NCBI GenBank assembly: GCA_900316795.1 | Contig: ONEF01000011.1 | Coordinates: 1 to 64,000 of the forward strand | Length of the DNA stretch: 64,000 nt | Source of the DNA: an uncultured Bacteroidales bacterium | GTDB taxonomy: Bacteria > Bacteroidota > Bacteroidia > Bacteroidales > UBA932 | Reading direction: 5' to 3' | Shown here: one piece after another, positions 1-64,000 of the stretch | Numbering within the stretch: position 1 is the first letter of the stretch | Layout of the letters: each line of letters starts with the position of its first letter | The notes under the pieces: generated by a model | Database searches by the model: none | What the model was told of the DNA's origin: nothing | What the model saw: the letters and a program-made list of their open reading frames with translations, nothing else | Position numbers and translations under genes: made by a program

Positions 1-328
1 TTGTCTTCCATACTTCAAAGGTAAGGACTTTTGATACACAAACCTACCTTCAAGTATATGTTTATGTCACATTATGCCACGGAAGTTTGCAAGTGTCCCG
101 ATAAAAAGGAAAAGACTTTGTGTGGTGCTCGAAAATCAGCAACTTACAAAGTCTTTTTGTACCCACGGAAAATATTTTTTCAAACCAATTTCTTGAAGAC
201 TTGGATAGGATATGGGCGCTGAGGGATGATATTCCAGACCCAACGAACCCATTTTGCACATTTAAGGAAGAAACACTTTTATTATAACCTCTGCGATAGG
301 GTAGTCGAAGTTTCTGCTAATATATGCT
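1..328. other. Gene-free left edge
   Basis: No convincing gene is seen in this 328-base stretch. The open frames are short, overlap one another on both strands, and resemble no family I know. The only clear structure is the perfect 12-bp hairpin at 110-157. The minus-strand gene at 329-1057 ends at its right border, so the stretch is probably the 3' region of that transcript plus sequence belonging to a neighbour outside the window. Confidence 0.5.
110..158. terminator. Candidate bidirectional terminator hairpin
   Basis: AAAAGACTTTGT (110-121) pairs perfectly with ACAAAGTCTTTT (146-157) across a 24-nt loop. T-runs on one side and A-runs on the other would allow termination on either strand. 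It lies downstream of the minus-strand gene ending at 329. The loop is longer than usual for an intrinsic terminator. Confidence 0.45.
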
Positions 329-1057
329 CTACCTCATATATCCCTCTACTCTATAAACCTTTTCCAAAAGTTTTTGCTCTTTTCCAGTTATTCCATGTCG
401 ATACCAGACTTCTATTCGAGCGGCATAATAGTCTGCATAATCACCTTCGCTTATAACAAACCTTTGTTTATCAACAAGTTTTGAGAAATGACAAACTGGG
501 TCAATGCGTATTCTCGTATTGTTATAGATACGGGATTTTGATAAAGGGATATTTTCTGATGCTTCATAACAACGGAGGAATATTTCGCCGCCAGGAAGGT
601 CATCATAATAAAAGTCATATCTGTAAACCCCACAATCTCCCCATATTTGCAGATAGGTATTTTTATTCAAGGAGTCAATATCGGCCTCTGGATACCAATA
701 GTCTTGAGCAAGATTATAGTTTATTTTAAGAGGCAAACTATAATCTAACCCTTCGGGAATAGGATGATTCTTGCCAAACCCATCAGGTCCTGTTTGTTCG
801 GCTAACATAAGAGGCAATCCAAGCAAGCATATAACGAAACCTGAAACCAGGAACGAAACGATGCTTTTCCACCATTTTTGGTGACTAAGCAAAACAACCC
901 AGGACGCAGCAATCGCAATAAGTGTCAACAGAAACAATATGAAGACAATTGTTTCCCAAATAGTTGGAACTGAAACAAAAAACAGAATCAACCCAACCAT
1001 CATGCCGAAAAGCAACAAAGGAAAACACCACCAGTATTTCAATAAGAACCTCTCCAT
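329..1057 (-). CDS. Membrane protein of unknown function
   Basis: I do not recognise the family. The 242-residue protein (start MERFLLKYW) has about three hydrophobic segments in its first 85 residues, then a soluble, Tyr- and Asp-rich domain of about 150 residues containing two Cys (WGDCGVY and RCYEAS regions). The ATG at 1057 is preferred: the longer reading begins at a TTG and would overlap the upstream gene by over 40 bases, whereas 1057 lies just past that gene's stop at 1060. The two genes are therefore tightly coupled and probably work together in the envelope. The function is unknown. Confidence 0.7.
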   Translation of the reverse strand: MERFLLKYWWCFPLLLFGMMVGLILFFVSVPTIWETIVFILFLLTLIAIAASWVVLLSHQKWWKSIVSFLVSGFVICLLGLPLMLAEQTGPDGFGKNHPIPEGLDYSLPLKINYNLAQDYWYPEADIDSLNKNTYLQIWGDCGVYRYDFYYDDLPGGEIFLRCYEASENIPLSKSRIYNNTRIRIDPVCHFSKLVDKQRFVISEGDYADYYAARIEVWYRHGITGKEQKLLEKVYRVEGYMR

Positions 1058-1059
1058 TA

Positions 1060-1728
1060 CTATTTCTTCAGTTTCCCTATTCCCCAAAGCCACCCTTTCC
1101 AAAAAAGAAGAACAGCAATAACTGCGATAGTCAGGCAGACAATAGATGCAATGATGTATGCTATGCGCCGTTGGCTCCAGTAGAATGAGTTGTTGTCTTG
1201 AAGTACCAATTCCTCAAGATTATACTCTTGCACTAGTTCTTCTTCAGAATCAAAATAAGATATCTCTCCTGTTTTTGTGTCCAGCGCAAAGTATTTGCCA
1301 ATGTTCTCCACCTCCACCATCTCTTTATAGTTTATGAAACCGAAAACATATTCTTCAGAAACAGCCACTTTTGTAATACCATTGACAATTGGTACTATTG
1401 CTACTGACAAATTCTGTTTGCCAATGGCACCATTTTCAGGCAAATCTATGGAATACAAGTGATATCCATTGGGTAGTTTTCCTCTCCAACCATCCCCAAT
1501 CCCGATGTCAATATCCAGTATTATCGCAATAATTATCATCGCGATGAAAGAACTAACTGTATATGTACCCAATGCAATCCCTGGTGAAAAGAAGCCGAGA
1601 ACCATCTTGCGTTTTCTCTTTTCCTTCTTACAGCATAGTCTGATGATAAACATTACAATCAGTCCAAGAAATGCGGAAAGAAGGGCAAGAATTATTAACC
1701 AGAATACAAATGTGAAAAGGATACCCAT
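1060..1728 (-). CDS. Membrane protein of unknown function
   Basis: This 222-residue protein has two N-terminal hydrophobic segments (about residues 4-30 and 45-72), a soluble middle region, and a C-terminal hydrophobic segment (about 187-212) followed by a short basic tail. The family is not recognised. It is the first gene of a two-gene unit with the membrane protein at 329-1057. Before the neighbouring element inserted, it would have lain directly downstream of tRNA-Leu and its terminator, so a promoter of its own is expected in the A/T-rich 1729-1753 region. No clear consensus is visible there. Confidence 0.7.
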   Translation of the reverse strand: MGILFTFVFWLIILALLSAFLGLIVMFIIRLCCKKEKRKRKMVLGFFSPGIALGTYTVSSFIAMIIIAIILDIDIGIGDGWRGKLPNGYHLYSIDLPENGAIGKQNLSVAIVPIVNGITKVAVSEEYVFGFINYKEMVEVENIGKYFALDTKTGEISYFDSEEELVQEYNLEELVLQDNNSFYWSQRRIAYIIASIVCLTIAVIAVLLFWKGWLWGIGKLKK

Positions 1729-1753
1729 ACCAAATAGTTTTCAGTAAAGATAG

Positions 1754-1790
1754 AAAAAAAAGAGAAGTCCCCTGAAAATTCAGAGGACTT
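1754..1790 (-). terminator. Original tRNA-Leu terminator, displaced
   Basis: AAGTCC-C-CTGAA (1765-1776) pairs with TTCAG-A-GGACTT (1779-1790) with a single C/A mismatch and a 2-nt gap. Read on the minus strand the hairpin is followed by eight T (1754-1761), a textbook intrinsic terminator. It sits 7 bases beyond the left copy of the element's 14-bp repeat. That is where the terminator of tRNA-Leu would be if the element were removed. It is now about 4.7 kb from the tRNA. Confidence 0.7.
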
Positions 1791-1797
1791 CAGTTCA

Positions 1798-1811
1798 GTA
1801 CCCGGAGCCGG
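1798..1811. repeat. attL core repeat
   Basis: GTACCCGGAGCCGG is identical to 6520-6533. This copy is a fragment of the tRNA-Leu 3' end (acceptor strand and one side of the T stem). The following bases no longer match the T loop, so no tRNA is left on this side. Confidence 0.85.
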
Positions 1812-1826
1812 AACAAAACCGAGTAA

Positions 1827-1843
1827 ATCAAGAGAAATCAAAA
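1827..1843. repeat. 17-bp direct repeat, element left end (copy 1)
   Basis: ATCAAGAGAAATCAAAA recurs exactly at 1977-1993, just upstream of the integrase start. Directly repeated short sites between the att core and the integrase gene are typical of integrase arm sites or excisionase/regulator sites. The role here is inferred. Confidence 0.5.
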
Positions 1844-1927
1844 ATGAAAAAACGGCCTTGTAGAGCATTGTAGAGTACATTTGCAAAGGTAGGCTTTTTT
1901 CTCATATTAGCAAATGTTTTCAAAAAT

Positions 1928-1945
1928 AGTACACCTTTAGTACAC
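1928..1945. repeat. 18-bp end repeat, left copy
   Basis: AGTACACCTTTAGTACAC occurs here and at 6452-6469, in the same orientation near both ends of the element. It is itself two iterations of AGTACACCTTT (1928-1938 and 1939-1949). The best guess is paired arm-type binding sites for the integrase. Confidence 0.6.
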
Positions 1946-1976
1946 CTTTGTTGTTTTTCTTTTCTATATTTGTGCC

Positions 1977-1993
1977 ATCAAGAGAAATCAAAA
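1977..1993. repeat. 17-bp direct repeat, element left end (copy 2)
   Basis: This is the second exact copy of ATCAAGAGAAATCAAAA, ending 10 bases before the integrase ATG and starting just after a TATATTTG -7-like box at 1965-1972. A protein bound here would sit on the integrase promoter/leader, which suggests autoregulation. Confidence 0.5.
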
Positions 1994-2003
1994 GAAATCA
2001 AAG

Positions 2004-3341
2004 ATGGCAAAGAAAAGAGTTAGTGTAAAGCAAAATCCTCAACTCAGACACCGAGTATTAGCCGGGGGTAAGACTTCTCTATACTTAGAGTATTACTATG
2101 GCCGTTCACAAGAGCCGCGATTGGATGAGAACGGCAAGCCGATGTATTACCCTGAGGGTACAAAGATGGCCGGAAAGCCAATGTATAAGGTAAAGCACGA
2201 GAGAAAAAAGGAGGAGTTGCAATTACATCTGATAACCAAGCCGAGAAACGCCGAGGAGAGAGAGCATAATAAAGAAACACTCCTATTGGCCGAGAAAATA
2301 AGGCAGGAGAGAGAACAAGAGCGCTTAAGTGATGTGATGGGTTACCGGGTAAACACCCACAAAAACGACAATATAATTTCATTCTTTGATGTATATGTTG
2401 AGGATTACACAAAGAAAGATATTAGAAATGTTAGGCTTGCAATAAGTCGCTTTAAGTCTTTTTTGAGAGAGTATAGGCCGGGGTGTGCTGTCAAAAAAAC
2501 CGCTAAAGAAATAGAGGCGATAAATAAAGAATGGGAGTTAAGGCACAAAGGCATTTTTGGCAAGCACGAGGTAAATGAGAATGAGTATTACCGCTTTTCT
2601 CTTAAACCCGGGCAAATATCAAATGAAATGGTTAAGCGCTTTGTTGATTATCTGAAAGAGAAAAGTGAGGGAGAGGGCGCGGCAACTTCTTATTCAAGAT
2701 TCAAAAAAGTAATAAAGTATGCAGTTGAGAAAGGGTTATTAAAAAGCAACCCTTGTGTTGGTATTTCTTGCCAGAGAAATGATGTGTTGAGCAAAGATAT
2801 TTTGAGCGCTGAGGAGATAGTAAGACTTCTAAAAACTCATTACCACGGAGAAAATGAAGAAATTAGGAGAGCATTTATTTTCAGTCTTTACACCGGGGTA
2901 AGATTTTGTGATGTAAAGGCGATGAGATACAATAATATAGATTACTCCAACTCTCTCCTTTCTTTTGAGCAAGCAAAGACCTCCGGCCATAGTAGCGCGA
3001 GCCGCGTTTATCAAGAGATAAGAGGCGACCTTTTACAAGTTGTTGGTAAGCCGGAGGATTATGGCAAGAGCAAGAGCGATTTAATTTTCAATTTACCGAG
3101 CCATACAATGTGCTTAAAGGCTCTCCGGCGTTGGACTGCAAGAGCCGGAATAGACAAACATATTACTTGGCATTGTGCAAGGCATAGTTTTGCCACAAAC
3201 ATTTTGAACAATGGGGCAAATATAGTTGTGGTTGCAAACCTATTAGGACACGCCGGATTAAAGTATGTAGGAAAGTATGTAAGGGCGTTGGATGAGGCCA
3301 AAAAAGCCGCCGTTAATAGTTTGCCGGAGATTGCTCTATAA
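2004..3341 (+). CDS. Tyrosine recombinase (integrase)
   Basis: This 445-residue site-specific recombinase should insert the element into, and excise it from, the 3' end of tRNA-Leu. The catalytic set is intact: Arg300 (TGVRFCD), HxxR at 390-393 (HCAR), His416 (LLGHAG) and the nucleophile Tyr425 (KYVGKYVR). The N-terminal ~110 residues are a basic, Lys/Arg/Glu-rich arm-binding region, followed by a SAM-like core-binding domain (about 125-260). The domain order matches the phage-integrase SAM-like-5 type common in Bacteroidota elements. The ATG at 2004 follows a TATATTTG box at 1965-1972. It lies next to attL, the usual place for an integrase. Confidence 0.93.
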   Translation: MAKKRVSVKQNPQLRHRVLAGGKTSLYLEYYYGRSQEPRLDENGKPMYYPEGTKMAGKPMYKVKHERKKEELQLHLITKPRNAEEREHNKETLLLAEKIRQEREQERLSDVMGYRVNTHKNDNIISFFDVYVEDYTKKDIRNVRLAISRFKSFLREYRPGCAVKKTAKEIEAINKEWELRHKGIFGKHEVNENEYYRFSLKPGQISNEMVKRFVDYLKEKSEGEGAATSYSRFKKVIKYAVEKGLLKSNPCVGISCQRNDVLSKDILSAEEIVRLLKTHYHGENEEIRRAFIFSLYTGVRFCDVKAMRYNNIDYSNSLLSFEQAKTSGHSSASRVYQEIRGDLLQVVGKPEDYGKSKSDLIFNLPSHTMCLKALRRWTARAGIDKHITWHCARHSFATNILNNGANIVVVANLLGHAGLKYVGKYVRALDEAKKAAVNSLPEIAL

Positions 3342-3451
3342 CGGCCAGAAACGGCTCAATTTTGCCTTTTTGTGTGAAAGATGATAAAGGGGGCAGAACT
3401 GAGAGCCGAGTGCCAAATTTCAAGGGTTTTAAGAATAAGAGATTTTCAAAA

Positions 3452-4168
3452 ATGATAAAGATTAAAGAAATAAACCAGAGTTATACAATGGAGGAAATAA
3501 AGGCCATTGTAGATGAGTTGTACCCGTTTAGAGAGTATGAGTTGAACGAGAAAGGCGAGGCCGATGCAAACCCGGCTTATTGTGACAAAGAAGATTTGTT
3601 AAACTTGTTCTTATTGCTCAACAAGTGTAACAAAAAATTGGCGTTTAGTCCTATACCCTTAAGTGCACGAGAAAAGAAACAACTGATGGAGGAGCGCGAT
3701 AAACTCTATAAACAACTTCAAGAGAGATTTAACCCAGAGACACCTCAGCCGGACGATTCAGTAAAGCCTCAGCCGGACGATTCAGTAGCAAAACATGAAA
3801 GACTGATAACCATAACGGCTCAAAATTTAGAAGAGTTTAAGAGTTATTTTACTTCAACATTCAAAGGAATGGGAAATAATAACCCGGATAGATTCACAGA
3901 AAAGTTAATCCCAGGCTTACAAGAATGTTTTACCAAGAAAGATGTTGCAAATCTTCTATATGCGTGTTATAAGAGTGCTTATTTCAATGGTTATTTTAAT
4001 CAAAAGAATGGCAAGAAATGGATTTCTTGGAACAAGTTTAAGGATAGATTTTGCTTACTTTTCTCAGTAGAAAGATTGCCATATAAGCCAAATGAATTGG
4101 GAGATGAATTGGGAGAGCCGGATTATAAAAAATTCTATTGGTTGGAACCTCCAAAAAACCGCCAATAA
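3452..4168 (+). CDS. Element-borne protein of unknown function
   Basis: The 238-residue protein is not recognised. It is charged and soluble, with no signal peptide or membrane segment. The middle holds a duplicated QPDDSV peptide encoded by a 24-bp tandem repeat (3743-3766 and 3767-3787). The C-terminal half (about residues 110-215) has a compact Phe/Trp-rich region. I start at the ATG at 3452 because the longer reading begins at a TTG only 21 bases after the integrase stop, and its extra 30 residues look unstructured. It follows the integrase closely and ends at a clear terminator (4189-4216), so int and this gene form one transcription unit. Confidence 0.7.
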   Translation: MIKIKEINQSYTMEEIKAIVDELYPFREYELNEKGEADANPAYCDKEDLLNLFLLLNKCNKKLAFSPIPLSAREKKQLMEERDKLYKQLQERFNPETPQPDDSVKPQPDDSVAKHERLITITAQNLEEFKSYFTSTFKGMGNNNPDRFTEKLIPGLQECFTKKDVANLLYACYKSAYFNGYFNQKNGKKWISWNKFKDRFCLLFSVERLPYKPNELGDELGEPDYKKFYWLEPPKNRQ

Positions 4169-4188
4169 AACCGCCAATGTTGTAGTTT

Positions 4189-4216
4189 AAGCCTCTGATA
4201 ATAAGAGGCTTTTTTC
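4189..4216 (+). terminator. Intrinsic terminator after the int unit
   Basis: AAGCCTCT (4189-4196) pairs with AGAGGCTT (4204-4211) over a 7-nt loop, followed by a T-run. It separates the integrase transcript from the HTH-Rep transcript. Confidence 0.85.
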
Positions 4217-4234
4217 TTGTCTAAAAACCTCCAT

Positions 4235-4267
4235 TTTGATTGCTTTTGTTAGGTGTCTTTACTTTTG
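4235..4267 (+). promoter_or_regulatory. Promoter of the HTH-Rep operon
   Basis: TTTG (4235-4238), a 21-base spacer and TACTTTTG (4260-4267) match the Bacteroidota -33/-7 consensus. The predicted start is about 65 bases upstream of the HTH gene. Confidence 0.55.
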
Positions 4268-4291
4268 TTGTGGTTTAAGCCGGAGGCTCTG

Positions 4292-4307
4292 GATTGTGGC
4301 CACAATC
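4292..4307. promoter_or_regulatory. 16-bp perfect palindrome, candidate operator
   Basis: GATTGTGGCCACAATC is a perfect palindrome lying in the leader between the promoter at 4235-4267 and the HTH gene at 4340. Its position suits binding by a dimeric regulator, possibly the HTH protein or a repressor supplied in trans. The role is inferred from position and symmetry. Confidence 0.55.
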
Positions 4308-4339
4308 GGGGCAAAGTTTAATATCAAAATCTAACTAAA

Positions 4340-4597
4340 ATGACAACAACAAAAGAGGGTATAAACACTAAAGCAATACTTACTTTTCAAGAGGCTTGTG
4401 CTTATACCGGGTTTAGTGCCTCTTACCTTTACAAACTGACAGCCGCGAGGCAAATACCCCACAGCAAGCCGAGCGGAAAGATGGTGTTTTTTGACCGAGC
4501 CGAGTTAGAGGGGTGGTTAATGAGAAATCGGGTTGCAACCTCAGCCGAGATAAATGATAAAGCAAATGGATTTTGCCGGAAAGGAGGTGTAAGATGA
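4340..4597 (+). CDS. Excisionase-type HTH DNA-binding protein
   Basis: This 85-residue protein carries a MerR/Xis-like winged helix of the excisionase group (HTH_17): the region around residues 10-60 shows the typical order 'ILTFQEACAYTG - SYLYKLTA - PHSKPSGK - ELEGWL'. Members bend DNA and direct excision, or act as small regulators. It opens the second transcription unit of the element, under its own promoter and next to a palindromic operator. Its stop overlaps the next gene's start by 4 bases (ATGA at 4594-4597), so the two are translationally coupled. Confidence 0.85.
   Translation: MTTTKEGINTKAILTFQEACAYTGFSASYLYKLTAARQIPHSKPSGKMVFFDRAELEGWLMRNRVATSAEINDKANGFCRKGGVR
4581..4589 (+). promoter_or_regulatory. 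Strong Shine-Dalgarno, unusual for this genome
   Basis: AAGGAGGTG lies 4 bases before the ATG at 4594. Bacteroidota genes rarely use such a site, and I see no comparable one before the chromosomal genes here. It fixes the start of the gene at 4594 and hints at a foreign origin or at translational reinitiation. Confidence 0.75.
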
Positions 4598-5076
4598 TAC
4601 TTACCGATTATTACCGCTTTGAGAAAAAGCCGGGGCAAAATAGCAAGATGAGAATGGATTGCACCGCCTCAACACAATCTTATAACCCTTTTGAGGCTCT
4701 TAGAAACAAGAATAATGTGTTATTTGTTTATGTAGGCGATAACTCTTACACTGAGGCCGGAGAGCGCGGCAAATCTGATTTGGCTTTAAGCCGAGGCGAG
4801 CATATCACGAGCCTTAATACTCTTTACCCAGAACAGCCTTTTTGGTATGGGGATTTCCATAAAACGCCGGATGCACTCTTAATGATACATAAAGGCTTTG
4901 AGCGGTATGCTGATGGCAGAGTTGCCGATGGCTCAACCATAGAAATTTTTGTTGCCAGAGGTTACCGAGCAAATCGCCTCAATTTGTTTGCAGAGTTTAT
5001 TGATGGGGTGCTGTCTGATGAGATGGAAACACTCAGAAAAAGAGCACTTCCAGAGCCGCCGGATGGCAAAGAATAA
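4594..5076 (+). CDS. Element-borne protein of unknown function
   Basis: The 160-residue protein is not recognised. It is soluble and lacks signal or membrane segments. The start is set by the AAGGAGGTG site and the ATGA overlap with the HTH gene. An upstream in-frame ATG (4573) would bypass that site. The protein sits immediately ahead of the replication initiator, with a 29-base gap, in the position where small elements often carry a replication accessory protein. That role is only inferred from position. Confidence 0.75.
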   Translation: MILTDYYRFEKKPGQNSKMRMDCTASTQSYNPFEALRNKNNVLFVYVGDNSYTEAGERGKSDLALSRGEHITSLNTLYPEQPFWYGDFHKTPDALLMIHKGFERYADGRVADGSTIEIFVARGYRANRLNLFAEFIDGVLSDEMETLRKRALPEPPDGKE

Positions 5077-5105
5077 AAATTACCATTTTAGTAACTGATA
5101 CCAAA

Positions 5106-6047
5106 ATGTTTGATACAATCCATTTTAGGCTCAATCAATCGGTATTGCCGAGCCGGGTAGATTATATGGCATATTTGCCCGGCTTGCTTACTGATGTTGC
5201 TAAGACCGAGCGCCAAGATGGAGGGCTTTGGTTAATCGGTAAATTAGGCAACCTGACTATTAAGGCAAATCCTTTTTCTATGTTTGTGGGTTATGGCTCT
5301 TTATGTAAGTGGTATTTGGGGGACAATTTCAAGACTTTAGAGAGGAGTGATACTGAAAGAGCCGTTGAGTGTTTAAGCGATATGTTGCATTTGCCGATGA
5401 AAGAGGCCGCTATTACAAGAGTTGATGTTGCTGAAAACTTCATAATGAAATACCCGGCAAGTGTATATTTTGAACATTTGGGAGATATGAGAGGCGCTAA
5501 GAGGCTACGACAACCAGATGGGGTGTATTACAGCCAAAACACCCGGAAAGCGGTATTTTATGATAAGATAAAAGAGGAGAGAAAGCACCGCGAACCTATA
5601 CCAGAATTATATGAGGGTAAGAATGTGCTGAGGTATGAAAACCGCCTAATATCGCGATTGCCAAAAATTTTGGGAGTGCCAGAGGTAAGAGCCGGGATGT
5701 TATACCAAAGAGAGTTTTATAACAACATCCTTAACTATTGGAGCAACACTTATAAGGCTATTCAAAAAGTATCAAACATTATTATTGACTTTAAGATGAT
5801 AACGACAAAAAAAGACCTTTATAAATGGGCGTTATTGGCCGGAATAGAACAAATTGGAGGGCAAGCCGAGATGTTAAGGCAGATTTCCGAGGCTCAAAAG
5901 CGAGGAGATTTAACCAATAAGCAAACCCACGATTTGAGAAAGGCCGTTAAGGAGGCCTGCAAAGTTGATGGGGTAATGACCATTGAGAGTGATGCAATAC
6001 AAGAGTTAGATAAAAAAGTGAGTGAGGCGGTAAAGATGTATTGCTGA
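5106..6047 (+). CDS. Replication initiator, phage gene II/X (CRI) type
   Basis: The 313-residue protein resembles the phage/plasmid gene II/X replication family (Phage_CRI): an N-terminal MFDTIHFRL start, a 'TRVDVAENF' strand near residue 100, 'VFYDKIKEE' near 150, and a 'LRYENRL' strand near 175, as in these HUH-like nicking initiators. Such proteins nick one strand at a double-strand origin to start rolling-circle replication. The element may therefore replicate as a circle after excision. The octamer TTAGTAAC occurs on both sides of the gene (5088-5095 and 6078-6085). The exact catalytic Tyr cannot be assigned by eye. Confidence 0.75.
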   Translation: MFDTIHFRLNQSVLPSRVDYMAYLPGLLTDVAKTERQDGGLWLIGKLGNLTIKANPFSMFVGYGSLCKWYLGDNFKTLERSDTERAVECLSDMLHLPMKEAAITRVDVAENFIMKYPASVYFEHLGDMRGAKRLRQPDGVYYSQNTRKAVFYDKIKEERKHREPIPELYEGKNVLRYENRLISRLPKILGVPEVRAGMLYQREFYNNILNYWSNTYKAIQKVSNIIIDFKMITTKKDLYKWALLAGIEQIGGQAEMLRQISEAQKRGDLTNKQTHDLRKAVKEACKVDGVMTIESDAIQELDKKVSEAVKMYC

Positions 6048-6069
6048 GTCTATATTAAGATGTTTCTGA

Positions 6070-6084
6070 TTACTGAATTAGTAA
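6070..6084. other. Small hairpin after rep, possible origin
   Basis: TTACT-GAATT-AGTAA forms a short hairpin 23 bases after the rep stop, inside a gene-free 72-base gap. It includes the octamer TTAGTAAC also found just before rep (5088-5095). Rolling-circle initiators often nick near such a hairpin. This is a weak positional inference. Confidence 0.3.
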
Positions 6085-6119
6085 CCGGGGAATGAAAACA
6101 ACAATTAAATACAATCATT

Positions 6120-6452
6120 ATGGGACAGCCAAAAGGCAAGAGCGGTAACCCGGGAGGGAGGCCAAAAGGAACGCCGAATAAAATTACAACCTCAATGAAA
6201 GAATGGGTTGAGGAGTTGTTGAGCAAAAATCAAAAGCAACTTCAAAAAGATTTCAAAAAACTTATGCCTAAAGATAGGCTTATGATTGCAGAGAGGCTTT
6301 TACACTATGTTTTACCAAAGCAACAAGCCATAAACGGAGTAATAGAGAATGTAAGAGAGCCGGAAAAGTCGGAGTTGGATTTATCTGTTATGTCTGATGA
6401 GGATTTAGAAACGATTGTTGAGATATACAGAAAGTATGGTTTTTGCCGATAA
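6120..6452 (+). CDS. DUF5681 domain protein
   Basis: This 110-residue protein opens with the hallmark of DUF5681, a basic 'KSGNPGGRPKGTPNK' segment (residues 6-20) that looks like an AT-hook. A helical Lys/Leu-rich part follows. Relatives occur widely in phages and mobile elements and have been compared with small terminase-like DNA-binding proteins. The function is not established. It is the last gene of the element; its stop runs directly into the right copy of the 18-bp end repeat. Confidence 0.8.
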   Translation: MGQPKGKSGNPGGRPKGTPNKITTSMKEWVEELLSKNQKQLQKDFKKLMPKDRLMIAERLLHYVLPKQQAINGVIENVREPEKSELDLSVMSDEDLETIVEIYRKYGFCR

Positions 6453-6469
6453 GTACACCTTTAGTACAC
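6452..6469. repeat. 18-bp end repeat, right copy
   Basis: AGTACACCTTTAGTACAC is identical to 1928-1945. It begins at the last base of the DUF5681 stop codon and ends about 50 bases before the attR core. Confidence 0.6.
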
Positions 6470-6470
6470 T

Positions 6471-6519
6471 TGCATAAAAATAAAATCTCTCAAAATCAAA
6501 CGATTAAGAGAGATTTTTT
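6471..6519 (-). terminator. Replacement terminator for tRNA-Leu
   Basis: AAATCTCTC (6483-6491) pairs with GAGAGATTT (6508-6516) over a 16-nt loop, with T-runs for both strands. On the minus strand it lies 2 bases past the 3' end of tRNA-Leu, so the element supplies a terminator for the tRNA it invaded. On the plus strand it would also end the Rep/DUF5681 transcript. Confidence 0.75.
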
Positions 6520-6533
6520 GTACCCGGAGCCGG
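6520..6533. repeat. attR core repeat
   Basis: GTACCCGGAGCCGG is identical to 1798-1811. This copy completes the intact tRNA-Leu, so tRNA function is kept after integration. Confidence 0.85.
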
Positions 6534-6604
6534 GATCGAACCGGCACAGGTTTTACCCCACTGGTGTTTGAGACCAGCGCGTCTACCAATTCCGCCATCC
6601 GGGC
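6521..6604 (-). tRNA. tRNA-Leu(CAA)
   Basis: Read on the minus strand, an 84-nt class II tRNA: acceptor GCCCGGA pairing with TCCGGGT, D-arm GGTAGACGC, anticodon arm CTGGT-CTCAAAC-ACCAG with anticodon CAA, a long variable arm, T-arm GCCGG-TTCGATC-CCGGC, discriminator A. CCA is not encoded. Its last 12 or so bases overlap attR of the integrated element. A TATCTTTG -7 box lies upstream at 6637-6644. Confidence 0.95.
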
Positions 6605-6636
6605 CTCAATCTCATTGATTGTCTGTTTAGGGACTG

Positions 6637-6644
6637 CAAAGATA
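6637..6644 (-). promoter_or_regulatory. -7 box of tRNA-Leu promoter
   Basis: The minus strand reads TATCTTTG, matching TAnnTTTG, 33 bases before the tRNA 5' end. The -33 part is not clear. Confidence 0.5.
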
Positions 6645-6655
6645 TGTAAAAAAAA

Positions 6656-7063
6656 CTACCAATTGAAATTGATTGTCTTCTTCAAGTCCGGATGAAGGCT
6701 GTTGGCAACCGGGCAGGTCTTGGCTGCGGATTCTATTATGCGTTTCTGCTGAGGAGTGAAGTTGCTGCCTTCAGGGAAGTGGAAGTCTATCTTTATTTCC
6801 ACTACCCGGCGAGGATCTGTTCCCATAATCTTCTCAGTTTCAACTCTTGTGCCTTCCAGGCTAAAGCCGTAGCTCTGGGCGGAGATTCCCATGATGGTGA
6901 GCATGCAGCATCCAAGGGAAGAGGCAAGAAGGTCTGTCGGGGAGAAGCTTTCTCCCTTGCCGTGGTTGTCCAGAGGTGCATCGGTGAGGATTTTTGTTCC
7001 GCTCTGAAGGTGTGTTACCTCGTTTCTGAGGTTGCCCTTGTATATGGTTAGCATCTTTGTCAT
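6656..7063 (-). CDS. OsmC/Ohr family peroxiredoxin-like protein
   Basis: This 135-residue OsmC-family protein should reduce organic hydroperoxides or similar oxidants in the cytoplasm. The two redox Cys are present: one in 'SSLGCCMLT' (about residue 54, with an adjacent second Cys) and one in 'KTCPVANSL' (about 118), together with the 'SPTDLLASSLG' helix start. The start is the ATG at 7063; the longer reading uses a TTG. It follows miaB by 17 bases on the same strand and is probably cotranscribed with it. It could be a general OsmC-like protein rather than Ohr proper. Confidence 0.88.
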   Translation of the reverse strand: MTKMLTIYKGNLRNEVTHLQSGTKILTDAPLDNHGKGESFSPTDLLASSLGCCMLTIMGISAQSYGFSLEGTRVETEKIMGTDPRRVVEIKIDFHFPEGSNFTPQQKRIIESAAKTCPVANSLHPDLKKTINFNW

Positions 7064-7080
7064 AAGCAAGTGTTTTTTTA

Positions 7081-8529
7081 TTATTCGTTGTCTTTTGGCT
7101 TTTTGTTGCGGGCTATGCTTTTTATGATTTTTTCTTTTATCTCGTGGAGGCCTTCTTCTATTGTGTCTTCGGCTTTTTCTATCAAGGTTTTCGGTTGCTC
7201 AACGATTTCTCCCATAAGTGTTGCGCTGGAGCAGGTGAGGATTTTCACATATACAAGGTCTCCTGGTTTTGTGTCTTTGGCGTCAAAAACGCAGAACTTG
7301 TTCTGGGGTGTGCGTCCTGTCATCTGTTTGTCTGAACGCTTGGACGGACCTTCTACCAGAACCTGGTAGGTCTGGCCGATACATTTCTGGTTGGAGAGCA
7401 GGCTGAGCTCGTTCTGCAGGGCTATGATCTGGTTGAGGCGTTCTGTTTTTGCGCCATCTGGTACATCGTCAGGGTACTTTCTGGAAGCCAGGGTATTGGG
7501 GCGTTCGGAGTACTGGAACATGAATGCACTGTCAAACCCCACTTCCTTCATCAGGCTGAGAGTCTGCTGGTGGTCTTCTTCTGTTTCCGAACAGAAGCCG
7601 GCTATGATGTCAGTGGTAACGGAGCAGTCCGGAAGGATTTCTCTGATGGCCTTTATCTTTTCAAGGTAATCTTCCCTTGTGTATTTGCGGTTCATCTTTT
7701 CCAGCATACGAGTGCTGCCGCTCTGCACGGGCAGGTGTATGTGAGGGCAGATGTTAGGATACATGGCCATTGTATAGAGCACTCCTTTCCGCATATCTTT
7801 TGGATGGGATGTCTGGAAGCGGATCCTCATGTCAGGGCAGGCCAGGGCTACAAGTTCGAGCAACTGTGAGAAGTTGACGCTGTCTGTTGTATTCTCCGGA
7901 TTGATCCATAGATAGGAATCCACGTTCTGTCCGAGAAGCGTCACCTCCTTGTAGCCTTCTTTTACCAGTTTTTCCGCCTCGGCGACAATGCTTTGAGGGT
8001 CTCTGCTGCGCTCTCTGCCTCTTGTGAACGGAACAATGCAGTATGAGCACATGTTGTTGCAGCCTCTCATGATGGAGATGAAAGCTGAAACTCCGTTGGA
8101 ATCTACCCTTACGGGGTCTATGTCAGAATAAGTTTCTGTGGAAGAGAGGTTGGTTTCTGTCATCTTTCCGCCTTTGTCTCTGATATAGGAGATTACTGCA
8201 GGGAGGCTTCTGTAGGAATCAGGGCCTATGGTAAAGTCCACGTTGCCGTTTTTCAGGAGTTCGTCTTTAAGCCTTTGGGCCATGCACCCCAGGACGCCTA
8301 CAATGACTCCTTCTCTCTTTTTTTTCTCCAGACGGAAAACCTCCAGTCTTCCGAGAACTCTTTTTTCGGCATTGTCTCTTACTGAACAGGTGTTGACCAG
8401 TATGACGTCTGCCTGTGAAATATTTTCAGTGACAGAGCATCCGGCTTTCTCCAGGATTGCGGCTGCAACCTGGGAGTCGTTGACATTCATCTGGCAACCG
8501 TATGTCTCTATGTAAATCTTGAGGTTCAT
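7081..8529 (-). CDS. miaB: tRNA-2-methylthio-N6-dimethylallyladenosine synthase
   Basis: A 482-residue radical-SAM methylthiotransferase that adds the 2-methylthio group to i6A37 in tRNAs reading UNN codons. The N-terminal UPF0004 domain supplies three cluster Cys (C12, C48, C82). The radical-SAM motif CxxxCxxC is at C157/C161/C164 (RGCNNMCSYC). A TRAM domain covers about residues 385-450, followed by a charged tail of about 45 residues rich in Lys and Glu. Its TATCTTTG -7 box on the minus strand (8549-8556) overlaps the promoter region of the divergent lipoprotein gene. Confidence 0.95.
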   Translation of the reverse strand: MNLKIYIETYGCQMNVNDSQVAAAILEKAGCSVTENISQADVILVNTCSVRDNAEKRVLGRLEVFRLEKKKREGVIVGVLGCMAQRLKDELLKNGNVDFTIGPDSYRSLPAVISYIRDKGGKMTETNLSSTETYSDIDPVRVDSNGVSAFISIMRGCNNMCSYCIVPFTRGRERSRDPQSIVAEAEKLVKEGYKEVTLLGQNVDSYLWINPENTTDSVNFSQLLELVALACPDMRIRFQTSHPKDMRKGVLYTMAMYPNICPHIHLPVQSGSTRMLEKMNRKYTREDYLEKIKAIREILPDCSVTTDIIAGFCSETEEDHQQTLSLMKEVGFDSAFMFQYSERPNTLASRKYPDDVPDGAKTERLNQIIALQNELSLLSNQKCIGQTYQVLVEGPSKRSDKQMTGRTPQNKFCVFDAKDTKPGDLVYVKILTCSSATLMGEIVEQPKTLIEKAEDTIEEGLHEIKEKIIKSIARNKKPKDNE

Positions 8530-8548
8530 TTTTCGCTAATAGGTATTG

Positions 8549-8572
8549 CAAAGATAAGTTTTTTTAACTTTG
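8549..8572. promoter_or_regulatory. Divergent -7 boxes, miaB / lipoprotein
   Basis: The minus strand carries TATCTTTG at 8549-8556 (for miaB) and the plus strand TAACTTTG at 8565-8572 (for the gene at 8606). The two core promoters share the same ~25 bases, so polymerase occupancy is probably mutually exclusive. Confidence 0.55.
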
Positions 8573-8605
8573 CATTCAGGAGAATGTTTAACCATTGGAT
8601 GCAGT

Positions 8606-9112
8606 ATGAAGATTTCAGTTAGATTCCACAAGGCTTTGTCGCTTTTTGCGGCGTTGTCTTTTTTTGCTGCCTGTATGGTTTCCTGTTCTAAAACATACAA
8701 GGATATAGAGCTCAAGGACATCTCCATAGAAAAGGTGAACGTGTCTTCTTTGAAAAGCGTGGATGCTGTATTGAACATGGTAGTGGACAATCCGGCTGTC
8801 CAGAAGTTCAAAGTCCAGAACATCAGGGGTACTGTTTACCAGAAAGGGGAAAAGGTAGCTACCTTCTCTTCTTCTGATGTGGTTAACCTGGAGCCCAAGA
8901 AGGTTTCGGAAAGCAAGATAAAGGTCAGGGTCACCCTTGAAAGCACTATTGGCTTCCTGGAAAGCCTGACCGAGGACAAGGGGCTGAAACTTAAAAACTA
9001 CACTTTGGACATTTCAGCGGATGTTACAAGCGGAATACTTACCTTTCCGTATTCCAAGAAGGGAATGGAGGTAGGCTCAATGCTGAAGTCTGACAAGTTC
9101 AAGGATTTTTGA
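8606..9112 (+). CDS. LEA14/WHy-like lipoprotein
   Basis: A 168-residue predicted lipoprotein: signal peptide to about residue 26 with lipobox MVSC (Cys27), then a domain of about 130 residues resembling LEA14 (WHy) beta-sandwiches ('VLNMVVDNPAVQKFKVQN', then a repeated strand pattern). Such proteins may bind lipids or stabilise envelope proteins. The function is not known. The ATG at 8606 is used because the earlier in-frame start (8570) lies inside the -7 box. It forms a two-gene operon with the SPOR protein, 8 bases downstream. Confidence 0.75.
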   Translation: MKISVRFHKALSLFAALSFFAACMVSCSKTYKDIELKDISIEKVNVSSLKSVDAVLNMVVDNPAVQKFKVQNIRGTVYQKGEKVATFSSSDVVNLEPKKVSESKIKVRVTLESTIGFLESLTEDKGLKLKNYTLDISADVTSGILTFPYSKKGMEVGSMLKSDKFKDF

Positions 9113-9120
9113 CAAAGGCT

Positions 9121-9609
9121 ATGAAAAATTTGATCGCGATAATTATTCTTGTTGTGGCTCTCCCTTTTGCAGCCAAAGCTCAAGATACAACCAAGGTGGA
9201 GCTGCCATACGCCAGTGCGGTGGATTCGTCTCTGGTAAACAAGTCTGTTTTCTCTCTTCTTGCCACAGGGGAAGGTGGCAGCACCGTAATCGACCAGTCT
9301 GACCAGGTAAAAAGTTCCTTTGAAAGATACATTGCATCCCGGAGAGGCAGTAAGCATAACGGTTACAAGATCCTCGTGTATTCCTCCAACTCCAAGGAGG
9401 CAAGAGGGGCGTCTTCTTCCATAGCCTCATCGCTGAAGAGCAAGTATCCTCACCTTAATGTTTACCGCTCCTTCAAGACGCCGTTCTTTATGGTGCATAT
9501 AGGAGATTTCCGCACCAAGGTGGACGCCATGAAGATAGTGGGGGAAATCTCTTCCACTTACCGGCAGGCCAAGGTCATAAAATCTCCTATCGGCTGGTAC
9601 GCTTTTTAA
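9121..9609 (+). CDS. Secreted SPOR-domain protein
   Basis: The 162-residue protein has a signal peptide ending near AKAQ (residue 21). A C-terminal SPOR-like repeat domain (about 85-160) shows the order 'YKILVYSSNSKEAR - SSLKSKYPHLNVYRS - FFMVHIGDFRT'. SPOR domains bind denuded peptidoglycan at division sites, so it probably acts in the periplasm during cell-wall remodelling. Its last 23 bases overlap the end of the convergent glsB gene (9587-9609). Confidence 0.75.
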   Translation: MKNLIAIIILVVALPFAAKAQDTTKVELPYASAVDSSLVNKSVFSLLATGEGGSTVIDQSDQVKSSFERYIASRRGSKHNGYKILVYSSNSKEARGASSSIASSLKSKYPHLNVYRSFKTPFFMVHIGDFRTKVDAMKIVGEISSTYRQAKVIKSPIGWYAF

Positions 9610-10558
9610 ATCTTTTCCACCACTTGTTCTTCTGGTCCAGGGCCCATCTCTTGATAGGCTTTACGTGGCGGTCTATCTTCTCGGGATAGATGTCTGATAT
9701 CTTTATAAGGATGCCTGTTTCCTCCACTCCCCCGAAGAAGTTGTTGACAGCAGTGTCAAATACCTTCATTGAAGGAGAAAGGTTCATGTAGGAGTTGATA
9801 AGAGGTGGGATGTTCTCTCCGTTGGCCTTGAGTTCTTTCTGCAGAACCTTAAGCGCTTCCTTGTATTCCAGCCCCTCGAACAGGGACATGATGTAGGGAT
9901 CGTTGCTGTTGAAATCCAGAGGTGTGTTTGCGGTGACAAGGTGGTCCGGATCAGGGAAATAACGGTGCAGGAAGTTCAGCAGGATGTTCCTGGCCCTGCT
10001 GTTGTAGCCGGTGTACATGGTCACTTTCCCGAAGAAGTATTTTATGTTCTCATATTTGGCAACCAGGGCCCCGAGCCCGTCCCAGAGATTGTCAAGGGCA
10101 AAGATGCTTTTGCGTCTGAGGTTGGCGCTCTGGTAGTTGGGCTGGATGAAAGACCTTCCCAGTTCAATGGTCCAGGGCAGGTACTCTTTCTGGAACTTTT
10201 CTGAAAATGTAAGGATTTCCGTGGTAGCCATTTTCTGCGGAGGGAGGGCGCTACAGACTATATACCGGTATCCGCCGATGATTTCCTGGTCTTCCTTGTC
10301 CCAGACAATCAGTTGCTTGTAGGCGTCATAAGGGTCTGTGTCAAATTCATCTATATCGCAAGACTTTCCGGAGCCGCCGCCTGCAAGCCTGAAGGAAATC
10401 TCCCGGAGTCTTCCTATCTCTCTCATCGTGAAAGGAGAATCCTCGGCCGTCACTTCAAAGATGAGGTTGTTTCCTTTGCGTGTCTGACCTATGAATTTGT
10501 CGGGAGTAAGTTCCCGTTTTATGAGGTCTCTATCTATTGCTTGAATTACGGTTTCCAT
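9587..10558 (-). CDS. glsB: Glycine-lipid N-acyltransferase (GNAT/OlsB-like)
   Basis: A 323-residue GNAT-type protein of the hemolysin/OlsB-like group. In Bacteroides the paired enzymes GlsB and GlsA make glycine and glycyl-serine lipids: GlsB N-acylates glycine with a 3-hydroxy fatty acid and GlsA O-acylates the product. The support is the acyl-homoserine-lactone-synthase-like core ('IIGGYRYIVC' near residue 95, 'TIELGRSFIQP' near 135, 'YFFGKVTMYTGYN' near 190) and its position directly after the PlsC-type gene, overlapping it by 29 bases. These lipids matter for envelope stress tolerance. The symbol rests on family and gene pairing. Confidence 0.75.
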   Translation of the reverse strand: METVIQAIDRDLIKRELTPDKFIGQTRKGNNLIFEVTAEDSPFTMREIGRLREISFRLAGGGSGKSCDIDEFDTDPYDAYKQLIVWDKEDQEIIGGYRYIVCSALPPQKMATTEILTFSEKFQKEYLPWTIELGRSFIQPNYQSANLRRKSIFALDNLWDGLGALVAKYENIKYFFGKVTMYTGYNSRARNILLNFLHRYFPDPDHLVTANTPLDFNSNDPYIMSLFEGLEYKEALKVLQKELKANGENIPPLINSYMNLSPSMKVFDTAVNNFFGGVEETGILIKISDIYPEKIDRHVKPIKRWALDQKNKWWKRFKKRTSR

Positions 10559-11363
10559 AGCTGTAAACTAAATTTCTTATCCTGTCACACCAGGTTTGCA
10601 TGTTGTCTGATGAAGAGGCTATCTCTTCCGGAGATATAGGGTCGCCGATGGTAAGGACAAATGTCTTGTTTCTCTGGCGGAACATTTCTCTCGGGAGCAA
10701 TATCATCTCGATGAAAGATTTGATGCCCAGAGCCATCCTTATCTTTGACGACCAGTAGAAAAGCCCGGAGTTGCGGCCCTGGAAATGCATCGGCACTATG
10801 TATCTTCCGCTGCCGGTGGCCTGCCTTACGAAGCTTCTTTTCCACGGAAGGTCCTGGATCTTGCCTTTGATGAGCCTGGAGCAGGCTCCTGCCGGGAAGT
10901 TCATCACGTGATAATCCGAGTTATAGAGTTCAATTACTCCATGTACCTGCCTTCCTTTGGCTGTCCCGAGGTTGTTGACCGGAACGAATAGGTCTTCCAT
11001 AGGCTTGACATTCATCAGGATATCGTTGACAAGAAACTTGGATGGACCAAACTTCTTGTTGAGTTCAGAGGTTATGACAAGTCCGTCCAGGCCCCCCAGC
11101 GGGTGGTTGGAGACAAAGACATATTTCTTTCCTTCTTCAAATTTTTCGGGGTGGAGTATATCCACTCTGGCTGTGTCATTGAGGTATTTCAGAACGGCAT
11201 CTGCAAAATCCACCCCTTTGAGGTGACCCGATTCGGCGAGCACTTGGTTTATCTCCTTCAGGTGGATGATTCTCCCCAGAATCCATATCGCAAATCCGGG
11301 CAGCCATTTGTACAGCTTCGGATTTTTGTTTTTGATTACTTCTTTGAGATTGATGGGCTCCAT
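10530..11363 (-). CDS. glsA: Glycine-lipid O-acyltransferase (PlsC-like)
   Basis: A 277-residue membrane-associated acyltransferase of the PlsC-like group. The catalytic motif 'NHPLGGLDG' (near residue 90) is the HX5D variant typical of hemolysin-linked acyltransferases. A second motif region, 'NFPAGACSR', lies near 158. It is the first gene of the glsA-glsB pair. The -7 box (TAAATTTG on the minus strand, 11401-11408) abuts the promoter of the divergent rpoN. Function assigned from family and pairing with GlsB. Confidence 0.78.
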   Translation of the reverse strand: MEPINLKEVIKNKNPKLYKWLPGFAIWILGRIIHLKEINQVLAESGHLKGVDFADAVLKYLNDTARVDILHPEKFEEGKKYVFVSNHPLGGLDGLVITSELNKKFGPSKFLVNDILMNVKPMEDLFVPVNNLGTAKGRQVHGVIELYNSDYHVMNFPAGACSRLIKGKIQDLPWKRSFVRQATGSGRYIVPMHFQGRNSGLFYWSSKIRMALGIKSFIEMILLPREMFRQRNKTFVLTIGDPISPEEIASSSDNMQTWCDRIRNLVYSYGNRNSSNR

Positions 11364-11400
11364 TTTTAATCTTTTATCCTAGCAAATTCCTATCGAGGAG

Positions 11401-11433
11401 CAAATTTAACTATCTTTGTTCTATTATGGCAAA
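11401..11433 (-). promoter_or_regulatory. glsA promoter, crossing the rpoN start
   Basis: On the minus strand: TTTG (11430-11433), a 21-base spacer, TAAATTTG (11401-11408). The -33 element lies inside the first codons of rpoN, so glsA and rpoN transcription must compete. Confidence 0.5.
11411..11418 (+). promoter_or_regulatory. rpoN -7 box, nearly leaderless
   Basis: TATCTTTG ends only 7 bases before the rpoN ATG at 11426. The transcript start would fall 1-4 bases before, or at, the start codon, giving an mRNA with almost no leader. No convincing -33 box is visible. Confidence 0.55.
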
Positions 11434-12862
11434 AGAAAATACCAAATCGGGTTTGGGTATCGGTCAGACTGTCATACAGACTCAGACGCTTACTCCTATC
11501 CAGATCCAGACCATAAAACTCCTGGAGCTTCCCTATCTGGAACTGGAGCAGAAGATTCAGAAAGAGATAGAGGAGAATCCTGTCTTGGAGGATCCTGTTG
11601 AGGAGGAGAACGAGGAGACTGGTCAGGAGAGGAAAAAGCTCTCTTTGTCAGAAGTGAAGGACGACAACATTCCTTCCTACAAGTTGTATGTGAACAACCG
11701 TGGCCGGGACGAAAAGCCCCAATACAATACTTTCTCCGTAAAGGAAAGCCTTTATCAGTCTTTGCTCAGTCAACTGGGGCTGAGGAGGATAGACCAAAGA
11801 CGCCGCACCTTGGCTTCTTTCATTGTCGGAAGTATGGACTCCTCTGGCTATCTGACAAGGCCTTTGGAATCTTTGGTCAACGATGTCTATCTGCGCCTGG
11901 GGATTGAGACGGATGAGAAGGAGCTTGAAGATATCCTTGTCAACGATATCCAGCAGCTTGATCCTGTAGGGGTGGGGGCCAGGAATACCAGAGAGTGCCT
12001 TCTGATTCAGCTCAAGGCCAAGGAGAACCGGACTCCTGCCGTGGAACACGCCCAGCAGATCCTTCAAGGTTATTATGAGGAATTTACCAGAAAGCATTTT
12101 GAGAAGATAATGTCCAAGCTCTCCATCACGGAAGATGAGGTCAAAGACGCCTATGATGTTATCCGCAAGCTGAACCTTCATCCTGGAGGGCAGGTAGATG
12201 ACTCCTACACAGACCAGACGATGCAGATCGTGCCTGACTTTCTGCTTGAGAATGAGGACGGGAACCTGGTTGTCACCCTTCCTAAGTTCAACATACCTAA
12301 GATCAAGGTAAGCAAGGATTACGAAAAATACATGGAGAAGAAGCCGGGCAGTACCAAGGCCGAGAAAGAGGCTTCAAGTTTTGTAAAGACCAAGTATGAC
12401 AGCGCCAAGTGGTTTCTCGAGGCCATCAACCGCCGCCAGGATACCATGCAACGTACCATGGATGCCATAGTCAACTTCCAGAAAGAGTATTTTCTGGACG
12501 GGGACGATACCAAGCTCAAGCCTATGGTACTGAGGAATATTGCGGAAATCACCGGACTGGACATCTCTACGGTATCCAGGGTTGTCAGCAGCAAATATGT
12601 CCAGACCCCGTTCGGGATCTATCCTCTCAAGCACTTTTTCTCTGAAGGTATGGTAAACGGCTCCGGAGAAGAGGTTTCCACCAGGGAAATCAAGAAAATA
12701 CTCAAGGACAGCGTGGACAACGAGGACAAGTCCCAGCCACTTACAGATGAGGAGCTTGTGGATCTTCTTACCAAGAAAGGCTACCAGATATCGCGGAGGA
12801 CCATAGCCAAGTACCGCAGCCAGCTGGATATTCCTATAGCCAGAATGAGAAGGGAGATATGA
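11426..12862 (+). CDS. rpoN: RNA polymerase sigma-54 factor
   Basis: A 478-residue alternative sigma factor that recognises -24/-12 promoters and needs an AAA+ activator. All regions are present: the Gln/Leu-rich N-terminal activator region (residues 10-50, 'LTPIQIQTIKLLELP'), an acidic region II, the core-binding domain, and a C-terminal DNA-binding domain ending in the RpoN box ('SRRTIAKYRSQLDIP', near residue 455). It overlaps the next gene by 4 bases (ATGA). A consensus -24/-12 site lies in the same window at 34904-34919. No sigma-54 activator gene is seen in this window. Confidence 0.96.
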   Translation: MAKENTKSGLGIGQTVIQTQTLTPIQIQTIKLLELPYLELEQKIQKEIEENPVLEDPVEEENEETGQERKKLSLSEVKDDNIPSYKLYVNNRGRDEKPQYNTFSVKESLYQSLLSQLGLRRIDQRRRTLASFIVGSMDSSGYLTRPLESLVNDVYLRLGIETDEKELEDILVNDIQQLDPVGVGARNTRECLLIQLKAKENRTPAVEHAQQILQGYYEEFTRKHFEKIMSKLSITEDEVKDAYDVIRKLNLHPGGQVDDSYTDQTMQIVPDFLLENEDGNLVVTLPKFNIPKIKVSKDYEKYMEKKPGSTKAEKEASSFVKTKYDSAKWFLEAINRRQDTMQRTMDAIVNFQKEYFLDGDDTKLKPMVLRNIAEITGLDISTVSRVVSSKYVQTPFGIYPLKHFFSEGMVNGSGEEVSTREIKKILKDSVDNEDKSQPLTDEELVDLLTKKGYQISRRTIAKYRSQLDIPIARMRREI

Positions 12863-14502
12863 AAACAAAGAAATATACACTTGCCGTCTGCTTTATGTGG
12901 GCGGCGTTTTTTGGATCTTGCACAATGAAAACCCAAGTGGATTTTATAGGTTACAACGGTCTGGTCTATACCGTTGACTCTTCTTTCAGCATGGCTGAGG
13001 CCTTTGCCGTAAAAGACGGAGAGTTTGTATTTGTAGGCTCAACTGAAGATGTTCTGGACAAGTACTCTTCCTCCGCGATGAAGGATTTTGGGGGCAGGGC
13101 TGTTTATCCTGGCCTGATTGACGCTCATTGCCATTTGTTCGAGCTTGGCCAGAACCTGCTTTCTGCAGATCTGAAAGGCTGCCGCAGCATTGAGGAAGTG
13201 GTTGAAAGGGTAAAGGAATTCCATGCCTTGCATCCGAAGCTTAAAGTCCTTTCCGGGGCAGGCTGGGACCAGAACCTTTGGCCGGACAAGAAATTTCCGG
13301 ACAACAAGCTTCTCAACAAGACTTTCCCTGACATACCGGTTTACCTTGTAAGGATTGACGGGCATGCCGTGCTTTCAAACCAAGCCGCCATTGACGCCCT
13401 GGGACTGACGGTAGGGGACCCTGCCCTTGACAAAGAAGAATGTAAGACTGAAGGCGGACGTTTTACCGGAATTTTCATGGAGGGAATGTGCGTCAGGTTC
13501 AAGACGGTTCTGTCTCCTGTGACAGAAGATAATCTTGAGGAGATGCTTTTGGCAGCACAGGACACCTGCTTCAAGTATGGCCTGACTTCAGTTTGCGATG
13601 CGGAAGATGAATACCCGACCCTGATGGCTATTCTCCGTCTGGATTCTGCCGGACTTCTCAAGCTCAAGGTTGATGCGTGGCCTCTTCCTACAGAAGAAAA
13701 CTTTGCAAAGGTAACAGCTCCTCTGACACAGGGAAGAGTAAAGATAGATACCTACAAGCTTTATCGCGACGGAGCTCTCGGCTCCAGAGGATCTCTCCTG
13801 AAGGAAGACTATTCTGATATGCCCGGACAGAAGGGGATGGAGTTCTATCCGATAGAGACGTTTGAAAAGTACTGCCGCTGGTGTTATGACCACGGATTCA
13901 GGGTTGCAACGCACTGCATCGGTGACCAGGCCAATGCTTCCGCCCTGGATGTATATGGGAAGATCCTTGGTGGCAAGAACGATCTGGGGTGGAGGATTGA
14001 ACACGCGCAGATTGTTTCCGATGAAGATATTGACAAATTCTCAAAATACTCAGTCATCCCGTCTTTCCAGCCTACGCACTGCACTTCTGACATGTTCTGG
14101 GCCAAGGAGAGACTCGGGTCAAGGATAAAGGACGGCTATCGCTACAAGGAGCTTCTGGACCAGCTCGGCTGGGCTCCTTCCGGGACAGACTTCCCGATTG
14201 AAAGCGTGAATCCCGTCTATACCTTCTTTGCTGCGGTCTTCCGCAAAAATCTGGAGTTCAAGCCTGAAGGAGGATTCCAGATGGAAAACGCCTTGTCAAG
14301 GGAAGAGGCTTTGAAGACCATGACCATCTGGGCGGCAAAATCTACCAAGGAGGAATCGCGGAAAGGTAGCATAGAAGCAGGAAAGGCTGCGGATTTCGTT
14401 TTCACCGACATAGATTTCTTCAAGGCGGACGAAAAAGAAGTACCCAAGACTAAAGTCCTGGGTACCTGGATCAATGGAGAGCAGGTCTATTCCTTTGAAT
14501 AG
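12859..14502 (+). CDS. YtcJ-like amidohydrolase lipoprotein
   Basis: A 547-residue metal-dependent hydrolase of amidohydrolase family 3. It has an N-terminal signal with lipobox FGSC (near residue 21). The metal site is recognisable: 'DAHCHLF' near 90, 'DGALGSRGS' near 305, 'ATHCIGDQAN' near 355, 'RIEHAQIV' near 385, 'GTDFPIES' near 445. Family members hydrolyse C-N bonds of varied substrates; the substrate here is unknown. The start codon overlaps the rpoN stop, so the two are cotranslated, an odd pairing of a sigma factor with an envelope enzyme. No terminator is visible before the convergent upp gene. Confidence 0.88.
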   Translation: MKTKKYTLAVCFMWAAFFGSCTMKTQVDFIGYNGLVYTVDSSFSMAEAFAVKDGEFVFVGSTEDVLDKYSSSAMKDFGGRAVYPGLIDAHCHLFELGQNLLSADLKGCRSIEEVVERVKEFHALHPKLKVLSGAGWDQNLWPDKKFPDNKLLNKTFPDIPVYLVRIDGHAVLSNQAAIDALGLTVGDPALDKEECKTEGGRFTGIFMEGMCVRFKTVLSPVTEDNLEEMLLAAQDTCFKYGLTSVCDAEDEYPTLMAILRLDSAGLLKLKVDAWPLPTEENFAKVTAPLTQGRVKIDTYKLYRDGALGSRGSLLKEDYSDMPGQKGMEFYPIETFEKYCRWCYDHGFRVATHCIGDQANASALDVYGKILGGKNDLGWRIEHAQIVSDEDIDKFSKYSVIPSFQPTHCTSDMFWAKERLGSRIKDGYRYKELLDQLGWAPSGTDFPIESVNPVYTFFAAVFRKNLEFKPEGGFQMENALSREEALKTMTIWAAKSTKEESRKGSIEAGKAADFVFTDIDFFKADEKEVPKTKVLGTWINGEQVYSFE

Positions 14503-14516
14503 CCTGTCTCTAACCT

Positions 14517-15170
14517 TTACATCTTCTCTCCGTAGGCAAGATCTCCGGCATCTCCCAGACCTGGGATGATGTAGGCTTTGTTTGTAAGCTCTTCATCTAC
14601 CGCTCCTACCCAAAGGGTAACTCTCTTGTGAGGCAGTTGCTTTGAGAGGTAGGCCAGTGCCGCCTCGCTGCAGATGGAGGCTACTATATGGGTATGGATA
14701 GGTTCACCTTCATCTATGAGTTTGTTGTAAGCCAGCATCAGAGAACTTCCGGTGGCAATCATGCAGTCTGTGAGAATAAGCACTTTGCCCTCCATAGGCG
14801 GTTTGCTGATGTATTCCATCTGGATCAGGAACTTGTTGTCGTTGCCATATTTGCGGTAAGCTGCTATGAAGGAGTTCTCCGCCTTGTCAAACACTTCCAG
14901 GACTCCGTTGTGGAGAGTAAGCCCGGCTCTCATTATGGAAGATATCACCACCTTGTCTGATAGCATCTTGCACTGGGCGATGCCTAACGGGGTGGCAATC
15001 TCCGTATCCTTGTAGGTCAAAGTCTTGCTTATTTCCATAGCCGCGTACATTCCGATCCTTTCCATGTTGCGGCGGAAACGCATGCTGTCTTTCTGGATTT
15101 TCTTGTCTCTGAGTTCTGCCAGGTACTGGCAGACGATGGAGTTCTTTTCGCAAAGGTTTACGATTTTCAT
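14517..15170 (-). CDS. upp: Uracil phosphoribosyltransferase
   Basis: A 217-residue pyrimidine-salvage enzyme that makes UMP from uracil and PRPP. The PRPP-binding loop is 'LTDCMIATGSSL' (near residue 130), a variant of the usual DPMLATG form, typical of the Bacteroidota branch. Other family marks are 'SSIMRAGLTLHNGV' near 78 and a C-terminal 'YIIPGLGDAGDLAYG' uracil-binding segment. It stands alone, with a TATCTTTG -7 box on the minus strand at 15211-15218, and ends 14 bases from the convergent amidohydrolase gene. Confidence 0.93.
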   Translation of the reverse strand: MKIVNLCEKNSIVCQYLAELRDKKIQKDSMRFRRNMERIGMYAAMEISKTLTYKDTEIATPLGIAQCKMLSDKVVISSIMRAGLTLHNGVLEVFDKAENSFIAAYRKYGNDNKFLIQMEYISKPPMEGKVLILTDCMIATGSSLMLAYNKLIDEGEPIHTHIVASICSEAALAYLSKQLPHKRVTLWVGAVDEELTNKAYIIPGLGDAGDLAYGEKM

Positions 15171-15225
15171 AATATGTTTGCTTTAAAATCCGGCAATGTG
15201 GATGCCCTCACAAAGATAGAAAAAA

Positions 15226-15921
15226 TTACTGCAGGCTGCCGTCATCGGCAAAGGAAAAGTACGAATCGCCGGCAATGATTATGTGGTCCAGCAGGGAGAT
15301 GTCGCACAGCTTGGCTGCATCGCTGAGCCTTCTGGTCTGAGCTATGTCATCTTTTCCCGGCGTGCGGTTGCCGCTCGGGTGGTTGTGCACAAGGATTATG
15401 GAGCTGGCGAGCTTTCCCATGGCCTTCTTCAGGACCATCTTGACATCCAAAACAGTGGAGGACAGCCCTCCGCTGCTCAGTTTTTCCTTGGCTATAAGCC
15501 TGTTGCTGCGGTTAAGGTACATAATCCAACATTCTTCGTGAGACAGGTCTTTAAGAAGTGGGGATATGTTCTGTACTGCGGTTGCGGAGGAGTAAATCTG
15601 TGGAAGGGGTGGAGCCTGCTGGATCTGGTACCTTCTGGACAGTTCAAAGACCGTCATAAGGGAAACCGCTTTGCAGGAGCCGATACCGTCAAATTTGCTG
15701 AACTCTTCAAAGGTGAACCTGGCCAGGTGTCCAAGGTTGTTGTCTGCGGCCTGAAGTATTTCCCTGGAGAGTTCTATCGCATTCTTTTCCTTGGTACCGC
15801 TGCCGATTATTATCGCGATCAGTTCTTCTGTGCTTAATGCCTGTGGTCCTCTCTGGAGGAACTTTTCTCTCGGCCTCTGGCTTTCTTCCCAGTTGCGGAT
15901 AGCTGTAAGATTCTTTTTCAT
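15226..15921 (-). CDS. radC: RadC/JAB-domain DNA repair protein
   Basis: A 231-residue RadC protein: N-terminal helix-hairpin-helix region (about 20-95, 'LSTEELIAIIIGSGTKEKNA') and a C-terminal JAB metalloprotease-like domain with the zinc motif 'LVHNHPSGN' (near 180) and a downstream Asp. The biochemical role is unsettled despite the repair name. The start is the ATG at 15921; the longer reading begins with TTG within the T-tract of the upstream terminator (15932-15963). Confidence 0.92.
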   Translation of the reverse strand: MKKNLTAIRNWEESQRPREKFLQRGPQALSTEELIAIIIGSGTKEKNAIELSREILQAADNNLGHLARFTFEEFSKFDGIGSCKAVSLMTVFELSRRYQIQQAPPLPQIYSSATAVQNISPLLKDLSHEECWIMYLNRSNRLIAKEKLSSGGLSSTVLDVKMVLKKAMGKLASSIILVHNHPSGNRTPGKDDIAQTRRLSDAAKLCDISLLDHIIIAGDSYFSFADDGSLQ

Positions 15922-15931
15922 AGCTGTATTC

Positions 15932-15963
15932 AATAAAAAAACTTCCCGAAAAATCGGGAAGTT
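15932..15963 (-). terminator. Terminator after rpsT
   Basis: AACTTCCCGA (15940-15949) pairs perfectly with TCGGGAAGTT (15954-15963) over AAAA. On the minus strand a run of seven T follows. It separates rpsT from radC. Confidence 0.88.
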
Positions 15964-16016
15964 CTGCCATACAGCCGTGCAAAAACGTCAAAAGCTTGCT
16001 GTGTAATCCTGGAATT

Positions 16017-16039
16017 GTAAAAAAACGGTGTTTTTTTAC
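16017..16039. repeat. A/T-only inverted repeat over the rpsT stop
   Basis: GTAAAAAAAC-GGT-GTTTTTTTAC is a perfect 10-bp inverted repeat that includes the rpsT stop codon. It may be a weak additional terminator or an mRNA 3' structure. Confidence 0.4.
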
Positions 16040-16305
16040 TTTGCAGGAGCAGCCTCGATCTTTGCAACCTGCTTCTGAAGACCGCTCTTAAGGTTAGCTG
16101 CCTTGTTCTTGTGGATGATGCCCTTTCTTGCGAGCTTGTCCAACATTGAAGCCATCTTTGGAAGGTTCTCCTCTGCCTCTTTCTTGTCTGTAGTCTCCCT
16201 CAATGCCTTGATGGCGTTGCGGGCAGTCTTTGCGTAATAGTGATTACGCTCCTTGCGCTTTGCGGTCTGGCGTACGCGCTTATCTGCACTCTTGTGATTT
16301 GCCAT
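16036..16305 (-). CDS. rpsT: 30S ribosomal protein S20
   Basis: The 89-residue S20 protein binds 16S rRNA early in 30S assembly. It begins 'MANHKSADKRVRQTAKRK' and is helical and Lys/Ala-rich throughout, as in the family, with the 'RKGIIHKNKAANLKSGL' stretch near the end. It lies directly downstream of tRNA-Glu (28-base gap), with which it is probably cotranscribed, and ends at a strong terminator. Confidence 0.95.
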   Translation of the reverse strand: MANHKSADKRVRQTAKRKERNHYYAKTARNAIKALRETTDKKEAEENLPKMASMLDKLARKGIIHKNKAANLKSGLQKQVAKIEAAPAK

Positions 16306-16333
16306 AAATAATGTTTTTGTTTTTCAAATTTGG

Positions 16334-16405
16334 TAGTCGGTAGGAGAATCGAACTCCTATTACAAGAATGAAAATCTTGTGTCCTAACCGTTAGACGAAC
16401 CGACC
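16334..16405 (-). tRNA. tRNA-Glu(TTC)
   Basis: A 72-nt tRNA on the minus strand: acceptor GGTCGGT pairing with ACCGACT, anticodon arm CAAGA-TTTTCAT-TCTTG with anticodon TTC, T-arm TAGGA-GTTCGAT-TCCTA, discriminator A. CCA is encoded at 16331-16333. The -7 box TATATTTG (minus strand, 16416-16423) is directly upstream. Confidence 0.95.
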
Positions 16406-16415
16406 AATTGGGCCG

Positions 16416-16423
16416 CAAATATA
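16416..16423 (-). promoter_or_regulatory. -7 box of tRNA-Glu/rpsT promoter
   Basis: The minus strand reads TATATTTG, 10 bases before the tRNA-Glu 5' end. The box lies in the short gap after the DUF4837 gene. Confidence 0.55.
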
Positions 16424-16430
16424 TAAAAAA

Positions 16431-17432
16431 TTATTTATTCTGAAAATTTTCTGCCCATTCAAATGAATAAACTATAGATTCCACCTGACGGACCAAGTTT
16501 CTTTTCTTGAACCTAGGAGCATATACAAAGCCTTCAACCACAAGGAGTTTGCCTGATTCTTTGGCGTAGTGGATATGTTCTACGAAAGGCCCTCCCATAT
16601 AATCGTTAGCAACTTCCCAAAGCCCCCTTATTTCCACGAAAGACTTGCCTTTATACTTGTAAGGAGTCATAACCGGGGTCTCTGCAGTGGAGGTTGTCAT
16701 GTAGCTGTTAGGAAACATGCCAGGCACATTTTCCTGAAGCACCTTGTTCTGTTCCTCTATGATGGTTTCCATGGAAGGGAACTCGGTGCCGTTGAACGGG
16801 ATGGTGTAAATCAGGATCCCGAGATTGCTGTGTGTGGTTTCCAGGGAAGCCCAGAAAAAGTTGTCGGTTACCTTCTTGATGGAATATCCTTTTGGGAAGT
16901 AAGGGGAGCCTCCGAATCTTTCTGCTACCACGCTGCGGATGGAACTTTCCTCAAACTTTCTGGAAGCTTTGGCTATACGCTCCTTCTCTATCTGGTCTAT
17001 AGCGTTGAATATCAGTTCAGAATTTTCAAGTACAAGGTTCCTTGCCTCTTCGGAACCTTTGGCTTCAACGGTAATCAGGATCTGAGGCTGAGCCCAAGCG
17101 TCTCTCTTGATGAACACGCCCGGGTTCTGCACTTTGTCATCTATATTGAAGAACACTATGTTACGGTGAACCTTGAACAGGTCAGAGAACGCGCTTTTGT
17201 TTATGTTGATAAGGGTAAAGGAGGCTTCCTTCTGAGGCAGCATAGGATAGTCCTTGGCCAGAACTTCCCTTACGGCTGAACCGGTCTCGCCGTCCCAGTT
17301 AGCCTTGTCCAGGACAACGATAACCTCTCCGGCCTTGCCGGTAACGGTCTTCATATAGGCAGACTTGTCATCTCCCCCGCAGGAGGAGAGCAGAGGCACC
17401 AAAACGGCCAGAAGAAACAGATATTTTCTCAT
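16431..17432 (-). CDS. DUF4837 family lipoprotein
   Basis: A 333-residue predicted lipoprotein: start MRKYLFLLAVLV, lipobox LSSC near residue 17. The body shows the DUF4837 pattern ('GKAGEVIVVLDKANW' near 30, then two related ferredoxin-like halves). The family is restricted to Bacteroidota and has no known function. The ATG at 17432 gives a clean signal peptide; the earlier ATG (17459) would add nine residues before it. A TATCTTTG -7 box lies on the minus strand at 17483-17490. Confidence 0.8.
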   Translation of the reverse strand: MRKYLFLLAVLVPLLSSCGGDDKSAYMKTVTGKAGEVIVVLDKANWDGETGSAVREVLAKDYPMLPQKEASFTLININKSAFSDLFKVHRNIVFFNIDDKVQNPGVFIKRDAWAQPQILITVEAKGSEEARNLVLENSELIFNAIDQIEKERIAKASRKFEESSIRSVVAERFGGSPYFPKGYSIKKVTDNFFWASLETTHSNLGILIYTIPFNGTEFPSMETIIEEQNKVLQENVPGMFPNSYMTTSTAETPVMTPYKYKGKSFVEIRGLWEVANDYMGGPFVEHIHYAKESGKLLVVEGFVYAPRFKKRNLVRQVESIVYSFEWAENFQNK

Positions 17433-17570
17433 AATCTCAAGTTTTAAACGCGAATTCATGATGTAAGTCTTTTACACCATTGCAAAGATACCATTTATGA
17501 AAGCACTTCACCCGTGCTCCATATCAATAAAACATCAAATTGGCGGTATTGTCTTGGGGAAAGAGCAAGT

Positions 17571-18953
17571 TTACCTTATCAGGCGCATTATGTCGTTCCC
17601 GAAAGCCAGTATCATCAGGCCTATCAGAAGTATCATTCCCACTGTCTGGGCGGCAACCAGGAACTTGTCGCTAGGTTTCCTGCCTGTAACCATTTCGTAC
17701 AGGGTAAACAGTATATGTCCTCCGTCCAATGCCGGAATCGGGAGGATATTCAGAACCGCCAGCATGATAGACAAGAAGGCTGTTATGCTCCAGAAGGCCC
17801 TCCAGTTCCAGTATCCCGGGAAGATCTGCCCTATGGCTATGAAACTTCCTACAGACTTGTAGGCCTTGGTCTTCGGGGTGAATATGAGCTTGAGCTGCTT
17901 CCAGTAGTTGGAAATCTGCTCTCCGGCTCTCTTGATTCCAGCCGGTATGGCTTCCAGGAAGGAATATTTCTTGTCTGTGATCTTGTAGAACTTGGACAGG
18001 TCTGCTATTACGGCGATGCCCATGAAGCCCTCATCGCTTATCTTCAGCGGAACCTGGATTGCCTGCAGGCTGTCTTTGTCGCGGAGGATGGTGGCTACAA
18101 TTTCCCTCCCCGGGTGAGCGGCTGCAAATTCTCTTACTTCAGAGAACATCAGCGCCCTTCCTCCGTCAGCGGCAAACAAGGAGTCCTGCATTGTGCTGTC
18201 TCTTGCAGGAAGATTCATTGAAAGGATCTTGTCGCCTTCCATCAGGTAGGCTGAGGCGTTTATGGATGTGTCAGGGACTTCTCCCACCACAAACGGGATT
18301 CCGTAATCGAACAGGTCTGCGCTTTCAAGGATGGCCGGCATATAGACCGGATCTATATCAACTTCCACATTCTTGCCGCTTCTTTCTACACTGGCCTGTT
18401 TTACCTGGTCCTGAATCAGTTGCAGACGCAGCTCATCAAATTTCTCAATAGGCTTCCCGTCAAATGAGATTATCTTGTCGGCGTTGCGGAATCCTATTTC
18501 CTTACCCAGGCTGTTGGTGGAGATTCCAGTGGTTACATCGGTATTCCTGATGTACTGCTCTCCCCATACTCCCATCATCGCTGAGTAAATGACTATAGCG
18601 AGGATGACATTGAAGAAGACTCCTCCGAACAGCACGAAGAACCTTTGCCAGGCAGGATGGGAGCGGAACTCCCAAGGCTGAGGCTCAGATTTCATCTGCT
18701 CCTTGTCCATGGACTCGTCTATCATTCCTGCTATCTTGCAGTACCCGCCCAGAGGAAGCCATCCTATGCCGTACTCTGTGTCGGACTTTTTTGGCTTCCA
18801 CCTGAAAAGGGCAAACCCTGCGTCAAAGAAAAGGTAGAACTTCTCCACCTTTATCTTGAACAGGCGGGCAAAGAAATAGTGCCCGAACTCGTGTACCAGA
18901 ACCAGGAGGCTGAGGGCCAGCACCACCTGTAATATCTTCATCAATACTGCCAT
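17571..18953 (-). CDS. rseP: Site-2 intramembrane protease RseP
   Basis: A 460-residue zinc metalloprotease that cleaves transmembrane segments, classically of anti-sigma factors and leftover signal peptides. The HExxH zinc motif (HEFGH, H21-H25) lies in the first membrane helix. PDZ-like domains occupy the periplasmic middle (about 130-300). The third metal ligand motif appears in 'NILPIPALDGGHILF' near residue 395. C-terminal membrane helices follow. It lies 111 bases downstream of dxr on the same strand, a common Bacteroidales arrangement. Confidence 0.94.
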   Translation of the reverse strand: MAVLMKILQVVLALSLLVLVHEFGHYFFARLFKIKVEKFYLFFDAGFALFRWKPKKSDTEYGIGWLPLGGYCKIAGMIDESMDKEQMKSEPQPWEFRSHPAWQRFFVLFGGVFFNVILAIVIYSAMMGVWGEQYIRNTDVTTGISTNSLGKEIGFRNADKIISFDGKPIEKFDELRLQLIQDQVKQASVERSGKNVEVDIDPVYMPAILESADLFDYGIPFVVGEVPDTSINASAYLMEGDKILSMNLPARDSTMQDSLFAADGGRALMFSEVREFAAAHPGREIVATILRDKDSLQAIQVPLKISDEGFMGIAVIADLSKFYKITDKKYSFLEAIPAGIKRAGEQISNYWKQLKLIFTPKTKAYKSVGSFIAIGQIFPGYWNWRAFWSITAFLSIMLAVLNILPIPALDGGHILFTLYEMVTGRKPSDKFLVAAQTVGMILLIGLMILAFGNDIMRLIR

Positions 18954-19064
18954 AACTGTCTTGTTGTTCTAAATTTTCCTCAGCGATTGCCTGATGTTCT
19001 TCCTCATCTTCTGTCTGCGCTTTCTCTGCAATCAGCTCACCTTCTTCCGCATCTTCTTCAGGGA

Positions 19065-20231
19065 TCAGATCATCTGCTTGAGGTTTTCTTCTGCCACAAT
19101 CTTTGAGGTTTTGTCCGTTTCAAAAATATCCTCTATGCCTGGGGAGGAGACAAAATTACACTTTTCTATGGTTTTTTCTATGATTTGCGGAATCTGGGTG
19201 AACCTTATCTGCCCTCTGAGGAACGCGGCTACCGCTACCTCGTTGGCGGCATTCATTGCACAAGGGATGTTTCCGCCTTTTTTGAACGATTCGTAGGCGA
19301 TTCTCAGGCACGGGAACTTTTCCAGGTCGGGAGCAAAGAAAGTCAGCTGCCCAAGTTCCGCGAAACTCAGTCTTTTGGTGTCCAAGCTTATGCGGTAAGG
19401 GTAAGACAGGGCGTACTGGATAGGAACTCTCATGTCAGGATAGCCAAGCTGCGCCTTGATACCACCGTCCGTGAACTGGACCATTGAATGGATTATGCTC
19501 TGCGGGTGTACAACCACCTCTATCTTGTCAGCCGGAATGTTGAACAGCCAGGCAGCTTCCATTATCTCCAGACCTTTGTTCATCATCGATGCGGAGTCAA
19601 TGGTAACCTTGTTGCCCATCTTCCAGTTCGGATGGTTGAGGGCCTGCTCCACGGTAATCTTTTCAAAGTCCTCTTTCGGAAGGTTGAAGAACGGGCCGCC
19701 GCTTGCCGTAAGCAGGACTTTCTCCACCTGGGCTCTCTCTCCCTGAAGACACTGGAAAACGGCGGAATGTTCACTGTCAACAGGAATCAGCGGGCTGTTG
19801 TATTCTCTGCTGAGGCGGGTGATGATGCTTCCTGCAGCAACCAGCGTCTCCTTGTTGGCCAGGGCTATCACCTTTCCCTTTTTCATCGCCGAAATTGTAG
19901 GAGCCAGTCCTGAAAACCCCACCATAGCAGCAAGCACTATGTCCACATTGCTGCCTCCCGCAAGGTCCCCGGCAGATTCCACTCCGGCAAAAACCTTTAT
20001 ATCCAAAGGATCCAGCGCTTCCTTCACCTCTGCATACTTGTCTTTGTTGCAGATTACAACGGCATTCGGGTTGAACTTTCTGGCCTGCTCTATCAGCAGG
20101 GAGGCATTGCTTCCGGCTGAAAGCATCTCCACCTGGAACAGCTCGGGGTGATGAGAAACCACATCCAGAGCCTGGGTGCCGATGGAACCTGTGGAACCAA
20201 GTATAGCTATCCTTCTTTTGTTTTCTTCCAT
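19065..20231 (-). CDS. dxr: 1-deoxy-D-xylulose 5-phosphate reductoisomerase
   Basis: A 388-residue NADPH-dependent enzyme of the MEP isoprenoid pathway that makes 2-C-methyl-D-erythritol 4-phosphate. The NADPH loop 'ILGSTGSIGTQAL' is at residues 9-21, the metal-binding 'PVDSEHSAVFQCL' near 145, and the flexible catalytic loop region 'NHPNWKMGNKVTIDSASMM' near 200. The start at 20231 is an ATG; the longer reading uses TTG. The stop codon is followed by an open frame in another phase with an acidic composition (see findings). Confidence 0.95.
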   Translation of the reverse strand: MEENKRRIAILGSTGSIGTQALDVVSHHPELFQVEMLSAGSNASLLIEQARKFNPNAVVICNKDKYAEVKEALDPLDIKVFAGVESAGDLAGGSNVDIVLAAMVGFSGLAPTISAMKKGKVIALANKETLVAAGSIITRLSREYNSPLIPVDSEHSAVFQCLQGERAQVEKVLLTASGGPFFNLPKEDFEKITVEQALNHPNWKMGNKVTIDSASMMNKGLEIMEAAWLFNIPADKIEVVVHPQSIIHSMVQFTDGGIKAQLGYPDMRVPIQYALSYPYRISLDTKRLSFAELGQLTFFAPDLEKFPCLRIAYESFKKGGNIPCAMNAANEVAVAAFLRGQIRFTQIPQIIEKTIEKCNFVSSPGIEDIFETDKTSKIVAEENLKQMI

Positions 20232-20252
20232 CTGATAATCCAAATAGATTCT

Positions 20253-20260
20253 TAACTTTG
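20253..20260 (+). promoter_or_regulatory. ruvX -7 box, very short leader
   Basis: TAACTTTG ends 10 bases before the ruvX ATG at 20271, implying a leader of only a few nucleotides. Confidence 0.5.
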
Positions 20261-20270
20261 CAGACGCAGG

Positions 20271-20717
20271 ATGGAGAGAATAATCGGCATAGACTACGGG
20301 CGCAAGAGGGTTGGTGTTGCTGTCAGCGACCCTCTGGGCATCTTTGCCTCTCCCCTGGACTGCGTGTCAGGTGCAAAGATAATTGAATATCTTAAAAACT
20401 ACGCCGTGAAGGAGACCGTCAAGCTCTTCGTAGTGGGTTATCCCAAGAATCTTGACAACACCCCGAGCGAGAACCTTAAGTTTGTGGATGCCTTCCTGAA
20501 GAATCTCAGGAAAGCCTTCCCTGACACACCGGTAGAGCTTGAGGACGAGAGGTTCACCACCACCCTTGCCCACAGGGCGATGATAGACGGCGGAATGAAG
20601 AAATCAGACCGCAGGGAAAAGGGCAATGCGGACAAGATCAGCGCGGTGCTCATCCTCCAGTCCTGGCTGGACCGTACCAAGAACATTCAAGCAGCTTCCG
20701 GCTCCACCGCCCCTTGA
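20271..20717 (+). CDS. ruvX: RuvX/YqgF RNase H-fold nuclease
   Basis: A 148-residue RNase-H-fold protein of the YqgF/RuvX family, linked to 16S rRNA 5' maturation and proposed as a Holliday junction resolvase. The catalytic Asp is in 'IIGIDYGRKRVGVAVSD' (D8), with 'DERFTT' near residue 97 and the late 'ADKISAVLILQ' helix. Length is standard. It precedes def by 71 bases on the same strand. Confidence 0.92.
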   Translation: MERIIGIDYGRKRVGVAVSDPLGIFASPLDCVSGAKIIEYLKNYAVKETVKLFVVGYPKNLDNTPSENLKFVDAFLKNLRKAFPDTPVELEDERFTTTLAHRAMIDGGMKKSDRREKGNADKISAVLILQSWLDRTKNIQAASGSTAP

Positions 20718-20788
20718 ACAGACACTTACCACATACGAATTCATCATACTAAACATTTAATAAGCAATACACAATAAACTTGACCGTT

Positions 20789-21334
20789 ATGATACTCCCG
20801 ATATACGTTTACGGACAGCCTGTCCTCAGAGAAATAGCAAAACCAGTTGACCTCAATATGGAAGGGCTGGACCAGCTCATCGCCGATATGTACGAGACAA
20901 TGAAGAACGCAGACGGCGTGGGTATCGCCGCCCCTCAGGTGGGCAAGAGCCTGAGAATAGTGATTGTCGATGGCACGGACATCGCTGAGGACTATCCTGA
21001 GCTCAAGGATTTCAAGCGAGTGATGATCAATCCGGAGATTACGGAAAAGAGCGAGGAGACAGCAGACTACTCAGAAGGCTGCCTGAGCGTTCCGGACATC
21101 AACTGCACCGTAACCCGCCCGAAGAGAATCACCGTCAAGTACATCAACCAGAAGAGAGAAACCGTAACCGAGACCTTCGACGGCTTCGGCTGCCGCATGG
21201 TGGAGCACGAGCTTGACCATCTGGACGGCCACATGTTCATCGACCGCGTCTCCCAGATAAGGCGAAAGCTCATAGGCGGCAAACTCCGCAAGCTTGAGGC
21301 CCGCAACTTCCGCCCCCGCTACAAAATCAAGTAA
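20789..21334 (+). CDS. def: Peptide deformylase
   Basis: A 181-residue iron-dependent enzyme that removes the formyl group from new proteins. The three family motifs are intact: GVGIAAPQ (43-50), EGCLS (96-100, Cys98) and HELDH (140-144). The ATG at 20789 (MILPIYVYG) is the family's usual start; the longer reading starts at TTG. A hairpin at 21369-21391 lies downstream. Confidence 0.95.
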   Translation: MILPIYVYGQPVLREIAKPVDLNMEGLDQLIADMYETMKNADGVGIAAPQVGKSLRIVIVDGTDIAEDYPELKDFKRVMINPEITEKSEETADYSEGCLSVPDINCTVTRPKRITVKYINQKRETVTETFDGFGCRMVEHELDHLDGHMFIDRVSQIRRKLIGGKLRKLEARNFRPRYKIK

Positions 21335-21367
21335 GTTATTTAAACTGCCAACTAACAAAGAAGAATA

Positions 21368-21392
21368 GCAAGAACATTCCTTTGTTCTTGTC
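21368..21392 (+). terminator. Hairpin after def
   Basis: CAAGAACA pairs with TGTTCTTG across a 6-nt loop, followed by a weak T-rich stretch. It lies 35 bases after the def stop and may mark the border of the restriction-modification island. Confidence 0.5.
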
Positions 21393-21406
21393 TTAAATAG
21401 TCTCGC

Positions 21407-21445
21407 GATGCTAATTATAGTATGTTGATAACTATAGTTAGCATC
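21407..21445. promoter_or_regulatory. 15-bp inverted repeat operator of the R-M regulator
   Basis: GATGCTAATTATAGT (21407-21421) and ACTATAGTTAGCATC (21431-21445) are inverted repeats matching at 14 of 15 positions, with a 9-bp gap. The repeat covers the whole spacer of the promoter driving the XRE gene: TTG (21425-21427) and TAATTTTG (21448-21455). This is the layout of a controller-protein operator in restriction-modification systems. Confidence 0.75.
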
Positions 21446-21455
21446 TCTAATTTTG
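21425..21455 (+). promoter_or_regulatory. Promoter of the XRE regulator gene
   Basis: TTG (21425-21427), a 20-base spacer and TAATTTTG (21448-21455). The right arm of the operator lies between the boxes, so a bound dimer would block polymerase. Confidence 0.65.
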
Positions 21456-21482
21456 TATCAATCAAATCACGATTATTTACAT

Positions 21483-21692
21483 ATGGACAAGGAACCGATT
21501 CTTCTAGCTTTTGGGCAGAGAGTACAAGAGTTAAGGAAACAACGAAATCTTTCTCAAGAACAGCTTGCAGAACTTGCAGGTGTACATAGGACATACATTG
21601 GCATGATAGAGCGTGCTGAAAAAAATATCACACTACGAAATATCGAGAATATTGCCAACGCATTGTCTGTAAAAATAAAGGATTTGTTCTAA
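21483..21692 (+). CDS. XRE-family regulator of the R-M island
   Basis: A 69-residue lambda-repressor-like HTH protein (helix pair 'LSQEQLAELAGVHRTYIGMIER'-region, about residues 21-42). Small XRE proteins next to restriction genes are usually controller (C) proteins that time nuclease versus methylase expression. The ATG at 21483 is used because the earlier in-frame TTG lies in the -7 box. It is transcribed away from def, convergent to the methylase/nuclease operon, and followed after 12 bases by the 178-residue unknown gene. Confidence 0.85.
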   Translation: MDKEPILLAFGQRVQELRKQRNLSQEQLAELAGVHRTYIGMIERAEKNITLRNIENIANALSVKIKDLF

Positions 21693-21704
21693 AAAATCAT
21701 TCAT

Positions 21705-22241
21705 ATGAAAACTTCAAAAACCGTTACTATCAGAGCAACTAGCAGGGAAGAGTATCATAGAAAATTGATAATGCTTTTTCTTGATGAAAAACATGGCACT
21801 TCTGAAGAGTGGAATTACTACATTTATTATGTAGAAACTGGAAAAAACGGAAAGAGAGTATATCTTCAACGTCCTGCATATAAGAACAAAGGAATGGACT
21901 TTGAAGTTCGGGTTGAGGATTATCAGTTCAGATATGGGAAATATGGTAATGTTATCAGTTCCGGTAATAGGCCAAAGCATGAAGAGATATGGAACGATGT
22001 CAATGAAAAGGTTGTTGAGAATCCTGAAGACGGACAAAAGCTAAAAACTCTTATTACCAACATCTATAATTGCGAAGAACCAAACGAAGAAATAATTGAT
22101 TCCTGTCACTTCACAAAAGGATTGCCTCTGGATTTGCTGCTTTATACAATCAAATGGCTCTTTATCGAACAAGATATGACCTATTGGAATCAAAGCGGTA
22201 GAGAAATGAACTACAATGGTCTAATGAAAATATGGGATTAG
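21705..22241 (+). CDS. Unknown protein in the R-M island
   Basis: The 178-residue protein is not recognised. It is soluble, charged, rich in Tyr, Lys and Glu, with no signal or membrane segments; a beta-rich middle ('EVRVEDYQFRYGKYGN' near 70) precedes a helical C-terminus with 'FTKGLPLDLLLYTIKWLF'. It is cotranscribed with the XRE regulator and ends 10 bases from the convergent methylase gene. It may be a partner of the regulator or a separate anti-phage or control function. Confidence 0.65.
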   Translation: MKTSKTVTIRATSREEYHRKLIMLFLDEKHGTSEEWNYYIYYVETGKNGKRVYLQRPAYKNKGMDFEVRVEDYQFRYGKYGNVISSGNRPKHEEIWNDVNEKVVENPEDGQKLKTLITNIYNCEEPNEEIIDSCHFTKGLPLDLLLYTIKWLFIEQDMTYWNQSGREMNYNGLMKIWD

Positions 22242-22251
22242 CAACAGTTCA

Positions 22252-23133
22252 TTAGAAAGGTAGTTCTGGTCCGTAGTAGACTTCCGGCTCACAGAGAACG
22301 CGAATGTCGCTATCTTGGAAGAGTTTCGCTTGTTTCTCAAGTTTCGTTAAAATCTCTTTTCTACGATTGAAACTATTTAGTTCCTCGCGACGAGCTTTGC
22401 TCATCTCGAGGAATTGTTCTTCCTGGTCAATGCCAAGAAATCTACGCCCAAGCAAATTCGCGGCAATACCAGTAGTGCTGCTGCCTGTAAACGGATCTAG
22501 TATCCATGCACCTGGTTTTGTGGAGGCCTGTATAATCCTTGAGAGGACACAAAGAGGCTTCTGGGTTGGATGTTTGCCGCAGGATTTTTCCCAAGGAGCA
22601 ATGGCAGGTAGCGTCCATACATCGCGCATCTGGGTGCCGCCGTTGATTTCCTTCATCAGCTCATAGTTGTAGTAATGAGCCACCTTTTGCTCCTTTCGAG
22701 CCCAGAGAATGTATTCTGCAGAATATGTGAAATAGCGGCAGGAAAGATTGGGTGGAGGATTTGTCTTTACCCAAGTAATGCAGTTCAGAATCTTGAAGTC
22801 TAATTCTGAAAGACAGCGAGCCACAGAGAAAATGTTATGATAGGTTCCGCTAACCCAGATAGTGCCATCAGATTTCAAATGTTCACGACAAGCCGTTAAC
22901 CACTTCTTGTCAAACTTATAATCTTCCTCAAAGCCTTGAGACTTATCCCATTTGCCTTTGTTCACAGAAACTGGAACGCCACTCTGTATGCTGATTCCGC
23001 CATTAGACAGATGGTACGGTGGATCTGCGAAGATCATATCGAACTTAAAATCAAAGGAGTTTAGAAGTTCAATACAATCTCCGTGTAGTAGCGTGAAATT
23101 TTTATCCTGTGACTTATAGTAAGCTGTTAGCAT
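22252..23133 (-). CDS. Adenine methyltransferase, M2.DpnII (DpnA) type
   Basis: A 293-residue N6-adenine methyltransferase of the beta class: catalytic motif DPPY at 37-40 comes before the SAM motif 'DPFTGSS' at 213-219, with the target-recognition region between. It resembles DpnA, the second methylase of DpnII systems, which can modify single-stranded GATC and protect incoming DNA. It is the last gene of the dam-nuclease-methylase operon, 5 bases after the nuclease. Confidence 0.88.
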   Translation of the reverse strand: MLTAYYKSQDKNFTLLHGDCIELLNSFDFKFDMIFADPPYHLSNGGISIQSGVPVSVNKGKWDKSQGFEEDYKFDKKWLTACREHLKSDGTIWVSGTYHNIFSVARCLSELDFKILNCITWVKTNPPPNLSCRYFTYSAEYILWARKEQKVAHYYNYELMKEINGGTQMRDVWTLPAIAPWEKSCGKHPTQKPLCVLSRIIQASTKPGAWILDPFTGSSTTGIAANLLGRRFLGIDQEEQFLEMSKARREELNSFNRRKEILTKLEKQAKLFQDSDIRVLCEPEVYYGPELPF

Positions 23134-23138
23134 TGGTA

Positions 23139-23996
23139 CTAGATAAGTTTCTTTTGAATAACTCCTTCACTGAGATCTTGAATATTGTATAAGTTTTCCA
23201 GAACATCAAAGGTTTCCTTTAAATTGTTGCGAGCAGAACCCCATCCATGACCATCGGTAATCCATACAAACTTGAAGTATGAAAGGTCTTTAGTTTCTAA
23301 TGCTAGTGTCTTATAACTACGTGCTGTTTCATTCAGTTTGGAACCACCGCTGGTGTAGAAGTTGGTCTCAATGCCGTAAATCATATTAGGCCTCTTGATG
23401 ACGAAATCAAATCGTTTTTCAGTACCGCCTTCATTGGAAATGCAGGAAAGGTCTATGCCCCACTTTTGTTCTATCTCATGGATGTACATTTCTTTAAAGT
23501 AAGTATTACCTTTCTCCAGTCCAGCCTTAACTAGATATCTTTCTACCAGGTCTTCCATCACGTGACCGCCACGATTCTTACGAGCATTTGAATCCAGTCC
23601 CGTTTCAACGCCAGTAACATAATCAACTAGGTTATGGATGTGCCTTTGTTGCATTAAGTCGAACAACCCAGTTTCACGCATGAATACAACATATTCCTCG
23701 ATTTCGTAATTAGCCCGATTAAAACTCCATACTCGTTCTCCGTCAAAGTCTACTGTTAATATATCTGATTCGCGTTTTGCCAGTAGAATGGGAATACACT
23801 TCAGAATTTCAGGATAGCGCTTGAACAGAGCTACGAATTCCTTCTCAATGTTTTCGCAACCAATCAATGAGTTTAAGATATTAAGCTCCACCTTGATTGA
23901 CTCCACATTTTTGTAGACTTTCTCGAAGTCCGTGTAATAATTATAGCCTGCTATGGAGGATCGGAATCCTGCCAGCCATGTTAGAAAATTTCTCAT
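23139..23996 (-). CDS. Type II restriction endonuclease, DpnII type
   Basis: A 285-residue protein matching the DpnII/MboI nuclease family, which cuts unmethylated GATC. Family marks are 'NARKNRGGHVMEDLVE' (about 138-153), 'KRFDFVI' (near 200) and 'YGIETNFYTSGGSKLNE' (about 211-227), the PD-(D/E)xK-like active region. It lies between two methylases with gaps of 2 and 5 bases, so the three are one operon. Without the methylases it would be toxic. It looks intact. Confidence 0.9.
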   Translation of the reverse strand: MRNFLTWLAGFRSSIAGYNYYTDFEKVYKNVESIKVELNILNSLIGCENIEKEFVALFKRYPEILKCIPILLAKRESDILTVDFDGERVWSFNRANYEIEEYVVFMRETGLFDLMQQRHIHNLVDYVTGVETGLDSNARKNRGGHVMEDLVERYLVKAGLEKGNTYFKEMYIHEIEQKWGIDLSCISNEGGTEKRFDFVIKRPNMIYGIETNFYTSGGSKLNETARSYKTLALETKDLSYFKFVWITDGHGWGSARNNLKETFDVLENLYNIQDLSEGVIQKKLI

Positions 23997-23998
23997 AT

Positions 23999-24910
23999 TT
24001 AGGCATTAACTACGTTAGAAATCATCAATTCAGAAATAGCTCCACGTCCTGAAGCATCTGAGTTAATCATTCTGGCGGCAGAAACCCTCTTAATGACAAA
24101 ATCCTTATATATATTGTCGAAAAAGTTTTCTTTGGGATTCACATCCTTTGGATCAGAATTGCTAGCCACGAATAAAGCCTTCTTTTTACTTATATGATCG
24201 CAAAAATCTCTAAGACGAAGTTGCTCCTTATCATCGAAACCTTCTTTAGAGTATGAAGTAAAAGAGGATGTTTCGGTTATGGGTTTATATGGCGGGTCAA
24301 AGTAGAATAATGTGTTAGGACCAGCATAGCAGCCGGTTTCGGCAAAGTCTCCACAGAGAATCTCTACCCGCTGCAAAACTTTTGAGCAAGCCCGCAGGTT
24401 ATAAGAATCGCAAATACGAGGATTAGCATACTTGCCGTGAGGAACATTGAATTCACCTTTGGAATTGACTCTATAAAGACCGTTAAAACACGTTCGGTTG
24501 AGGAAAATGAACAACGCTGCGGTTTCGACTGGAGTAGTTTGTTTTGTATTAAAAAGGGCTCTTTTATTCAAGAAATAGACTTTGCGATCTTCTGCGTCCT
24601 TAGGAATATACTCGTCTTGTATACGAGAGAGCTCTGTGATGAGGCCTTCTACGTTTTCTTTTATGATGCGGTAAGTGCAGATAAGTTCTGGGTTGATGTC
24701 GTTGATGACAGCCCTTTCAATGTTGGAATATGCCTGAAGAATCCAGAACATTACAGCTCCTCCCCCCACAAAAGGCTCTACATACGTAATATGCTGATTC
24801 ATTGCAAAATCGCGTGGTAGTGATTTGCGAACTTCGTCAAGCAACTGTGTCTTCCCTCCAACCCATTTGATGAATGGCCGAGCTTGTGTCATGTCTTCAA
24901 ACATTCTCAT
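23999..24910 (-). CDS. dam: Dam-type adenine methylase, M1.DpnII (DpnM)
   Basis: A 303-residue alpha-class N6-adenine methyltransferase (D12 family) that modifies GATC. SAM motif WVGGK (16-20), 'YVEPFVGGGAV' (43-53), catalytic DPPY at 205-208 (FYFDPPYKP). It is the first gene of the operon, so the methylase is made before the nuclease. A TATTTTTG -7 box on the minus strand (24928-24935) with CAAA at 24954-24957 (TTTG) forms its promoter. Confidence 0.92.
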   Translation of the reverse strand: MRMFEDMTQARPFIKWVGGKTQLLDEVRKSLPRDFAMNQHITYVEPFVGGGAVMFWILQAYSNIERAVINDINPELICTYRIIKENVEGLITELSRIQDEYIPKDAEDRKVYFLNKRALFNTKQTTPVETAALFIFLNRTCFNGLYRVNSKGEFNVPHGKYANPRICDSYNLRACSKVLQRVEILCGDFAETGCYAGPNTLFYFDPPYKPITETSSFTSYSKEGFDDKEQLRLRDFCDHISKKKALFVASNSDPKDVNPKENFFDNIYKDFVIKRVSAARMINSDASGRGAISELMISNVVNA

Positions 24911-24927
24911 AAAATCACATATTTTTA

Positions 24928-24957
24928 CAAAAATACAAAAAGAAAAGATCGGTCAAA
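24928..24957 (-). promoter_or_regulatory. Promoter of the DpnII operon
   Basis: On the minus strand: TTTG (24954-24957), an 18-base spacer, TATTTTTG (24928-24935). The spacer is one base shorter than usual. Confidence 0.5.
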
Positions 24958-24989
24958 ATATGACGATGTACTTTTATTAAAAATCTTTG

Positions 24990-25041
24990 TAAAAAGGCAA
25001 TAATTCACCTAAGCGCACTAGATGTGCGCCTTTTGCCAATA
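24990..25041 (-). terminator. Compound terminator after the DUF3298 genes
   Basis: Inner hairpin GCGCAC-TAGAT-GTGCGC (25013-25029) within an outer stem GGCAA/TTGCC. On the minus strand a T-run follows. It closes the long operon coming from 33.9 kb and insulates the R-M island. Confidence 0.5.
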
Positions 25042-25071
25042 AATTGTAAACCTGTATTTTACCCCAATTAA

Positions 25072-25929
25072 TTATTTCAGCAGGTCGGCTGCTGATGGGG
25101 TGAGGTACTTCTCGATTTCGGCGTAAGGAACAACGAATTCTGGAGCGCCGGCAGCGTATGATGCAATCTCGTATTCCTGGTAGTTGAACTGAAGGCCGTC
25201 CTTGACAAAGCAAGGAGAGTGGGTCGGCTGATCGACAGAGTATTTTGTAACCTTGTTCTCCCAGGTGTATTCGTAGAGCATTTCTTCATCGCTGATCTCC
25301 CAGTATTTCATGAGGCCCTTCCTGATGATATTGTCAAGACCTTCGTTGCCGATGTCGCTGAGGGTGAGAAAGTTTGTCATAATCTTCCCGTCAGACTTTC
25401 TGAAGGTGACTCCGTAGCGGGTTATGCCGCCGTGGGCTCCGCCAAGGTACTGGTCAAGAAGATAAGTGTAGGTTACGCACTTGTCGTTTTCAAACTCCTT
25501 CTTGATGTGGATGTCGAAGCTCAGTGCCGGAGCAGGGAAATCGTCTGTAGCTTCAAAGCGTTCTTTGTAGGATTCTCCGTAGAACTTGGTCAAGGCGTCG
25601 GCATCGTCCATGTTGCCGGCATAGATTTTCTTGTACTCGTTCAGGAAGTCAAGGTGCTCTTTGATCCAGTCTCTTACGGCATTGACGGAAACAATGTTCT
25701 TGCCTGTCTCCTTTGGCCAGTCGATGTCCAGTGAGACCACAATCTGTGTGCTGTCCTGGTCTTCATACTTCTCTGTGAGGGTGAGCCAGAACATCTCTTC
25801 GCAGTCGTACTTGGCGTTTTCGGTGAGGAACTCTCCGGTTGCAAAAGGATCGCTGGAAGAAGAGTTCTTGCAACCGGCAATGGCTGCTGCAATGGTCAGC
25901 GCGGCAATAATTGATAATGTCTTTTTCAT
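25072..25929 (-). CDS. DUF3298 lipoprotein (copy A)
   Basis: A 285-residue predicted lipoprotein (lipobox IAGC near residue 19). An N-terminal DUF4163-like part is followed by a DUF3298 domain ('YLLDQYLGGAHGGITRYGVTFRKSDG' region, about 160-185). DUF3298 proteins include RsiV-like surface lysozyme-binding anti-sigma proteins. No sigma factor is linked here, so the role is unknown. It is a paralogue of the next gene: both share the GGAH/P and FRKSDGR/K landmarks and a matching C-terminal 'LTPAAADLVK'-type end. It is the last gene of the minus-strand run. Confidence 0.8.
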   Translation of the reverse strand: MKKTLSIIAALTIAAAIAGCKNSSSSDPFATGEFLTENAKYDCEEMFWLTLTEKYEDQDSTQIVVSLDIDWPKETGKNIVSVNAVRDWIKEHLDFLNEYKKIYAGNMDDADALTKFYGESYKERFEATDDFPAPALSFDIHIKKEFENDKCVTYTYLLDQYLGGAHGGITRYGVTFRKSDGKIMTNFLTLSDIGNEGLDNIIRKGLMKYWEISDEEMLYEYTWENKVTKYSVDQPTHSPCFVKDGLQFNYQEYEIASYAAGAPEFVVPYAEIEKYLTPSAADLLK

Positions 25930-25960
25930 ATCTGTAACAGTTTTTTGTTCAACGATTGTT

Positions 25961-26842
25961 TTATTTCACCAGATCCGCGGCGGCAGGGGTGAGAAAGCCC
26001 TTCACCTTTTCGTAAGGAAGTGTGAACGAAGGCATTCCGAAAGCGTATGCTGTAATCTCGTACTGCTGGTAAACGAATTCTATGCCAGTTTGGCTGAACC
26101 ACGGGCCGTATTTAGGAAGGGCAACCATCGTTTCAGTGATTTTTTCATTGGTAAATTCGTGGAAGAGCTGATCATCGTCTATCTTTTCGTCAACACCTTC
26201 GCTGAAATATGAGCACAGGCTTTCAACTATCAGCGAGTCCAGCTTATTGCGGTTATCCCAGTCAGGAGAAAACATGTCGTTGCCGAACATTCTTCCGTCG
26301 GATTTCCTGAAAGTTGCGCCGTATGCAGTCTGGGAAGGATGGGCTCCACCCATAAACTCGTATACAGTGAACATCCAGGTAACGCACTTGTCATTCTCGT
26401 AATATTTGCTTGCGGTAATGTCTATGCTCCTGTGGCCGTTGATGATAGGAGCCTCAATGTCTTTTTCAATGGTTTGCAGCAAATCTTTTCCGTAGAAATC
26501 AGCGATGGCCTGTGCATCGTCCAGATTGCCGGCAAAAAAAACGTTGCTTAACTGGTTGTTAAAGGAAATCTGCTCGCTTACCCATTCCCTGACCCTGTGC
26601 GCCAATACGGAATTGCCTTCTGGAAGATCCAGCTCCAGGGAAATTGAAATGTGGACGGAATCATCGTCGTTCTTGTACTCAGAATCAGCCGGAGGTTCAG
26701 GAGAAACTCTGGCATCGTAATAATGGTATTCGTATTTCTTTACGGTAACGTCACCGGAAAAGAATCCGGAAGCCTGCTCCTTGCAAGAATAAAGAGCTGC
26801 AATCATCAAAAGGGCGGAAACTGCAAGTAAAACCTTTTTCAT
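25961..26842 (-). CDS. DUF3298 lipoprotein (copy B)
   Basis: A 293-residue predicted lipoprotein (lipobox LYSC near residue 20) with the same two-part layout as copy A: 'EFMGGAHPSQTAYGATFRKSDG' region near 170 and 'LTPAAADLVK' at the end. Tandem paralogues 31 bases apart indicate a local duplication with strong later divergence. It starts 9 bases after the esterase gene ends, so the three envelope genes are cotranscribed. Confidence 0.8.
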   Translation of the reverse strand: MKKVLLAVSALLMIAALYSCKEQASGFFSGDVTVKKYEYHYYDARVSPEPPADSEYKNDDDSVHISISLELDLPEGNSVLAHRVREWVSEQISFNNQLSNVFFAGNLDDAQAIADFYGKDLLQTIEKDIEAPIINGHRSIDITASKYYENDKCVTWMFTVYEFMGGAHPSQTAYGATFRKSDGRMFGNDMFSPDWDNRNKLDSLIVESLCSYFSEGVDEKIDDDQLFHEFTNEKITETMVALPKYGPWFSQTGIEFVYQQYEITAYAFGMPSFTLPYEKVKGFLTPAAADLVK

Positions 26843-26851
26843 TGTCTATGA

Positions 26852-28069
<1,218 letters not shown>

Positions 28070-28100
28070 CTATGGGACTTTGCCTGTTTCTCAAAGGGTT

Positions 28101-29972
28101 TTAGAGTAGAGGGAAGGTTTTCTCCAGACCTATGCTGTGGGAACCCTTGATAAGTATGGCTTTGTTTTTCAGCGGATTGTCCTCCAGCCACCGGTTCAGG
28201 GTTTCAGTATCTTTGAAAAGCTGTATATCTGTCTTTCCCCTAGATACCCGGATGCACTCAGCGTTCTTGTCGTAAAGGTCTTTGTAAGCTTTGGCGAACT
28301 CTTCTCCCACGAGCAGCAGTTTTTCGGGAAGAATCTTCAGGGCGATGTCCAGGATGTTGCGGTGTTCTTTCTGGGATTCACCTCCCAGCTCCCTCATATC
28401 GCCGAGCAGCATTACTTTACTCATCTTGCGGCTGGAGAGCTGAAGGGTGGCGAAGCTTTCCAGGGAAGCTTTCATGCTGGTCGGGTTGGCGTTGTAGGTG
28501 TCTTTTATGAGGACATTGTGCCTGGTCTTGGTCATCTGGGAACGGTTGTTTGAAGGAGTGTAGAGCGATATGGCCTTCACGGCTTCAGAGGTAGGAACGG
28601 CAAAGTAGGTTCCTATGCAGATGGCTGCCAGAATGTTGTCCGCATTGTAACTTCCAATCAGGTTGGTCTTTATCTTGACCATCTTTCCGCTGTGGCTTCC
28701 GGACGGATCTGCGATTTCCAGTTTGAGGAAAGGGTCTTTGTCTGTAGGAGGAATAAGCTTTGCGCTGTTGCTTGTGATGCCGTAAGGCACGATCTGCATT
28801 TCCGGCCTCTGCGATGCCATTTTGACCAGCAGTGGATTGTCCGTGTTCAGGAAAGCGATCTTGTGATGCTCCTGGAGGTTGTCATAGAGTTTTCCCTTGG
28901 CTTTCATCACTCCTTCCAGAGAACCGAATCCTTGCAGGTGAGCTTTGCCTATGCTTGTGATAAGCCCGAAGGACGGGCAGACCAGAGAGGCAAGGGTGGC
29001 TATGTCTTCAGGATGAGAGGCTCCCATTTCCACTACGGCCACCTCCGTGTCCTTGTCTATCCTGAGCAGGGTGAGCGGAACTCCGATGTCGTTGTTGAGG
29101 TTGCCCTCTGTGGCTACTACCTTGTATCTTGTTGAAAGCACTGCGTTTATAAGCTCCTTTGTAGTGGTTTTTCCGTTGGTTCCGGTGAGTCCCACTACAG
29201 GAATCTTGAACTGGAGCCTGTGATGGCGGGCCAGCTGCTGGAGGGTCCTCAGGCAGTTGTCAACTACTATCACTTTCTTTGGGAACTGTTTCTTGGCGGG
29301 AGCCGCCTTCTGCTTGTTGTCGGATATGACGTATGCGGCTCCGCCTTCAAGGGCTTGGAGGAGGAAGTCGTTCCCGTCAAAGTTTTCTCCCTTAAGGGCC
29401 AGGAACAGGCAGCCTTCCTTGATCTTGCGGGTATCCGTACATAGCCCCGAGGTCTTTTGGTAGAGGGCATACAGCTTGAACATGTCAGGTTTGCCGTCTT
29501 TGCCGCAGATTTTGGAGGCGGAAATGTTGTTGGCATTCACTCCAAGTCCTGTAGAACCGAATCCTCCCTCGCCTCGGAGAGTTTCGGAAAGTTTCTCCAC
29601 TTGCTGCCACTGGATCTGGGAATATTTTGCAATGACCATCTGGGCTATCCTTTCTCCAGGCTTGATGACAAACGTCTCCTTTGAGAGATTGACCAGTATC
29701 ACTTTTATTTCTCCGCGATAGTCTGCGTCTATGGTGCCCGGGGCGTTTGCCACGGTCACTCCGAACTTGGCTGCCAGTCCGCTTCTTGGACGGATCTGGG
29801 CTTCATATCCTTGGGGGAGTTCTATGAACAGGCCGGTCGGAACGATGGCTCTTTCCAGGGAGTGGAGTTCTATCGGGTTTTCTATATTTGCGTTGAGGTC
29901 CATTCCGGCTGAGAGTGCGGTGGCGTACTTCGGCAGCGGGTAGGGGGATTGGTTGACGATCTTAACTATCAT
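28101..29972 (-). CDS. murF: Fused dUTPase-MurF protein
   Basis: A 623-residue single frame with two complete enzymes. Residues 1-142 are dUTPase with all five motifs: AGMDLNA (22-28), RPRSGLA (61-67), [11 protein letters not shown] (79-89), RIAQMV (108-113) and [10 protein letters not shown] (133-142). After a linker of about 20 residues, MurF runs from about 164 to 623, with the ATP loop [11 protein letters not shown] (261-271) and a normal central and C-terminal ligase domain. The first part hydrolyses dUTP; the second adds D-Ala-D-Ala to UDP-MurNAc-tripeptide. Met164 (ATG at 29483) could permit separate MurF initiation. No frameshift is visible. Confidence 0.9.
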
Positions 29973-29985
29973 TGTCTAAAGTGTT

Positions 29986-31551
29986 TTATCTCTTTCTGAG
30001 GGAGGTGAGTATATGGGTTTTCTTTTGCAGGAAAACCAGGAACACTCCCAGAAGGATGGTGTTTACAGTCAGTTTGGCAATCAGCATCGGGGTGTCCTGG
30101 AGAGTGGCGCTCCTGCCGGTGATCTTTTCAAGGCCGAACTGGAGTCCGACGGCTATCAGGTAAAGGGCCACTCCCACGGCTATGTATGAAAGGATGCTCT
30201 TCCACTTGTAGGGTATCGGGTAATATTTCTGTCCGAGGTAAGCGCTCAGCAGAAGCATCGCAAGGCAGCTTGCAAGATGTACCCATACTGAAGCCCAGTA
30301 AGAGAACAGCGGCATGAAGATCAGGTTCCCCACTATTGTCACTCCCAGGCCGAGCAGTGTGATGATTATGGCGTACTTGGTCTGACCGCTGAGTTTATAC
30401 CACATCGATACGTTGAACAGCATTCCAAGTATCATGTATGCAATGAGCATGACCGGAACAGTTCCCAGGGCGCTCCGGAAATCTTTTCCCAGAATAAGTC
30501 CGATGATGTCCATGTAGAAGACAATGCCCAGGAATATGAGCATGCAGAATGCCACGAAATACTCCATTACTTTTGCATACAGTTCATTGGAGCCTTTCTC
30601 CTTGTATCTTGAGAAGAAGAAAGGTTCTGCCGCGTACCTGAACATCTGTATGAACAGGTTCATTATCACAGCCAGTTTGATGGCGGCCTGATAGACTCCC
30701 AGGTCGGCCTTCCAGCCTTCTCCGGTGATGCCGTCATCCACAAGGAAACGGAACAGGAATCTGTCCGCGCTCTCGTTTATTATGCCCGGCAGGTTGGCTA
30801 TCATAAGAGGGATTGAATATATCATCATCCTCTTCCACAGCATCTTGTCAAACTTGAAACGTATCTTCAGAAGGTCCGGGATGAACAATATGAAACACAG
30901 CACGCAGCTGAGGAATACAGCAAAGATGATATAGGAGAAGTGTATCTGCTCAGGGATGAAAGCGGTCAGGAAGTTCCCGGGATGAGAGGCCATATACTTT
31001 GGCACCACGAAGAACAGCAGCAGGTTGAATCCCAGTTCGCTGACGATTTTAATAGACTTGAAAACAGCAAACTTCAAGGCTTTCTGCTGGTATCTGAGCC
31101 TTGCGAAAAGAATTGCCGTGATGGCATCCAGCGCCAGGATTCCGCCTACATATACAATCATAGTGGAATATCCCGGATAACCCATCGCTGAGGAAATGTT
31201 CCCTGAAAAGAGCCAGCATCCTGCAAAGAAGAAAATTGCAAGAGTGGTCACTGTCGAGAGGGCGGTGGCGAACACGGTGTGCGGATTGTCGGTTTTTTCT
31301 CCTGTGTCAGCGCCGCTTTCCGAGGTGGTGCCCCTGGAGGCGAACTTGAAGCATCCGGTTTCCAGACCTAATACCAGGACTACCTGGAAAACAGCTATGT
31401 ATGACATTATCTCCGCATAGGAGCCATAGCCTTCAGTGGTGAGGATCCTGGTATAGATGGGAACAAAGAAGAAGTTTATTATCCTGGCCAGTATAGTGCT
31501 CAGTCCGTATATGGCGGTTTCGCCCGCTAGTTTTTTCAGAGGATTAGCCAT
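29986..31551 (-). CDS. Polysaccharide flippase (Wzx/MATE-like)
   Basis: A 521-residue integral membrane protein with about 12-14 hydrophobic segments, of the oligosaccharide flippase family: N-terminal 'LAGETAIYGLSTILARIINFFFVPIYTRILT' region and the 'GYGSYAEIMSY' loop are typical. It should flip lipid-linked sugar units across the inner membrane for a surface polysaccharide. It lies 1 base after the patatin gene and 13 before dut-murF, in a run of envelope genes. The substrate is unknown. Confidence 0.88.
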   Translation of the reverse strand: MANPLKKLAGETAIYGLSTILARIINFFFVPIYTRILTTEGYGSYAEIMSYIAVFQVVLVLGLETGCFKFASRGTTSESGADTGEKTDNPHTVFATALSTVTTLAIFFFAGCWLFSGNISSAMGYPGYSTMIVYVGGILALDAITAILFARLRYQQKALKFAVFKSIKIVSELGFNLLLFFVVPKYMASHPGNFLTAFIPEQIHFSYIIFAVFLSCVLCFILFIPDLLKIRFKFDKMLWKRMMIYSIPLMIANLPGIINESADRFLFRFLVDDGITGEGWKADLGVYQAAIKLAVIMNLFIQMFRYAAEPFFFSRYKEKGSNELYAKVMEYFVAFCMLIFLGIVFYMDIIGLILGKDFRSALGTVPVMLIAYMILGMLFNVSMWYKLSGQTKYAIIITLLGLGVTIVGNLIFMPLFSYWASVWVHLASCLAMLLLSAYLGQKYYPIPYKWKSILSYIAVGVALYLIAVGLQFGLEKITGRSATLQDTPMLIAKLTVNTILLGVFLVFLQKKTHILTSLRKR

Positions 31552-31552
31552 A

Positions 31553-33943
31553 TCAGTCTTCCATAGATTTCTTGTTGAAAATAAGCAGCCCGATGTTTAT
31601 CTGTGGATACCACTTGTATTCTCCGTGGCTGTAATAGGTTGTGGACAGTGATACCGGACCGATCGGACTCTGCCAGACCAGTGCGGCGTTTGCAACCCAA
31701 TGTCCATTAGGCAGCTTGTCTGAATAGGTGTAGCTCCAGCCGTCTGCTCCTTTGATGATCTGGCGGTACGGCTGGAAATAGGCGGCGGTGGTATGCAGGT
31801 AGAGCTTGTCCATGAAGCGCACTACGGGGTGCAGACCGGCTCCGGCATAGGTGTTGGCCCTGTAGTCTTCCATCAGAAGTGTGGTGCTGTGTGGCACCGG
31901 CTGGTATGCCGGTATGGACATTATGTTGCTGTAGTAGTTGCTGAATTTGCCTTTCTTGGAGACGAAGATGTCTGCACTCACGCCTAATGAAAAGTATTTT
32001 CCCGCCTCCATATACCTGATTCCCTGGAGGCTCAGCGATGGTATCCATTGCTTGAGGCTTTTGACAACGCTTGCCGTGGGGTTTGTGGATCCCGGACTGT
32101 ACTTTTCATTGTAGAAAGTGTATCTGCTCCTTACGGACCAGAACACTCCTGAGGTAGGATAAAGATTGTAGTTGAGAGTATTTTTCCTTAGGGTTATCTT
32201 TCCTCCTGCAAAGAAAGTGTTCACCTTGTCCGGAGTGTCTGAAGACAGGTACTCTTCCGTCAGGTAGAAGTCCTGGTATGTTCTTCCTATGTCAAACCCG
32301 CCGATTGCCAGGGAGTTCTTCCTCAGAGACAAAGGAGTGGCGAGCCCGAACCTTCCGAAAAACTCCTTGAACTGTATGTTTTGTGGCAGCTTGTTGGCCC
32401 TGAGTATGTTCTGGTTGCCGTTGTAGTAGTCGTACTGATGGGCGGTGATATTAGCAAAATAATAGGCCAGAGGCTTGACGCCGATGTCGTGGCGGAACAT
32501 GACGGCAGATCCTCTGTAGTATTTCCCGGCGTTCAGATTGGCTTTCAGCCTCCACGGATTCATTCCGGCATGGATATAGTCTATGCCCAGAAATATCTGG
32601 TTGAGGGAAGATGATGATATGTTGCCTCCCAAGCTGAGTTTTACCGGATGGTTTTTTGTGGCTCTGATATTAAGCGTGAACAGGGAATCCTCCACACTGG
32701 CCTTTCCGCAAGAGTCAAGAAGCAGAGACGGGTAGAAGTTGTTTACCACACCGCTGTGGATTACCCGGTAATATCCTCTCTTGAGCTGCTCTATCCCAAA
32801 GTTCTCCCGTCGGTCTTCTCTTAAGGTCCTCCTGACGAATCTGGTAGCTTGGAGGGGGAGGTCGCCGCTTACGGACACGTCATGGTTGAACCGGGCAGGC
32901 TTCAACCTGCTTTTGAAGGAGTTTCTCTTTTCCAAAATGTCTTCCCGCGATATTCTTCTTCCGGTCCGCTCCTTGATCTGGTTTATATGTTCCGATGCAA
33001 GGTCGTAGCCCATCTTGACAATCTCGTCAATGGATTCAAACTGCATTATGCCGAACCTGTCGTAATCTCCGTGAAGGATAATCCCGATTGAATCCGGCAT
33101 GTTGTAGTCTGTGTTCCCTATCATCAGCCCCAGAAGCAGAGAACCGGCATTGTCTTCATCCATATTGTAGTTGCCCGGGGTACACACGGCACCGATAATG
33201 AAGTCCGGGTGATATATGTCCAGCATTTCTTTCCATGGAAAATTGTTATATACCCCGCCGTCGTACAGAAGCTTTTCGTTCTCGGTTATTGGCTTGAATA
33301 TAAGTGGTATAGACATAGAAGCCCTTACGGACTTTCCAAGATATCCCTTCCTTTCTATGACCTGTTTGCGGTTGTTTACATCTGCGCTTATGCAGAAGAA
33401 AGGAACCATCAGGCTGTCGTAGTCATATCCGCAGGCTCTGGAGGCCGGAGCCATAAGTTCCATCACAGCCAAGTCCATCGGATAGGATGAAATGATAGAG
33501 GTCGGCAGGGCCAGCTGGAAGCGTTTGACGGTGTCTCCGGTCATGTTCCTGATTGGGCCAAGATTGATGCTTGCCATTGCGGCGTCAGGCTCTTGCTTGT
33601 AGAAGAATTCTGCATAGGGAACTTCAGACTTGCCCTTGGACCATGCGGAGAACTGCGGAGACTTGATCAGCTCGATCATCTCATCTGGAGTGTAGCCCAT
33701 TGCATACAGTCCGCCTATGATGGCTCCCATAGAGGTACCGCAAATGTAGTCAATAGGGATGTCGTTTTCTTCCAGAGCCTTGATGATACCTATGTGGGAC
33801 AATCCCTTGGCTCCGCCCCCGCTGAGGACAAGACCTACGCCGCCTCTTTTGGCAGCCTTCCGCTCCAGCCTCAAAGAATCCTGGGCAAAGGAAATCTCCG
33901 CTGCCAACGCCATAAGCAATATGAGAACCCACCGTCTTGCCAT
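31553..33943 (-). CDS. Patatin-like phospholipase with outer-membrane barrel
   Basis: A 796-residue exported protein: signal peptide ending near SFAQ (residue 21), a patatin domain (about 35-235) with oxyanion loop SGGGAKG (41-47), nucleophile Ser71 (GTSMG) and Asp229 (DGG), then a POTRA-like region and a C-terminal surface-antigen beta-barrel (about 430-796). This two-part design matches PlpD-type autotransporters and the Bacteroidota patatin-BamA-like proteins. It probably acts on lipids at the outer membrane. It leads a run of closely spaced minus-strand genes. The -7 box is only 7 bases before its ATG. Confidence 0.9.
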   Translation of the reverse strand: MARRWVLILLMALAAEISFAQDSLRLERKAAKRGGVGLVLSGGGAKGLSHIGIIKALEENDIPIDYICGTSMGAIIGGLYAMGYTPDEMIELIKSPQFSAWSKGKSEVPYAEFFYKQEPDAAMASINLGPIRNMTGDTVKRFQLALPTSIISSYPMDLAVMELMAPASRACGYDYDSLMVPFFCISADVNNRKQVIERKGYLGKSVRASMSIPLIFKPITENEKLLYDGGVYNNFPWKEMLDIYHPDFIIGAVCTPGNYNMDEDNAGSLLLGLMIGNTDYNMPDSIGIILHGDYDRFGIMQFESIDEIVKMGYDLASEHINQIKERTGRRISREDILEKRNSFKSRLKPARFNHDVSVSGDLPLQATRFVRRTLREDRRENFGIEQLKRGYYRVIHSGVVNNFYPSLLLDSCGKASVEDSLFTLNIRATKNHPVKLSLGGNISSSSLNQIFLGIDYIHAGMNPWRLKANLNAGKYYRGSAVMFRHDIGVKPLAYYFANITAHQYDYYNGNQNILRANKLPQNIQFKEFFGRFGLATPLSLRKNSLAIGGFDIGRTYQDFYLTEEYLSSDTPDKVNTFFAGGKITLRKNTLNYNLYPTSGVFWSVRSRYTFYNEKYSPGSTNPTASVVKSLKQWIPSLSLQGIRYMEAGKYFSLGVSADIFVSKKGKFSNYYSNIMSIPAYQPVPHSTTLLMEDYRANTYAGAGLHPVVRFMDKLYLHTTAAYFQPYRQIIKGADGWSYTYSDKLPNGHWVANAALVWQSPIGPVSLSTTYYSHGEYKWYPQINIGLLIFNKKSMED

Positions 33944-33950
33944 ATTTTGC

Positions 33951-33958
33951 CAAAGTTA
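33951..33958 (-). promoter_or_regulatory. -7 box of patatin operon, nearly leaderless
   Basis: The minus strand reads TAACTTTG, 7 bases before the ATG at 33943. The transcript start would be at, or within a few bases of, the start codon. Confidence 0.5.
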
Positions 33959-34011
33959 ATCAATATCTCTGACTATTGGAACCTGATAAACCCAGAATGG
34001 ATAAAAAGAAG

Positions 34012-34019
34012 TATATTTG
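34012..34019 (+). promoter_or_regulatory. -7 box of the cyclophilin gene
   Basis: TATATTTG lies about 85 bases before the preferred start at 34106. Confidence 0.45.
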
Positions 34020-34105
34020 TGAAGGAGATTTGGCAATAGATTAAAATGTACATTAGAAATTTGAAAGTGTTTGTTTCCCTTAATAATTGTTTTATCAAAA
34101 GATTT

Positions 34106-34792
34106 ATGAAGAAGTTATTTATCGTTGCATCATTGTGTTCTCTCATCCTCTTCTCCTGCAAGGGCGGGGAAAAGACTGAGGAGAACAACCAGCAGCCGGC
34201 TTCCGGGCAGCAGGCTGAACCAGAAAAGAAGCAGCCGGAACTGGCTTTCAATCCGGATTCCCTTGGCACGGAGCCTCAGTTTGACATCGTGACAACTATG
34301 GGAACCATCCGCGTGAAACTCTATGAAGACACTCCAAAGCACAAGAAGAACTTCATCCGTCTGGCTTCCATAAAGTACTATGATGGCATCACCTTCCACC
34401 GCGTGATCCGCAATTTCATGATCCAGACCGGAGACCCTTATACCAGAGACTATCCGGACCGTGCAGACGTGTTCGGTACAGGCGGCCCTGGTTACACCGT
34501 TCCTGCAGAAATCAAGGGTGAGGACGGAAAGCCCCTGCACCTGCACAAAAAGGGAGCTTTGGCCGCAGCCAGGAAGGGAGACCGCGCCAATCCTGAAAAG
34601 GCATCTTCCGGCAGCCAGTTCTACATAGTCCACGATGCAGATGCCTGCAAACAGCTGGACGGAGACTATACTGTATTTGGAGAAACCGTCAGCGGACTGG
34701 ATGTAGTGGACAAGATAGCTTCAGTTGCAACTGGAGCCAAGGATCGTCCGACAACAGATATCAAAATTATCTCAGTTCTTCCGGTAAAATAA
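34106..34792 (+). CDS. Cyclophilin-type peptidyl-prolyl isomerase lipoprotein
   Basis: A 228-residue lipoprotein (lipobox LFSC near residue 17) with a Glu/Gln-rich spacer (about 20-50) and a cyclophilin domain (about 65-228). Catalytic landmarks are 'YDGITFHRVIRNFMIQTGD' (about 112-130), 'SSGSQFYIV' near 175 and 'LDGDYTVFGETVSG' near 195. It should speed proline isomerisation in folding proteins of the envelope. An earlier ATG (34046) is possible, but its 20 extra residues would precede the signal peptide. Confidence 0.9.
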   Translation: MKKLFIVASLCSLILFSCKGGEKTEENNQQPASGQQAEPEKKQPELAFNPDSLGTEPQFDIVTTMGTIRVKLYEDTPKHKKNFIRLASIKYYDGITFHRVIRNFMIQTGDPYTRDYPDRADVFGTGGPGYTVPAEIKGEDGKPLHLHKKGALAAARKGDRANPEKASSGSQFYIVHDADACKQLDGDYTVFGETVSGLDVVDKIASVATGAKDRPTTDIKIISVLPVK

Positions 34793-34903
34793 AACGAGAG
34801 CTTGTTTGAAAAAAAAACTTCAAAAATTAAATCGCTGAGGAACAAGGCTTTAAGTAAAAATTGCAAAAATTTTCAAAAAATTTTTCACTCTGGCACCAAA
34901 TTG

Positions 34904-34919
34904 TGGCACGGGCTTTGCA
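34904..34919 (+). promoter_or_regulatory. Sigma-54 (-24/-12) promoter
   Basis: TGGCACG-GGCT-TTGCA matches the sigma-54 consensus TGGCACG-N4-TTGCA in full. A second, incomplete TGGCAC lies 13 bases upstream (34891-34896). The matching sigma factor gene rpoN is at 11426. The predicted start is near 34930. The first feature downstream is a terminator, not a gene. Confidence 0.75.
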
Positions 34920-34929
34920 ATATCTAAAA

Positions 34930-34994
34930 GCGTAGTTTTTTCATAGGTTAATTTTTAGGTTTGAGAAATGGGTTGGCGGTCGCCAGCCCTTTTT
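34930..34994 (+). ncRNA. Candidate sigma-54-dependent small RNA
   Basis: This is the stretch between the -24/-12 site and the terminator at 34970-34994, about 65 nt. It has no start codon with a useful frame. The 5' part is U-rich and unstructured; the 3' part is a GC-rich hairpin followed by U. That is the usual shape of a trans-acting small RNA. The call is inferred from the flanking signals only. Confidence 0.45.
34970..34994 (+). terminator. Strong intrinsic terminator
   Basis: GGGTTGGC-GGTC-GCCAGCCC followed by five T. It stands 200 bases after the cyclophilin gene and about 40 after the predicted sigma-54 start. Confidence 0.88.
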
Positions 34995-35004
34995 CATTTT
35001 ATAT

Positions 35005-35035
35005 TTTGCAGATTTGAGCAAAAGAATTATCTTTG
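35005..35035 (+). promoter_or_regulatory. rpsP-rimM promoter
   Basis: TTTG (35005-35008), a 19-base spacer and TATCTTTG (35028-35035), a full Bacteroidota consensus. The predicted start is at about 35040. Confidence 0.75.
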
Positions 35036-35039
35036 CAGC

Positions 35040-35058
35040 CCTTCCTCGGGCAGGAAGG
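35040..35058 (+). promoter_or_regulatory. 5'-terminal hairpin of the rpsP mRNA
   Basis: CCTTCCT-CGGGC-AGGAAGG, a perfect 7-bp hairpin that begins at the predicted transcript start. It may stabilise the mRNA or serve feedback control by a ribosomal protein. Confidence 0.5.
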
Positions 35059-35098
35059 ACAAGTTTTATTACTAACAAACAATTAAAAACTCACAGTT

Positions 35099-35674
35099 AT
35101 GTCTGTAAAAATTCGTTTATCACGTCACGGAAAGAAGAATTATGCATTCTTCCACATTTTGGCTACTGATGTCAGGGCTCCTCGTGATAGCCGTTTTATT
35201 GAGCTTTTGGGTTCATACGACCCTAACACCAATCCGGCTACTATAGTCCTGAATGTTGACAGAGCAGTTTACTGGCTCCAGAATGGTGCCCAGCCAACTA
35301 TCACCGCAAGAAGAATCCTCTCCTACAAGGGTGCGCTTCTTAAGAAGCACCTTGCTGAGGGTGTAAGAAAGGGTGCTCTCACTCAGGAGCAGGCAGACGC
35401 CAAGTTCAATGCTTGGGTTGCCGAGAAAGAAGCCAAGGTTGAGAAGAAGAAGGAGAACCTCAAGGTTTCCAAGGCTGATGCCAAGAGAGCAGCTGTTGAG
35501 GCAGAGAGCAAGGTTAACGCTGCACGCGCAGAGGAGCTTGCAAAGAAGAAGGCTGAGGCTGAGAAGGCTGCTGAAGAGGCTCGCAAGGCCGCTGAGGCTG
35601 AGGCAAAGGCTGCTGAGGAAGCTGCCGCTCCAGCTGAAGAGGCTGCTGCCGAGGAAGCTCCAAAGGCTGAATAA
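35099..35674 (+). CDS. rpsP: 30S ribosomal protein S16, long form
   Basis: A 191-residue S16. The first ~80 residues are the conserved core ('[20 protein letters not shown]' start, '[17 protein letters not shown]' near 31), which binds 16S rRNA. The rest is an Ala/Glu/Lys-rich tail with repeated 'KAAEEA' units, more than doubling the bacterial norm. Such tails occur in other Bacteroidota S16 proteins. It is followed by rimM, as in many genomes, but trmD and rplS are not adjacent. Confidence 0.95.
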
Positions 35675-35708
35675 TCCCCTTCTTGAGTTGAAGCAATAAT
35701 CTTCAGCG

Positions 35709-36242
35709 ATGAACATTACCTCCTGCGCCCAGATAGCCAAGACTTACGGCAAAGATGGAGAGATTCTCCTCAGAGTTGAGTCTGACCGCTTTTCTGAAAT
35801 GCTTGAGGAATGTGAGGAAGAGGGAAAAGAACTTGAGGAACCGGTATTCGTCTATTTTGACGGGTTGCCGGTTCCTTTTTTTATAAGTTCCGCCAAACAC
35901 CGTTCCAACAACGCATGGGTTGTAACGTTCTCTACGGTCAGGGACCTCTCACATGCAGAGGAGATAGTTGGCAGGGACCTTTATCTGGAAGCCTCGGAAG
36001 CAGATGTGTTCAACGATCTTGACCTGCTGGTGGGCTTTGCGGTTGTGGATGAAAACGGAAAGCCGGCCGGGATTGTCTCAAAGGTTGTCGAGTATCCCAG
36101 CAACATCTGCCTGGAGATAAGACGCCAATCCGGCGCAAGTGATGAAGAAGTCCTGCTTCCGTTCCATGAAGACCTGGTCCTTTCCTTTGACCAGGAGAAC
36201 AAAATAATCGCGATGAAAATACCGGGTGGCCTGATTTCCTGA
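35709..36242 (+). CDS. rimM: 16S rRNA processing protein RimM
   Basis: A 177-residue ribosome-maturation factor for the 30S head, which works with S19. The N-terminal RimM barrel covers about 5-90 ('IAKTYGKDGEILLRV', 'FVYFDGLPVPFFI') and the PRC-barrel about 100-172 ('GFAVVDENGKPAGIVSKV', 'LLPFHEDLV'). It lies 34 bases after rpsP in the same transcript and converges on the AraC-type gene with no gap (36242/36243). Confidence 0.93.
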   Translation: MNITSCAQIAKTYGKDGEILLRVESDRFSEMLEECEEEGKELEEPVFVYFDGLPVPFFISSAKHRSNNAWVVTFSTVRDLSHAEEIVGRDLYLEASEADVFNDLDLLVGFAVVDENGKPAGIVSKVVEYPSNICLEIRRQSGASDEEVLLPFHEDLVLSFDQENKIIAMKIPGGLIS

Positions 36243-37196
36243 TCAAAGGCTCTCTATGTATTTCTTTGGAGTCATTCCGGTTTCCTTGCGGAAGAATTTG
36301 CCGAATGAGGACTGGTCTGCAAAGTTCAGCTTTGCTGCCGTTTCCTTTATGCTCGCCCCTGGAGAGCGGAGCATGTTCCTGGCCCTTTTGGCAAGGTGGG
36401 AGGCCAGGATGCGGGCTGCCGTCTGCCCGGTTTCTTCCTTGGATATCAGAGAAAGATACTGGACGCTGATGAAGAGCCTGTCTGCATAGAATGCAGGATT
36501 GTGCTGCGTTTCTCCGAAATCCCTGATCAGGGACATGAATCTTGACATTATCTCTTTTTTTCTTGTAAGAGGTTTTCCGTCCAGGTTGAGTTCTGTGTTT
36601 TCAGACCAGAAATGAAGGATCTCCAGCAGCAGTATGGAAAGGGAGTGGTCTATAAGGAATCCTCGTATGTTCTGTCTGTTGTCTTTCAAGTAGTAGTAAA
36701 GGTTCTGGAAACTTCTTTCCAGAGAAATGTATGTGCTTTCTTCCAACTGGAAATAAGGATGCAGGAAAAAATCGGCGAAGGTAGGTGTTGCAGGAATTAC
36801 AGGCCTTGGGTTCAAGGTACTTCCAATCCTGTCCAGGATGTCTCTTTTGATCATCAGCAGGAAGAATCTTCCTCCGGTAGAAATGGAACTTCCGGTAATC
36901 GTGTTCATAGGAGAAAGCATCAGCAAGGTTTTCTGCGGTAGGGTAATGTCTCTGTAATCTACGGAAAGTGTGAGGAAACCGTCCAGCACCAGCACGGCCA
37001 TCAGCGCATCCAGACGGAATGTGGTGGATATGAGGCTTGAGGCAGCCTTTTCCAGAAGCTCCTTGTTGAAATCTGTAATCTTTATCATCATCAGCTCGTT
37101 CTTGTAGCTGTATCCTCCCAGTAAGGTGGTTGTCTGTCCGAAATCCGGGTTTATGTCCAGAGGTTTTTCCTGTATGATTTTGTTTCTCTTTGCCAT
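36243..37196 (-). CDS. AraC-family transcriptional regulator
   Basis: A 317-residue regulator with a sensory N-terminal half (about 30-190) and a C-terminal AraC double-HTH domain (about 215-317): 'YADRLFISVQYLSLISKEETGQTAARIL' region and the closing 'AAKLNFADQSSFGKFFRKETGMTPKKY' signature. The ATG at 37196 is used; upstream in-frame codons would run through the intergenic promoters and into the TetR gene. It is divergent from the TetR-efflux operon and may control it. Its -7 box is TAAATTTG on the minus strand (37217-37224). Confidence 0.88.
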   Translation of the reverse strand: MAKRNKIIQEKPLDINPDFGQTTTLLGGYSYKNELMMIKITDFNKELLEKAASSLISTTFRLDALMAVLVLDGFLTLSVDYRDITLPQKTLLMLSPMNTITGSSISTGGRFFLLMIKRDILDRIGSTLNPRPVIPATPTFADFFLHPYFQLEESTYISLERSFQNLYYYLKDNRQNIRGFLIDHSLSILLLEILHFWSENTELNLDGKPLTRKKEIMSRFMSLIRDFGETQHNPAFYADRLFISVQYLSLISKEETGQTAARILASHLAKRARNMLRSPGASIKETAAKLNFADQSSFGKFFRKETGMTPKKYIESL

Positions 37197-37216
37197 TTCA
37201 GAATATAAAGTTGGAA

Positions 37217-37276
37217 CAAATTTAAGAAAGAATAATGTTTTAAAGCTGATTTGACAAAATAAATTGTATAGTTTTG
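37217..37276. promoter_or_regulatory. Divergent promoters, AraC gene / TetR-efflux operon
   Basis: The minus strand carries TAAATTTG at 37217-37224 for the AraC-type gene; the plus strand carries TAGTTTTG at 37269-37276 for the TetR gene. The 160-base gap 37197-37356 is A/T-rich and suited to shared regulator sites, but no long inverted repeat is evident. Confidence 0.45.
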
Positions 37277-37356
37277 GACCAAAAATATACGAAAGTTGCC
37301 TACAATAGTTTTCCTGTTTGATGCCATCTTTGTGACCGCTTTTTGCATATAGTTTT

Positions 37357-37947
37357 ATGACCAGACGGGAACAAATATTGGAATCTGCATTCAACGCTTT
37401 CACTTCCAGAGGAATAAAGGTTGTGAAAATGGAAGACATTGCAGGCTCTCTGAAGATTTCCAAGAAAACACTTTATGAGTTTTTCAGCGGAAAGAAAGAG
37501 CTTCTTGTGGCCAGTGTGGAATATAAAATCCCCAAGCTTCTTGAAAAGAATTCCAAGATAGTCAGGTGCATGCCTAACCCTCTTACCGCAATGGTGTTCT
37601 GCGCTGTCGAGAACATAAGGTTCATGAGCAGCTTCAGCGAGTCATTCATAGATGAGGTCAGGGCTGTTCCGGAACTCAAGGATTTCGGAGGCAATGTTAA
37701 GAATGAGATGGATTCCCTTATGAACACGATGCTTTCGCAGTGTGTCCGTGAAGGGTATCTTAAAGAGGAGGATTCCAAGCGTCTGGTGTCTGTGTTCATG
37801 GATAATTTGCGGAATTTCAAGGAGCTTCGCAATCAGGATGTTTTTCCGTCACAGCTTTGTTTCAACATAGTCATCACTATTTTGGGCGGGCTTTGTACGC
37901 AGAAGGGAAAGAAGGTGCTGGATGAACTGAAGGAAAATTACAGCTGA
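37357..37947 (+). CDS. TetR-family regulator of the efflux operon
   Basis: A 196-residue TetR-type regulator. The N-terminal HTH (about 5-50) reads 'TRREQILESAFNAFTSRGIK' then 'MEDIAGSLKISKKTLYEFFSGKKEL'. The C-terminal part is a helical ligand and dimer domain. It is the first gene of the operon with tolC-like, adaptor and RND genes (43 bases to the next), so it probably represses its own operon until a toxic compound binds. Confidence 0.9.
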   Translation: MTRREQILESAFNAFTSRGIKVVKMEDIAGSLKISKKTLYEFFSGKKELLVASVEYKIPKLLEKNSKIVRCMPNPLTAMVFCAVENIRFMSSFSESFIDEVRAVPELKDFGGNVKNEMDSLMNTMLSQCVREGYLKEEDSKRLVSVFMDNLRNFKELRNQDVFPSQLCFNIVITILGGLCTQKGKKVLDELKENYS

Positions 37948-37990
37948 CCGGACACGGAGGCCAAAAAGGATAATATAAACGATAATAGAT

Positions 37991-39412
37991 ATGAGAAAAA
38001 TTCTGAAGTTCATTGGATTGGGAGTTGCAGCCCTGTGCTGTGTTCCGCTTTCCGTCTCGGCTCAAGGCACGGACACCATTGCAATAACTCTGAAGGACGC
38101 CTGGGATATTGCTCTGAGCAAGTCCTTGACCGTAATGGTTGCCGACAAGGAGATTGAGAAAACAGGCTATGAAAAGAAAGGTGCTTATGCAAGTCTCTTC
38201 CCTAATGTTAATTTCTCAGGAAGTTACCAGAGGACAATAAAGAAGCAGACAATGGTGATGAAGATGGGTGAGACCACCCAGAGGATTTCAATGGGTACTG
38301 ACAACAACATTTCCGGTGGTTTCAGCGCATCCATGCCGCTTGTGAACGTTGCTCTGTGGAGAAGCCTGGACATTTCCGGAAGAAGCGTGGACCTTGCGGT
38401 GGAGAAAGCCCGCCAGAGCCGCCAGGACCTGATCAACCAGGTGGAGCAAGCTTTCTATACTTGCCTTCTGGCTTCTGATCTCTGCGATGTCTATAAAGAA
38501 AACTACAGCAATGCCGAGGAAAACTACCGCCAGACCAAGGCCAAGTTTGAAAGCGGCAGAGTAGCCAAATATGATATGATCAGGGCTGAGGTGAATATGC
38601 AGAACGCGGAGCCTAACGTATATGATTCCCAGAACAATCTCATGCTTGCCCTGTGGCAGTTGAAGGCCCTGATGGGAATAAACCTCAACACCAACATCAA
38701 GTGTGCGGGTTCTCTTTCAGACTATACTTATCAGATGCAGCAGATAATAATGGCTGCCGATACGATAGACCTGTCTGAAAACTCCACTCTCAAGCAACTG
38801 GACATTCAGGAAGACATACTGCAGAAAACCTACAAGATGCAGGTAGCCCAGTACTATCCTACTCTTGCCGCTACCGCCCAGTACAACTGGATTTCCATGA
38901 GCAACGACCTCAAGATTTTCCACTATACCTGGAACCCTTATTCAGTTGCAGCCCTCAGCCTTCAGATACCTATCTTCTCCGGATTGCAGAGGCTCAACAA
39001 CGTGCGTCAGGTAAAGGTTCAGCAAGAGCAGCTTTCTCTCCAGAAAGAGAATGCCAGAAGAGGGCTCGTTGTTGCAGCAAAGCAGAGCCTGAGTTCTCTG
39101 GAAACCGCTCTCAAGCAGTACAAGGCTGCAAAGGCAACAGTAGAAGGAGCCCAGACCGGATATGACATTGCAAAGAAGATGTATGAGGTGGGTAGAGCTA
39201 CAATACTTGAAGTCAATGACGCCCAGCTTGCTCTACTGCAGTCAAAACTCAATCTGAACCAGTCTATCCACTCTTATCTTACCGCCAAGAGTTCACTGGA
39301 CCTTGTACTTGGAGTGGACCGCACGGAGAAGGAACTGTTCGGCAAGGGAGAGCAGATGCAGCCTGAGAGGCAGCTTGTCATAAAGAAGGAAGATACTGGA
39401 GCAGAGAACTAA
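37991..39412 (+). CDS. TolC-family outer-membrane efflux protein
   Basis: A 473-residue outer-membrane channel subunit: signal peptide ending near VSAQG (residue 25), then two homologous helical-barrel halves typical of the OEP/TolC family ('LKDAWDIALSKSLTVMVADKEI' near 35; 'YDIAKKMYEVGRATILEVNDAQLALLQSKLNLNQ' region near 390). It should form the exit duct of the RND pump encoded downstream. Gaps of 37 and 3 bases link it to the adaptor and pump genes. Confidence 0.92.
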   Translation: MRKILKFIGLGVAALCCVPLSVSAQGTDTIAITLKDAWDIALSKSLTVMVADKEIEKTGYEKKGAYASLFPNVNFSGSYQRTIKKQTMVMKMGETTQRISMGTDNNISGGFSASMPLVNVALWRSLDISGRSVDLAVEKARQSRQDLINQVEQAFYTCLLASDLCDVYKENYSNAEENYRQTKAKFESGRVAKYDMIRAEVNMQNAEPNVYDSQNNLMLALWQLKALMGINLNTNIKCAGSLSDYTYQMQQIIMAADTIDLSENSTLKQLDIQEDILQKTYKMQVAQYYPTLAATAQYNWISMSNDLKIFHYTWNPYSVAALSLQIPIFSGLQRLNNVRQVKVQQEQLSLQKENARRGLVVAAKQSLSSLETALKQYKAAKATVEGAQTGYDIAKKMYEVGRATILEVNDAQLALLQSKLNLNQSIHSYLTAKSSLDLVLGVDRTEKELFGKGEQMQPERQLVIKKEDTGAEN

Positions 39413-39449
39413 AGAACAAGTATTAAGGAAATTATAAAAGTACAGATAT

Positions 39450-40532
39450 ATGAAATTCGACATTATCAGAACATTGGCCCCGGCAGCCTTCCTTATGGCG
39501 GCTGCATTTGCTGTATCTTGCAACAGCGGCAAGAAGGCCGACACTGCTGCCGCCCAACCGGCAAAGCTCACTAATGTTACCATCAAGGCTGTGGCAGCCA
39601 AGGACGTTGACCAGGTGGAGGTTTTCACCGGTACCGTAGAAGGCTTCAACACAAACAACATCTCCCCTCAGTCTCCTGGCAGAATAGAGAGAATCTTTGT
39701 GGAGGTGGGAGACCATGTAGGCAGAGGACAGAGGCTTGCCCAGATGGAAGCCACCAACCTTACTGCGGCAAAGCTCCAGATGGAGAACAACAAGCTCGAG
39801 TTCGAGAGGACCAAGCAGCTTTTTGAGATTGGCGGAGCATCGCAGAGCGAATATGATTCCCGCAAGATGGCATACGAAGTATCGTTGAACAGCTATAACA
39901 ATCTCTCAACCAACACATATCTCATTTCTCCGATTTCCGGAGTGGTAACCGCCCGCAACTACGATGCAGGAGACATGTATTCCGGAGGGATGCCGCTTTA
40001 TACGGTGCAGCAGATCCGTCCGGTCAAGATAAAGGTGAACGCTCCTGAAGGCCTTTATGGAAAAATCAAGAAAGGACAGAGCGTGAGCGTGAAGTTGGAT
40101 GTGTTCGGCGATGAGGTTTTCGAGGGTAAGGTTCATCTGGTATATCCTTCTCTCGCTGCCGCTTCCAGGACATTTCCTGTAGAAATAACCATAGCAAACG
40201 CAAACGAGAGAGTCCGCCCGGGGATGTTTGCAAGAGTTACTTTCAAGTATGGAGTTGAGCATAACATCGTAGTACCTGACGTGTCTGTCGTCAAGCAGAT
40301 GGGAAGCGGAGACCACTATGTATATACTGTTGTAGATAACAAGGTGGTTTTCAACAAGGTAAAGCTTGGCCAGCTTGTAGGCACCGAGTATGAGATAAAG
40401 AGCGGCCTCAACGAAGGCGACATGGTGATTGTCGAAGGCCAGAACAGAGTTGTCAATGGTCAGGAGGTGAACTCAACCGTCGGTGAGCCGGCTTCTTTTG
40501 TTCCAGATAATCTTGTAGACAAAACAAAGTAA
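39450..40532 (+). CDS. RND efflux periplasmic adaptor lipoprotein
   Basis: A 360-residue membrane-fusion protein (HlyD/AcrA family): lipobox AVSC near residue 24, barrel-sandwich ('RIERIFVEVGDHVGRGQRLAQME', about 75-97), helical hairpin (100-150), second barrel strand set ('LISPISGVVTARNYDAGD' near 160) and beta-barrel and membrane-proximal domains. It connects the inner-membrane pump to the TolC-like duct. The next gene begins 3 bases later. Confidence 0.92.
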   Translation: MKFDIIRTLAPAAFLMAAAFAVSCNSGKKADTAAAQPAKLTNVTIKAVAAKDVDQVEVFTGTVEGFNTNNISPQSPGRIERIFVEVGDHVGRGQRLAQMEATNLTAAKLQMENNKLEFERTKQLFEIGGASQSEYDSRKMAYEVSLNSYNNLSTNTYLISPISGVVTARNYDAGDMYSGGMPLYTVQQIRPVKIKVNAPEGLYGKIKKGQSVSVKLDVFGDEVFEGKVHLVYPSLAAASRTFPVEITIANANERVRPGMFARVTFKYGVEHNIVVPDVSVVKQMGSGDHYVYTVVDNKVVFNKVKLGQLVGTEYEIKSGLNEGDMVIVEGQNRVVNGQEVNSTVGEPASFVPDNLVDKTK

Positions 40533-40535
40533 GCA

Positions 40536-43500
40536 ATGAGTCTGTTTTCATCTGCAGTAAAGAAACCTATCACCACGGCATTGATATTCGTGGCGATAGC
40601 TATATTCGGATTGTTCTCTTTCATCACGTTGCCAATAGACCTTTTCCCTCACATCGAGAGCAATACCATCATGGTAATGACCTCATACGCGGGAGCCAGC
40701 GCGTCTGATATCGAGAACAACATTTCAAAGCCGATAGAGAACACGCTCAACAGCGTGTCCTATCTGAAGCATATATCTTCATCTTCAAGAGAGAACATTT
40801 CTGTGGTGACACTTGAATTCCAGTACGGAAGAGACATTGAGGTTGCTACAAACGATGTCCGTGACAAACTTGAGATGATAAAGACGGCCCTGCCTGACGG
40901 AGCCGGAAACCCTGTGATTTTCAAGTTCAGTTCAGACGATATTCCTATCCTGATCCTGAGTGTCACCGCCAATGAAAGCATGGCAGGACTTTACAAGATA
41001 ATGGATGAGACTATAGTCAACGAGCTTGCCAGGGTAAACGGTGTGGGTTCCGTTTCAGTTTCCGGTATTCCTAAAAGGGAAATCATGGTGCTGTGCGACC
41101 CTTACAAGCTTGATGCCTACAATCTTACCATAGAGAGCATCTCCACCCTGATCGGATCTGAAAACCGCAACATCCCTGCCGGAACCATAGAGATAGGTTC
41201 CAACACTTATGCGATGCGAGTGCAGAAGGAGTTCTCCTCTTCAAGGGAAATCGAGAACCTGGTAGTAGGCTCATTCAATGGAGGAAACATCTACCTCAAG
41301 GATGTTGCAAGAGTAGTTGACGGATTACAGGAGCGCTCCCAGGAAAGCTACATTAACGGAGAAATCGGAGGTATGGTCATCATACAGAAACAGACAGGAG
41401 AGAACTCCGTGCAGATTGTCCGCAAGGTGAAGGAAGAACTTCCGCGACTGGAGAAGAAGCTCCCTTCTGATGTGAAGCTGAACGTGATAATTGACACTAC
41501 GGACAACATCATCCGTACCATCGGTTCTCTGGAGAAAACCATCCTCATAACGCTCCTTATCGTGATGGTAGTAGTATTCATCTTCCTCGGAAGGTGGAGG
41601 GCTACCATAATCATCCTCATCACGATTCCTATCTCCTTGCTGGCATCGCTGATTTACCTGTATGCAACCGGCAACACATTGAACATGATATCAATGAGTT
41701 CGCTCTCCATAGCGATCGGTATGGTGGTGGACGCGGCGATTGTGGTTCTGGAGAACATCACCTCTCACATCGACAAGGGCAGCAACCCTAAGCAGGCAGC
41801 GGTTTACGCTACCAATGAAGTTGCTATGGCCGTTGTGGCTTCGTTTCTGACAACCCTGGCCGTATTCCTCCCGATGACTCTCGTAAGCGGACTTGCCGGA
41901 ATAATGTTCCGCCAGCTGGGATGGATGGTTTCCATCGTGATAACAGTATCCACTCTCTGCGCCCTCGCGCTTACTCCTATGATGTGCTCTACTATGCTCA
42001 GGGCCAAGAACAAGGACAAGGACAGCAAGTGGTTCAAGATATTGTTCACTCCTGTCAACAAGGCTCTTGACTGGCTGAGCGCAACTTACGCAAGAATTCT
42101 CGACTGGGCTATGCGCCACAAGAGAATAGTTGTGCTGATAGCTTTCTGCGTGCTTGTGGGAGTGTTTGCGATATGCATCCCTAACATGAAGAGCGAGTTC
42201 ATTCCTCAGTCAGACAACGGCCGTATTTCAGTAACGGTACAGCTTCCTGTGGGTACCCGCCAGGAGATCACCCGTGAACTGGCTTTGGAACTTGACCGCA
42301 GGTGGAGGGCTGAATTCCCTGAAATAGAGAGGCTCGGACTTTCAGAAGGTACTGCCGATTCAGACAACATGTTTGCCAGCATGCGTTCCAACGGTAGCCA
42401 CATCATAAGCATGAACATCAGTGTCGGAAGTATGGAGAAGAGGAAGAGAAGCATCCAGGAGATTTCCAACATAATGATGAGCGAGCTGGCCGAATACAAC
42501 CAGATAAAGAGATTCAACGTGGTAGCCGGCGGACAGCAGGGAGGTATGGGCGGACAAACAGTCTGCCAGATAGATATCTTCGGATATGATTTCGCGGAGA
42601 CCGATGCCGTGGCTGCACAGATTTCCGATATGTTCAAGGAGCTGGGCGTAAGGCAGACGGTAATCAGCCGAGATGACTACATCCCTGAATACCAGGTAGA
42701 TCTTGACCGCGAGAAACTTGCCCTATACGGCCTGAACACTGCAACCGTTTCCACATTCCTGCGCAACCGCATCAACGGTGCCATCGCTTCCGAATACCGC
42801 GAGAGCGGAGATGAGTATGACATCCGCGTAAGGTATGCTCCGGAGTATCGCCAGAGCCTGAAGGATGTAGAGAATATCACAGTCTATAACTCCCAGGGCC
42901 AGGCCATCAAGCTCCGCGAGCTTGGAACCATAGTTGAGGCCATGACTCCTCCTACCATCCAGAGAAAAGACCGTGAAAGATATGTTTCCGTAACGGCTCC
43001 GCTTCCGGACGGAATGGCAACTTCAGACATGAACGAGGCCATCACTGCCAAGATTGAGGCAGCAGGCCTGCCTTCTTCCGTAAGCTGGAAGATTGGCGGT
43101 ACTTATGACGATCAGGTTCAGACATTCCAGAGCCTTGGATTGCTGATGGTTCTGATCGTGATACTGGTGTTCATCGTGATGGCCGCTCAGTTCGAGAGTC
43201 TGACCTATCCGTTCGTAATCATGTTCGCCGTTCCGTTCGCATTCGTTGGAGTGCTTATCGGACTGGTGCTTACCGGAACCCCTATGAGTATCATGGGTAT
43301 GGTCGGAGCCGTCATGACAATCGGTATCGTGGTTAACAACGGTATCGTGTTGGTTGACTACGCCAACCTCAACCGTGAAAGGGGAATGGGTATCATCCGC
43401 GCCGTTGTGGATTCAGGAAAGTCCCGTCTGCGTCCTGTGCTCATGACCACCCTTACCACCGTTCTCGGTATGCTTCCTCTTGCCCTTGGCAACGGAGAAG

Positions 43501-43691
43501 GTTCTGAGGTCTGGAAAGGAATGGGTATGACAGTGGCGTGGGGATTGAGTGTTTCCACTCTTGTAACCCTGGTGTTCGTGCCGGTTCTTTATACCATATT
43601 CGCTGCCTTCGGCATTACCCGCCGCCGCAAGAAGATGCGCCGTCAGAGAGCCGAGCAGGAAGAAACAAGACGTGAACTTGCAACCAAGTGA
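40536..43691 (+). CDS. RND efflux transporter permease
   Basis: A 1051-residue inner-membrane proton-driven exporter of the AcrB/MexB type. Marks are the opening 'KKPITTALIFVAIAIFGL' helix, the 12-helix layout with two large periplasmic loops, the proton-relay helix 'SLSIAIGMVVDAAIVVLENI' (near 390-410) and the C-terminal 'MVGAVMTIGIVVNNGIVLVDYAN' helix (near 930-955). The substrate is not predictable. It closes with a basic tail and is followed by the PG0541-type companion. Confidence 0.94.
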   Translation: MSLFSSAVKKPITTALIFVAIAIFGLFSFITLPIDLFPHIESNTIMVMTSYAGASASDIENNISKPIENTLNSVSYLKHISSSSRENISVVTLEFQYGRDIEVATNDVRDKLEMIKTALPDGAGNPVIFKFSSDDIPILILSVTANESMAGLYKIMDETIVNELARVNGVGSVSVSGIPKREIMVLCDPYKLDAYNLTIESISTLIGSENRNIPAGTIEIGSNTYAMRVQKEFSSSREIENLVVGSFNGGNIYLKDVARVVDGLQERSQESYINGEIGGMVIIQKQTGENSVQIVRKVKEELPRLEKKLPSDVKLNVIIDTTDNIIRTIGSLEKTILITLLIVMVVVFIFLGRWRATIIILITIPISLLASLIYLYATGNTLNMISMSSLSIAIGMVVDAAIVVLENITSHIDKGSNPKQAAVYATNEVAMAVVASFLTTLAVFLPMTLVSGLAGIMFRQLGWMVSIVITVSTLCALALTPMMCSTMLRAKNKDKDSKWFKILFTPVNKALDWLSATYARILDWAMRHKRIVVLIAFCVLVGVFAICIPNMKSEFIPQSDNGRISVTVQLPVGTRQEITRELALELDRRWRAEFPEIERLGLSEGTADSDNMFASMRSNGSHIISMNISVGSMEKRKRSIQEISNIMMSELAEYNQIKRFNVVAGGQQGGMGGQTVCQIDIFGYDFAETDAVAAQISDMFKELGVRQTVISRDDYIPEYQVDLDREKLALYGLNTATVSTFLRNRINGAIASEYRESGDEYDIRVRYAPEYRQSLKDVENITVYNSQGQAIKLRELGTIVEAMTPPTIQRKDRERYVSVTAPLPDGMATSDMNEAITAKIEAAGLPSSVSWKIGGTYDDQVQTFQSLGLLMVLIVILVFIVMAAQFESLTYPFVIMFAVPFAFVGVLIGLVLTGTPMSIMGMVGAVMTIGIVVNNGIVLVDYANLNRERGMGIIRAVVDSGKSRLRPVLMTTLTTVLGMLPLALGNGEGSEVWKGMGMTVAWGLSVSTLVTLVFVPVLYTIFAAFGITRRRKKMRRQRAEQEETRRELATK

Positions 43692-43726
43692 TTTATTTAG
43701 ACCAAAACACATCTAAGAAAAAGATA

Positions 43727-44017
43727 ATGAAAGCAGTTTTTATAGCATGCAACGAGGCCCAAGGAGATAATGTGATGGAAGCATTGGAAAAATCTTTCGT
43801 CAAGGGTTTCACGATGTGGGAACAGGTTCAGGGCAGAGGTTCAAAAAACGGGGAGCCGCATCTTGGCTCCCACGCCTGGCCTACGATGAATTCCGCTATT
43901 GTCACCTTTGTGGATGATGAAACCGCCAAGAGGCTGAAAGAAAGACTCAGGGATATAGATGAACTGAAGCCTGCTTTGGGCCTGAGGTTCTTCTCCTGGA
44001 CTATAGACGAAGACTAA
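43727..44017 (+). CDS. PG0541-family RND-associated small protein
   Basis: A 96-residue cytoplasmic protein of the PG0541-type family, found after RND pump genes in Bacteroidota. It looks like a PII/ferredoxin-like fold: 'MKAVFIACNEAQGDNVMEAL' start and 'GEPHLGSHAWPTMNSAIVTFVDDE' middle. It probably modulates the pump, but the function is unproven. The ATG at 43727 is used; the longer reading overlaps the permease stop. A 14-bp terminator hairpin follows at 44058. Confidence 0.82.
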   Translation: MKAVFIACNEAQGDNVMEALEKSFVKGFTMWEQVQGRGSKNGEPHLGSHAWPTMNSAIVTFVDDETAKRLKERLRDIDELKPALGLRFFSWTIDED

Positions 44018-44057
44018 TTTTTCCTATTCTCCACGTTCGTGGTTTGAGTCTGAGAAT

Positions 44058-44098
44058 AAAAGGTATTTCAGCCCATACTGAAGTACCTTTTTTATTAT
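44058..44098 (+). terminator. Terminator of the efflux operon
   Basis: AAAAGGTATTTCAG (44058-44071) pairs with CTGAAGTACCTTTT (44078-44091) with one G-T pair over a 6-nt loop, followed by a T-rich tail. It can also act on the convergent glycosyltransferase transcript. Confidence 0.88.
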
Positions 44099-45177
44099 TT
44101 GTTAAGTTGTGAAAACTTTTTCTTTCCGGTGAAGAATTTCCGGATGATCGAGTAAGGGAGCATTCCGTAAGGGAGTGCTCCTTTTTCATTTGGAGTCACA
44201 GTGACTTTTGCCTTTAGTTTTGTGTAATCGCGATGGGCTTTAACAACGCTCTTGAAATAGCTGAATCTGCACTGGAAGATGTAGCAGACTGCTGAGAGTC
44301 CGTCTATGCATTTCCGGAGGAAAATCTTGGTGTTTTTGCCTTTTTCAGGAAGGTTTCTGTAGAGCATCAGCAGGTTGTTGCGGTAGTTGAGGTAAAGCTT
44401 CCTCGGCGAATTGTTCGGAAGCGTGCCGCCGCCTACATGAAAGACCTTGCTTCTTGGCACGCACCAGACCTCGTATCCGGAAAGGGCGACTCTCCAGCAG
44501 AAATCTATCTCCTCCATGTGGGCGAAGAATTTTTCTTCAAGCCCGCCAAGGGAATGCCAGACGTCGCTCCTTACAACCATGCAGGCTCCTGAAGCCCAGA
44601 AGCACTGTATAGGACTGTCGTACTGGCCTTTGTCTTCTTCTATGCAGGACAGGATCCTGCCGCGGCAAAGAGGAAAGCCCCAGCGGTCTATAAAGCCTCC
44701 TGCGGCTCCTGCATATTCAAATTGCTCGGCGACGAGCGTTTTTTGGTGTTCTTGGGAAGATTTGGCTTGCTGAGCTTGAGACTGTTTGACTTGAATGACT
44801 TGCAGATGCCTTGTGTATGAAAGAATCTTTGGCTGGCACACCGCAACTTCAGGATGGTCTTCCATAAAATCTACAAGCGGCTCCAGCCAGTTTTCCTCAA
44901 CCAGAATGTCTGAATTGATCAGAACGTAATAATTGTAATCTGTCAGCTTTTTTATTTGGTCAAAAGCGCGGTTATATCCTCCTGTAAAACCGTAGTTCTT
45001 GTCCAGCTGGATCCACTGGATCTTCTCGTTGTTCACGGCTTGTCTCGAGCCGTCTGTGGAGGCGTTGTCGGCGACTATAAGTTCCGCATAGGATGGAAGG
45101 CTATTGAAAAGGGAAGGCAAGAACTTCTCGAGGAAGCTCTTGCCGTTCCAATTCAATATGACCACTGCAACTTTCAT
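44095..45177 (-). CDS. Family 2 glycosyltransferase with Gln-rich insertion
   Basis: A 360-residue GT-A glycosyltransferase (GT2) of the WsaE/rhamnosyltransferase-like group. Marks are 'VVILNWNGKSFLEKFLPSL' at the start, 'VADNASTDGS' (35-44), the metal motif region 'LINSDILVEENW' (86-97), 'YAGAAGGFIDRWG' (155-167) and 'MEEIDFCWR' near 225. Residues about 124-150 are a Gln/Lys/Ser-rich, low-complexity insertion absent from close relatives as I know them. It presumably extends a surface glycan. It stands alone between two terminated units. Confidence 0.87.
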   Translation of the reverse strand: MKVAVVILNWNGKSFLEKFLPSLFNSLPSYAELIVADNASTDGSRQAVNNEKIQWIQLDKNYGFTGGYNRAFDQIKKLTDYNYYVLINSDILVEENWLEPLVDFMEDHPEVAVCQPKILSYTRHLQVIQVKQSQAQQAKSSQEHQKTLVAEQFEYAGAAGGFIDRWGFPLCRGRILSCIEEDKGQYDSPIQCFWASGACMVVRSDVWHSLGGLEEKFFAHMEEIDFCWRVALSGYEVWCVPRSKVFHVGGGTLPNNSPRKLYLNYRNNLLMLYRNLPEKGKNTKIFLRKCIDGLSAVCYIFQCRFSYFKSVVKAHRDYTKLKAKVTVTPNEKGALPYGMLPYSIIRKFFTGKKKFSQLNK

Positions 45178-45234
45178 CTGGCAATATCAGGCTTGCTGCT
45201 CTTGCTCAAATGCAAATCTGCAGCAGTTGAAAGT

Positions 45235-46917
45235 TTAGTCTGAGGTAACTCTTTCAAGCCACTTGACCATACCGAGCATAACACCCATTGAGATCAGGCA
45301 GAATGCCGCGAATACAGCCCAGGTCTCCCACTGCTGAGGGAACTTGCGGAGCATTGTGACTCCGAGGGCGATGAACAGGTTTCCTGTAGCGGTTGCACAC
45401 AGCCACAGTCCCTGGCAGATTCCCTGAAGGTGCTTAGGAGCAACCTTACTTACGAAGCTAATTCCCAGAGGAGAGATGAACAGCTCAGCCACAGTCAGGA
45501 AGAAGTAGGTGAGAATCAGTATAGCAGGGCTTGTTCTCATCGTCGCCTTTACAGCCTCGCTGAGAGTGTCGAATGAATCCAGTGAAGGATACTTGTGGAT
45601 GCAGGCTATGATGATCAGGAAGATGTATGCAAGAGCCGTGATGAACATACCTAGGGCGATCTTCCTCGGAGTGGAAACTTTCTTTCCCCTGTTTGCCAGA
45701 ACGGCGAACAGGCCCATGATGATAGGAGTGAGGGTGATTACAAAGAACGGGTTGATGCACTGCCAAACCTCAGGCGGAACAGAAGATGTGTTCACAAAGT
45801 CACGGGCGAAGAATGAAAGGCTCTGGCCATTCTGGTGGAAAGAGAACCAGAAGAATACGGCAACACCCAGAACTGCGAACAGAGCATAGAGTCTCTGCTT
45901 GATTTCCTTTGCGTTTGCAATCCTTTCCTCTTCCGTGTAATTTGCAACGGCCTTCTTTTCTTTCTTTGCAGGGGTAGGGAATTTCTTCTTTGTAGCAAGG
46001 AAGATAAGCAGGGAGATTACCATTGCGGCAACTGATGCGATGTATGAATAGTGAACACCGGTGTTGAACACGTTCAGATAATTCTCGGCGAACTCTGCAT
46101 TTGCAGGGAGAGCCTGGGCACTGGTCTGGACTGTCTGTGCAAGCTGGGTGAAGTTGCTTGTCTGCTCTGCTGTCATGGCAGAAGAATCGCTAAGGAACTG
46201 GTGGCAGAGCTTAGGAAGGCTGGAGTTGTAGACAAGGTCGTGAGCCTTGAGCCACCAGCTTCTGAGCAGAGGAGCAACGAACGGAGCGATCACTCCGCCT
46301 ATGTTGATGAACACGTAGAAAATCTGGAAACCAGGGTCTCTCTTTGTCTTTCTCCTTTCAAGTTCTTCTTTGCTGATCTTGGCACCTTCTGCCTCAAAGT
46401 TGTCATACATCTGACCGACTATAGCCTGGAGGTTACCCTTGAACAGGCCGTTTCCGATGGCAATCAGAAGAAGCGCGAAGCAGGTGAATACCAGGATACC
46501 TGAAATGTGTCCGGTGGTGGCGGCAAAAGATTCTCCGAATACAGGGACAGAGAGAAGGGCATATCCGATAGCCATCACGAGAAGTCCTGTGATGATGGTG
46601 CCTTTGTAATTCTGGAGCCTGTCTGCGATTAGTCCGCCCGGAAGAGCGAGAACGTAAATTGAGAAATAGAATACGGCGTAGATCCAGCCGGCAGCATCAT
46701 CGCTGATACCGAACTTGGATGCCAGGAAGAGAGCAAGAACGGCGTTCATGATGTAGTATCCGAACCTCTCACCCATGTTGCTCAATGCCGCGGCAATCAA
46801 TCCCTTCGGATGCTCTCTCTTTGCTTTTACCAGATAGAAGATCAGGAGCGGTACTACAACAATCAGTATCGCGATCAAGATTACAAGAGGAGCATTGGTT
46901 TCCCAAAGTTTTAACAT
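45235..46917 (-). CDS. POT-family proton-peptide symporter
   Basis: A 560-residue inner-membrane transporter (PTR2/POT family, MFS fold) for di- and tripeptides. It has the 'SNMGERFGYYIM' ExxER-type motif (near 47-58), the 'FYVFINIGGVIAPFVAP' helix (near 200) and about 14 hydrophobic segments. It stands alone with no clear promoter consensus in 46918-47081. The next minus-strand gene begins after a 57-base gap. Confidence 0.92.
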   Translation of the reverse strand: MLKLWETNAPLVILIAILIVVVPLLIFYLVKAKREHPKGLIAAALSNMGERFGYYIMNAVLALFLASKFGISDDAAGWIYAVFYFSIYVLALPGGLIADRLQNYKGTIITGLLVMAIGYALLSVPVFGESFAATTGHISGILVFTCFALLLIAIGNGLFKGNLQAIVGQMYDNFEAEGAKISKEELERRKTKRDPGFQIFYVFINIGGVIAPFVAPLLRSWWLKAHDLVYNSSLPKLCHQFLSDSSAMTAEQTSNFTQLAQTVQTSAQALPANAEFAENYLNVFNTGVHYSYIASVAAMVISLLIFLATKKKFPTPAKKEKKAVANYTEEERIANAKEIKQRLYALFAVLGVAVFFWFSFHQNGQSLSFFARDFVNTSSVPPEVWQCINPFFVITLTPIIMGLFAVLANRGKKVSTPRKIALGMFITALAYIFLIIIACIHKYPSLDSFDTLSEAVKATMRTSPAILILTYFFLTVAELFISPLGISFVSKVAPKHLQGICQGLWLCATATGNLFIALGVTMLRKFPQQWETWAVFAAFCLISMGVMLGMVKWLERVTSD

Positions 46918-47081
46918 GTCAAATAATCTTTTTTTGTTGGTGGACTTTCACTATCAATAAGAGGCATTCCTGAAGTCCGTTGAGGAAATGCCGCCTTTCA
47001 AATTCCAAATATACTAAATAATCGCCAGAGTTTAAAAACAGATTCTTATCTTTATGCTCTGAAACAACATCATATTCTTTT

Positions 47082-48008
47082 ATGAAGAATTTTTTTGCTG
47101 GAGTTGTATATAGTCTGCTGTATCTGGTGAGTCTGCTTCCCCTGGGAGTCCACTATTTCTTTTCAGACATACTTGCCTTCATCCTTAAAAAGATAGTAAG
47201 GTACAGGTATTCAGTTATCACAACAAATATCGCAAGAAGTTTTCCGGATATGAAATACGGAGAAATAAAGAAACTTACATCGCGATATTATTCATACATG
47301 TGCGATCTGCTTTTTGAAAGTATCTGGGATCTGGCTCATTCTGCGGATGCTGTCAGGAAAAGAGTATCCGTATCCGATGTGGAGGTTGTGGATGAGCTTC
47401 AGAAAAAATACGGAAGGGTTATTCTTGTGATGGGGCACTGCGGAAACTGGGAGATGGTAAGCGGAATGATGATTCCGGATGCTGAACGTACGCCCGACAG
47501 TTATTCATCCAATCCCACATATATGGTTTACAAAGCTGCCGAGAGCAAGTTTTCTGACATCATCTTCAAGAAGTTGAGGATGCACGAATACAAAAAGTTC
47601 CATACCAGGGGAGAAGTTGTAGAGAGCAAGCAGGTACTAAGACATGCACTCAAGAACAAAGACGAAAAGTGCATTTATATAATGATAGCAGACCAGAACC
47701 CGATAGGGCACCATGATCCTGTAGTAAATTTTTTGAACCAGAAAACATATATGCTGCCGGGTCCTGATTTCTTGGCGTCGAGACTTGAAATCCCAGCTGT
47801 TTACCTGCGTATGGACAGGCTTTCAAGAGGGCGGTATCATATTGGATACCAGAAGATTTGCGAACCGTCAGAAAATCGTGGAGAACATTATGTGACAAAA
47901 GAATTCGTTCGTCTTCTTGAGGAAGATATCAAACGTGACAACGTTAACTGGCTCTGGAGTCACAAGCGGTGGAAGAGAAATATAGAGCCTGGTTCAGAAC
48001 AACTTTGA
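47082..48008 (+). CDS. Lipid A biosynthesis acyltransferase (LpxL/HtrB type)
   Basis: A 308-residue inner-membrane enzyme that adds secondary acyl chains to lipid A. One N-terminal membrane anchor (about 4-30) is followed by the catalytic HX4E motif in 'VMGHCGNWEM' (near 127) and the late 'NFLNQKTYMLPGPDFLASRL' substrate segment (near 215). It reads 12-40 bases into the leader of the next gene. Which acyl position it serves cannot be told. Confidence 0.9.
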   Translation: MKNFFAGVVYSLLYLVSLLPLGVHYFFSDILAFILKKIVRYRYSVITTNIARSFPDMKYGEIKKLTSRYYSYMCDLLFESIWDLAHSADAVRKRVSVSDVEVVDELQKKYGRVILVMGHCGNWEMVSGMMIPDAERTPDSYSSNPTYMVYKAAESKFSDIIFKKLRMHEYKKFHTRGEVVESKQVLRHALKNKDEKCIYIMIADQNPIGHHDPVVNFLNQKTYMLPGPDFLASRLEIPAVYLRMDRLSRGRYHIGYQKICEPSENRGEHYVTKEFVRLLEEDIKRDNVNWLWSHKRWKRNIEPGSEQL

Positions 48009-48058
48009 CAAATAATTACTATAATTGCAAAAGCAATATTGTGATAGAAATCAATAAA

Positions 48059-49138
48059 ATGCAAATATCAAAAAGAATATCCATCCTTGCAGCAGCATTC
48101 CTTTTCTTTGCCGCAAGTCCTTCTTACTCACAGATTTTCAGGAGTTCAGAGGCAACACCTCAAGGTGCTGTCATTTATTCATTGCCGCAGACTTCAATCA
48201 AGGTTACGCTGAAAGTTTCCATGAAGAATTTTTCTGCAGGCCCTTATGCGGCATATTCGGATAAGTATCTTGGAGTCAGTGCTGACAGGACTTCAAAGAA
48301 AACATGCACTATAGAAGAGATCGAGATAACTCCGCTGGTGGAAGCTGATCCTGATTACAGCGTTGCCGTAAATCTTGGAAGCAGCAAAAACGCAAGCGCT
48401 TCTTTTCTCGCGTTGTCTTCTCAAGGATTGATCATAGCTCCTGGATATTTTGCTCCGGAGAATGCTCCTTCACGTTTCCCGTCTCCTGTGCAGGCTTCTT
48501 TCAATGAGGCAGTTGCAAATCTTTCCACTCAAACCACCCAGCTTTATAAAAGTGTTACCAATGAAGATGGGGAAGTGGAGAAGATTGCAGTTCCGCAGAC
48601 TCAGACAGTGACCAAAAGCCTGGAGAAAAAAGCTGAGGAAACAGCTCAGCTCATTTTCCTCCTGAGGGAAAAGAAGATAGATATTCTCACCGGAGAAACA
48701 GATGCCAACTACAGCGGTGCCGCTTTGGGAAATGCAGTTGAAAAAATGGAAAATCTGGAAAAGGAATACACCTCCCTTTTTACAGGAAAAACCACAACTG
48801 CAGTTCAGCAGGCAAGCTTTGAGGTGGTTCCTAAAGCAAAGAACCAGAAGCAGAACTATGTGGTTTGCAGAATTTCCGATTCACAAGGTTTGCTGCCGGC
48901 AGACAATATGAGCGGAAGACCTGTCTATCTGGAACTTGCAGTGACAGAAGGTAAGATTTCAGGTGGTGTTTCTGCAGAAGAGACCGCTGCATCTAAAGGC
49001 AAGGTTGCCTATAGGACACCTCTTGTTGTAGTGGCCAGGATAGTTGACGGGCAGACAGTTTTGGGGCAGACAAGAATTCCTGTTTACCAGTTTGGAAAGC
49101 TGCTTTACTTTCCATTGGATTTGGCGTTGGGAAAATAG
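48059..49138 (+). CDS. DUF4831 family secreted protein
   Basis: A 359-residue exported protein of the Bacteroidota family DUF4831: signal peptide ending near SYSQ (residue 25), then 'GAVIYSLPQTSIKVTLKVS' near 40 and 'LREKKIDILTGETDANYSGAAL' near 205, as in the family. The function is unknown. The ATG at 48059 is used; the longer reading overlaps the acyltransferase gene and lacks a signal. It follows that gene by 50 bases and may share its transcript. Confidence 0.78.
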   Translation: MQISKRISILAAAFLFFAASPSYSQIFRSSEATPQGAVIYSLPQTSIKVTLKVSMKNFSAGPYAAYSDKYLGVSADRTSKKTCTIEEIEITPLVEADPDYSVAVNLGSSKNASASFLALSSQGLIIAPGYFAPENAPSRFPSPVQASFNEAVANLSTQTTQLYKSVTNEDGEVEKIAVPQTQTVTKSLEKKAEETAQLIFLLREKKIDILTGETDANYSGAALGNAVEKMENLEKEYTSLFTGKTTTAVQQASFEVVPKAKNQKQNYVVCRISDSQGLLPADNMSGRPVYLELAVTEGKISGGVSAEETAASKGKVAYRTPLVVVARIVDGQTVLGQTRIPVYQFGKLLYFPLDLALGK

Positions 49139-49158
49139 CACGATTAAACTCAATAACA

Positions 49159-50625
49159 ATGAAAACTATCGATCAGTTACAACCAAAGGAAGTTTGGACA
49201 ATTTTCAACGAACTTGCAAAAGTTCCACGTCCATCCAAAAAAGAACATAAAGCAGTAGAATTCGTTTACAACTTCGGGAAAAAACTTGGTCTTGAGACCA
49301 TTAAGGATGAAGTTGGAAATGTGATAATCCGCAAGCCTGCAACCAAGGGAATGGAGAAGAAGGCAGGTCTGATCCTTGAGGCTCATCTGGATATGGTTCC
49401 TCAGAAGAATCCTGATGTGAAGCACAATTTTGAGACCGACCCGATCAAACCGAGAATCGTAGGCGACCTTGTTTACGCTACAGGTACAACTCTCGGAGCA
49501 GACAACGGAATGGGAGTTTCCATGGCGCTTGCAGTTCTGGAGTCAAAGACTATGCAGCACGGTCCTATCGAATGTCTGTTTACCGTTGACGAGGAAACTG
49601 GAATGACAGGCGCAAGAGCCTTGAAACCAGGTCTTCTCAAGGGTGAAATCCTTGTGAACCTTGATTCCGAGACTGAGGGTATCCTTTATGTAGGATGTGC
49701 CGGTGGTCTGGACGGTGAGGCTTCTTTCAACTACACAACTGAAAAAGTTCCTGCAGGATATGTATTCAAGAAAGTTGCAGTTAGCGGTCTTATCGGTGGA
49801 CACTCAGGAATGGATATAGTTCTTTACAGAGCAAACGCCAACAAGATTCTTGCAAGAGTTCTCCTTCCTGTAATGAGAGACCTCAATGCACGTCTTGTAT
49901 GCATCAGCGGAGGAAGCATACGCAACTCCATTCCAAGAGACGCCCAGGCCATTGTTGCAGTTCCGAAGAAGGACGAAAGGAAGTTCGCTCTCCATGTAGG
50001 AAAGATCCGCAAGGAAGCAACAGTTGAGTATCAGTACACGGACAAGGATCTCAAGATAACCACAACTGCTGTAAAGGAGAAGGCTCCGGCCATCGAGAAG
50101 AAGACGGCTCTTTCAATAGTAAGGGCTATTGCTTCAATTCCTAACGGCGTATGGAGAATGAGCGACACTGTTCCTGGATTTGTCGAGACATCCAACAATA
50201 TGGCAATCATCCAGCAGGATGCAAAGACCATCAAGATTCACTCTCTTATGAGAAGCTCCATTGATTCCGAGAAATATGAACTTGCTGAAAGCATGAGGGC
50301 GATTGTGGAATTGGCTGGCGGAAAATGCTCGTTCAGCGGTGGCTATTCCGGATGGCAGTTGGATATGAATTCTCCTATCCTCAAGGTGGCAAAGGAGGTG
50401 TACAAAAAGCTCTATGGAAAAGAGCCGGAAGTAACCGGAATCCACGCCGGTCTTGAGTGCGGTATCCTTGGCGCTACATATCCTGAGTGGGATATGATTT
50501 CCTTTGGCCCTACAATTTTCTCTCCTCATTCACCGGATGAAAGAGTGAACATTGAAAGTGTAGGCAAATGCTGGAAGTATCTGGTCGAGCTTCTGAAGAA
50601 CGCTCCGGTTTCCAAGCGCAGCTAA
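49159..50625 (+). CDS. pepD: Aminoacyl-histidine dipeptidase
   Basis: A 488-residue M20-family metallopeptidase that cleaves dipeptides such as Xaa-His. Zinc-site landmarks are 'LEAHLDMVPQKN' (near 77), 'TLGADNGMGVS' (near 116), 'TVDEETGMTGA' (near 145), 'NLDSETEG' (near 170) and a late 'GIHAGLECGIL' (near 432). The lid domain lies in the middle third. It starts 20 bases after the DUF4831 gene and precedes the H1-like gene by 32 bases. Confidence 0.93.
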   Translation: MKTIDQLQPKEVWTIFNELAKVPRPSKKEHKAVEFVYNFGKKLGLETIKDEVGNVIIRKPATKGMEKKAGLILEAHLDMVPQKNPDVKHNFETDPIKPRIVGDLVYATGTTLGADNGMGVSMALAVLESKTMQHGPIECLFTVDEETGMTGARALKPGLLKGEILVNLDSETEGILYVGCAGGLDGEASFNYTTEKVPAGYVFKKVAVSGLIGGHSGMDIVLYRANANKILARVLLPVMRDLNARLVCISGGSIRNSIPRDAQAIVAVPKKDERKFALHVGKIRKEATVEYQYTDKDLKITTTAVKEKAPAIEKKTALSIVRAIASIPNGVWRMSDTVPGFVETSNNMAIIQQDAKTIKIHSLMRSSIDSEKYELAESMRAIVELAGGKCSFSGGYSGWQLDMNSPILKVAKEVYKKLYGKEPEVTGIHAGLECGILGATYPEWDMISFGPTIFSPHSPDERVNIESVGKCWKYLVELLKNAPVSKRS

Positions 50626-50657
50626 TTAGACATCAACTAACTCTAAAAACTGATATT

Positions 50658-51188
50658 ATGGTAACAAAAGCAAAGAAGGTTGAGCCTAAGAAGGCTGCCG
50701 CAAAGCCAGCTGCAAAGAAGCCGGCTGCAAAGAAAGTTGCAGAAGTAAAGAAAGAAGTAAAGAAAGAAGTAGCAAAGGTCGAGAAGAAAGTCGAGAAGAA
50801 AGTAGCTGCTGTAAAGAAGGCTGTTGCAAAGAAGCCTGCAGAAGTAAAGAAAGCTGTTGCAAAGAAGGCTGCTCCTGTAAAGAAGGCTGCTGCAAAGAAA
50901 GTTGCAGAAGTAAAGAAGGCTGTTGCAAAGACCGAGAAGAAGGTTGAGAAAAAAGTAGCTGCTGTAAAGAAGGCCGTAGTAAAGAAGGCCGCCACTGCAA
51001 AGAAAGCTGCCGTAAAAAAATCAGCTGCAGTAAAGAAGACCGTTGCAAAGAAGGCTGCTGATGCAAAGAAGGCTGTCGTAAAGAAAGCTGAAGCTGGAAA
51101 GAAAGCCGCAGCAAAGAAAGTTGCAGAAGTAAAGAAAGCTGTAGCAAAGAAGGTTGCTCCTGCAAAGAAAGCTGTTGCAAAGAAGTAA
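50658..51188 (+). CDS. Histone H1-like Lys/Ala-rich DNA-binding protein
   Basis: A 176-residue, extremely basic protein made almost wholly of Lys, Ala and Val in repeats of the type 'KKAVAKKAA' and 'KKVAEVKKA'. It resembles bacterial H1-like proteins (Hc1/AlgP type), which bind DNA or RNA and compact the nucleoid. There is no folded domain. The DNA is a string of near-repeats (GCAAAGAAG-type units), so its length may vary by slippage. The ATG at 50658 excludes the overlap with pepD. It ends at a strong terminator. Confidence 0.8.
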   Translation: MVTKAKKVEPKKAAAKPAAKKPAAKKVAEVKKEVKKEVAKVEKKVEKKVAAVKKAVAKKPAEVKKAVAKKAAPVKKAAAKKVAEVKKAVAKTEKKVEKKVAAVKKAVVKKAATAKKAAVKKSAAVKKTVAKKAADAKKAVVKKAEAGKKAAAKKVAEVKKAVAKKVAPAKKAVAKK

Positions 51189-51211
51189 ATAGCTTCAGCA
51201 TTACCATTTAA

Positions 51212-51243
51212 GAAAGGCGGACATTGTCCGCCTTTCTTTTTTG
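51212..51243 (+). terminator. Terminator after the H1-like gene
   Basis: AAAGGCGGAC-ATT-GTCCGCCTTT followed by CTTTTTT. Confidence 0.9.
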
Positions 51244-51245
51244 CA

Positions 51246-51274
51246 TAAAAAAACCGGAGGCTGACACCTCCGGT
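51246..51274 (-). terminator. Terminator of the rpsF-rpsR-rplI operon
   Basis: On the minus strand: ACCGGAGG-TGTCAG-CCTCCGGT followed by seven T. It lies 23 bases past the rplI stop. Confidence 0.9.
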
Positions 51275-51296
51275 CAATGATTCTTTGAGTTTGCCT

Positions 51297-51782
51297 TTAC
51301 TCAGCAGCCTCTTTCTTCTCAGTTACCTTTCCTTCCTCATCCACTACGTTAACCTTAATGGTTGCCTCAACACCTCTGTAGATGTCTATGAGTGCATCGT
51401 AAGTTCCGATTTCAGAAATCTTGTCAGCATCCTTGAGCTCAATCTTCCTTCTGTCAATCTCATATCCAAGAGCTGCCAAAGCCTCGGCAACCTGGATGTT
51501 GTTTACAGAACCATAGATCTTGCCGCTCTGGCTTACCTTGGTAGGGATAGTTACGGATACTCCGCTGAGCTTTTCTGCTATAGCCTTTGCATCGCTGATG
51601 AGCTTCTCCTCTTTGTGAGCCCTCTGCTTCATAGTCTCGGCAAGCTGCTTCTTTGCAGAAGGGGTGGCGAGAATAGCAAGGCCCTGAGGGAAAAGGAAAT
51701 TGTTTGCGTAACCGTCTTTTACGGTAACTACATCGTTCTTGTGTCCAAGATGGCGGACATCCTCCTTAAGAATAATTTCCAT
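51297..51782 (-). CDS. rplI: 50S ribosomal protein L9
   Basis: A 161-residue L9: the N-terminal rRNA-binding domain carries 'VVTVKDGYANNFLFPQGLA' (about 19-37), followed by the long linker helix and the C-terminal domain (about 75-150). A Glu/Lys tail follows. It is the last gene of the rpsF-rpsR-rplI operon, 12 bases after rpsR. Confidence 0.95.
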   Translation of the reverse strand: MEIILKEDVRHLGHKNDVVTVKDGYANNFLFPQGLAILATPSAKKQLAETMKQRAHKEEKLISDAKAIAEKLSGVSVTIPTKVSQSGKIYGSVNNIQVAEALAALGYEIDRRKIELKDADKISEIGTYDALIDIYRGVEATIKVNVVDEEGKVTEKKEAAE

Positions 51783-51794
51783 AATCTCTCCTCC

Positions 51795-52073
51795 TTATTT
51801 CAAAAGGTCAGTAACATAAGGGAGCAAAGCCAGATGGCGTGCACGCTTTACAGCTTGGGCAACCTTCTTCTGGAACTTGAGTGAAGTACCGGTAAGACGG
51901 CGAGGGAGAATCTTTCCCTGCTCGTTGAGGAACTTCTTCAGGAACTCTGCGTCCTTGTAATCTACATACTTGATACCTGCCTTCTTGAAACGGCAGTATT
52001 TCTTCTTCTTTACCTCTACGGTAACAGGGTTCAGATAGCGGATATCTGCATTTTCGTCATTTCTCTGTGCCAT
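51795..52073 (-). CDS. rpsR: 30S ribosomal protein S18
   Basis: A 92-residue S18, partner of S6 on the 30S platform. It shows '[21 protein letters not shown]' near 25 and the signature '[27 protein letters not shown]' region near 53. It lies 14 bases after rpsF. Confidence 0.95.
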
Positions 52074-52087
52074 AATTCTTCCTCCTG

Positions 52088-52462
52088 TTATTCATTGGTT
52101 TCTTTCTTCTCGCTGGCGGCGTTCTTCTTGGCTGCCCAGTTAGCTCTTCTCTTCTCAGCGTAAGCAACAGCGTCCTTGTCCATTGCGAAGGTGAGGAAGC
52201 GGATGATTCTCTCGTCTCTGCGATACTGAGTCTCGAGCTTTTCAATAAATGTTGGTTCTGCCTGGAATTCAACCAGATGGTAGAATCCGGAGGTCTTCTT
52301 CTGGATTGGGTAGGCCAGTTTCTTCAGTCCCCAATCCTCTTCACTGACAACTGTGCCGCCGTTCTCCTTTATAAGGGAGATGTATTTGGCTGCCGTTTCC
52401 TTCATCTGAGCTTCAGACAAAACGGGAGTTGCAATGAAAACGGTTTCGTAATTCTTTAACAT
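52088..52462 (-). CDS. rpsF: 30S ribosomal protein S6
   Basis: A 124-residue S6: '[19 protein letters not shown]' start, '[25 protein letters not shown]' region near 43-68. A Lys/Ala/Glu tail extends beyond the fold. The start is the ATG at 52462. The promoter -7 box on the minus strand is TATCTTTG (52492-52499). Confidence 0.95.
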
Positions 52463-52491
52463 CTCTATAAATTTTGTTTGTAAATGGGCTG

Positions 52492-52499
52492 CAAAGATA
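52492..52499 (-). promoter_or_regulatory. -7 box of the rpsF operon
   Basis: The minus strand reads TATCTTTG, 29 bases before the rpsF ATG. Confidence 0.6.
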
Positions 52500-52591
52500 A
52501 TAAAATCCTCCATACCTCCAAATCTGATGCAACCAAAAGCGTTTTTGCATCTTTTTGCTGAACCGCTGTTCCATTAAAATGAAAAATAGTG

Positions 52592-52599
52592 TAGTTTTG
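52592..52599 (+). promoter_or_regulatory. -7 box of the M16 protease gene
   Basis: TAGTTTTG, 46 bases before the ATG at 52646. Confidence 0.5.
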
Positions 52600-52645
52600 T
52601 AGCCCTAAACTATGTCTTATTGAAAACAAACTACAATTTAACAAT

Positions 52646-55453
52646 ATGAAGAGATTTTTCTTTTTGATTTCATTCGTGCTGGTTGCAGCTTTGAGCTTCG
52701 GCCAGCAGCAGCCACCTGTGATGCCGCTGGACCCTTCAGTAAGGGTAGGGCATCTGGACAACGGGCTTACTTACTTCATCAAGCATAACGCTAACCCGGA
52801 CAACAGGGCAGAGTTCTACATCGCGACAAATGTAGGTGCCATCAACGAGACCCCGGCCCAGAGGGGTCTTGCGCATTTCCTGGAGCACATGTGCTTCAAC
52901 GGCAACAAAGACTTCCCTGGTAACACGATGATGAGTTATCTGGAGAAGAACGGCCTTATTTTCGGAGCCAACATAAACGCCATGACCGGAGTCGAAAGTA
53001 CGGTTTACACTCTCAGCACCATTCCTACAGACAGGAAAAACCTGGTGGACACAGCTCTTGTTATCCTTCAGAACGACGCTGCCTTTGTTACCAATGACTT
53101 CGGAGAGGTGGAGAAAGAAAGAGGCGTAATAATAGAGGAGTGGAGGAGTGGCAACACCGCCCAGAGAAGGCAGCAGGAAGCCCTCTTCAAGGTGCTCTAC
53201 AAGGGTACAAAGTATGCGGACTGCAATGTCATCGGCGACGAGGAGTGCCTGCTTGGATTTGACCCTCAGGAACTTGTCAACTTCTACAAGACTTGGTACT
53301 ACCCTGGGAACCAGGCTATAATAGTTGTGGGAGATGTGGATGTGGATTACATAGAAGGCAAAATCAAGGAGTTTTTCAGCGTTATCCCTAAGAAAGAGCA
53401 AGAACCTGTCAAGGAGGTTGTGAACATACCTGGAAACGAGGAGCCTCTTACTATGGTGTTCACCGATCCGGAGATCATGGCTACCAGCCTCCTTTACATA
53501 AACAAGCAGCCTGCATTACCTAAGCAGCTCCGTAATACCCAGATGTATTTCATGCTGGATAATGTAAAGAGAGTCATCAGAATGATCATCAACGAGAGGC
53601 TCAGCGACGAGAGCAAGAAGGCAGACGCTCCTTTCACTTCCGCAAGTTTTGCAATGATGAACTTCATGGAGACCATGGATGGTGTCTTTTTTCAGGCAAC
53701 TCCTAAACTTGGCAAGATAAAGGAAAGTCTGGACAAGTCAATGGAAATCATCCGCCAGGCCCAGAAGTTCGGATTCTCACAGGACGAATTTGACAGGGCC
53801 AAGGCCAACATCCTCCGTTCTTACCAGGCTCAGGAAGACAGGGCTGCCACCCGCCGCAACAATGAACTTGCCATGCAGTATGTACAGTACTTCCTTGACA
53901 ACGCACCGTACTGCGAGCCTTCAGTTGAGAACCAGATGGCGCAGATGATCTTTTCACAGCTTACGGTTGACGCAATCAACCAGATGATGGCTCAGGGAAT
54001 CATCTCTCTTGAAAACAGTATAATAGGTGTAGTTGCTCCTAAGAAGGAGGAAGGCACTCTTCCGTCAGAAGCCCAGCTTTCAGACTGGCTCAAGACCGCT
54101 TTCCAGGCCGAGGTTCAGGCTCCAAAGGGTGAAGAGATAGCCAAGGAGTTCATAGATCCTGCAACCATCAAGGCCGGCAAGGTAAAGAAAGAGGAGAAAG
54201 GATACCAGAACTGTACGGTATGGACTCTCAGCAATGGCGTGCAGGTATATCTTTATCCTACCGATGTGCGCAAGGATGCCGTTTCATTCTCTCTGATTCA
54301 GGATGGCGGACAGTCTGTCCTCCCTCAGGAGATACTTCCTAGTTTCGAGGACAATGTGCAGTATTTCTACTCCAGCAACGCCGGTGTAGCGCAGTTCCCT
54401 GCCAATATGGTACGCAAGATGCTGGCCGGCAAGAATGTTTCTGTAAGTCCTTTTATCAACGACACCCACAGCGGCGTAAACGCTTCCTCATCTTCCAAGG
54501 ATATGGAGACCGCCCTTCAACTGATGTTCCTGAACTTCACCCAGCCAAGATGTGAAGATACCGAGTTTGAGACAACCATGTCCCAGATGAAGAGCATCGC
54601 GGAGAATATAGGCAGCAACCCTGAGTTCCAGTTCCAGGAAATGCTGGCTCATGCAATGACCAACAACAGCCCAAGGACCGTGGTCTTCAGCAAAGAGCTC
54701 GTGGAGAAGGTCAACACTGCTGACATCAGAAAAGGCAATGCAATGCTCTTCGGCGATGCGGCAGGAGCCAAGCTGTTTGTGGTAGGCGATTTTGAAGTTG
54801 AGGCTCTCAAGCCACTGGTGGAGAAATATATAGCTTCTCTCCCTGTAAAGAGCAAGAAGGCTCGCACCATAGTTGACCACAAGCTCTATCCTGCAGACGG
54901 TATCAACGAGGTTACCAAAGCAGTCAAGATGGAAAACCCTAATTCATACGTATATGTAGTTTACCAGCGTCCTCAGCTCAAGAACCTTGAGAACAGTATC
55001 ATCACAAGGGCCATGACCTACATAATGAATATGCGTTACATAACATCCTTGAGAGAGGAAGACGGTGGAACTTACAGCCCGAGAGTCAGCGGACAGGTTT
55101 CTTCTCTGCCTAATGAGAGAAACTACTTCACGGTTTCCATTGAGACATCAAAGGAAAAGGCTCCGGTGCTTATAGAAAAGATTTATGCCGGTATAGAGAA
55201 GCTTGCCGCCGAGGGACCTACAGACGAAGAGATGGGCAAGACCATCGAGATGATGAAAAAGAACATACCGGAATCGAAGAAAAATCCTTCATACTGGTCA
55301 AATCTCCTGGAAAACTACTATCTGTATGGCTACGACATAGAGCTGACAGAAGAAAAAAATGACAAATTTGTTACGAAAGAAAATGTACAGAATGCGGCAA
55401 AAGCGATAATCAGCGCAGGAAACAGGCTTACAGTGGTTGAAAATCCTGAGTAG
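52646..55453 (+). CDS. Secreted M16-family zinc protease
   Basis: A 935-residue exported peptidase with two M16 halves (about 30-450 and 500-935), as in pitrilysin-like enzymes. The signal peptide ends near SFGQ (residue 20). The inverted zinc motif HFLEH is at 77-81 with the downstream Glu in 'EKERGVIIEEW' (near 155). The second half is the inactive partner. It degrades peptides in the periplasm or at the surface. It stands alone. Confidence 0.93.
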   Translation: MKRFFFLISFVLVAALSFGQQQPPVMPLDPSVRVGHLDNGLTYFIKHNANPDNRAEFYIATNVGAINETPAQRGLAHFLEHMCFNGNKDFPGNTMMSYLEKNGLIFGANINAMTGVESTVYTLSTIPTDRKNLVDTALVILQNDAAFVTNDFGEVEKERGVIIEEWRSGNTAQRRQQEALFKVLYKGTKYADCNVIGDEECLLGFDPQELVNFYKTWYYPGNQAIIVVGDVDVDYIEGKIKEFFSVIPKKEQEPVKEVVNIPGNEEPLTMVFTDPEIMATSLLYINKQPALPKQLRNTQMYFMLDNVKRVIRMIINERLSDESKKADAPFTSASFAMMNFMETMDGVFFQATPKLGKIKESLDKSMEIIRQAQKFGFSQDEFDRAKANILRSYQAQEDRAATRRNNELAMQYVQYFLDNAPYCEPSVENQMAQMIFSQLTVDAINQMMAQGIISLENSIIGVVAPKKEEGTLPSEAQLSDWLKTAFQAEVQAPKGEEIAKEFIDPATIKAGKVKKEEKGYQNCTVWTLSNGVQVYLYPTDVRKDAVSFSLIQDGGQSVLPQEILPSFEDNVQYFYSSNAGVAQFPANMVRKMLAGKNVSVSPFINDTHSGVNASSSSKDMETALQLMFLNFTQPRCEDTEFETTMSQMKSIAENIGSNPEFQFQEMLAHAMTNNSPRTVVFSKELVEKVNTADIRKGNAMLFGDAAGAKLFVVGDFEVEALKPLVEKYIASLPVKSKKARTIVDHKLYPADGINEVTKAVKMENPNSYVYVVYQRPQLKNLENSIITRAMTYIMNMRYITSLREEDGGTYSPRVSGQVSSLPNERNYFTVSIETSKEKAPVLIEKIYAGIEKLAAEGPTDEEMGKTIEMMKKNIPESKKNPSYWSNLLENYYLYGYDIELTEEKNDKFVTKENVQNAAKAIISAGNRLTVVENPE

Positions 55454-55485
55454 AGAAGGTTTTTGCCTGAAAATCCTAAAATTTT

Positions 55486-55516
55486 TTTGTGTGGAAAGAA
55501 AATAATTGTACATTTG
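55486..55516 (+). promoter_or_regulatory. Promoter of the first OmpA gene
   Basis: TTTG (55486-55489), a 19-base spacer and TACATTTG (55509-55516). The leader is about 75 bases. Confidence 0.7.
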
Positions 55517-55597
55517 CAACGATTATTGGGGTGAATGAAGAGTTAAAACGCTCCTTAAATCATTGAAATTAAAACTATTTAAACATAAATCATTTAA

Positions 55598-56794
55598 ATG
55601 ACCATGAAAAAATTCTTTTTGACAGTTGCCATTTGCGCCGTTGCTGCAGCTAGCGTAAATGCGCAGGTTATCAAGGGCGCTGAGGCTCAGACTCTCAGAG
55701 GTCCTTATGAGACTAACCGTCTCTTTGACAACGTATTCATCGGCGCAGCCGGTGGAGTTAACTACTATCAGGGTGAGAACGACAAGCAGCTTGATTTCTC
55801 AAAGAGACTTGCTCCTGCAGTTCAGGGTTACATCGGAAAGTGGATCACTCCTTCAGTAGGTATCAGACTCGGATACTATGGTATCAAGGCTAAGGGTTAC
55901 AACGCTGTTGCCAATCCTTACATTGTTCCGGTTGGAGCTGCTAACGGTGATCAGAAAATGAACCAGAACTACATTCGTGGCGACATCATGTGGAACATTT
56001 CCAACGCTATTGGTGGTTACAGATCTGACAGATTCTGGGATATCGCCCCTTACCTCGGAGCTGGTGTTATGTGGAACAAGACTACCAAGAAGATTGGTGG
56101 CAAGTATCATAAGGATACTGAGCTTGCAGTAACTGCTGGTATCTACAACATGTTCCGCATTGCCAAGTCTTTGGACATCACTTTGGATGTAAACCAGAGC
56201 GTTGTAAACCAGAGATATGACAGCGATACACGTGGACATCGCCGCGAGTTCATCGCTTCTGCTGCTCTTGGTCTTGCTTATCAGTTCAAGAACAGAGAGT
56301 TCTCAAGAGCTCACGCTCCTGTTGACGTAACTCCTTACAACAACAAGATCAAGGATCTGAACAAGCTCCTCAACGATGCTAACGAGCTCAACAAGAAGCT
56401 CCAGAAGGATCTTGACGACGAGAAAGCAAAGAAGAAGGGTGGTGAGACCGTTTATGTACCAGGTGAGACCAAGACCGTTCCTTCTCCATTTGCAGTTTAC
56501 TTCCCACTCGGTAAGAGCACTCTTACTGACGCTCAGAAGAACAGCATCAAGTACTTTGTTGAGACTGCTATGGCAACCAACAAGGATCGTACTTTCGAGA
56601 TTTGCGGTGCAGCTGACAGCGCAACTGGTTCAGCTAAGACTAACGAGAGACTCGGCCAGGCTCGTCTGGATGCAGTTCTCAACGTTATCAAGAGCTGCGG
56701 TGGTACTTACAAGATTTCTGACAAGAACCTCGGTGGAACTGATCAGTTCAGCAAGACTGACAAGACCCTCAACCGTGTAGTTGTTATCAAGTAA
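55598..56794 (+). CDS. OmpA-family outer-membrane protein (copy 1)
   Basis: A 398-residue OmpA/OprF-like protein. The signal peptide ends near VNAQ (residue 23). An N-terminal beta-barrel (about 25-240) is followed by a helical coiled segment (about 250-285, 'NKIKDLNKLLNDANELNKK') and a C-terminal OmpA domain that binds peptidoglycan (about 300-398, 'FPLGKSTLTDAQKNSIKYF', 'GAADSATGSAKTNERLGQARLD'). Its second ATG at 55604 is an equally good start. Codon use is strongly biased, suggesting high expression. It is paralogous to the next gene and separated from it by a terminator and a promoter. Confidence 0.92.
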   Translation: MTMKKFFLTVAICAVAAASVNAQVIKGAEAQTLRGPYETNRLFDNVFIGAAGGVNYYQGENDKQLDFSKRLAPAVQGYIGKWITPSVGIRLGYYGIKAKGYNAVANPYIVPVGAANGDQKMNQNYIRGDIMWNISNAIGGYRSDRFWDIAPYLGAGVMWNKTTKKIGGKYHKDTELAVTAGIYNMFRIAKSLDITLDVNQSVVNQRYDSDTRGHRREFIASAALGLAYQFKNREFSRAHAPVDVTPYNNKIKDLNKLLNDANELNKKLQKDLDDEKAKKKGGETVYVPGETKTVPSPFAVYFPLGKSTLTDAQKNSIKYFVETAMATNKDRTFEICGAADSATGSAKTNERLGQARLDAVLNVIKSCGGTYKISDKNLGGTDQFSKTDKTLNRVVVIK

Positions 56795-56812
56795 GTTGAC
56801 CCTTGTCAAAAA

Positions 56813-56838
56813 TGAAGCCGTCCTCCGGGGCGGCTTTT
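56813..56838 (+). terminator. Terminator after OmpA copy 1
   Basis: AGCCGTCC pairs with GGGCGGCT (one G-T pair) across a short loop, followed by six T. Confidence 0.85.
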
Positions 56839-56853
56839 TTGTTGATAAAAGTG

Positions 56854-56884
56854 TTGATAACTTGAGAAATTGTTTTTATATTTG
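56854..56884 (+). promoter_or_regulatory. Promoter of the second OmpA gene
   Basis: TTG (56854-56856), a 20-base spacer and TATATTTG (56877-56884), 47 bases before the ATG. Confidence 0.65.
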
Positions 56885-56931
56885 CATTTGCTAAAAGACC
56901 GTTTGATAATATAAACCTAAGATTAACTTAT

Positions 56932-58179
56932 ATGAACATCAAAAAACTTTTTGTGACCGCAGCTGTTTGTGCACTCTTTTTTGCAAGTGCCAACGCTCAG
57001 GTTATCAAGGGAGAAGAGGCTCAGACCTTGAGGGGCCCTTACGAGACCAACCGTCTCTTTGACAATATCTTTATCGGTGCTGCCGGTGGAGTTAACTTCT
57101 ATCAGGGAGAGCAGGATCACCACATGGATCTTAAAGACAGGCTTGCTCCTGCAATTCATGGATATATCGGAAAGTGGATTACTCCATCTTTCGGAATCAG
57201 GATTGGTTACTATGGTATCAAGGCCCGCGGTTTCTATTATAATGAAGATGCAGCTTCTCCAGCTCCACCAGCATGGGCAGGCAATATATTCGTAGATCCT
57301 GTCAACCAGTATGACTGGGGCTACAAGCAGCAGTTCAGGGTTCACTATCTCCGTGGAGACCTGATGTGGAACATTTCCAACGCCATTGGCGGTTACAGGT
57401 CTGACAGGTTCCTCGAGTTCGCCCCTTATCTGGGAGCAGGAATCGCACAGTCTGTCGTTCCTGGAAAGACTCCTACCTTCAAGAACAAACCAGGCAGAAA
57501 TACTGAACTCGGAGTTACAGCAGGTCTCTACACAATGTTCCGCGTTTGCGATGCCCTTGATATCACTCTTGATATCAACCAGACCGTTTTCAACCAGCAG
57601 TTTGATGACCATGCGGCAGGTCACCGCAGAGAGTTCATGGCCAGTGCTGCTCTTGGTTTGGCCTACAACTTCCACAACAGGTCATTCCACCGCGCTCACG
57701 CCCCTGTGGATGTAACTCCTTTCACCAACAAGATCAAAGATCTGAACAAGTCTCTTGAGGACATCAACGCAAGAAACAAGAAGCTTCAGGATGACCTTGC
57801 AGCAGAGAAGGCAAAGAAAGGCAATGGCGAGACTGTTTATGTACCTGGCGAGACCAAGTATGCACCAGCTCCATTCGCAGTTTACTTCCCACTTGGCAAG
57901 TCAACTTTGGCAGCAGACCAGAAGAACAGCATCAAGTACTTTGTTGAGACTTCAATGGCAACCAACAAAGACCGCGTATTTGAGATCGTAGGTGCCGCTG
58001 ACAGCGCAACCGGATCAGCAAAGACTAACGAGAAACTTGGCCAGGCACGTCTGGATGCAGTTCTGAACATCATCAAGGCTTGCGGCGGAAACTACAAGAT
58101 TTCCGAGAAGAACCTTGGTGGAACTGACGAGTTCAGCAAGACTGAAAACAAACTCAACCGAGTAGTTGTCATCAGATAA
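56932..58179 (+). CDS. OmpA-family outer-membrane protein (copy 2)
   Basis: A 415-residue paralogue of the protein at 55598, with the same layout: signal peptide (ends near ANAQ), barrel, coiled segment and OmpA domain. The barrel carries an extra Pro/Ala-rich loop (about 107-120, 'AASPAPPAWAG') absent from copy 1. The DNA around the first 40 codons of the mature part is nearly identical between copies, the sign of recent duplication or gene conversion. A separate promoter allows separate control. Confidence 0.92.
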   Translation: MNIKKLFVTAAVCALFFASANAQVIKGEEAQTLRGPYETNRLFDNIFIGAAGGVNFYQGEQDHHMDLKDRLAPAIHGYIGKWITPSFGIRIGYYGIKARGFYYNEDAASPAPPAWAGNIFVDPVNQYDWGYKQQFRVHYLRGDLMWNISNAIGGYRSDRFLEFAPYLGAGIAQSVVPGKTPTFKNKPGRNTELGVTAGLYTMFRVCDALDITLDINQTVFNQQFDDHAAGHRREFMASAALGLAYNFHNRSFHRAHAPVDVTPFTNKIKDLNKSLEDINARNKKLQDDLAAEKAKKGNGETVYVPGETKYAPAPFAVYFPLGKSTLAADQKNSIKYFVETSMATNKDRVFEIVGAADSATGSAKTNEKLGQARLDAVLNIIKACGGNYKISEKNLGGTDEFSKTENKLNRVVVIR

Positions 58180-58203
58180 TCCGGAAAAGAAAAACTACAG
58201 ATA

Positions 58204-58237
58204 AAGAAGGGGTGCTTGGGCATCCCTTCTTTCTTTG
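58204..58237 (+). terminator. Terminator after OmpA copy 2
   Basis: AAGAAGGGGTGC (58204-58215) pairs with GCATCCCTTCTT (58220-58231), one G-T pair, loop TTGG, then a T-rich tail. Confidence 0.88.
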
Positions 58238-58257
58238 AAAGACTAAAGAACAATGCA

Positions 58258-59028
58258 ATGAAAGTTGTAATCAACCCGAAATACAGCAATTTGAAGGGGT
58301 TCATAGACGGAATCTTGTCTCATTCCTACAAGGCGGACAACACCTACCGCAATTTCAGAAACATCGTTGAAGATACAACTGTTGACGGACTCCATCTGGT
58401 TGTCAAAAAGTTCAAGAAGCCGACAGAGGCTAACAGGGTGGTCTATTCATTTCTTAGACCATCCAAGGCCAAGCGTGCCTACAATTACTCCAACCGCTTG
58501 CTGCAGATGGGTTTTGATGTCCCGGAGCCTGTCGCCTATATGGAAGTAAACAAGGGGCTCTTCTTTCATACCGGATATTTCCTTTGTCTATATACGGATT
58601 ACAGGGCCATTGCAGACTTCAGGGACAATCCTGAAATCGATGAAGAGGAAATGTCCTTGTTTTTGGATGAGTTTTCTGCATACGCTGCCGATTTTCATTC
58701 CAAAGGTCTCGTCCACAATGACTTCAACATAGATAACATACTTTACAAGAAGTTGGACGGACATTACAGATTTCAGCTGATTGACCTGAACAGGATGAGT
58801 TTCGGAAATCGCAGCCTGATGAAATGTGCCAAGGATATGAGCAGCCTGCATTTCAGCCAGACGGTTCTGGATCAAATCCTTGAGCGTTACTGCAAAAACA
58901 GGAATATAGACCGTGACGGCTTTGCAAAGAAAGTCCAGTATAACATAGGAAAAGCCAAGGGGCGGTCCAAACTAAAAGACATAATACTTACTCCTCTGGG
59001 CCTGAGAAAGCACAAGAGGGCCTGGTAG
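58258..59028 (+). CDS. WaaP/Kdo-kinase-like LPS core kinase
   Basis: A 256-residue protein-kinase-like enzyme of the lipopolysaccharide kinase (WaaP/KdkA) family. The catalytic loop is 'LVHNDFNIDNILY' (near 152-164) and the metal site 'LIDLNRM' (near 178). An N-terminal Lys in 'LVVKKFKK' matches the ATP-binding lysine. It likely phosphorylates a sugar of the LPS or lipid A core. The ATG at 58258 is used; the longer reading starts inside the preceding terminator. Confidence 0.85.
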   Translation: MKVVINPKYSNLKGFIDGILSHSYKADNTYRNFRNIVEDTTVDGLHLVVKKFKKPTEANRVVYSFLRPSKAKRAYNYSNRLLQMGFDVPEPVAYMEVNKGLFFHTGYFLCLYTDYRAIADFRDNPEIDEEEMSLFLDEFSAYAADFHSKGLVHNDFNIDNILYKKLDGHYRFQLIDLNRMSFGNRSLMKCAKDMSSLHFSQTVLDQILERYCKNRNIDRDGFAKKVQYNIGKAKGRSKLKDIILTPLGLRKHKRAW

Positions 59029-59032
59029 CGTC

Positions 59033-59788
59033 CTAGAGTTTATAATGCAAGATTTCCAGTTCTTCCTTGCTGTAGAGGATTTTCTCCAGCCAAGGCCTGA
59101 GTTCTTCCTTGAAGATGAGAATCAGGAGAACAAGAATTACCAGAACCGCTATAATGAACACAATCCACAGCAGGGCCTTTGAGGTTCTGCTTTTTTTCTT
59201 CTCAACCTTATCTTTTTTCTCCTCACTCTTTTTCTCCGCGGCTTTCTCCTCCTCAATCCTCTTCTTCTCAGCGATTCTCTTTTCCTCTGCGGCTTTCTCT
59301 TCCTCAATCTTCTTCTTCTCAGCGATTCTCTTTTCCTCTGCGGCTTTCTCCTCCTCCTTGGTCTTGTCTTCCCTCAGGTCGATTGTCTGAAGCCCGAATG
59401 TCTCGGAAGAAATCATGAAATCAGGATCCGTTTCAATGGTATAGCCTTCTTCCTTGTCAAAGCGGAAAGTTCCAAACCCTTCAAGCGTATATCGCCCGGT
59501 CTTTTCAGCCTCTTGTCTGATCTGGTCAATCTCGCCGTAAAGGGCTTTCTTGGCAGCCATCCTGGAGACTTCCCTGGCTTTGGCATATTCATTTATGAGA
59601 ATGTCGTTGGAGGAAAGGCTGTAGTTGTCAAAATAAAGCTTCTTGGAAGGGGGAGTTACCACCAGGCCTCCTTCAGAAAAGGAAGCCGGGACGTCTTCAA
59701 GCTTGATACAACCCATGAATGGAAGTATTAGTTCTCCATCGCGGAGGACAATTTCTCTGAAAAGGCGTGAGAGCAGGGTTGTATCCAT
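59033..59788 (-). CDS. HU-CCDC81-like protein with coiled coil and membrane anchor
   Basis: A 251-residue protein: two HU-like halves (residues about 1-50 and 55-120, 'LLSRLFREIVLRDGEL', 'ILINEYAKAREVSRMAAKK', 'GRYTLEGFGTFRF') as in the Bacteroidota HU-CCDC81 domains. Then comes a Lys/Glu coiled coil with a 17-residue repeat ('EEEKAAEEKRIAEKKKI' at 145-161 and again at 162-178) and a single membrane helix (205-226). Relatives usually end in a SPOR domain; this one has only about 25 residues after the helix. It may tie DNA or a polymer to the membrane. It converges on the kinase gene with no terminator. Confidence 0.75.
   Translation of the reverse strand: MDTTLLSRLFREIVLRDGELILPFMGCIKLEDVPASFSEGGLVVTPPSKKLYFDNYSLSSNDILINEYAKAREVSRMAAKKALYGEIDQIRQEAEKTGRYTLEGFGTFRFDKEEGYTIETDPDFMISSETFGLQTIDLREDKTKEEEKAAEEKRIAEKKKIEEEKAAEEKRIAEKKRIEEEKAAEKKSEEKKDKVEKKKSRTSKALLWIVFIIAVLVILVLLILIFKEELRPWLEKILYSKEELEILHYKL
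59255..59356 (-). repeat. 51-bp tandem repeat in the HU-like gene
   Basis: Two near-perfect 51-bp units encode the 17-residue coiled-coil repeat. A partial third copy follows. Slippage could change coil length. Confidence 0.7.
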
Positions 59789-59852
59789 AACTAAACTGTT
59801 TACCCTGCAAAGTTACTTTAATTTGCCAATTAAAATTAAATGTGACAAAAGA

Positions 59853-59884
59853 TTTGGAACATTATCAAAAAAAATATACTTTTG
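59853..59884 (+). promoter_or_regulatory. tRNA-Asn promoter
   Basis: TTTG (59853-59856), a 20-base spacer and TACTTTTG (59877-59884), 17 bases before the tRNA. Confidence 0.7.
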
Positions 59885-59901
59885 CAATCCCAAAAGGGAA
59901 T

Positions 59902-59975
59902 GCCTGCATAGCTCAGTTGGTTAGAGCACATGACTGTTAATCATGGGGTCCTAGGTTCAAGTCCTTGTGCAGGCG
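59902..59975 (+). tRNA. tRNA-Asn(GTT)
   Basis: A 74-nt tRNA: acceptor GCCTGCA/TGCAGGC, D-arm GCTCAGTTGGTTAGAGC, anticodon arm with loop CTGTTAA (anticodon GTT), T-arm CTAGG-TTCAAGT-CCTTG containing one T-T mismatch, discriminator G. CCA is not encoded. The T-stem mismatch is unusual but the other arms are sound. Confidence 0.93.
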
Positions 59976-59981
59976 CAAAAA

Positions 59982-60018
59982 AAGAAGCACTTACATTTGC
60001 AATGTGCTTCTTTTTTTT
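59982..60018 (+). terminator. Terminator after tRNA-Asn
   Basis: AGAAGCAC pairs with GTGCTTCT (60004-60011) around an A/T-rich loop, followed by a long T-run. An A-run on the left side lets it serve the metG transcript too. Confidence 0.85.
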
Positions 60019-60037
60019 GTTGCAACGGGTGAGGCTG

Positions 60038-62143
60038 TTAACCCACGGTGGCTCCGTTGACCATCACTTCCTGCGGAGTGATGAACCTCATCTTTCCGGA
60101 GTTGTCTTTTGCCATCAGAATCATTCCGTTGCTCTCTATTCCTCTGATCTTGCGAGGCTTGAGGTTGGCAAGGATGCAAATTTGCTTGCCTATCATATCT
60201 TCCGGCTTGTAGTACTCAGCGATTCCGGAAACTATCACTCTTTGGTCTATGCCGGTATCTATGGTGAGTTTCAGAAGTTTGTCTGTCTTAGGGACGGCCT
60301 CTGCCTCAAGGACGGTAGCCGTGCGGATGTCCATCTTCTCGAATTCCTCAAAAGTACACTCCGGTTTTTGAGGCTGTGGATGGCTTGCTGCTTCAAGTGC
60401 GGCTTTTTCCTCGTTCTCTTTCTTGATACGCGCCAGACGGTCTGTCTGTGCCTGGATGGTTTCGTCCTCTATCTTGCTGAAAAGGAGTTCAGGAGTGCCT
60501 ATCTGGTCTCCTTCTTTGAGGAAATCTATGCTTCCGAGGTTTTCCCAGCGGATTTTGCCTTCTGGTGCGCTGACAGGGCAGATGTCATCTTTCTTCGGAG
60601 CCAGATTGAGCATCACCTGCAGCCTCTTGGATGAGAATGGGCAGAACGGCTCAAAGGCGATGGAAAGGTTGGCGCAAATCTGAAGGCAGAGGTTGAGGAT
60701 GACGGCAACCCTCTGAGGGTCTGTCTTGAACACTTTCCAAGGCTCGGTGTCTGTCAGATACTTGTTGCCGAGCCTTGCCAGGTTCATTGCTTCTTTTATG
60801 GCATCTCTGAACTTGAAGTGGTCCAGGCAGTTCTGGATGGCGGCAGTTATTTCAGGAATGGATTTTACCAACTGCTTGTCTTCTTCTGTCAGCTGGTCCT
60901 GGGTGTATCCCGGAACTTTTCCGCCGAAGTATTTGTTTGTAAGTACGAGGGCACGGTTCACGAAGTTGCCGTAAATGGCCACCAGTTCGCTGTTGTTGCG
61001 TGCCTGGAAGTCTTTCCAGGTGAAGTCATTGTCCTTGGTTTCAGGGGCGTTTGCGCAGAGCACATATCTCATCACGTCCTGCTGTCCGGGGAACTGGTCC
61101 AGATACTCTTCCAACCAGATAGCCCAGTTGCGGGAAGTGGAAATCTTGTCTCCCTCCAGGTTGAGGAATTCGTTTGCCGGAACATTCTCCGGAAGAATGT
61201 ATCCGTCTCCATACGCTTTCAGCATGGAAGGGAACACTATGCAGTGGAATACGATATTGTCTTTTCCAATGAAGTGTATCATTCTGGTATCTGGGCTCTT
61301 CCACCATTTTTCCCACTCGTTTGGAAGAAGTTCCTTGGTGTTGGAGATATATCCTATAGGGGCGTCAAACCATACGTAGAGGACTTTGCCCTTGGCATCT
61401 TCCAGCGGTACCGGAACTCCCCAGTCAAGGTCTCTGGTGACGGCTCTTGGCTTCAGTCCTCCGTCTATCCAGCTCTTGCACTGGCCGTAAACATTGGTCT
61501 TCCATTCTTTATGACCGTCTATAATCCATTCTTTGAGCCAGTTCTCATATTTGTCCAGCGGCAGGTACCAGTGCTTGGTAAGCTTTTTTACAGGTTTTTC
61601 TCCGCTGAGCCTGGAGTGTGGGTCTATAAGTTCATCCGGTGAAAGGGTGCTTCCGCATTTTTCACACTGGTCTCCGTAGGCTTTGTCATTGCCGCATTTA
61701 GGGCAGGTTCCCATAATGTAGCGGTCTGCCAGGAAAACCTGGGCGGCAGGGTCAAAGTACTGTTCGCTTTCTTTTTCTATGAACTTTCCCTCGTCGTAGA
61801 GTTTCTTGAAGAACTCAGCTGCTGTTTCTGAATGTATCTTGGAGCTTGTCCTGGAATAAATGCTGAAACTAATTCCGAAACGGTTGAAGGAATCTTTGAT
61901 AATAGCGTGGTACTTGTCAACGATTTCCTGAGGAGAACATCCCAAATCCTTGGCCTTGAAAGTGATAGGAACGCCATGCTCGTCGCTTCCGCAAATGAAA
62001 AGCACGTCTTCTCCCTTGAGGCGGAGATAACGCACATAGATGTCTGCCGGAACATAAACTCCGGCGAGATGGCCGATGTGAACGCTTCCGTTGGCGTATG
62101 GAAGCGCGGCGGTAATGAGATGTCTCTTGAATTTCTTTTCCAT
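60038..62143 (-). CDS. metG: Methionyl-tRNA synthetase
   Basis: A 701-residue class I synthetase: HIGH motif at 22-25, zinc knuckle Cys at 147, 150, 160 and 163, KMSKS-equivalent 'KISTS' (near 346-350), an anticodon-binding helical domain, and a C-terminal EMAP-type tRNA-binding domain (about 600-701, '[26 protein letters not shown]' region). It charges Met onto initiator and elongator tRNAs. It starts 6 bases after dnaG ends, so the two form an operon. Confidence 0.96.
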
Positions 62144-62149
62144 GTGTCT

Positions 62150-64000
62150 TTATTTAGCAAATTTGGCTTCTCTGAGCAGCCTGCTTTTTACAATGGACAA
62201 CTGCTGTATCTGCTGCGTGAGTTTTTTGATCTTTTCTTCTTCCTCCTGGGGGAGGGAGAGCAGCTGGCTCCTCAGAGTTTCAAGGCGCGAATTTATCACT
62301 TTTGATTTATATACGTAAACAGTTCTCGGCAAAACTGAAGACAGACTTTTGGCTATATCTGCAACTGAAGACTCTATCTTCATGCTTCTGAACCGGTATG
62401 AAGATGACAGGATATCTATTGCTTCCGTAGAAACCTCCTGGTCAAGGCTGCCGGCAAACATCCTCTCCACTTCCGGAGTGTCATCCGCCTGCCCAACCTT
62501 TTCAAAATAAATGTCATAGATTCTTTTCAGGACAGGATCTGACATCTCCAGCCCATCTACCCTGAGAGACTCTCTGATATATTCGGCGACAGAAGGCTCA
62601 TAGACTTTTTCTCCCCCGAACACTGCGTTCTTCAGATTATGGAGAGTGTTTCTGCCGAACTTTATCAGGAGATAGATCAGGTCTTCCTCGCTTCTTTTGA
62701 GTTCTTCTTCTGCCTTGGTCTTCTTAGGCCTGTTTTCTTCCCTGCGATAGGCAGAAGGCTCTCTTGCTCCCACATAGCTCCTTTGGCCGGACCTGTACTG
62801 CGAGGCTTGGTTGTTCATCCTCTCTGAACGGAGGGAGTTTACCTTTTCAGAAAAATCTTCTCGGGAGATTCCCAGCAGTTCAGAAGCCCTGTTTATGTAA
62901 GCGGACCTTATCCCGGCGTCATCTATCATTGAGACGCTTGTGGCAATCTCGTTGATCATTTTTCCTTCCTCGTATGGATCCCCGTTGAGGTTGGCGGAAA
63001 GGGTACGCCACTGGTAGAGTATGAAGTCTTCTTCCGCACTCTCAAGAAAGTCTTCTATTTCAGCCTTGCTGTGCTTGCGGGCATAGGAATCAGGGTCATC
63101 TCCGTCAGGAATGAGTACAACCTTAACGTTCATTCCCTTCTGGAGGAACATGTTTATGCCCTTGAGGGCGGCATTGATTCCGGCCTTGTCACCATCGTAG
63201 ATGATAGTAATCTTCTGGGTGAATCTCTTCAGCAGCAGCACCTGTTCTTCCGTAAGTGCGGTGCCGCAGCTTGCAACTACATTCTCCACCCCGGCCTGAT
63301 GCATGGAAATTACATCTGTATAGCCTTCCACCAGGTAGCAGTTCTTGCTCTGCGATATGGCATTTCGAGCTTCGAACAGTCCGTAGAGCACCTTCTTCTT
63401 CTGGTAGATTTCGCTCTCCGGAGAGTTCATGTATTTTACCGGGCTTTTTTCCGAAGAGAGGATCCTGCCTCCAAAAGCCACAATCTTTCCGTTCAGGTTG
63501 CGGATAGGGAACATCACCCTTTCGTGGAACTTGTCTGTGAGTTCTCCAGCATAGGGACCGTCCTGCTTCTGGACGGCAAGACCCAGTTCCACCAGCATTT
63601 CTTTCTTATATCCTGCAGCAACAGCTGCCTTTACAAAAGAATCTCTTTCCCGGCTGGAATATCCAAGGCGGAACTCACTGATGGTCTGGTCTGTAAAGCC
63701 CCTTTCCCTGAAGTAGCTGAGCCCTACGGCCTTACCTTCTTCCGTTTCCAGCAGCTGCCGGGTAAAGGCATTGCCGGCATATTCATTGATAATCAGAAGA
63801 GCTTCCCTGTGATTCTTTTTCTGGATATCTTCATAGCTTTCCTGAACATCGTTGACCTCTATTCCATATTTGTTCCCAAGCCATTTGATGGCCTCCACAT
63901 AGCTCATCTGTTCGTGTTTCATCAGAAAGCCTATGGCATTGCCTTTCTCGTGGCAGCCGAAGCAGTTGAAATACTGCCTGGACGGGGAAACATGGAAGCT
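62150..64000 (-). CDS. dnaG: DNA primase, partial (5' end outside window)
   Basis: At least 616 residues of DnaG; the start lies beyond 64000. The frame enters at 'SFHVSPSRQYFNCFGCHEKG', the second half of the CHC2 zinc finger, so roughly 50 residues are missing. The RNA polymerase (TOPRIM) domain holds 'YLVEGYTDVISMHQAGVENVVAS' region and 'ITIIYDGDKAG' (metal Asp pair). A helicase-binding C-terminal region follows a Lys/Arg-rich linker. It makes primers for DNA replication. The frame continues open to the very edge. Confidence 0.94.
   Translation of the reverse strand, partial: SFHVSPSRQYFNCFGCHEKGNAIGFLMKHEQMSYVEAIKWLGNKYGIEVNDVQESYEDIQKKNHREALLIINEYAGNAFTRQLLETEEGKAVGLSYFRERGFTDQTISEFRLGYSSRERDSFVKAAVAAGYKKEMLVELGLAVQKQDGPYAGELTDKFHERVMFPIRNLNGKIVAFGGRILSSEKSPVKYMNSPESEIYQKKKVLYGLFEARNAISQSKNCYLVEGYTDVISMHQAGVENVVASCGTALTEEQVLLLKRFTQKITIIYDGDKAGINAALKGINMFLQKGMNVKVVLIPDGDDPDSYARKHSKAEIEDFLESAEEDFILYQWRTLSANLNGDPYEEGKMINEIATSVSMIDDAGIRSAYINRASELLGISREDFSEKVNSLRSERMNNQASQYRSGQRSYVGAREPSAYRREENRPKKTKAEEELKRSEEDLIYLLIKFGRNTLHNLKNAVFGGEKVYEPSVAEYIRESLRVDGLEMSDPVLKRIYDIYFEKVGQADDTPEVERMFAGSLDQEVSTEAIDILSSSYRFRSMKIESSVADIAKSLSSVLPRTVYVYKSKVINSRLETLRSQLLSLPQEEEEKIKKLTQQIQQLSIVKSRLLREAKFAK

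What the first reader, a model, noticed from the sequence alone, without database searches (positions are those of the whole stretch)
34891..34994. Consensus sigma-54 promoter driving only a ~65-nt terminated transcript: candidate small RNA
TGGCACG-N4-TTGCA (34904-34919) matches the -24/-12 consensus in full and lies between genes. A strong terminator ends at 34994, before rpsP, whose own promoter comes after it. The transcript from about 34930 would therefore be non-coding, with a U-rich 5' part and a terminal GC hairpin. Phased A-tracts upstream could bend DNA as sigma-54 promoters need. rpoN is present in the same window. Sigma-54-controlled small RNAs are little known in Bacteroidota.
Basis: partly seen in the sequence, partly recalled or inferred. 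Interest (0 to 1): 0.75.

Follow-up and report, generated by a model that had tools for sequence, protein, structure and literature searches.

The report
Sigma-54-driven FopS-like small RNA
A gut-type Bacteroidales genome carries a conserved short non-coding RNA gene with a textbook sigma-54 promoter; it resembles the FopS regulatory RNAs of Bacteroides, which use the ordinary promoter type, so related RNAs appear to have been wired to two different transcription systems.

Summary
TGGCACGGGCTTTGCA (34904-34919) is a full -24/-12 element followed by a predicted ~65-nt transcript ending in a GC hairpin and U-tract, before rpsP's own promoter. It is conserved. In 39 held genomes of the genus, 35 carry the exact transcript core, 28 of them twice: type A (this one) and type B. 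All 35 distinct type-A loci listed have TGGCAC and a -12 TTG at the right spacing; 26 of 29 type-B loci are sigma-54-like. In the family, a promoter-blind search found 146 cores in 72 of 119 genomes; 102 match the sigma-54 pattern (102 of 115 outside two genera with 0 of 31). Several exceptions carry the primary-sigma box TAnnTTTG instead, some downstream of the same gene (uvrD). The core resembles Bacteroides FopS (RF04319), but only at 25.5 bits here against a cut-off of 56, and Bacteroides FopS use the primary sigma factor. Most likely this is a sigma-54-dependent, FopS-like trans-acting sRNA whose U-rich 5' part can pair with AUG-AAA-AAA starts of exported-protein mRNAs. Expression, RpoN dependence, activator and targets are untested; target predictions were weak. 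New variant of a known kind.

The parts
34904..34919 (+). sigma-54 promoter, -24 (TGGCACG) and -12 (TTGCA) elements
   Evidence: exact match; present at the same place in 35 of 35 distinct type-A loci listed for the genus; 102 of 146 promoter-blind cores in 119 family genomes match the sigma-54 pattern (counts typed)
34930..34994 (+). predicted ~65-nt non-coding transcript (FopS-like, type A); start inferred from the -12 C at 34918
   Evidence: shared block about 34898-34975 by BLAST in relatives; RF04319 match 34932-34998 at 25.5 bits, below its cut-off; fold z -2.98
34936..34961 (+). conserved core TTTTTTCATAGGTTAATTTTTAGGTT; 34936-34951 is the complement of TTAACCTATGAAAAAA (putative start-codon-pairing seed)
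   Evidence: invariant or nearly invariant columns in alignments A2 and A3; exact-core pattern in 35 of 39 genus genomes
34970..34994 (+). intrinsic terminator hairpin (34970-34989) and U-tract
   Evidence: a strict terminator follows 126 of 185 held core sites versus 21 of 555 shuffles
34106..34792 (+). upstream gene: cyclophilin-type peptidyl-prolyl isomerase with a lipoprotein-like start (my reading); type-A copies often lie just after such a gene
   Evidence: PF00160 on 34112-34789; same kind of neighbour in many loci by sequence motif
35005..35035 (+). separate primary-sigma promoter of rpsP: TTTG, 19 nt, TATCTTTG
   Evidence: read; consensus TTTG / TAnnTTTG as quoted in PMC7366714
35099..35674 (+). 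rpsP (S16), not part of the sRNA unit
   Evidence: PF00886
11426..12862 (+). rpoN (sigma-54), about 22 kb from the sRNA
   Evidence: PF00309, PF04963, PF04552; in 22 family genomes that I picked out by eye a core copy and rpoN share a contig 9.9-28.2 kb apart

Best explanation
34930-34994 is a stand-alone trans-acting small RNA gene of a FopS-like family, transcribed by sigma-54 RNA polymerase from the -24/-12 element at 34904-34919 when an AAA+ activator is switched on, and ended by its own hairpin, which may also terminate the upstream PPIase gene. Its 5' part (UUUUUUCAUAGGUUAA...UUUAGGUU) is the seed; its complement contains CCUAUGAAAAAA, so it could cover start codons of mRNAs that begin AUG-AAA-AAA, typical of exported proteins, and block translation as Bacteroides FopS does on susC, possibly with the genome's single RRM protein as partner. 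The likely setting is envelope or protein-folding stress. Shown here: promoter match, core, terminator, paralog, conservation, rpoN, activators, RRM protein. Inferred: transcription, sigma-54 dependence, seed use, targets, signal.
For: Promoter and core co-conserved: 35 of 35 distinct type-A and 26 of 29 type-B loci of the genus, by reading; 102 of 146 promoter-blind cores in 119 family genomes, a lower bound because near-consensus boxes were missed (L047, L261 second site, L282, L287, L288). Chance rate of a box scoring 8 of 10 in mononucleotide-shuffled 45-nt upstream stretches: 0.35%. Positions that my patterns left free still follow the extended consensus: R after TGGCAC in 81 of 82 and W after the -12 in 82 of 82 nonredundant sites. 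Terminators 126 of 185 versus 21 of 555 shuffled. FopS likeness: RF04319 25.5 bits in the window; 36.5 for own copy B and matches at E<=0.1 in 27 of 37 genus genomes; a sequence-only model of 21 sigma-54-type RNAs finds 5 of the 6 cut-off-passing FopS loci given, E 3e-6 to 2e-3. rpoN, three activators, one RRM_1 protein in the genome. Another sigma-54-like site precedes an Hsp20 gene; the F. psychrophilum sigma-54 regulon is protein quality control and envelope stress.
Against: No RNA data. No shared upstream activator site was found in -200..-2 of 82 nonredundant loci. FopS likeness is weak on its own: below the Rfam cut-off; the window copy is not among the rows, where none of the 37 genus genomes passes the cut-off; of ten further loci scanned only L014 reached E 0.05 (41.4 bits). 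Target evidence is weak: 34 hits of the seed complement in the genome equal the 34 of the reversed control; among 73 genes duplex energies favour exported-like starts only slightly (p = 0.22; 4 of 100 shuffled seeds do as well), and the best exported-like candidate of the window is not rare (111 of 5116 stretches as good). Genera g213 and g223 keep cores that do not match the sigma-54 pattern (0 of 31) although 12 of their 14 core-bearing genomes have rpoN. G164 has a sigma-54-type copy but no detected rpoN.
Confidence: 0.75

Rival explanations
1. The block is only the 3' UTR and terminator of the upstream gene: the RNA is cut from PPIase (or uvrD, rimM) read-through, and the -24/-12 match has no role.
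For: In 117 of 153 held sigma-54-type sites the nearest upstream gene is on the same strand, ending a median of 22 nt (A) or 8 nt (B) before the box (the set includes loci from the promoter-requiring scan). One of 14 B. thetaiotaomicron FopS RNAs is 3'-UTR-derived (PMC11697453, passage).
Against: The box and its spacing are kept while the upstream gene varies; in 35 of 153 cases the nearest upstream gene points the other way. Several copies without the sigma-54 box have a TAnnTTTG box at a matching place, as expected of a gene that needs its own promoter.
Confidence: 0.12
2. A cis-acting leader or attenuator of rpsP.
For: It lies just upstream of rpsP in the window and in some relatives.
Against: A terminator and a separate rpsP promoter lie between them; in G014 the element is about 1.5 kb from the rpsP start, and elsewhere it follows other genes; type B often follows uvrD.
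Confidence: 0.02
3. The RNA is real but is driven by the primary sigma factor; the sigma-54 match is fortuitous.
For: The FopS paper reports primary-sigma promoters for the FopS genes (PMC11697453, passages); own copy B also has a near -7 box, TATAATTG, beside its sigma-54-like box.
Against: No TAnnTTTG lies near 34930 in the window (best 4 of 6), while the sigma-54 box is full and conserved. By strict cut-offs 190 held sites divide into 168 sigma-54 only, 8 primary-sigma only, 1 both and 13 neither (many of these sites came from a scan that required the sigma-54 box).
Confidence: 0.08
4. Chance match between genes, no RNA.
For: With two mismatches such matches are expected several times per window.
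Against: Conservation of promoter, core and terminator over many genera.
Confidence: 0.02

Closest known systems
FopS sRNA family of Bacteroides (Rfam RF04319; RbpB partners)
   Same: About 65-70 nt, U-rich 5' part with UUUUUCAURG...AGGUUA, then a terminator hairpin; several paralogs per genome; an RRM protein in the genome (PMC11697453: passages, section 12).
GibS and BTnc231 (RF04180) of Bacteroides
   Same: BTnc231 shares the UUUUUUCAUAG 5' part (20.1 bits); GibS shares FopS seed R1 (PMC11697453, passage) and already shows another promoter type than FopS.
   Different: GibS uses promoter motif PM2, near-palindromic with -10/-30 boxes (PMC7366714 passages), not -24/-12; BTnc231 is longer (154 model positions).
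Rfp36 of Flavobacterium psychrophilum
   Same: Putative regulatory RNA listed with a sigma-54 (SM4) promoter in Bacteroidota (PMC9723704 section 15 part 1).
   Different: I did not obtain its sequence, so homology is untested.
Qrr sRNAs of Vibrio and GlmY of enterobacteria
   Same: Small RNAs under sigma-54 promoters (search listing for Qrr; GlmY from recall).
   Different: No sequence relation was tested; Qrr1 is next to its activator gene luxO (recalled), whereas the three activators here lie on contigs C8, C11 and C15, copies A and B on C4 and C3.

Membership tests
sigma-54 promoter | GG and GC 12 bases apart in TGGCACR-N4-TTGCW | tested here: met
   Exact in the window; R and W positions conserved where the patterns did not require them
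sigma-54 promoter | rpoN and at least one AAA+ sigma-54 activator in the genome | tested here: met
   rpoN 11426-12862; three activators: REC-AAA with no HTH hit, AAA-HTH, REC-AAA-HTH
sigma-54 promoter | upstream activator binding site | tested here: inconclusive
   No shared dyad in -200..-2 of 82 nonredundant loci; some k-mers exceed shuffles but each is in a minority of loci, partly in homologous coding sequence
sigma-54 promoter | RpoN- and activator-dependent transcription | not testable with these tools
   needs RNA data
FopS (RF04319) | score above the curated cut-off of 56 bits | tested here: not met
   25.5 bits; 36.5 for copy B
FopS (RF04319) | single-stranded 5' seed then terminator hairpin | tested here: met
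   the minimum-energy fold also pairs part of the core, weakly
FopS (RF04319) | primary-sigma promoter | tested here: not met
   sigma-54 box instead; TAnnTTTG occurs in a minority of relatives' copies
FopS (RF04319) | multicopy in the genome | tested here: met
   two copies here; 1-5 per core-bearing genome in the family
FopS (RF04319) | binding to RbpB and repression of susC mRNAs | not testable with these tools
   only the presence of one RRM_1 protein was shown; susC genes were not searched for

The most novel reading that the evidence does not exclude
In this family of Bacteroidales, sigma-54 plays the part that sigma-E plays in E. coli: on envelope or folding stress it makes a set of start-codon-covering sRNAs that shut down synthesis of exported proteins. 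The sRNA genes ride as portable units right behind unrelated genes, without an upstream activator site, and may be switched on by an activator that lacks a DNA-binding domain (REC-AAA at G000:C8:113033). The same sRNA loci have repeatedly swapped between sigma-54 and the primary sigma factor.
Probability: 0.25. Interest if true: 0.88.

Novelty: new variant of a known kind. Interest (0 to 1): 0.7.

Why it matters
It would extend FopS-like RNAs beyond Bacteroides and show that related sRNAs, in places at the same locus, are wired to two unlike sigma factors: one that fires by default and one that needs an ATP-driven activator. [quoted passage not shown] its GibS differs in promoter type, but within the FopS cluster it saw no strong sign of diversification (passages). 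The finding also gives a clear first test of what sigma-54 does in a gut and rumen group for which my searches of the held library listed no sRNA study.

Tried and rejected
Rfam at gathering cut-off: only three tRNAs in the window. Phased A-tracts as a bending element: mostly absent in relatives whose box abuts the stop codon. rpsP leader: rejected by position. A shared upstream activator site: not found. Co-loss of rpoN with the sigma-54 box: no pattern, since rpoN is in 111 of 119 family genomes and all 25 genera. Genome-wide seed matches: no excess over the reversed control. Of the 34 hits 30 had a locus; two of these are the sRNA genes themselves, and of the other 28 I count nine whose ATG opens a frame of at least 85 codons near the frame's start, seven of them with signal- or membrane-like starts by eye. 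A first duplex test was biased because 26 loci in it had been picked by seed match; I replaced it. RNAalifold gave no base pair for the diverse alignment, so model R1 is sequence only. The second TGGCACN5TTGCW site of the genome (L002) lies at the start of a purN-like frame and is probably chance. Evenly drawn samples: exact core in 16 of 393 genomes of the order, promoter plus core in 2 of 295 of the class, own included; so the feature is centred on this family and part of Bacteroidales. Of the 122 sites printed from the public scan a minority lack the rest of the core and look like chance (for example in Acinetobacter, Desulfopila, Polaromonas).

Cautions on counts. The, 64 and 78 sets mix loci found by core alone with L115-L231, which came from a scan that required the sigma-54 box; searches also hold L270-L289, picked mostly because they lacked it. 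The fair count is. Identical stretches were merged, so its 35 and 29 are distinct loci, not genomes. Types A and B are told apart by the base after CATAG and are only clear within the genus. In g223, L271, L272, L275 and L276 show neither promoter type, and L273 shows both a TGGCAG..TTGC box and a TAnnTTTG box.

Full report
What is there. The window is contig 4 of a 2.32-Mb genome, 93% complete. A full -24/-12 element, TGGCACGGGCTTTGCA, lies at 34904-34919. Counting from the -12 C at 34918, the start should be near 34930. A hairpin with eight pairs and a T-tract ends the unit at about 34994. A separate primary-sigma promoter for rpsP follows (TTTG 35005-35008, 19 nt, TATCTTTG 35028-35035, read). 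The core differs by single-base insertions between relatives, which argues against a coding role; I ran no coding test.

Conservation in the genus. BLAST of 34780-35110 against 41 genomes including this one gave matches in 26; the commonest shared block is about 34898-34975, promoter plus transcript. It is not tied to rpsP: in G014 it lies about 1.5 kb away. A search for the core alone, without the promoter, hit 35 of 39 genomes of the genus, with no hit for the reversed control; 28 have two copies, 7 have one. Type A (CATAGGTTA) is the window's; type B (CATAGTTTAAG) is here at G000:C3:70393-70477 on the minus strand. I listed 35 distinct type-A loci: all have TGGCAC and TTG at the -24/-12 places. 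Of 29 type-B loci of the genus 26 are sigma-54-like (TGGCAC, TGGCAT, TGGAAC, TGGCAG and one GGGAAC); L044, L093 and L107 are not and have TAnnTTTG or a near match.

Conservation in the family. Core alone: 146 places in 72 of 119 genomes, 17 of 25 genera. Promoter plus core: 102 places in 55 genomes, 15 genera (place counts typed by hand). Genera g213 (0 of 6) and g223 (0 of 25) make up 31 of the 44 without it; outside these it is 102 of 115. I looked at the upstream stretches of selected exceptions. TAnnTTTG boxes stand in L260, L284, L285, L286, L270, L273, L274, L277 and, further upstream, in L278-L281. Near-consensus sigma-54 boxes missed by the pattern stand in L282, L287, L288 and at the second site of L261. 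L271, L272, L275 and L276 show neither. Type B often follows uvrD/pcrA (Pfam PF13361 and PF21196 shown for L107 and L260; others by their C-terminal motif), both with a sigma-54 box and with a primary-sigma box (25 sigma-54 and 4 other among loci with a recognised uvrD tail outside the promoter-requiring scan). That is what a promoter swap at one locus would look like. This genome's own copy B is not behind uvrD.

Wider distribution. The sites include Candidatus Cryptobacteroides, Candidatus Coprenecus, a Marinilabiliaceae strain and many other Bacteroidales, Bacteroidales bacterium CF and Foetidibacter luteolus, and some chance hits. Evenly drawn samples find the exact core in 16 of 393 genomes of the order and promoter plus core in 2 of 295 of the class. 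Contig lengths link genus members to gut assemblies (for example G021:C6 and goat-omasum record JAFRRA010000001.1, both 168144 bases).

Identity of the RNA. Rfam's FopS model matches 34932-34998 at 25.5 bits (E 0.031 for 151 bases) and BTnc231 at 20.1; cut-offs are 56 and 80.4. With RF04319, 42 of 61 genomes match at E<=0.1 and 6 are over the cut-off, none of them in this genus; in this genome copy B is the only row, 36.5 bits. Of ten further loci scanned against all of Rfam only L014 showed FopS at E<=0.05 (41.4 bits). A sequence-only model of 21 sigma-54-type transcripts finds five of six cut-off-passing FopS loci at E 3e-6 to 2e-3 in 139 kb (L036 missed). I call it FopS-like, not FopS.

Surroundings and control. 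rpoN is in the window, and in 22 genomes picked out by eye a core copy shares a contig with it, 9.9-28.2 kb apart; this is probably inherited gene order, not proof of a link. The genome has three sigma-54 activators: a REC-AAA protein with no HTH hit, an AAA-HTH protein beside an LptE-like gene, and a REC-AAA-HTH protein followed by a kinase-like gene (the neighbours by my reading). In 117 of 153 held sigma-54-type sites the nearest upstream gene is on the same strand and mostly ends a few bases to a few dozen bases before the box, and no common upstream motif was found. An activator that works without an upstream site is therefore a reasonable guess; FlgR and the chlamydial activator are precedents that I recall and saw only in a search listing.

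Function. In Bacteroides thetaiotaomicron, FopS RNAs pair by their 5' part with the translation start region of susC mRNAs and are induced by bile salts (PMC11697453: passages, section 12). The core here is the complement of TTAACCTATGAAAAAA. Tests of targets in this genome were weak. The genome's other convincing sigma-54 site precedes an Hsp20 gene, and in F. psychrophilum sigma-54 drives chaperones, proteases and envelope genes and the putative RNA Rfp36 (PMC9723704, section 15 part 1). That makes stress the best guess for the signal.

Limits.

Noticed in passing
L020 / L031 (G023:C14): Back to back with the type-A copy lies a second, diverged copy on the other strand with TGGCATGAACTTTGC and a degenerate core ending in its own hairpin.
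   Followed up: partly
L159; genus g219 genomes (G458, G474, G488, G521): Two copies on opposite strands about 5.2 kb apart; in L159 one lies behind a PPIase gene and one behind rimM, with near-identical promoters.
   Followed up: partly
L003 1501-1516 minus (G000:C21:53428-53443): Consensus-like sigma-54 site about 100 bases upstream of an Hsp20 gene.
   Followed up: partly
L264 1081-2253 (G000:C8:113033 region): NtrC-type response regulator that ends right after the AAA+ lid, with no DNA-binding domain found by Pfam.
   Followed up: partly
G164 (L258, L286): A 1.5-Mb, 99%-complete genome with no detected rpoN: one copy has a primary-sigma box but the other still has a sigma-54 box.
   Followed up: no
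L119, L142 (Foetidibacter luteolus), L143: Chitinophagia records with a sigma-54 site before TTTTTCATAGGATATTGGATT and a hairpin: a possible outgroup branch; L119 and L142 match model R1 at E 9e-5 and 0.009.
   Followed up: partly
L038, L041: Tandem FopS-like copies 150-190 bases apart in other families of the order, without sigma-54 boxes to the eye.
   Followed up: no
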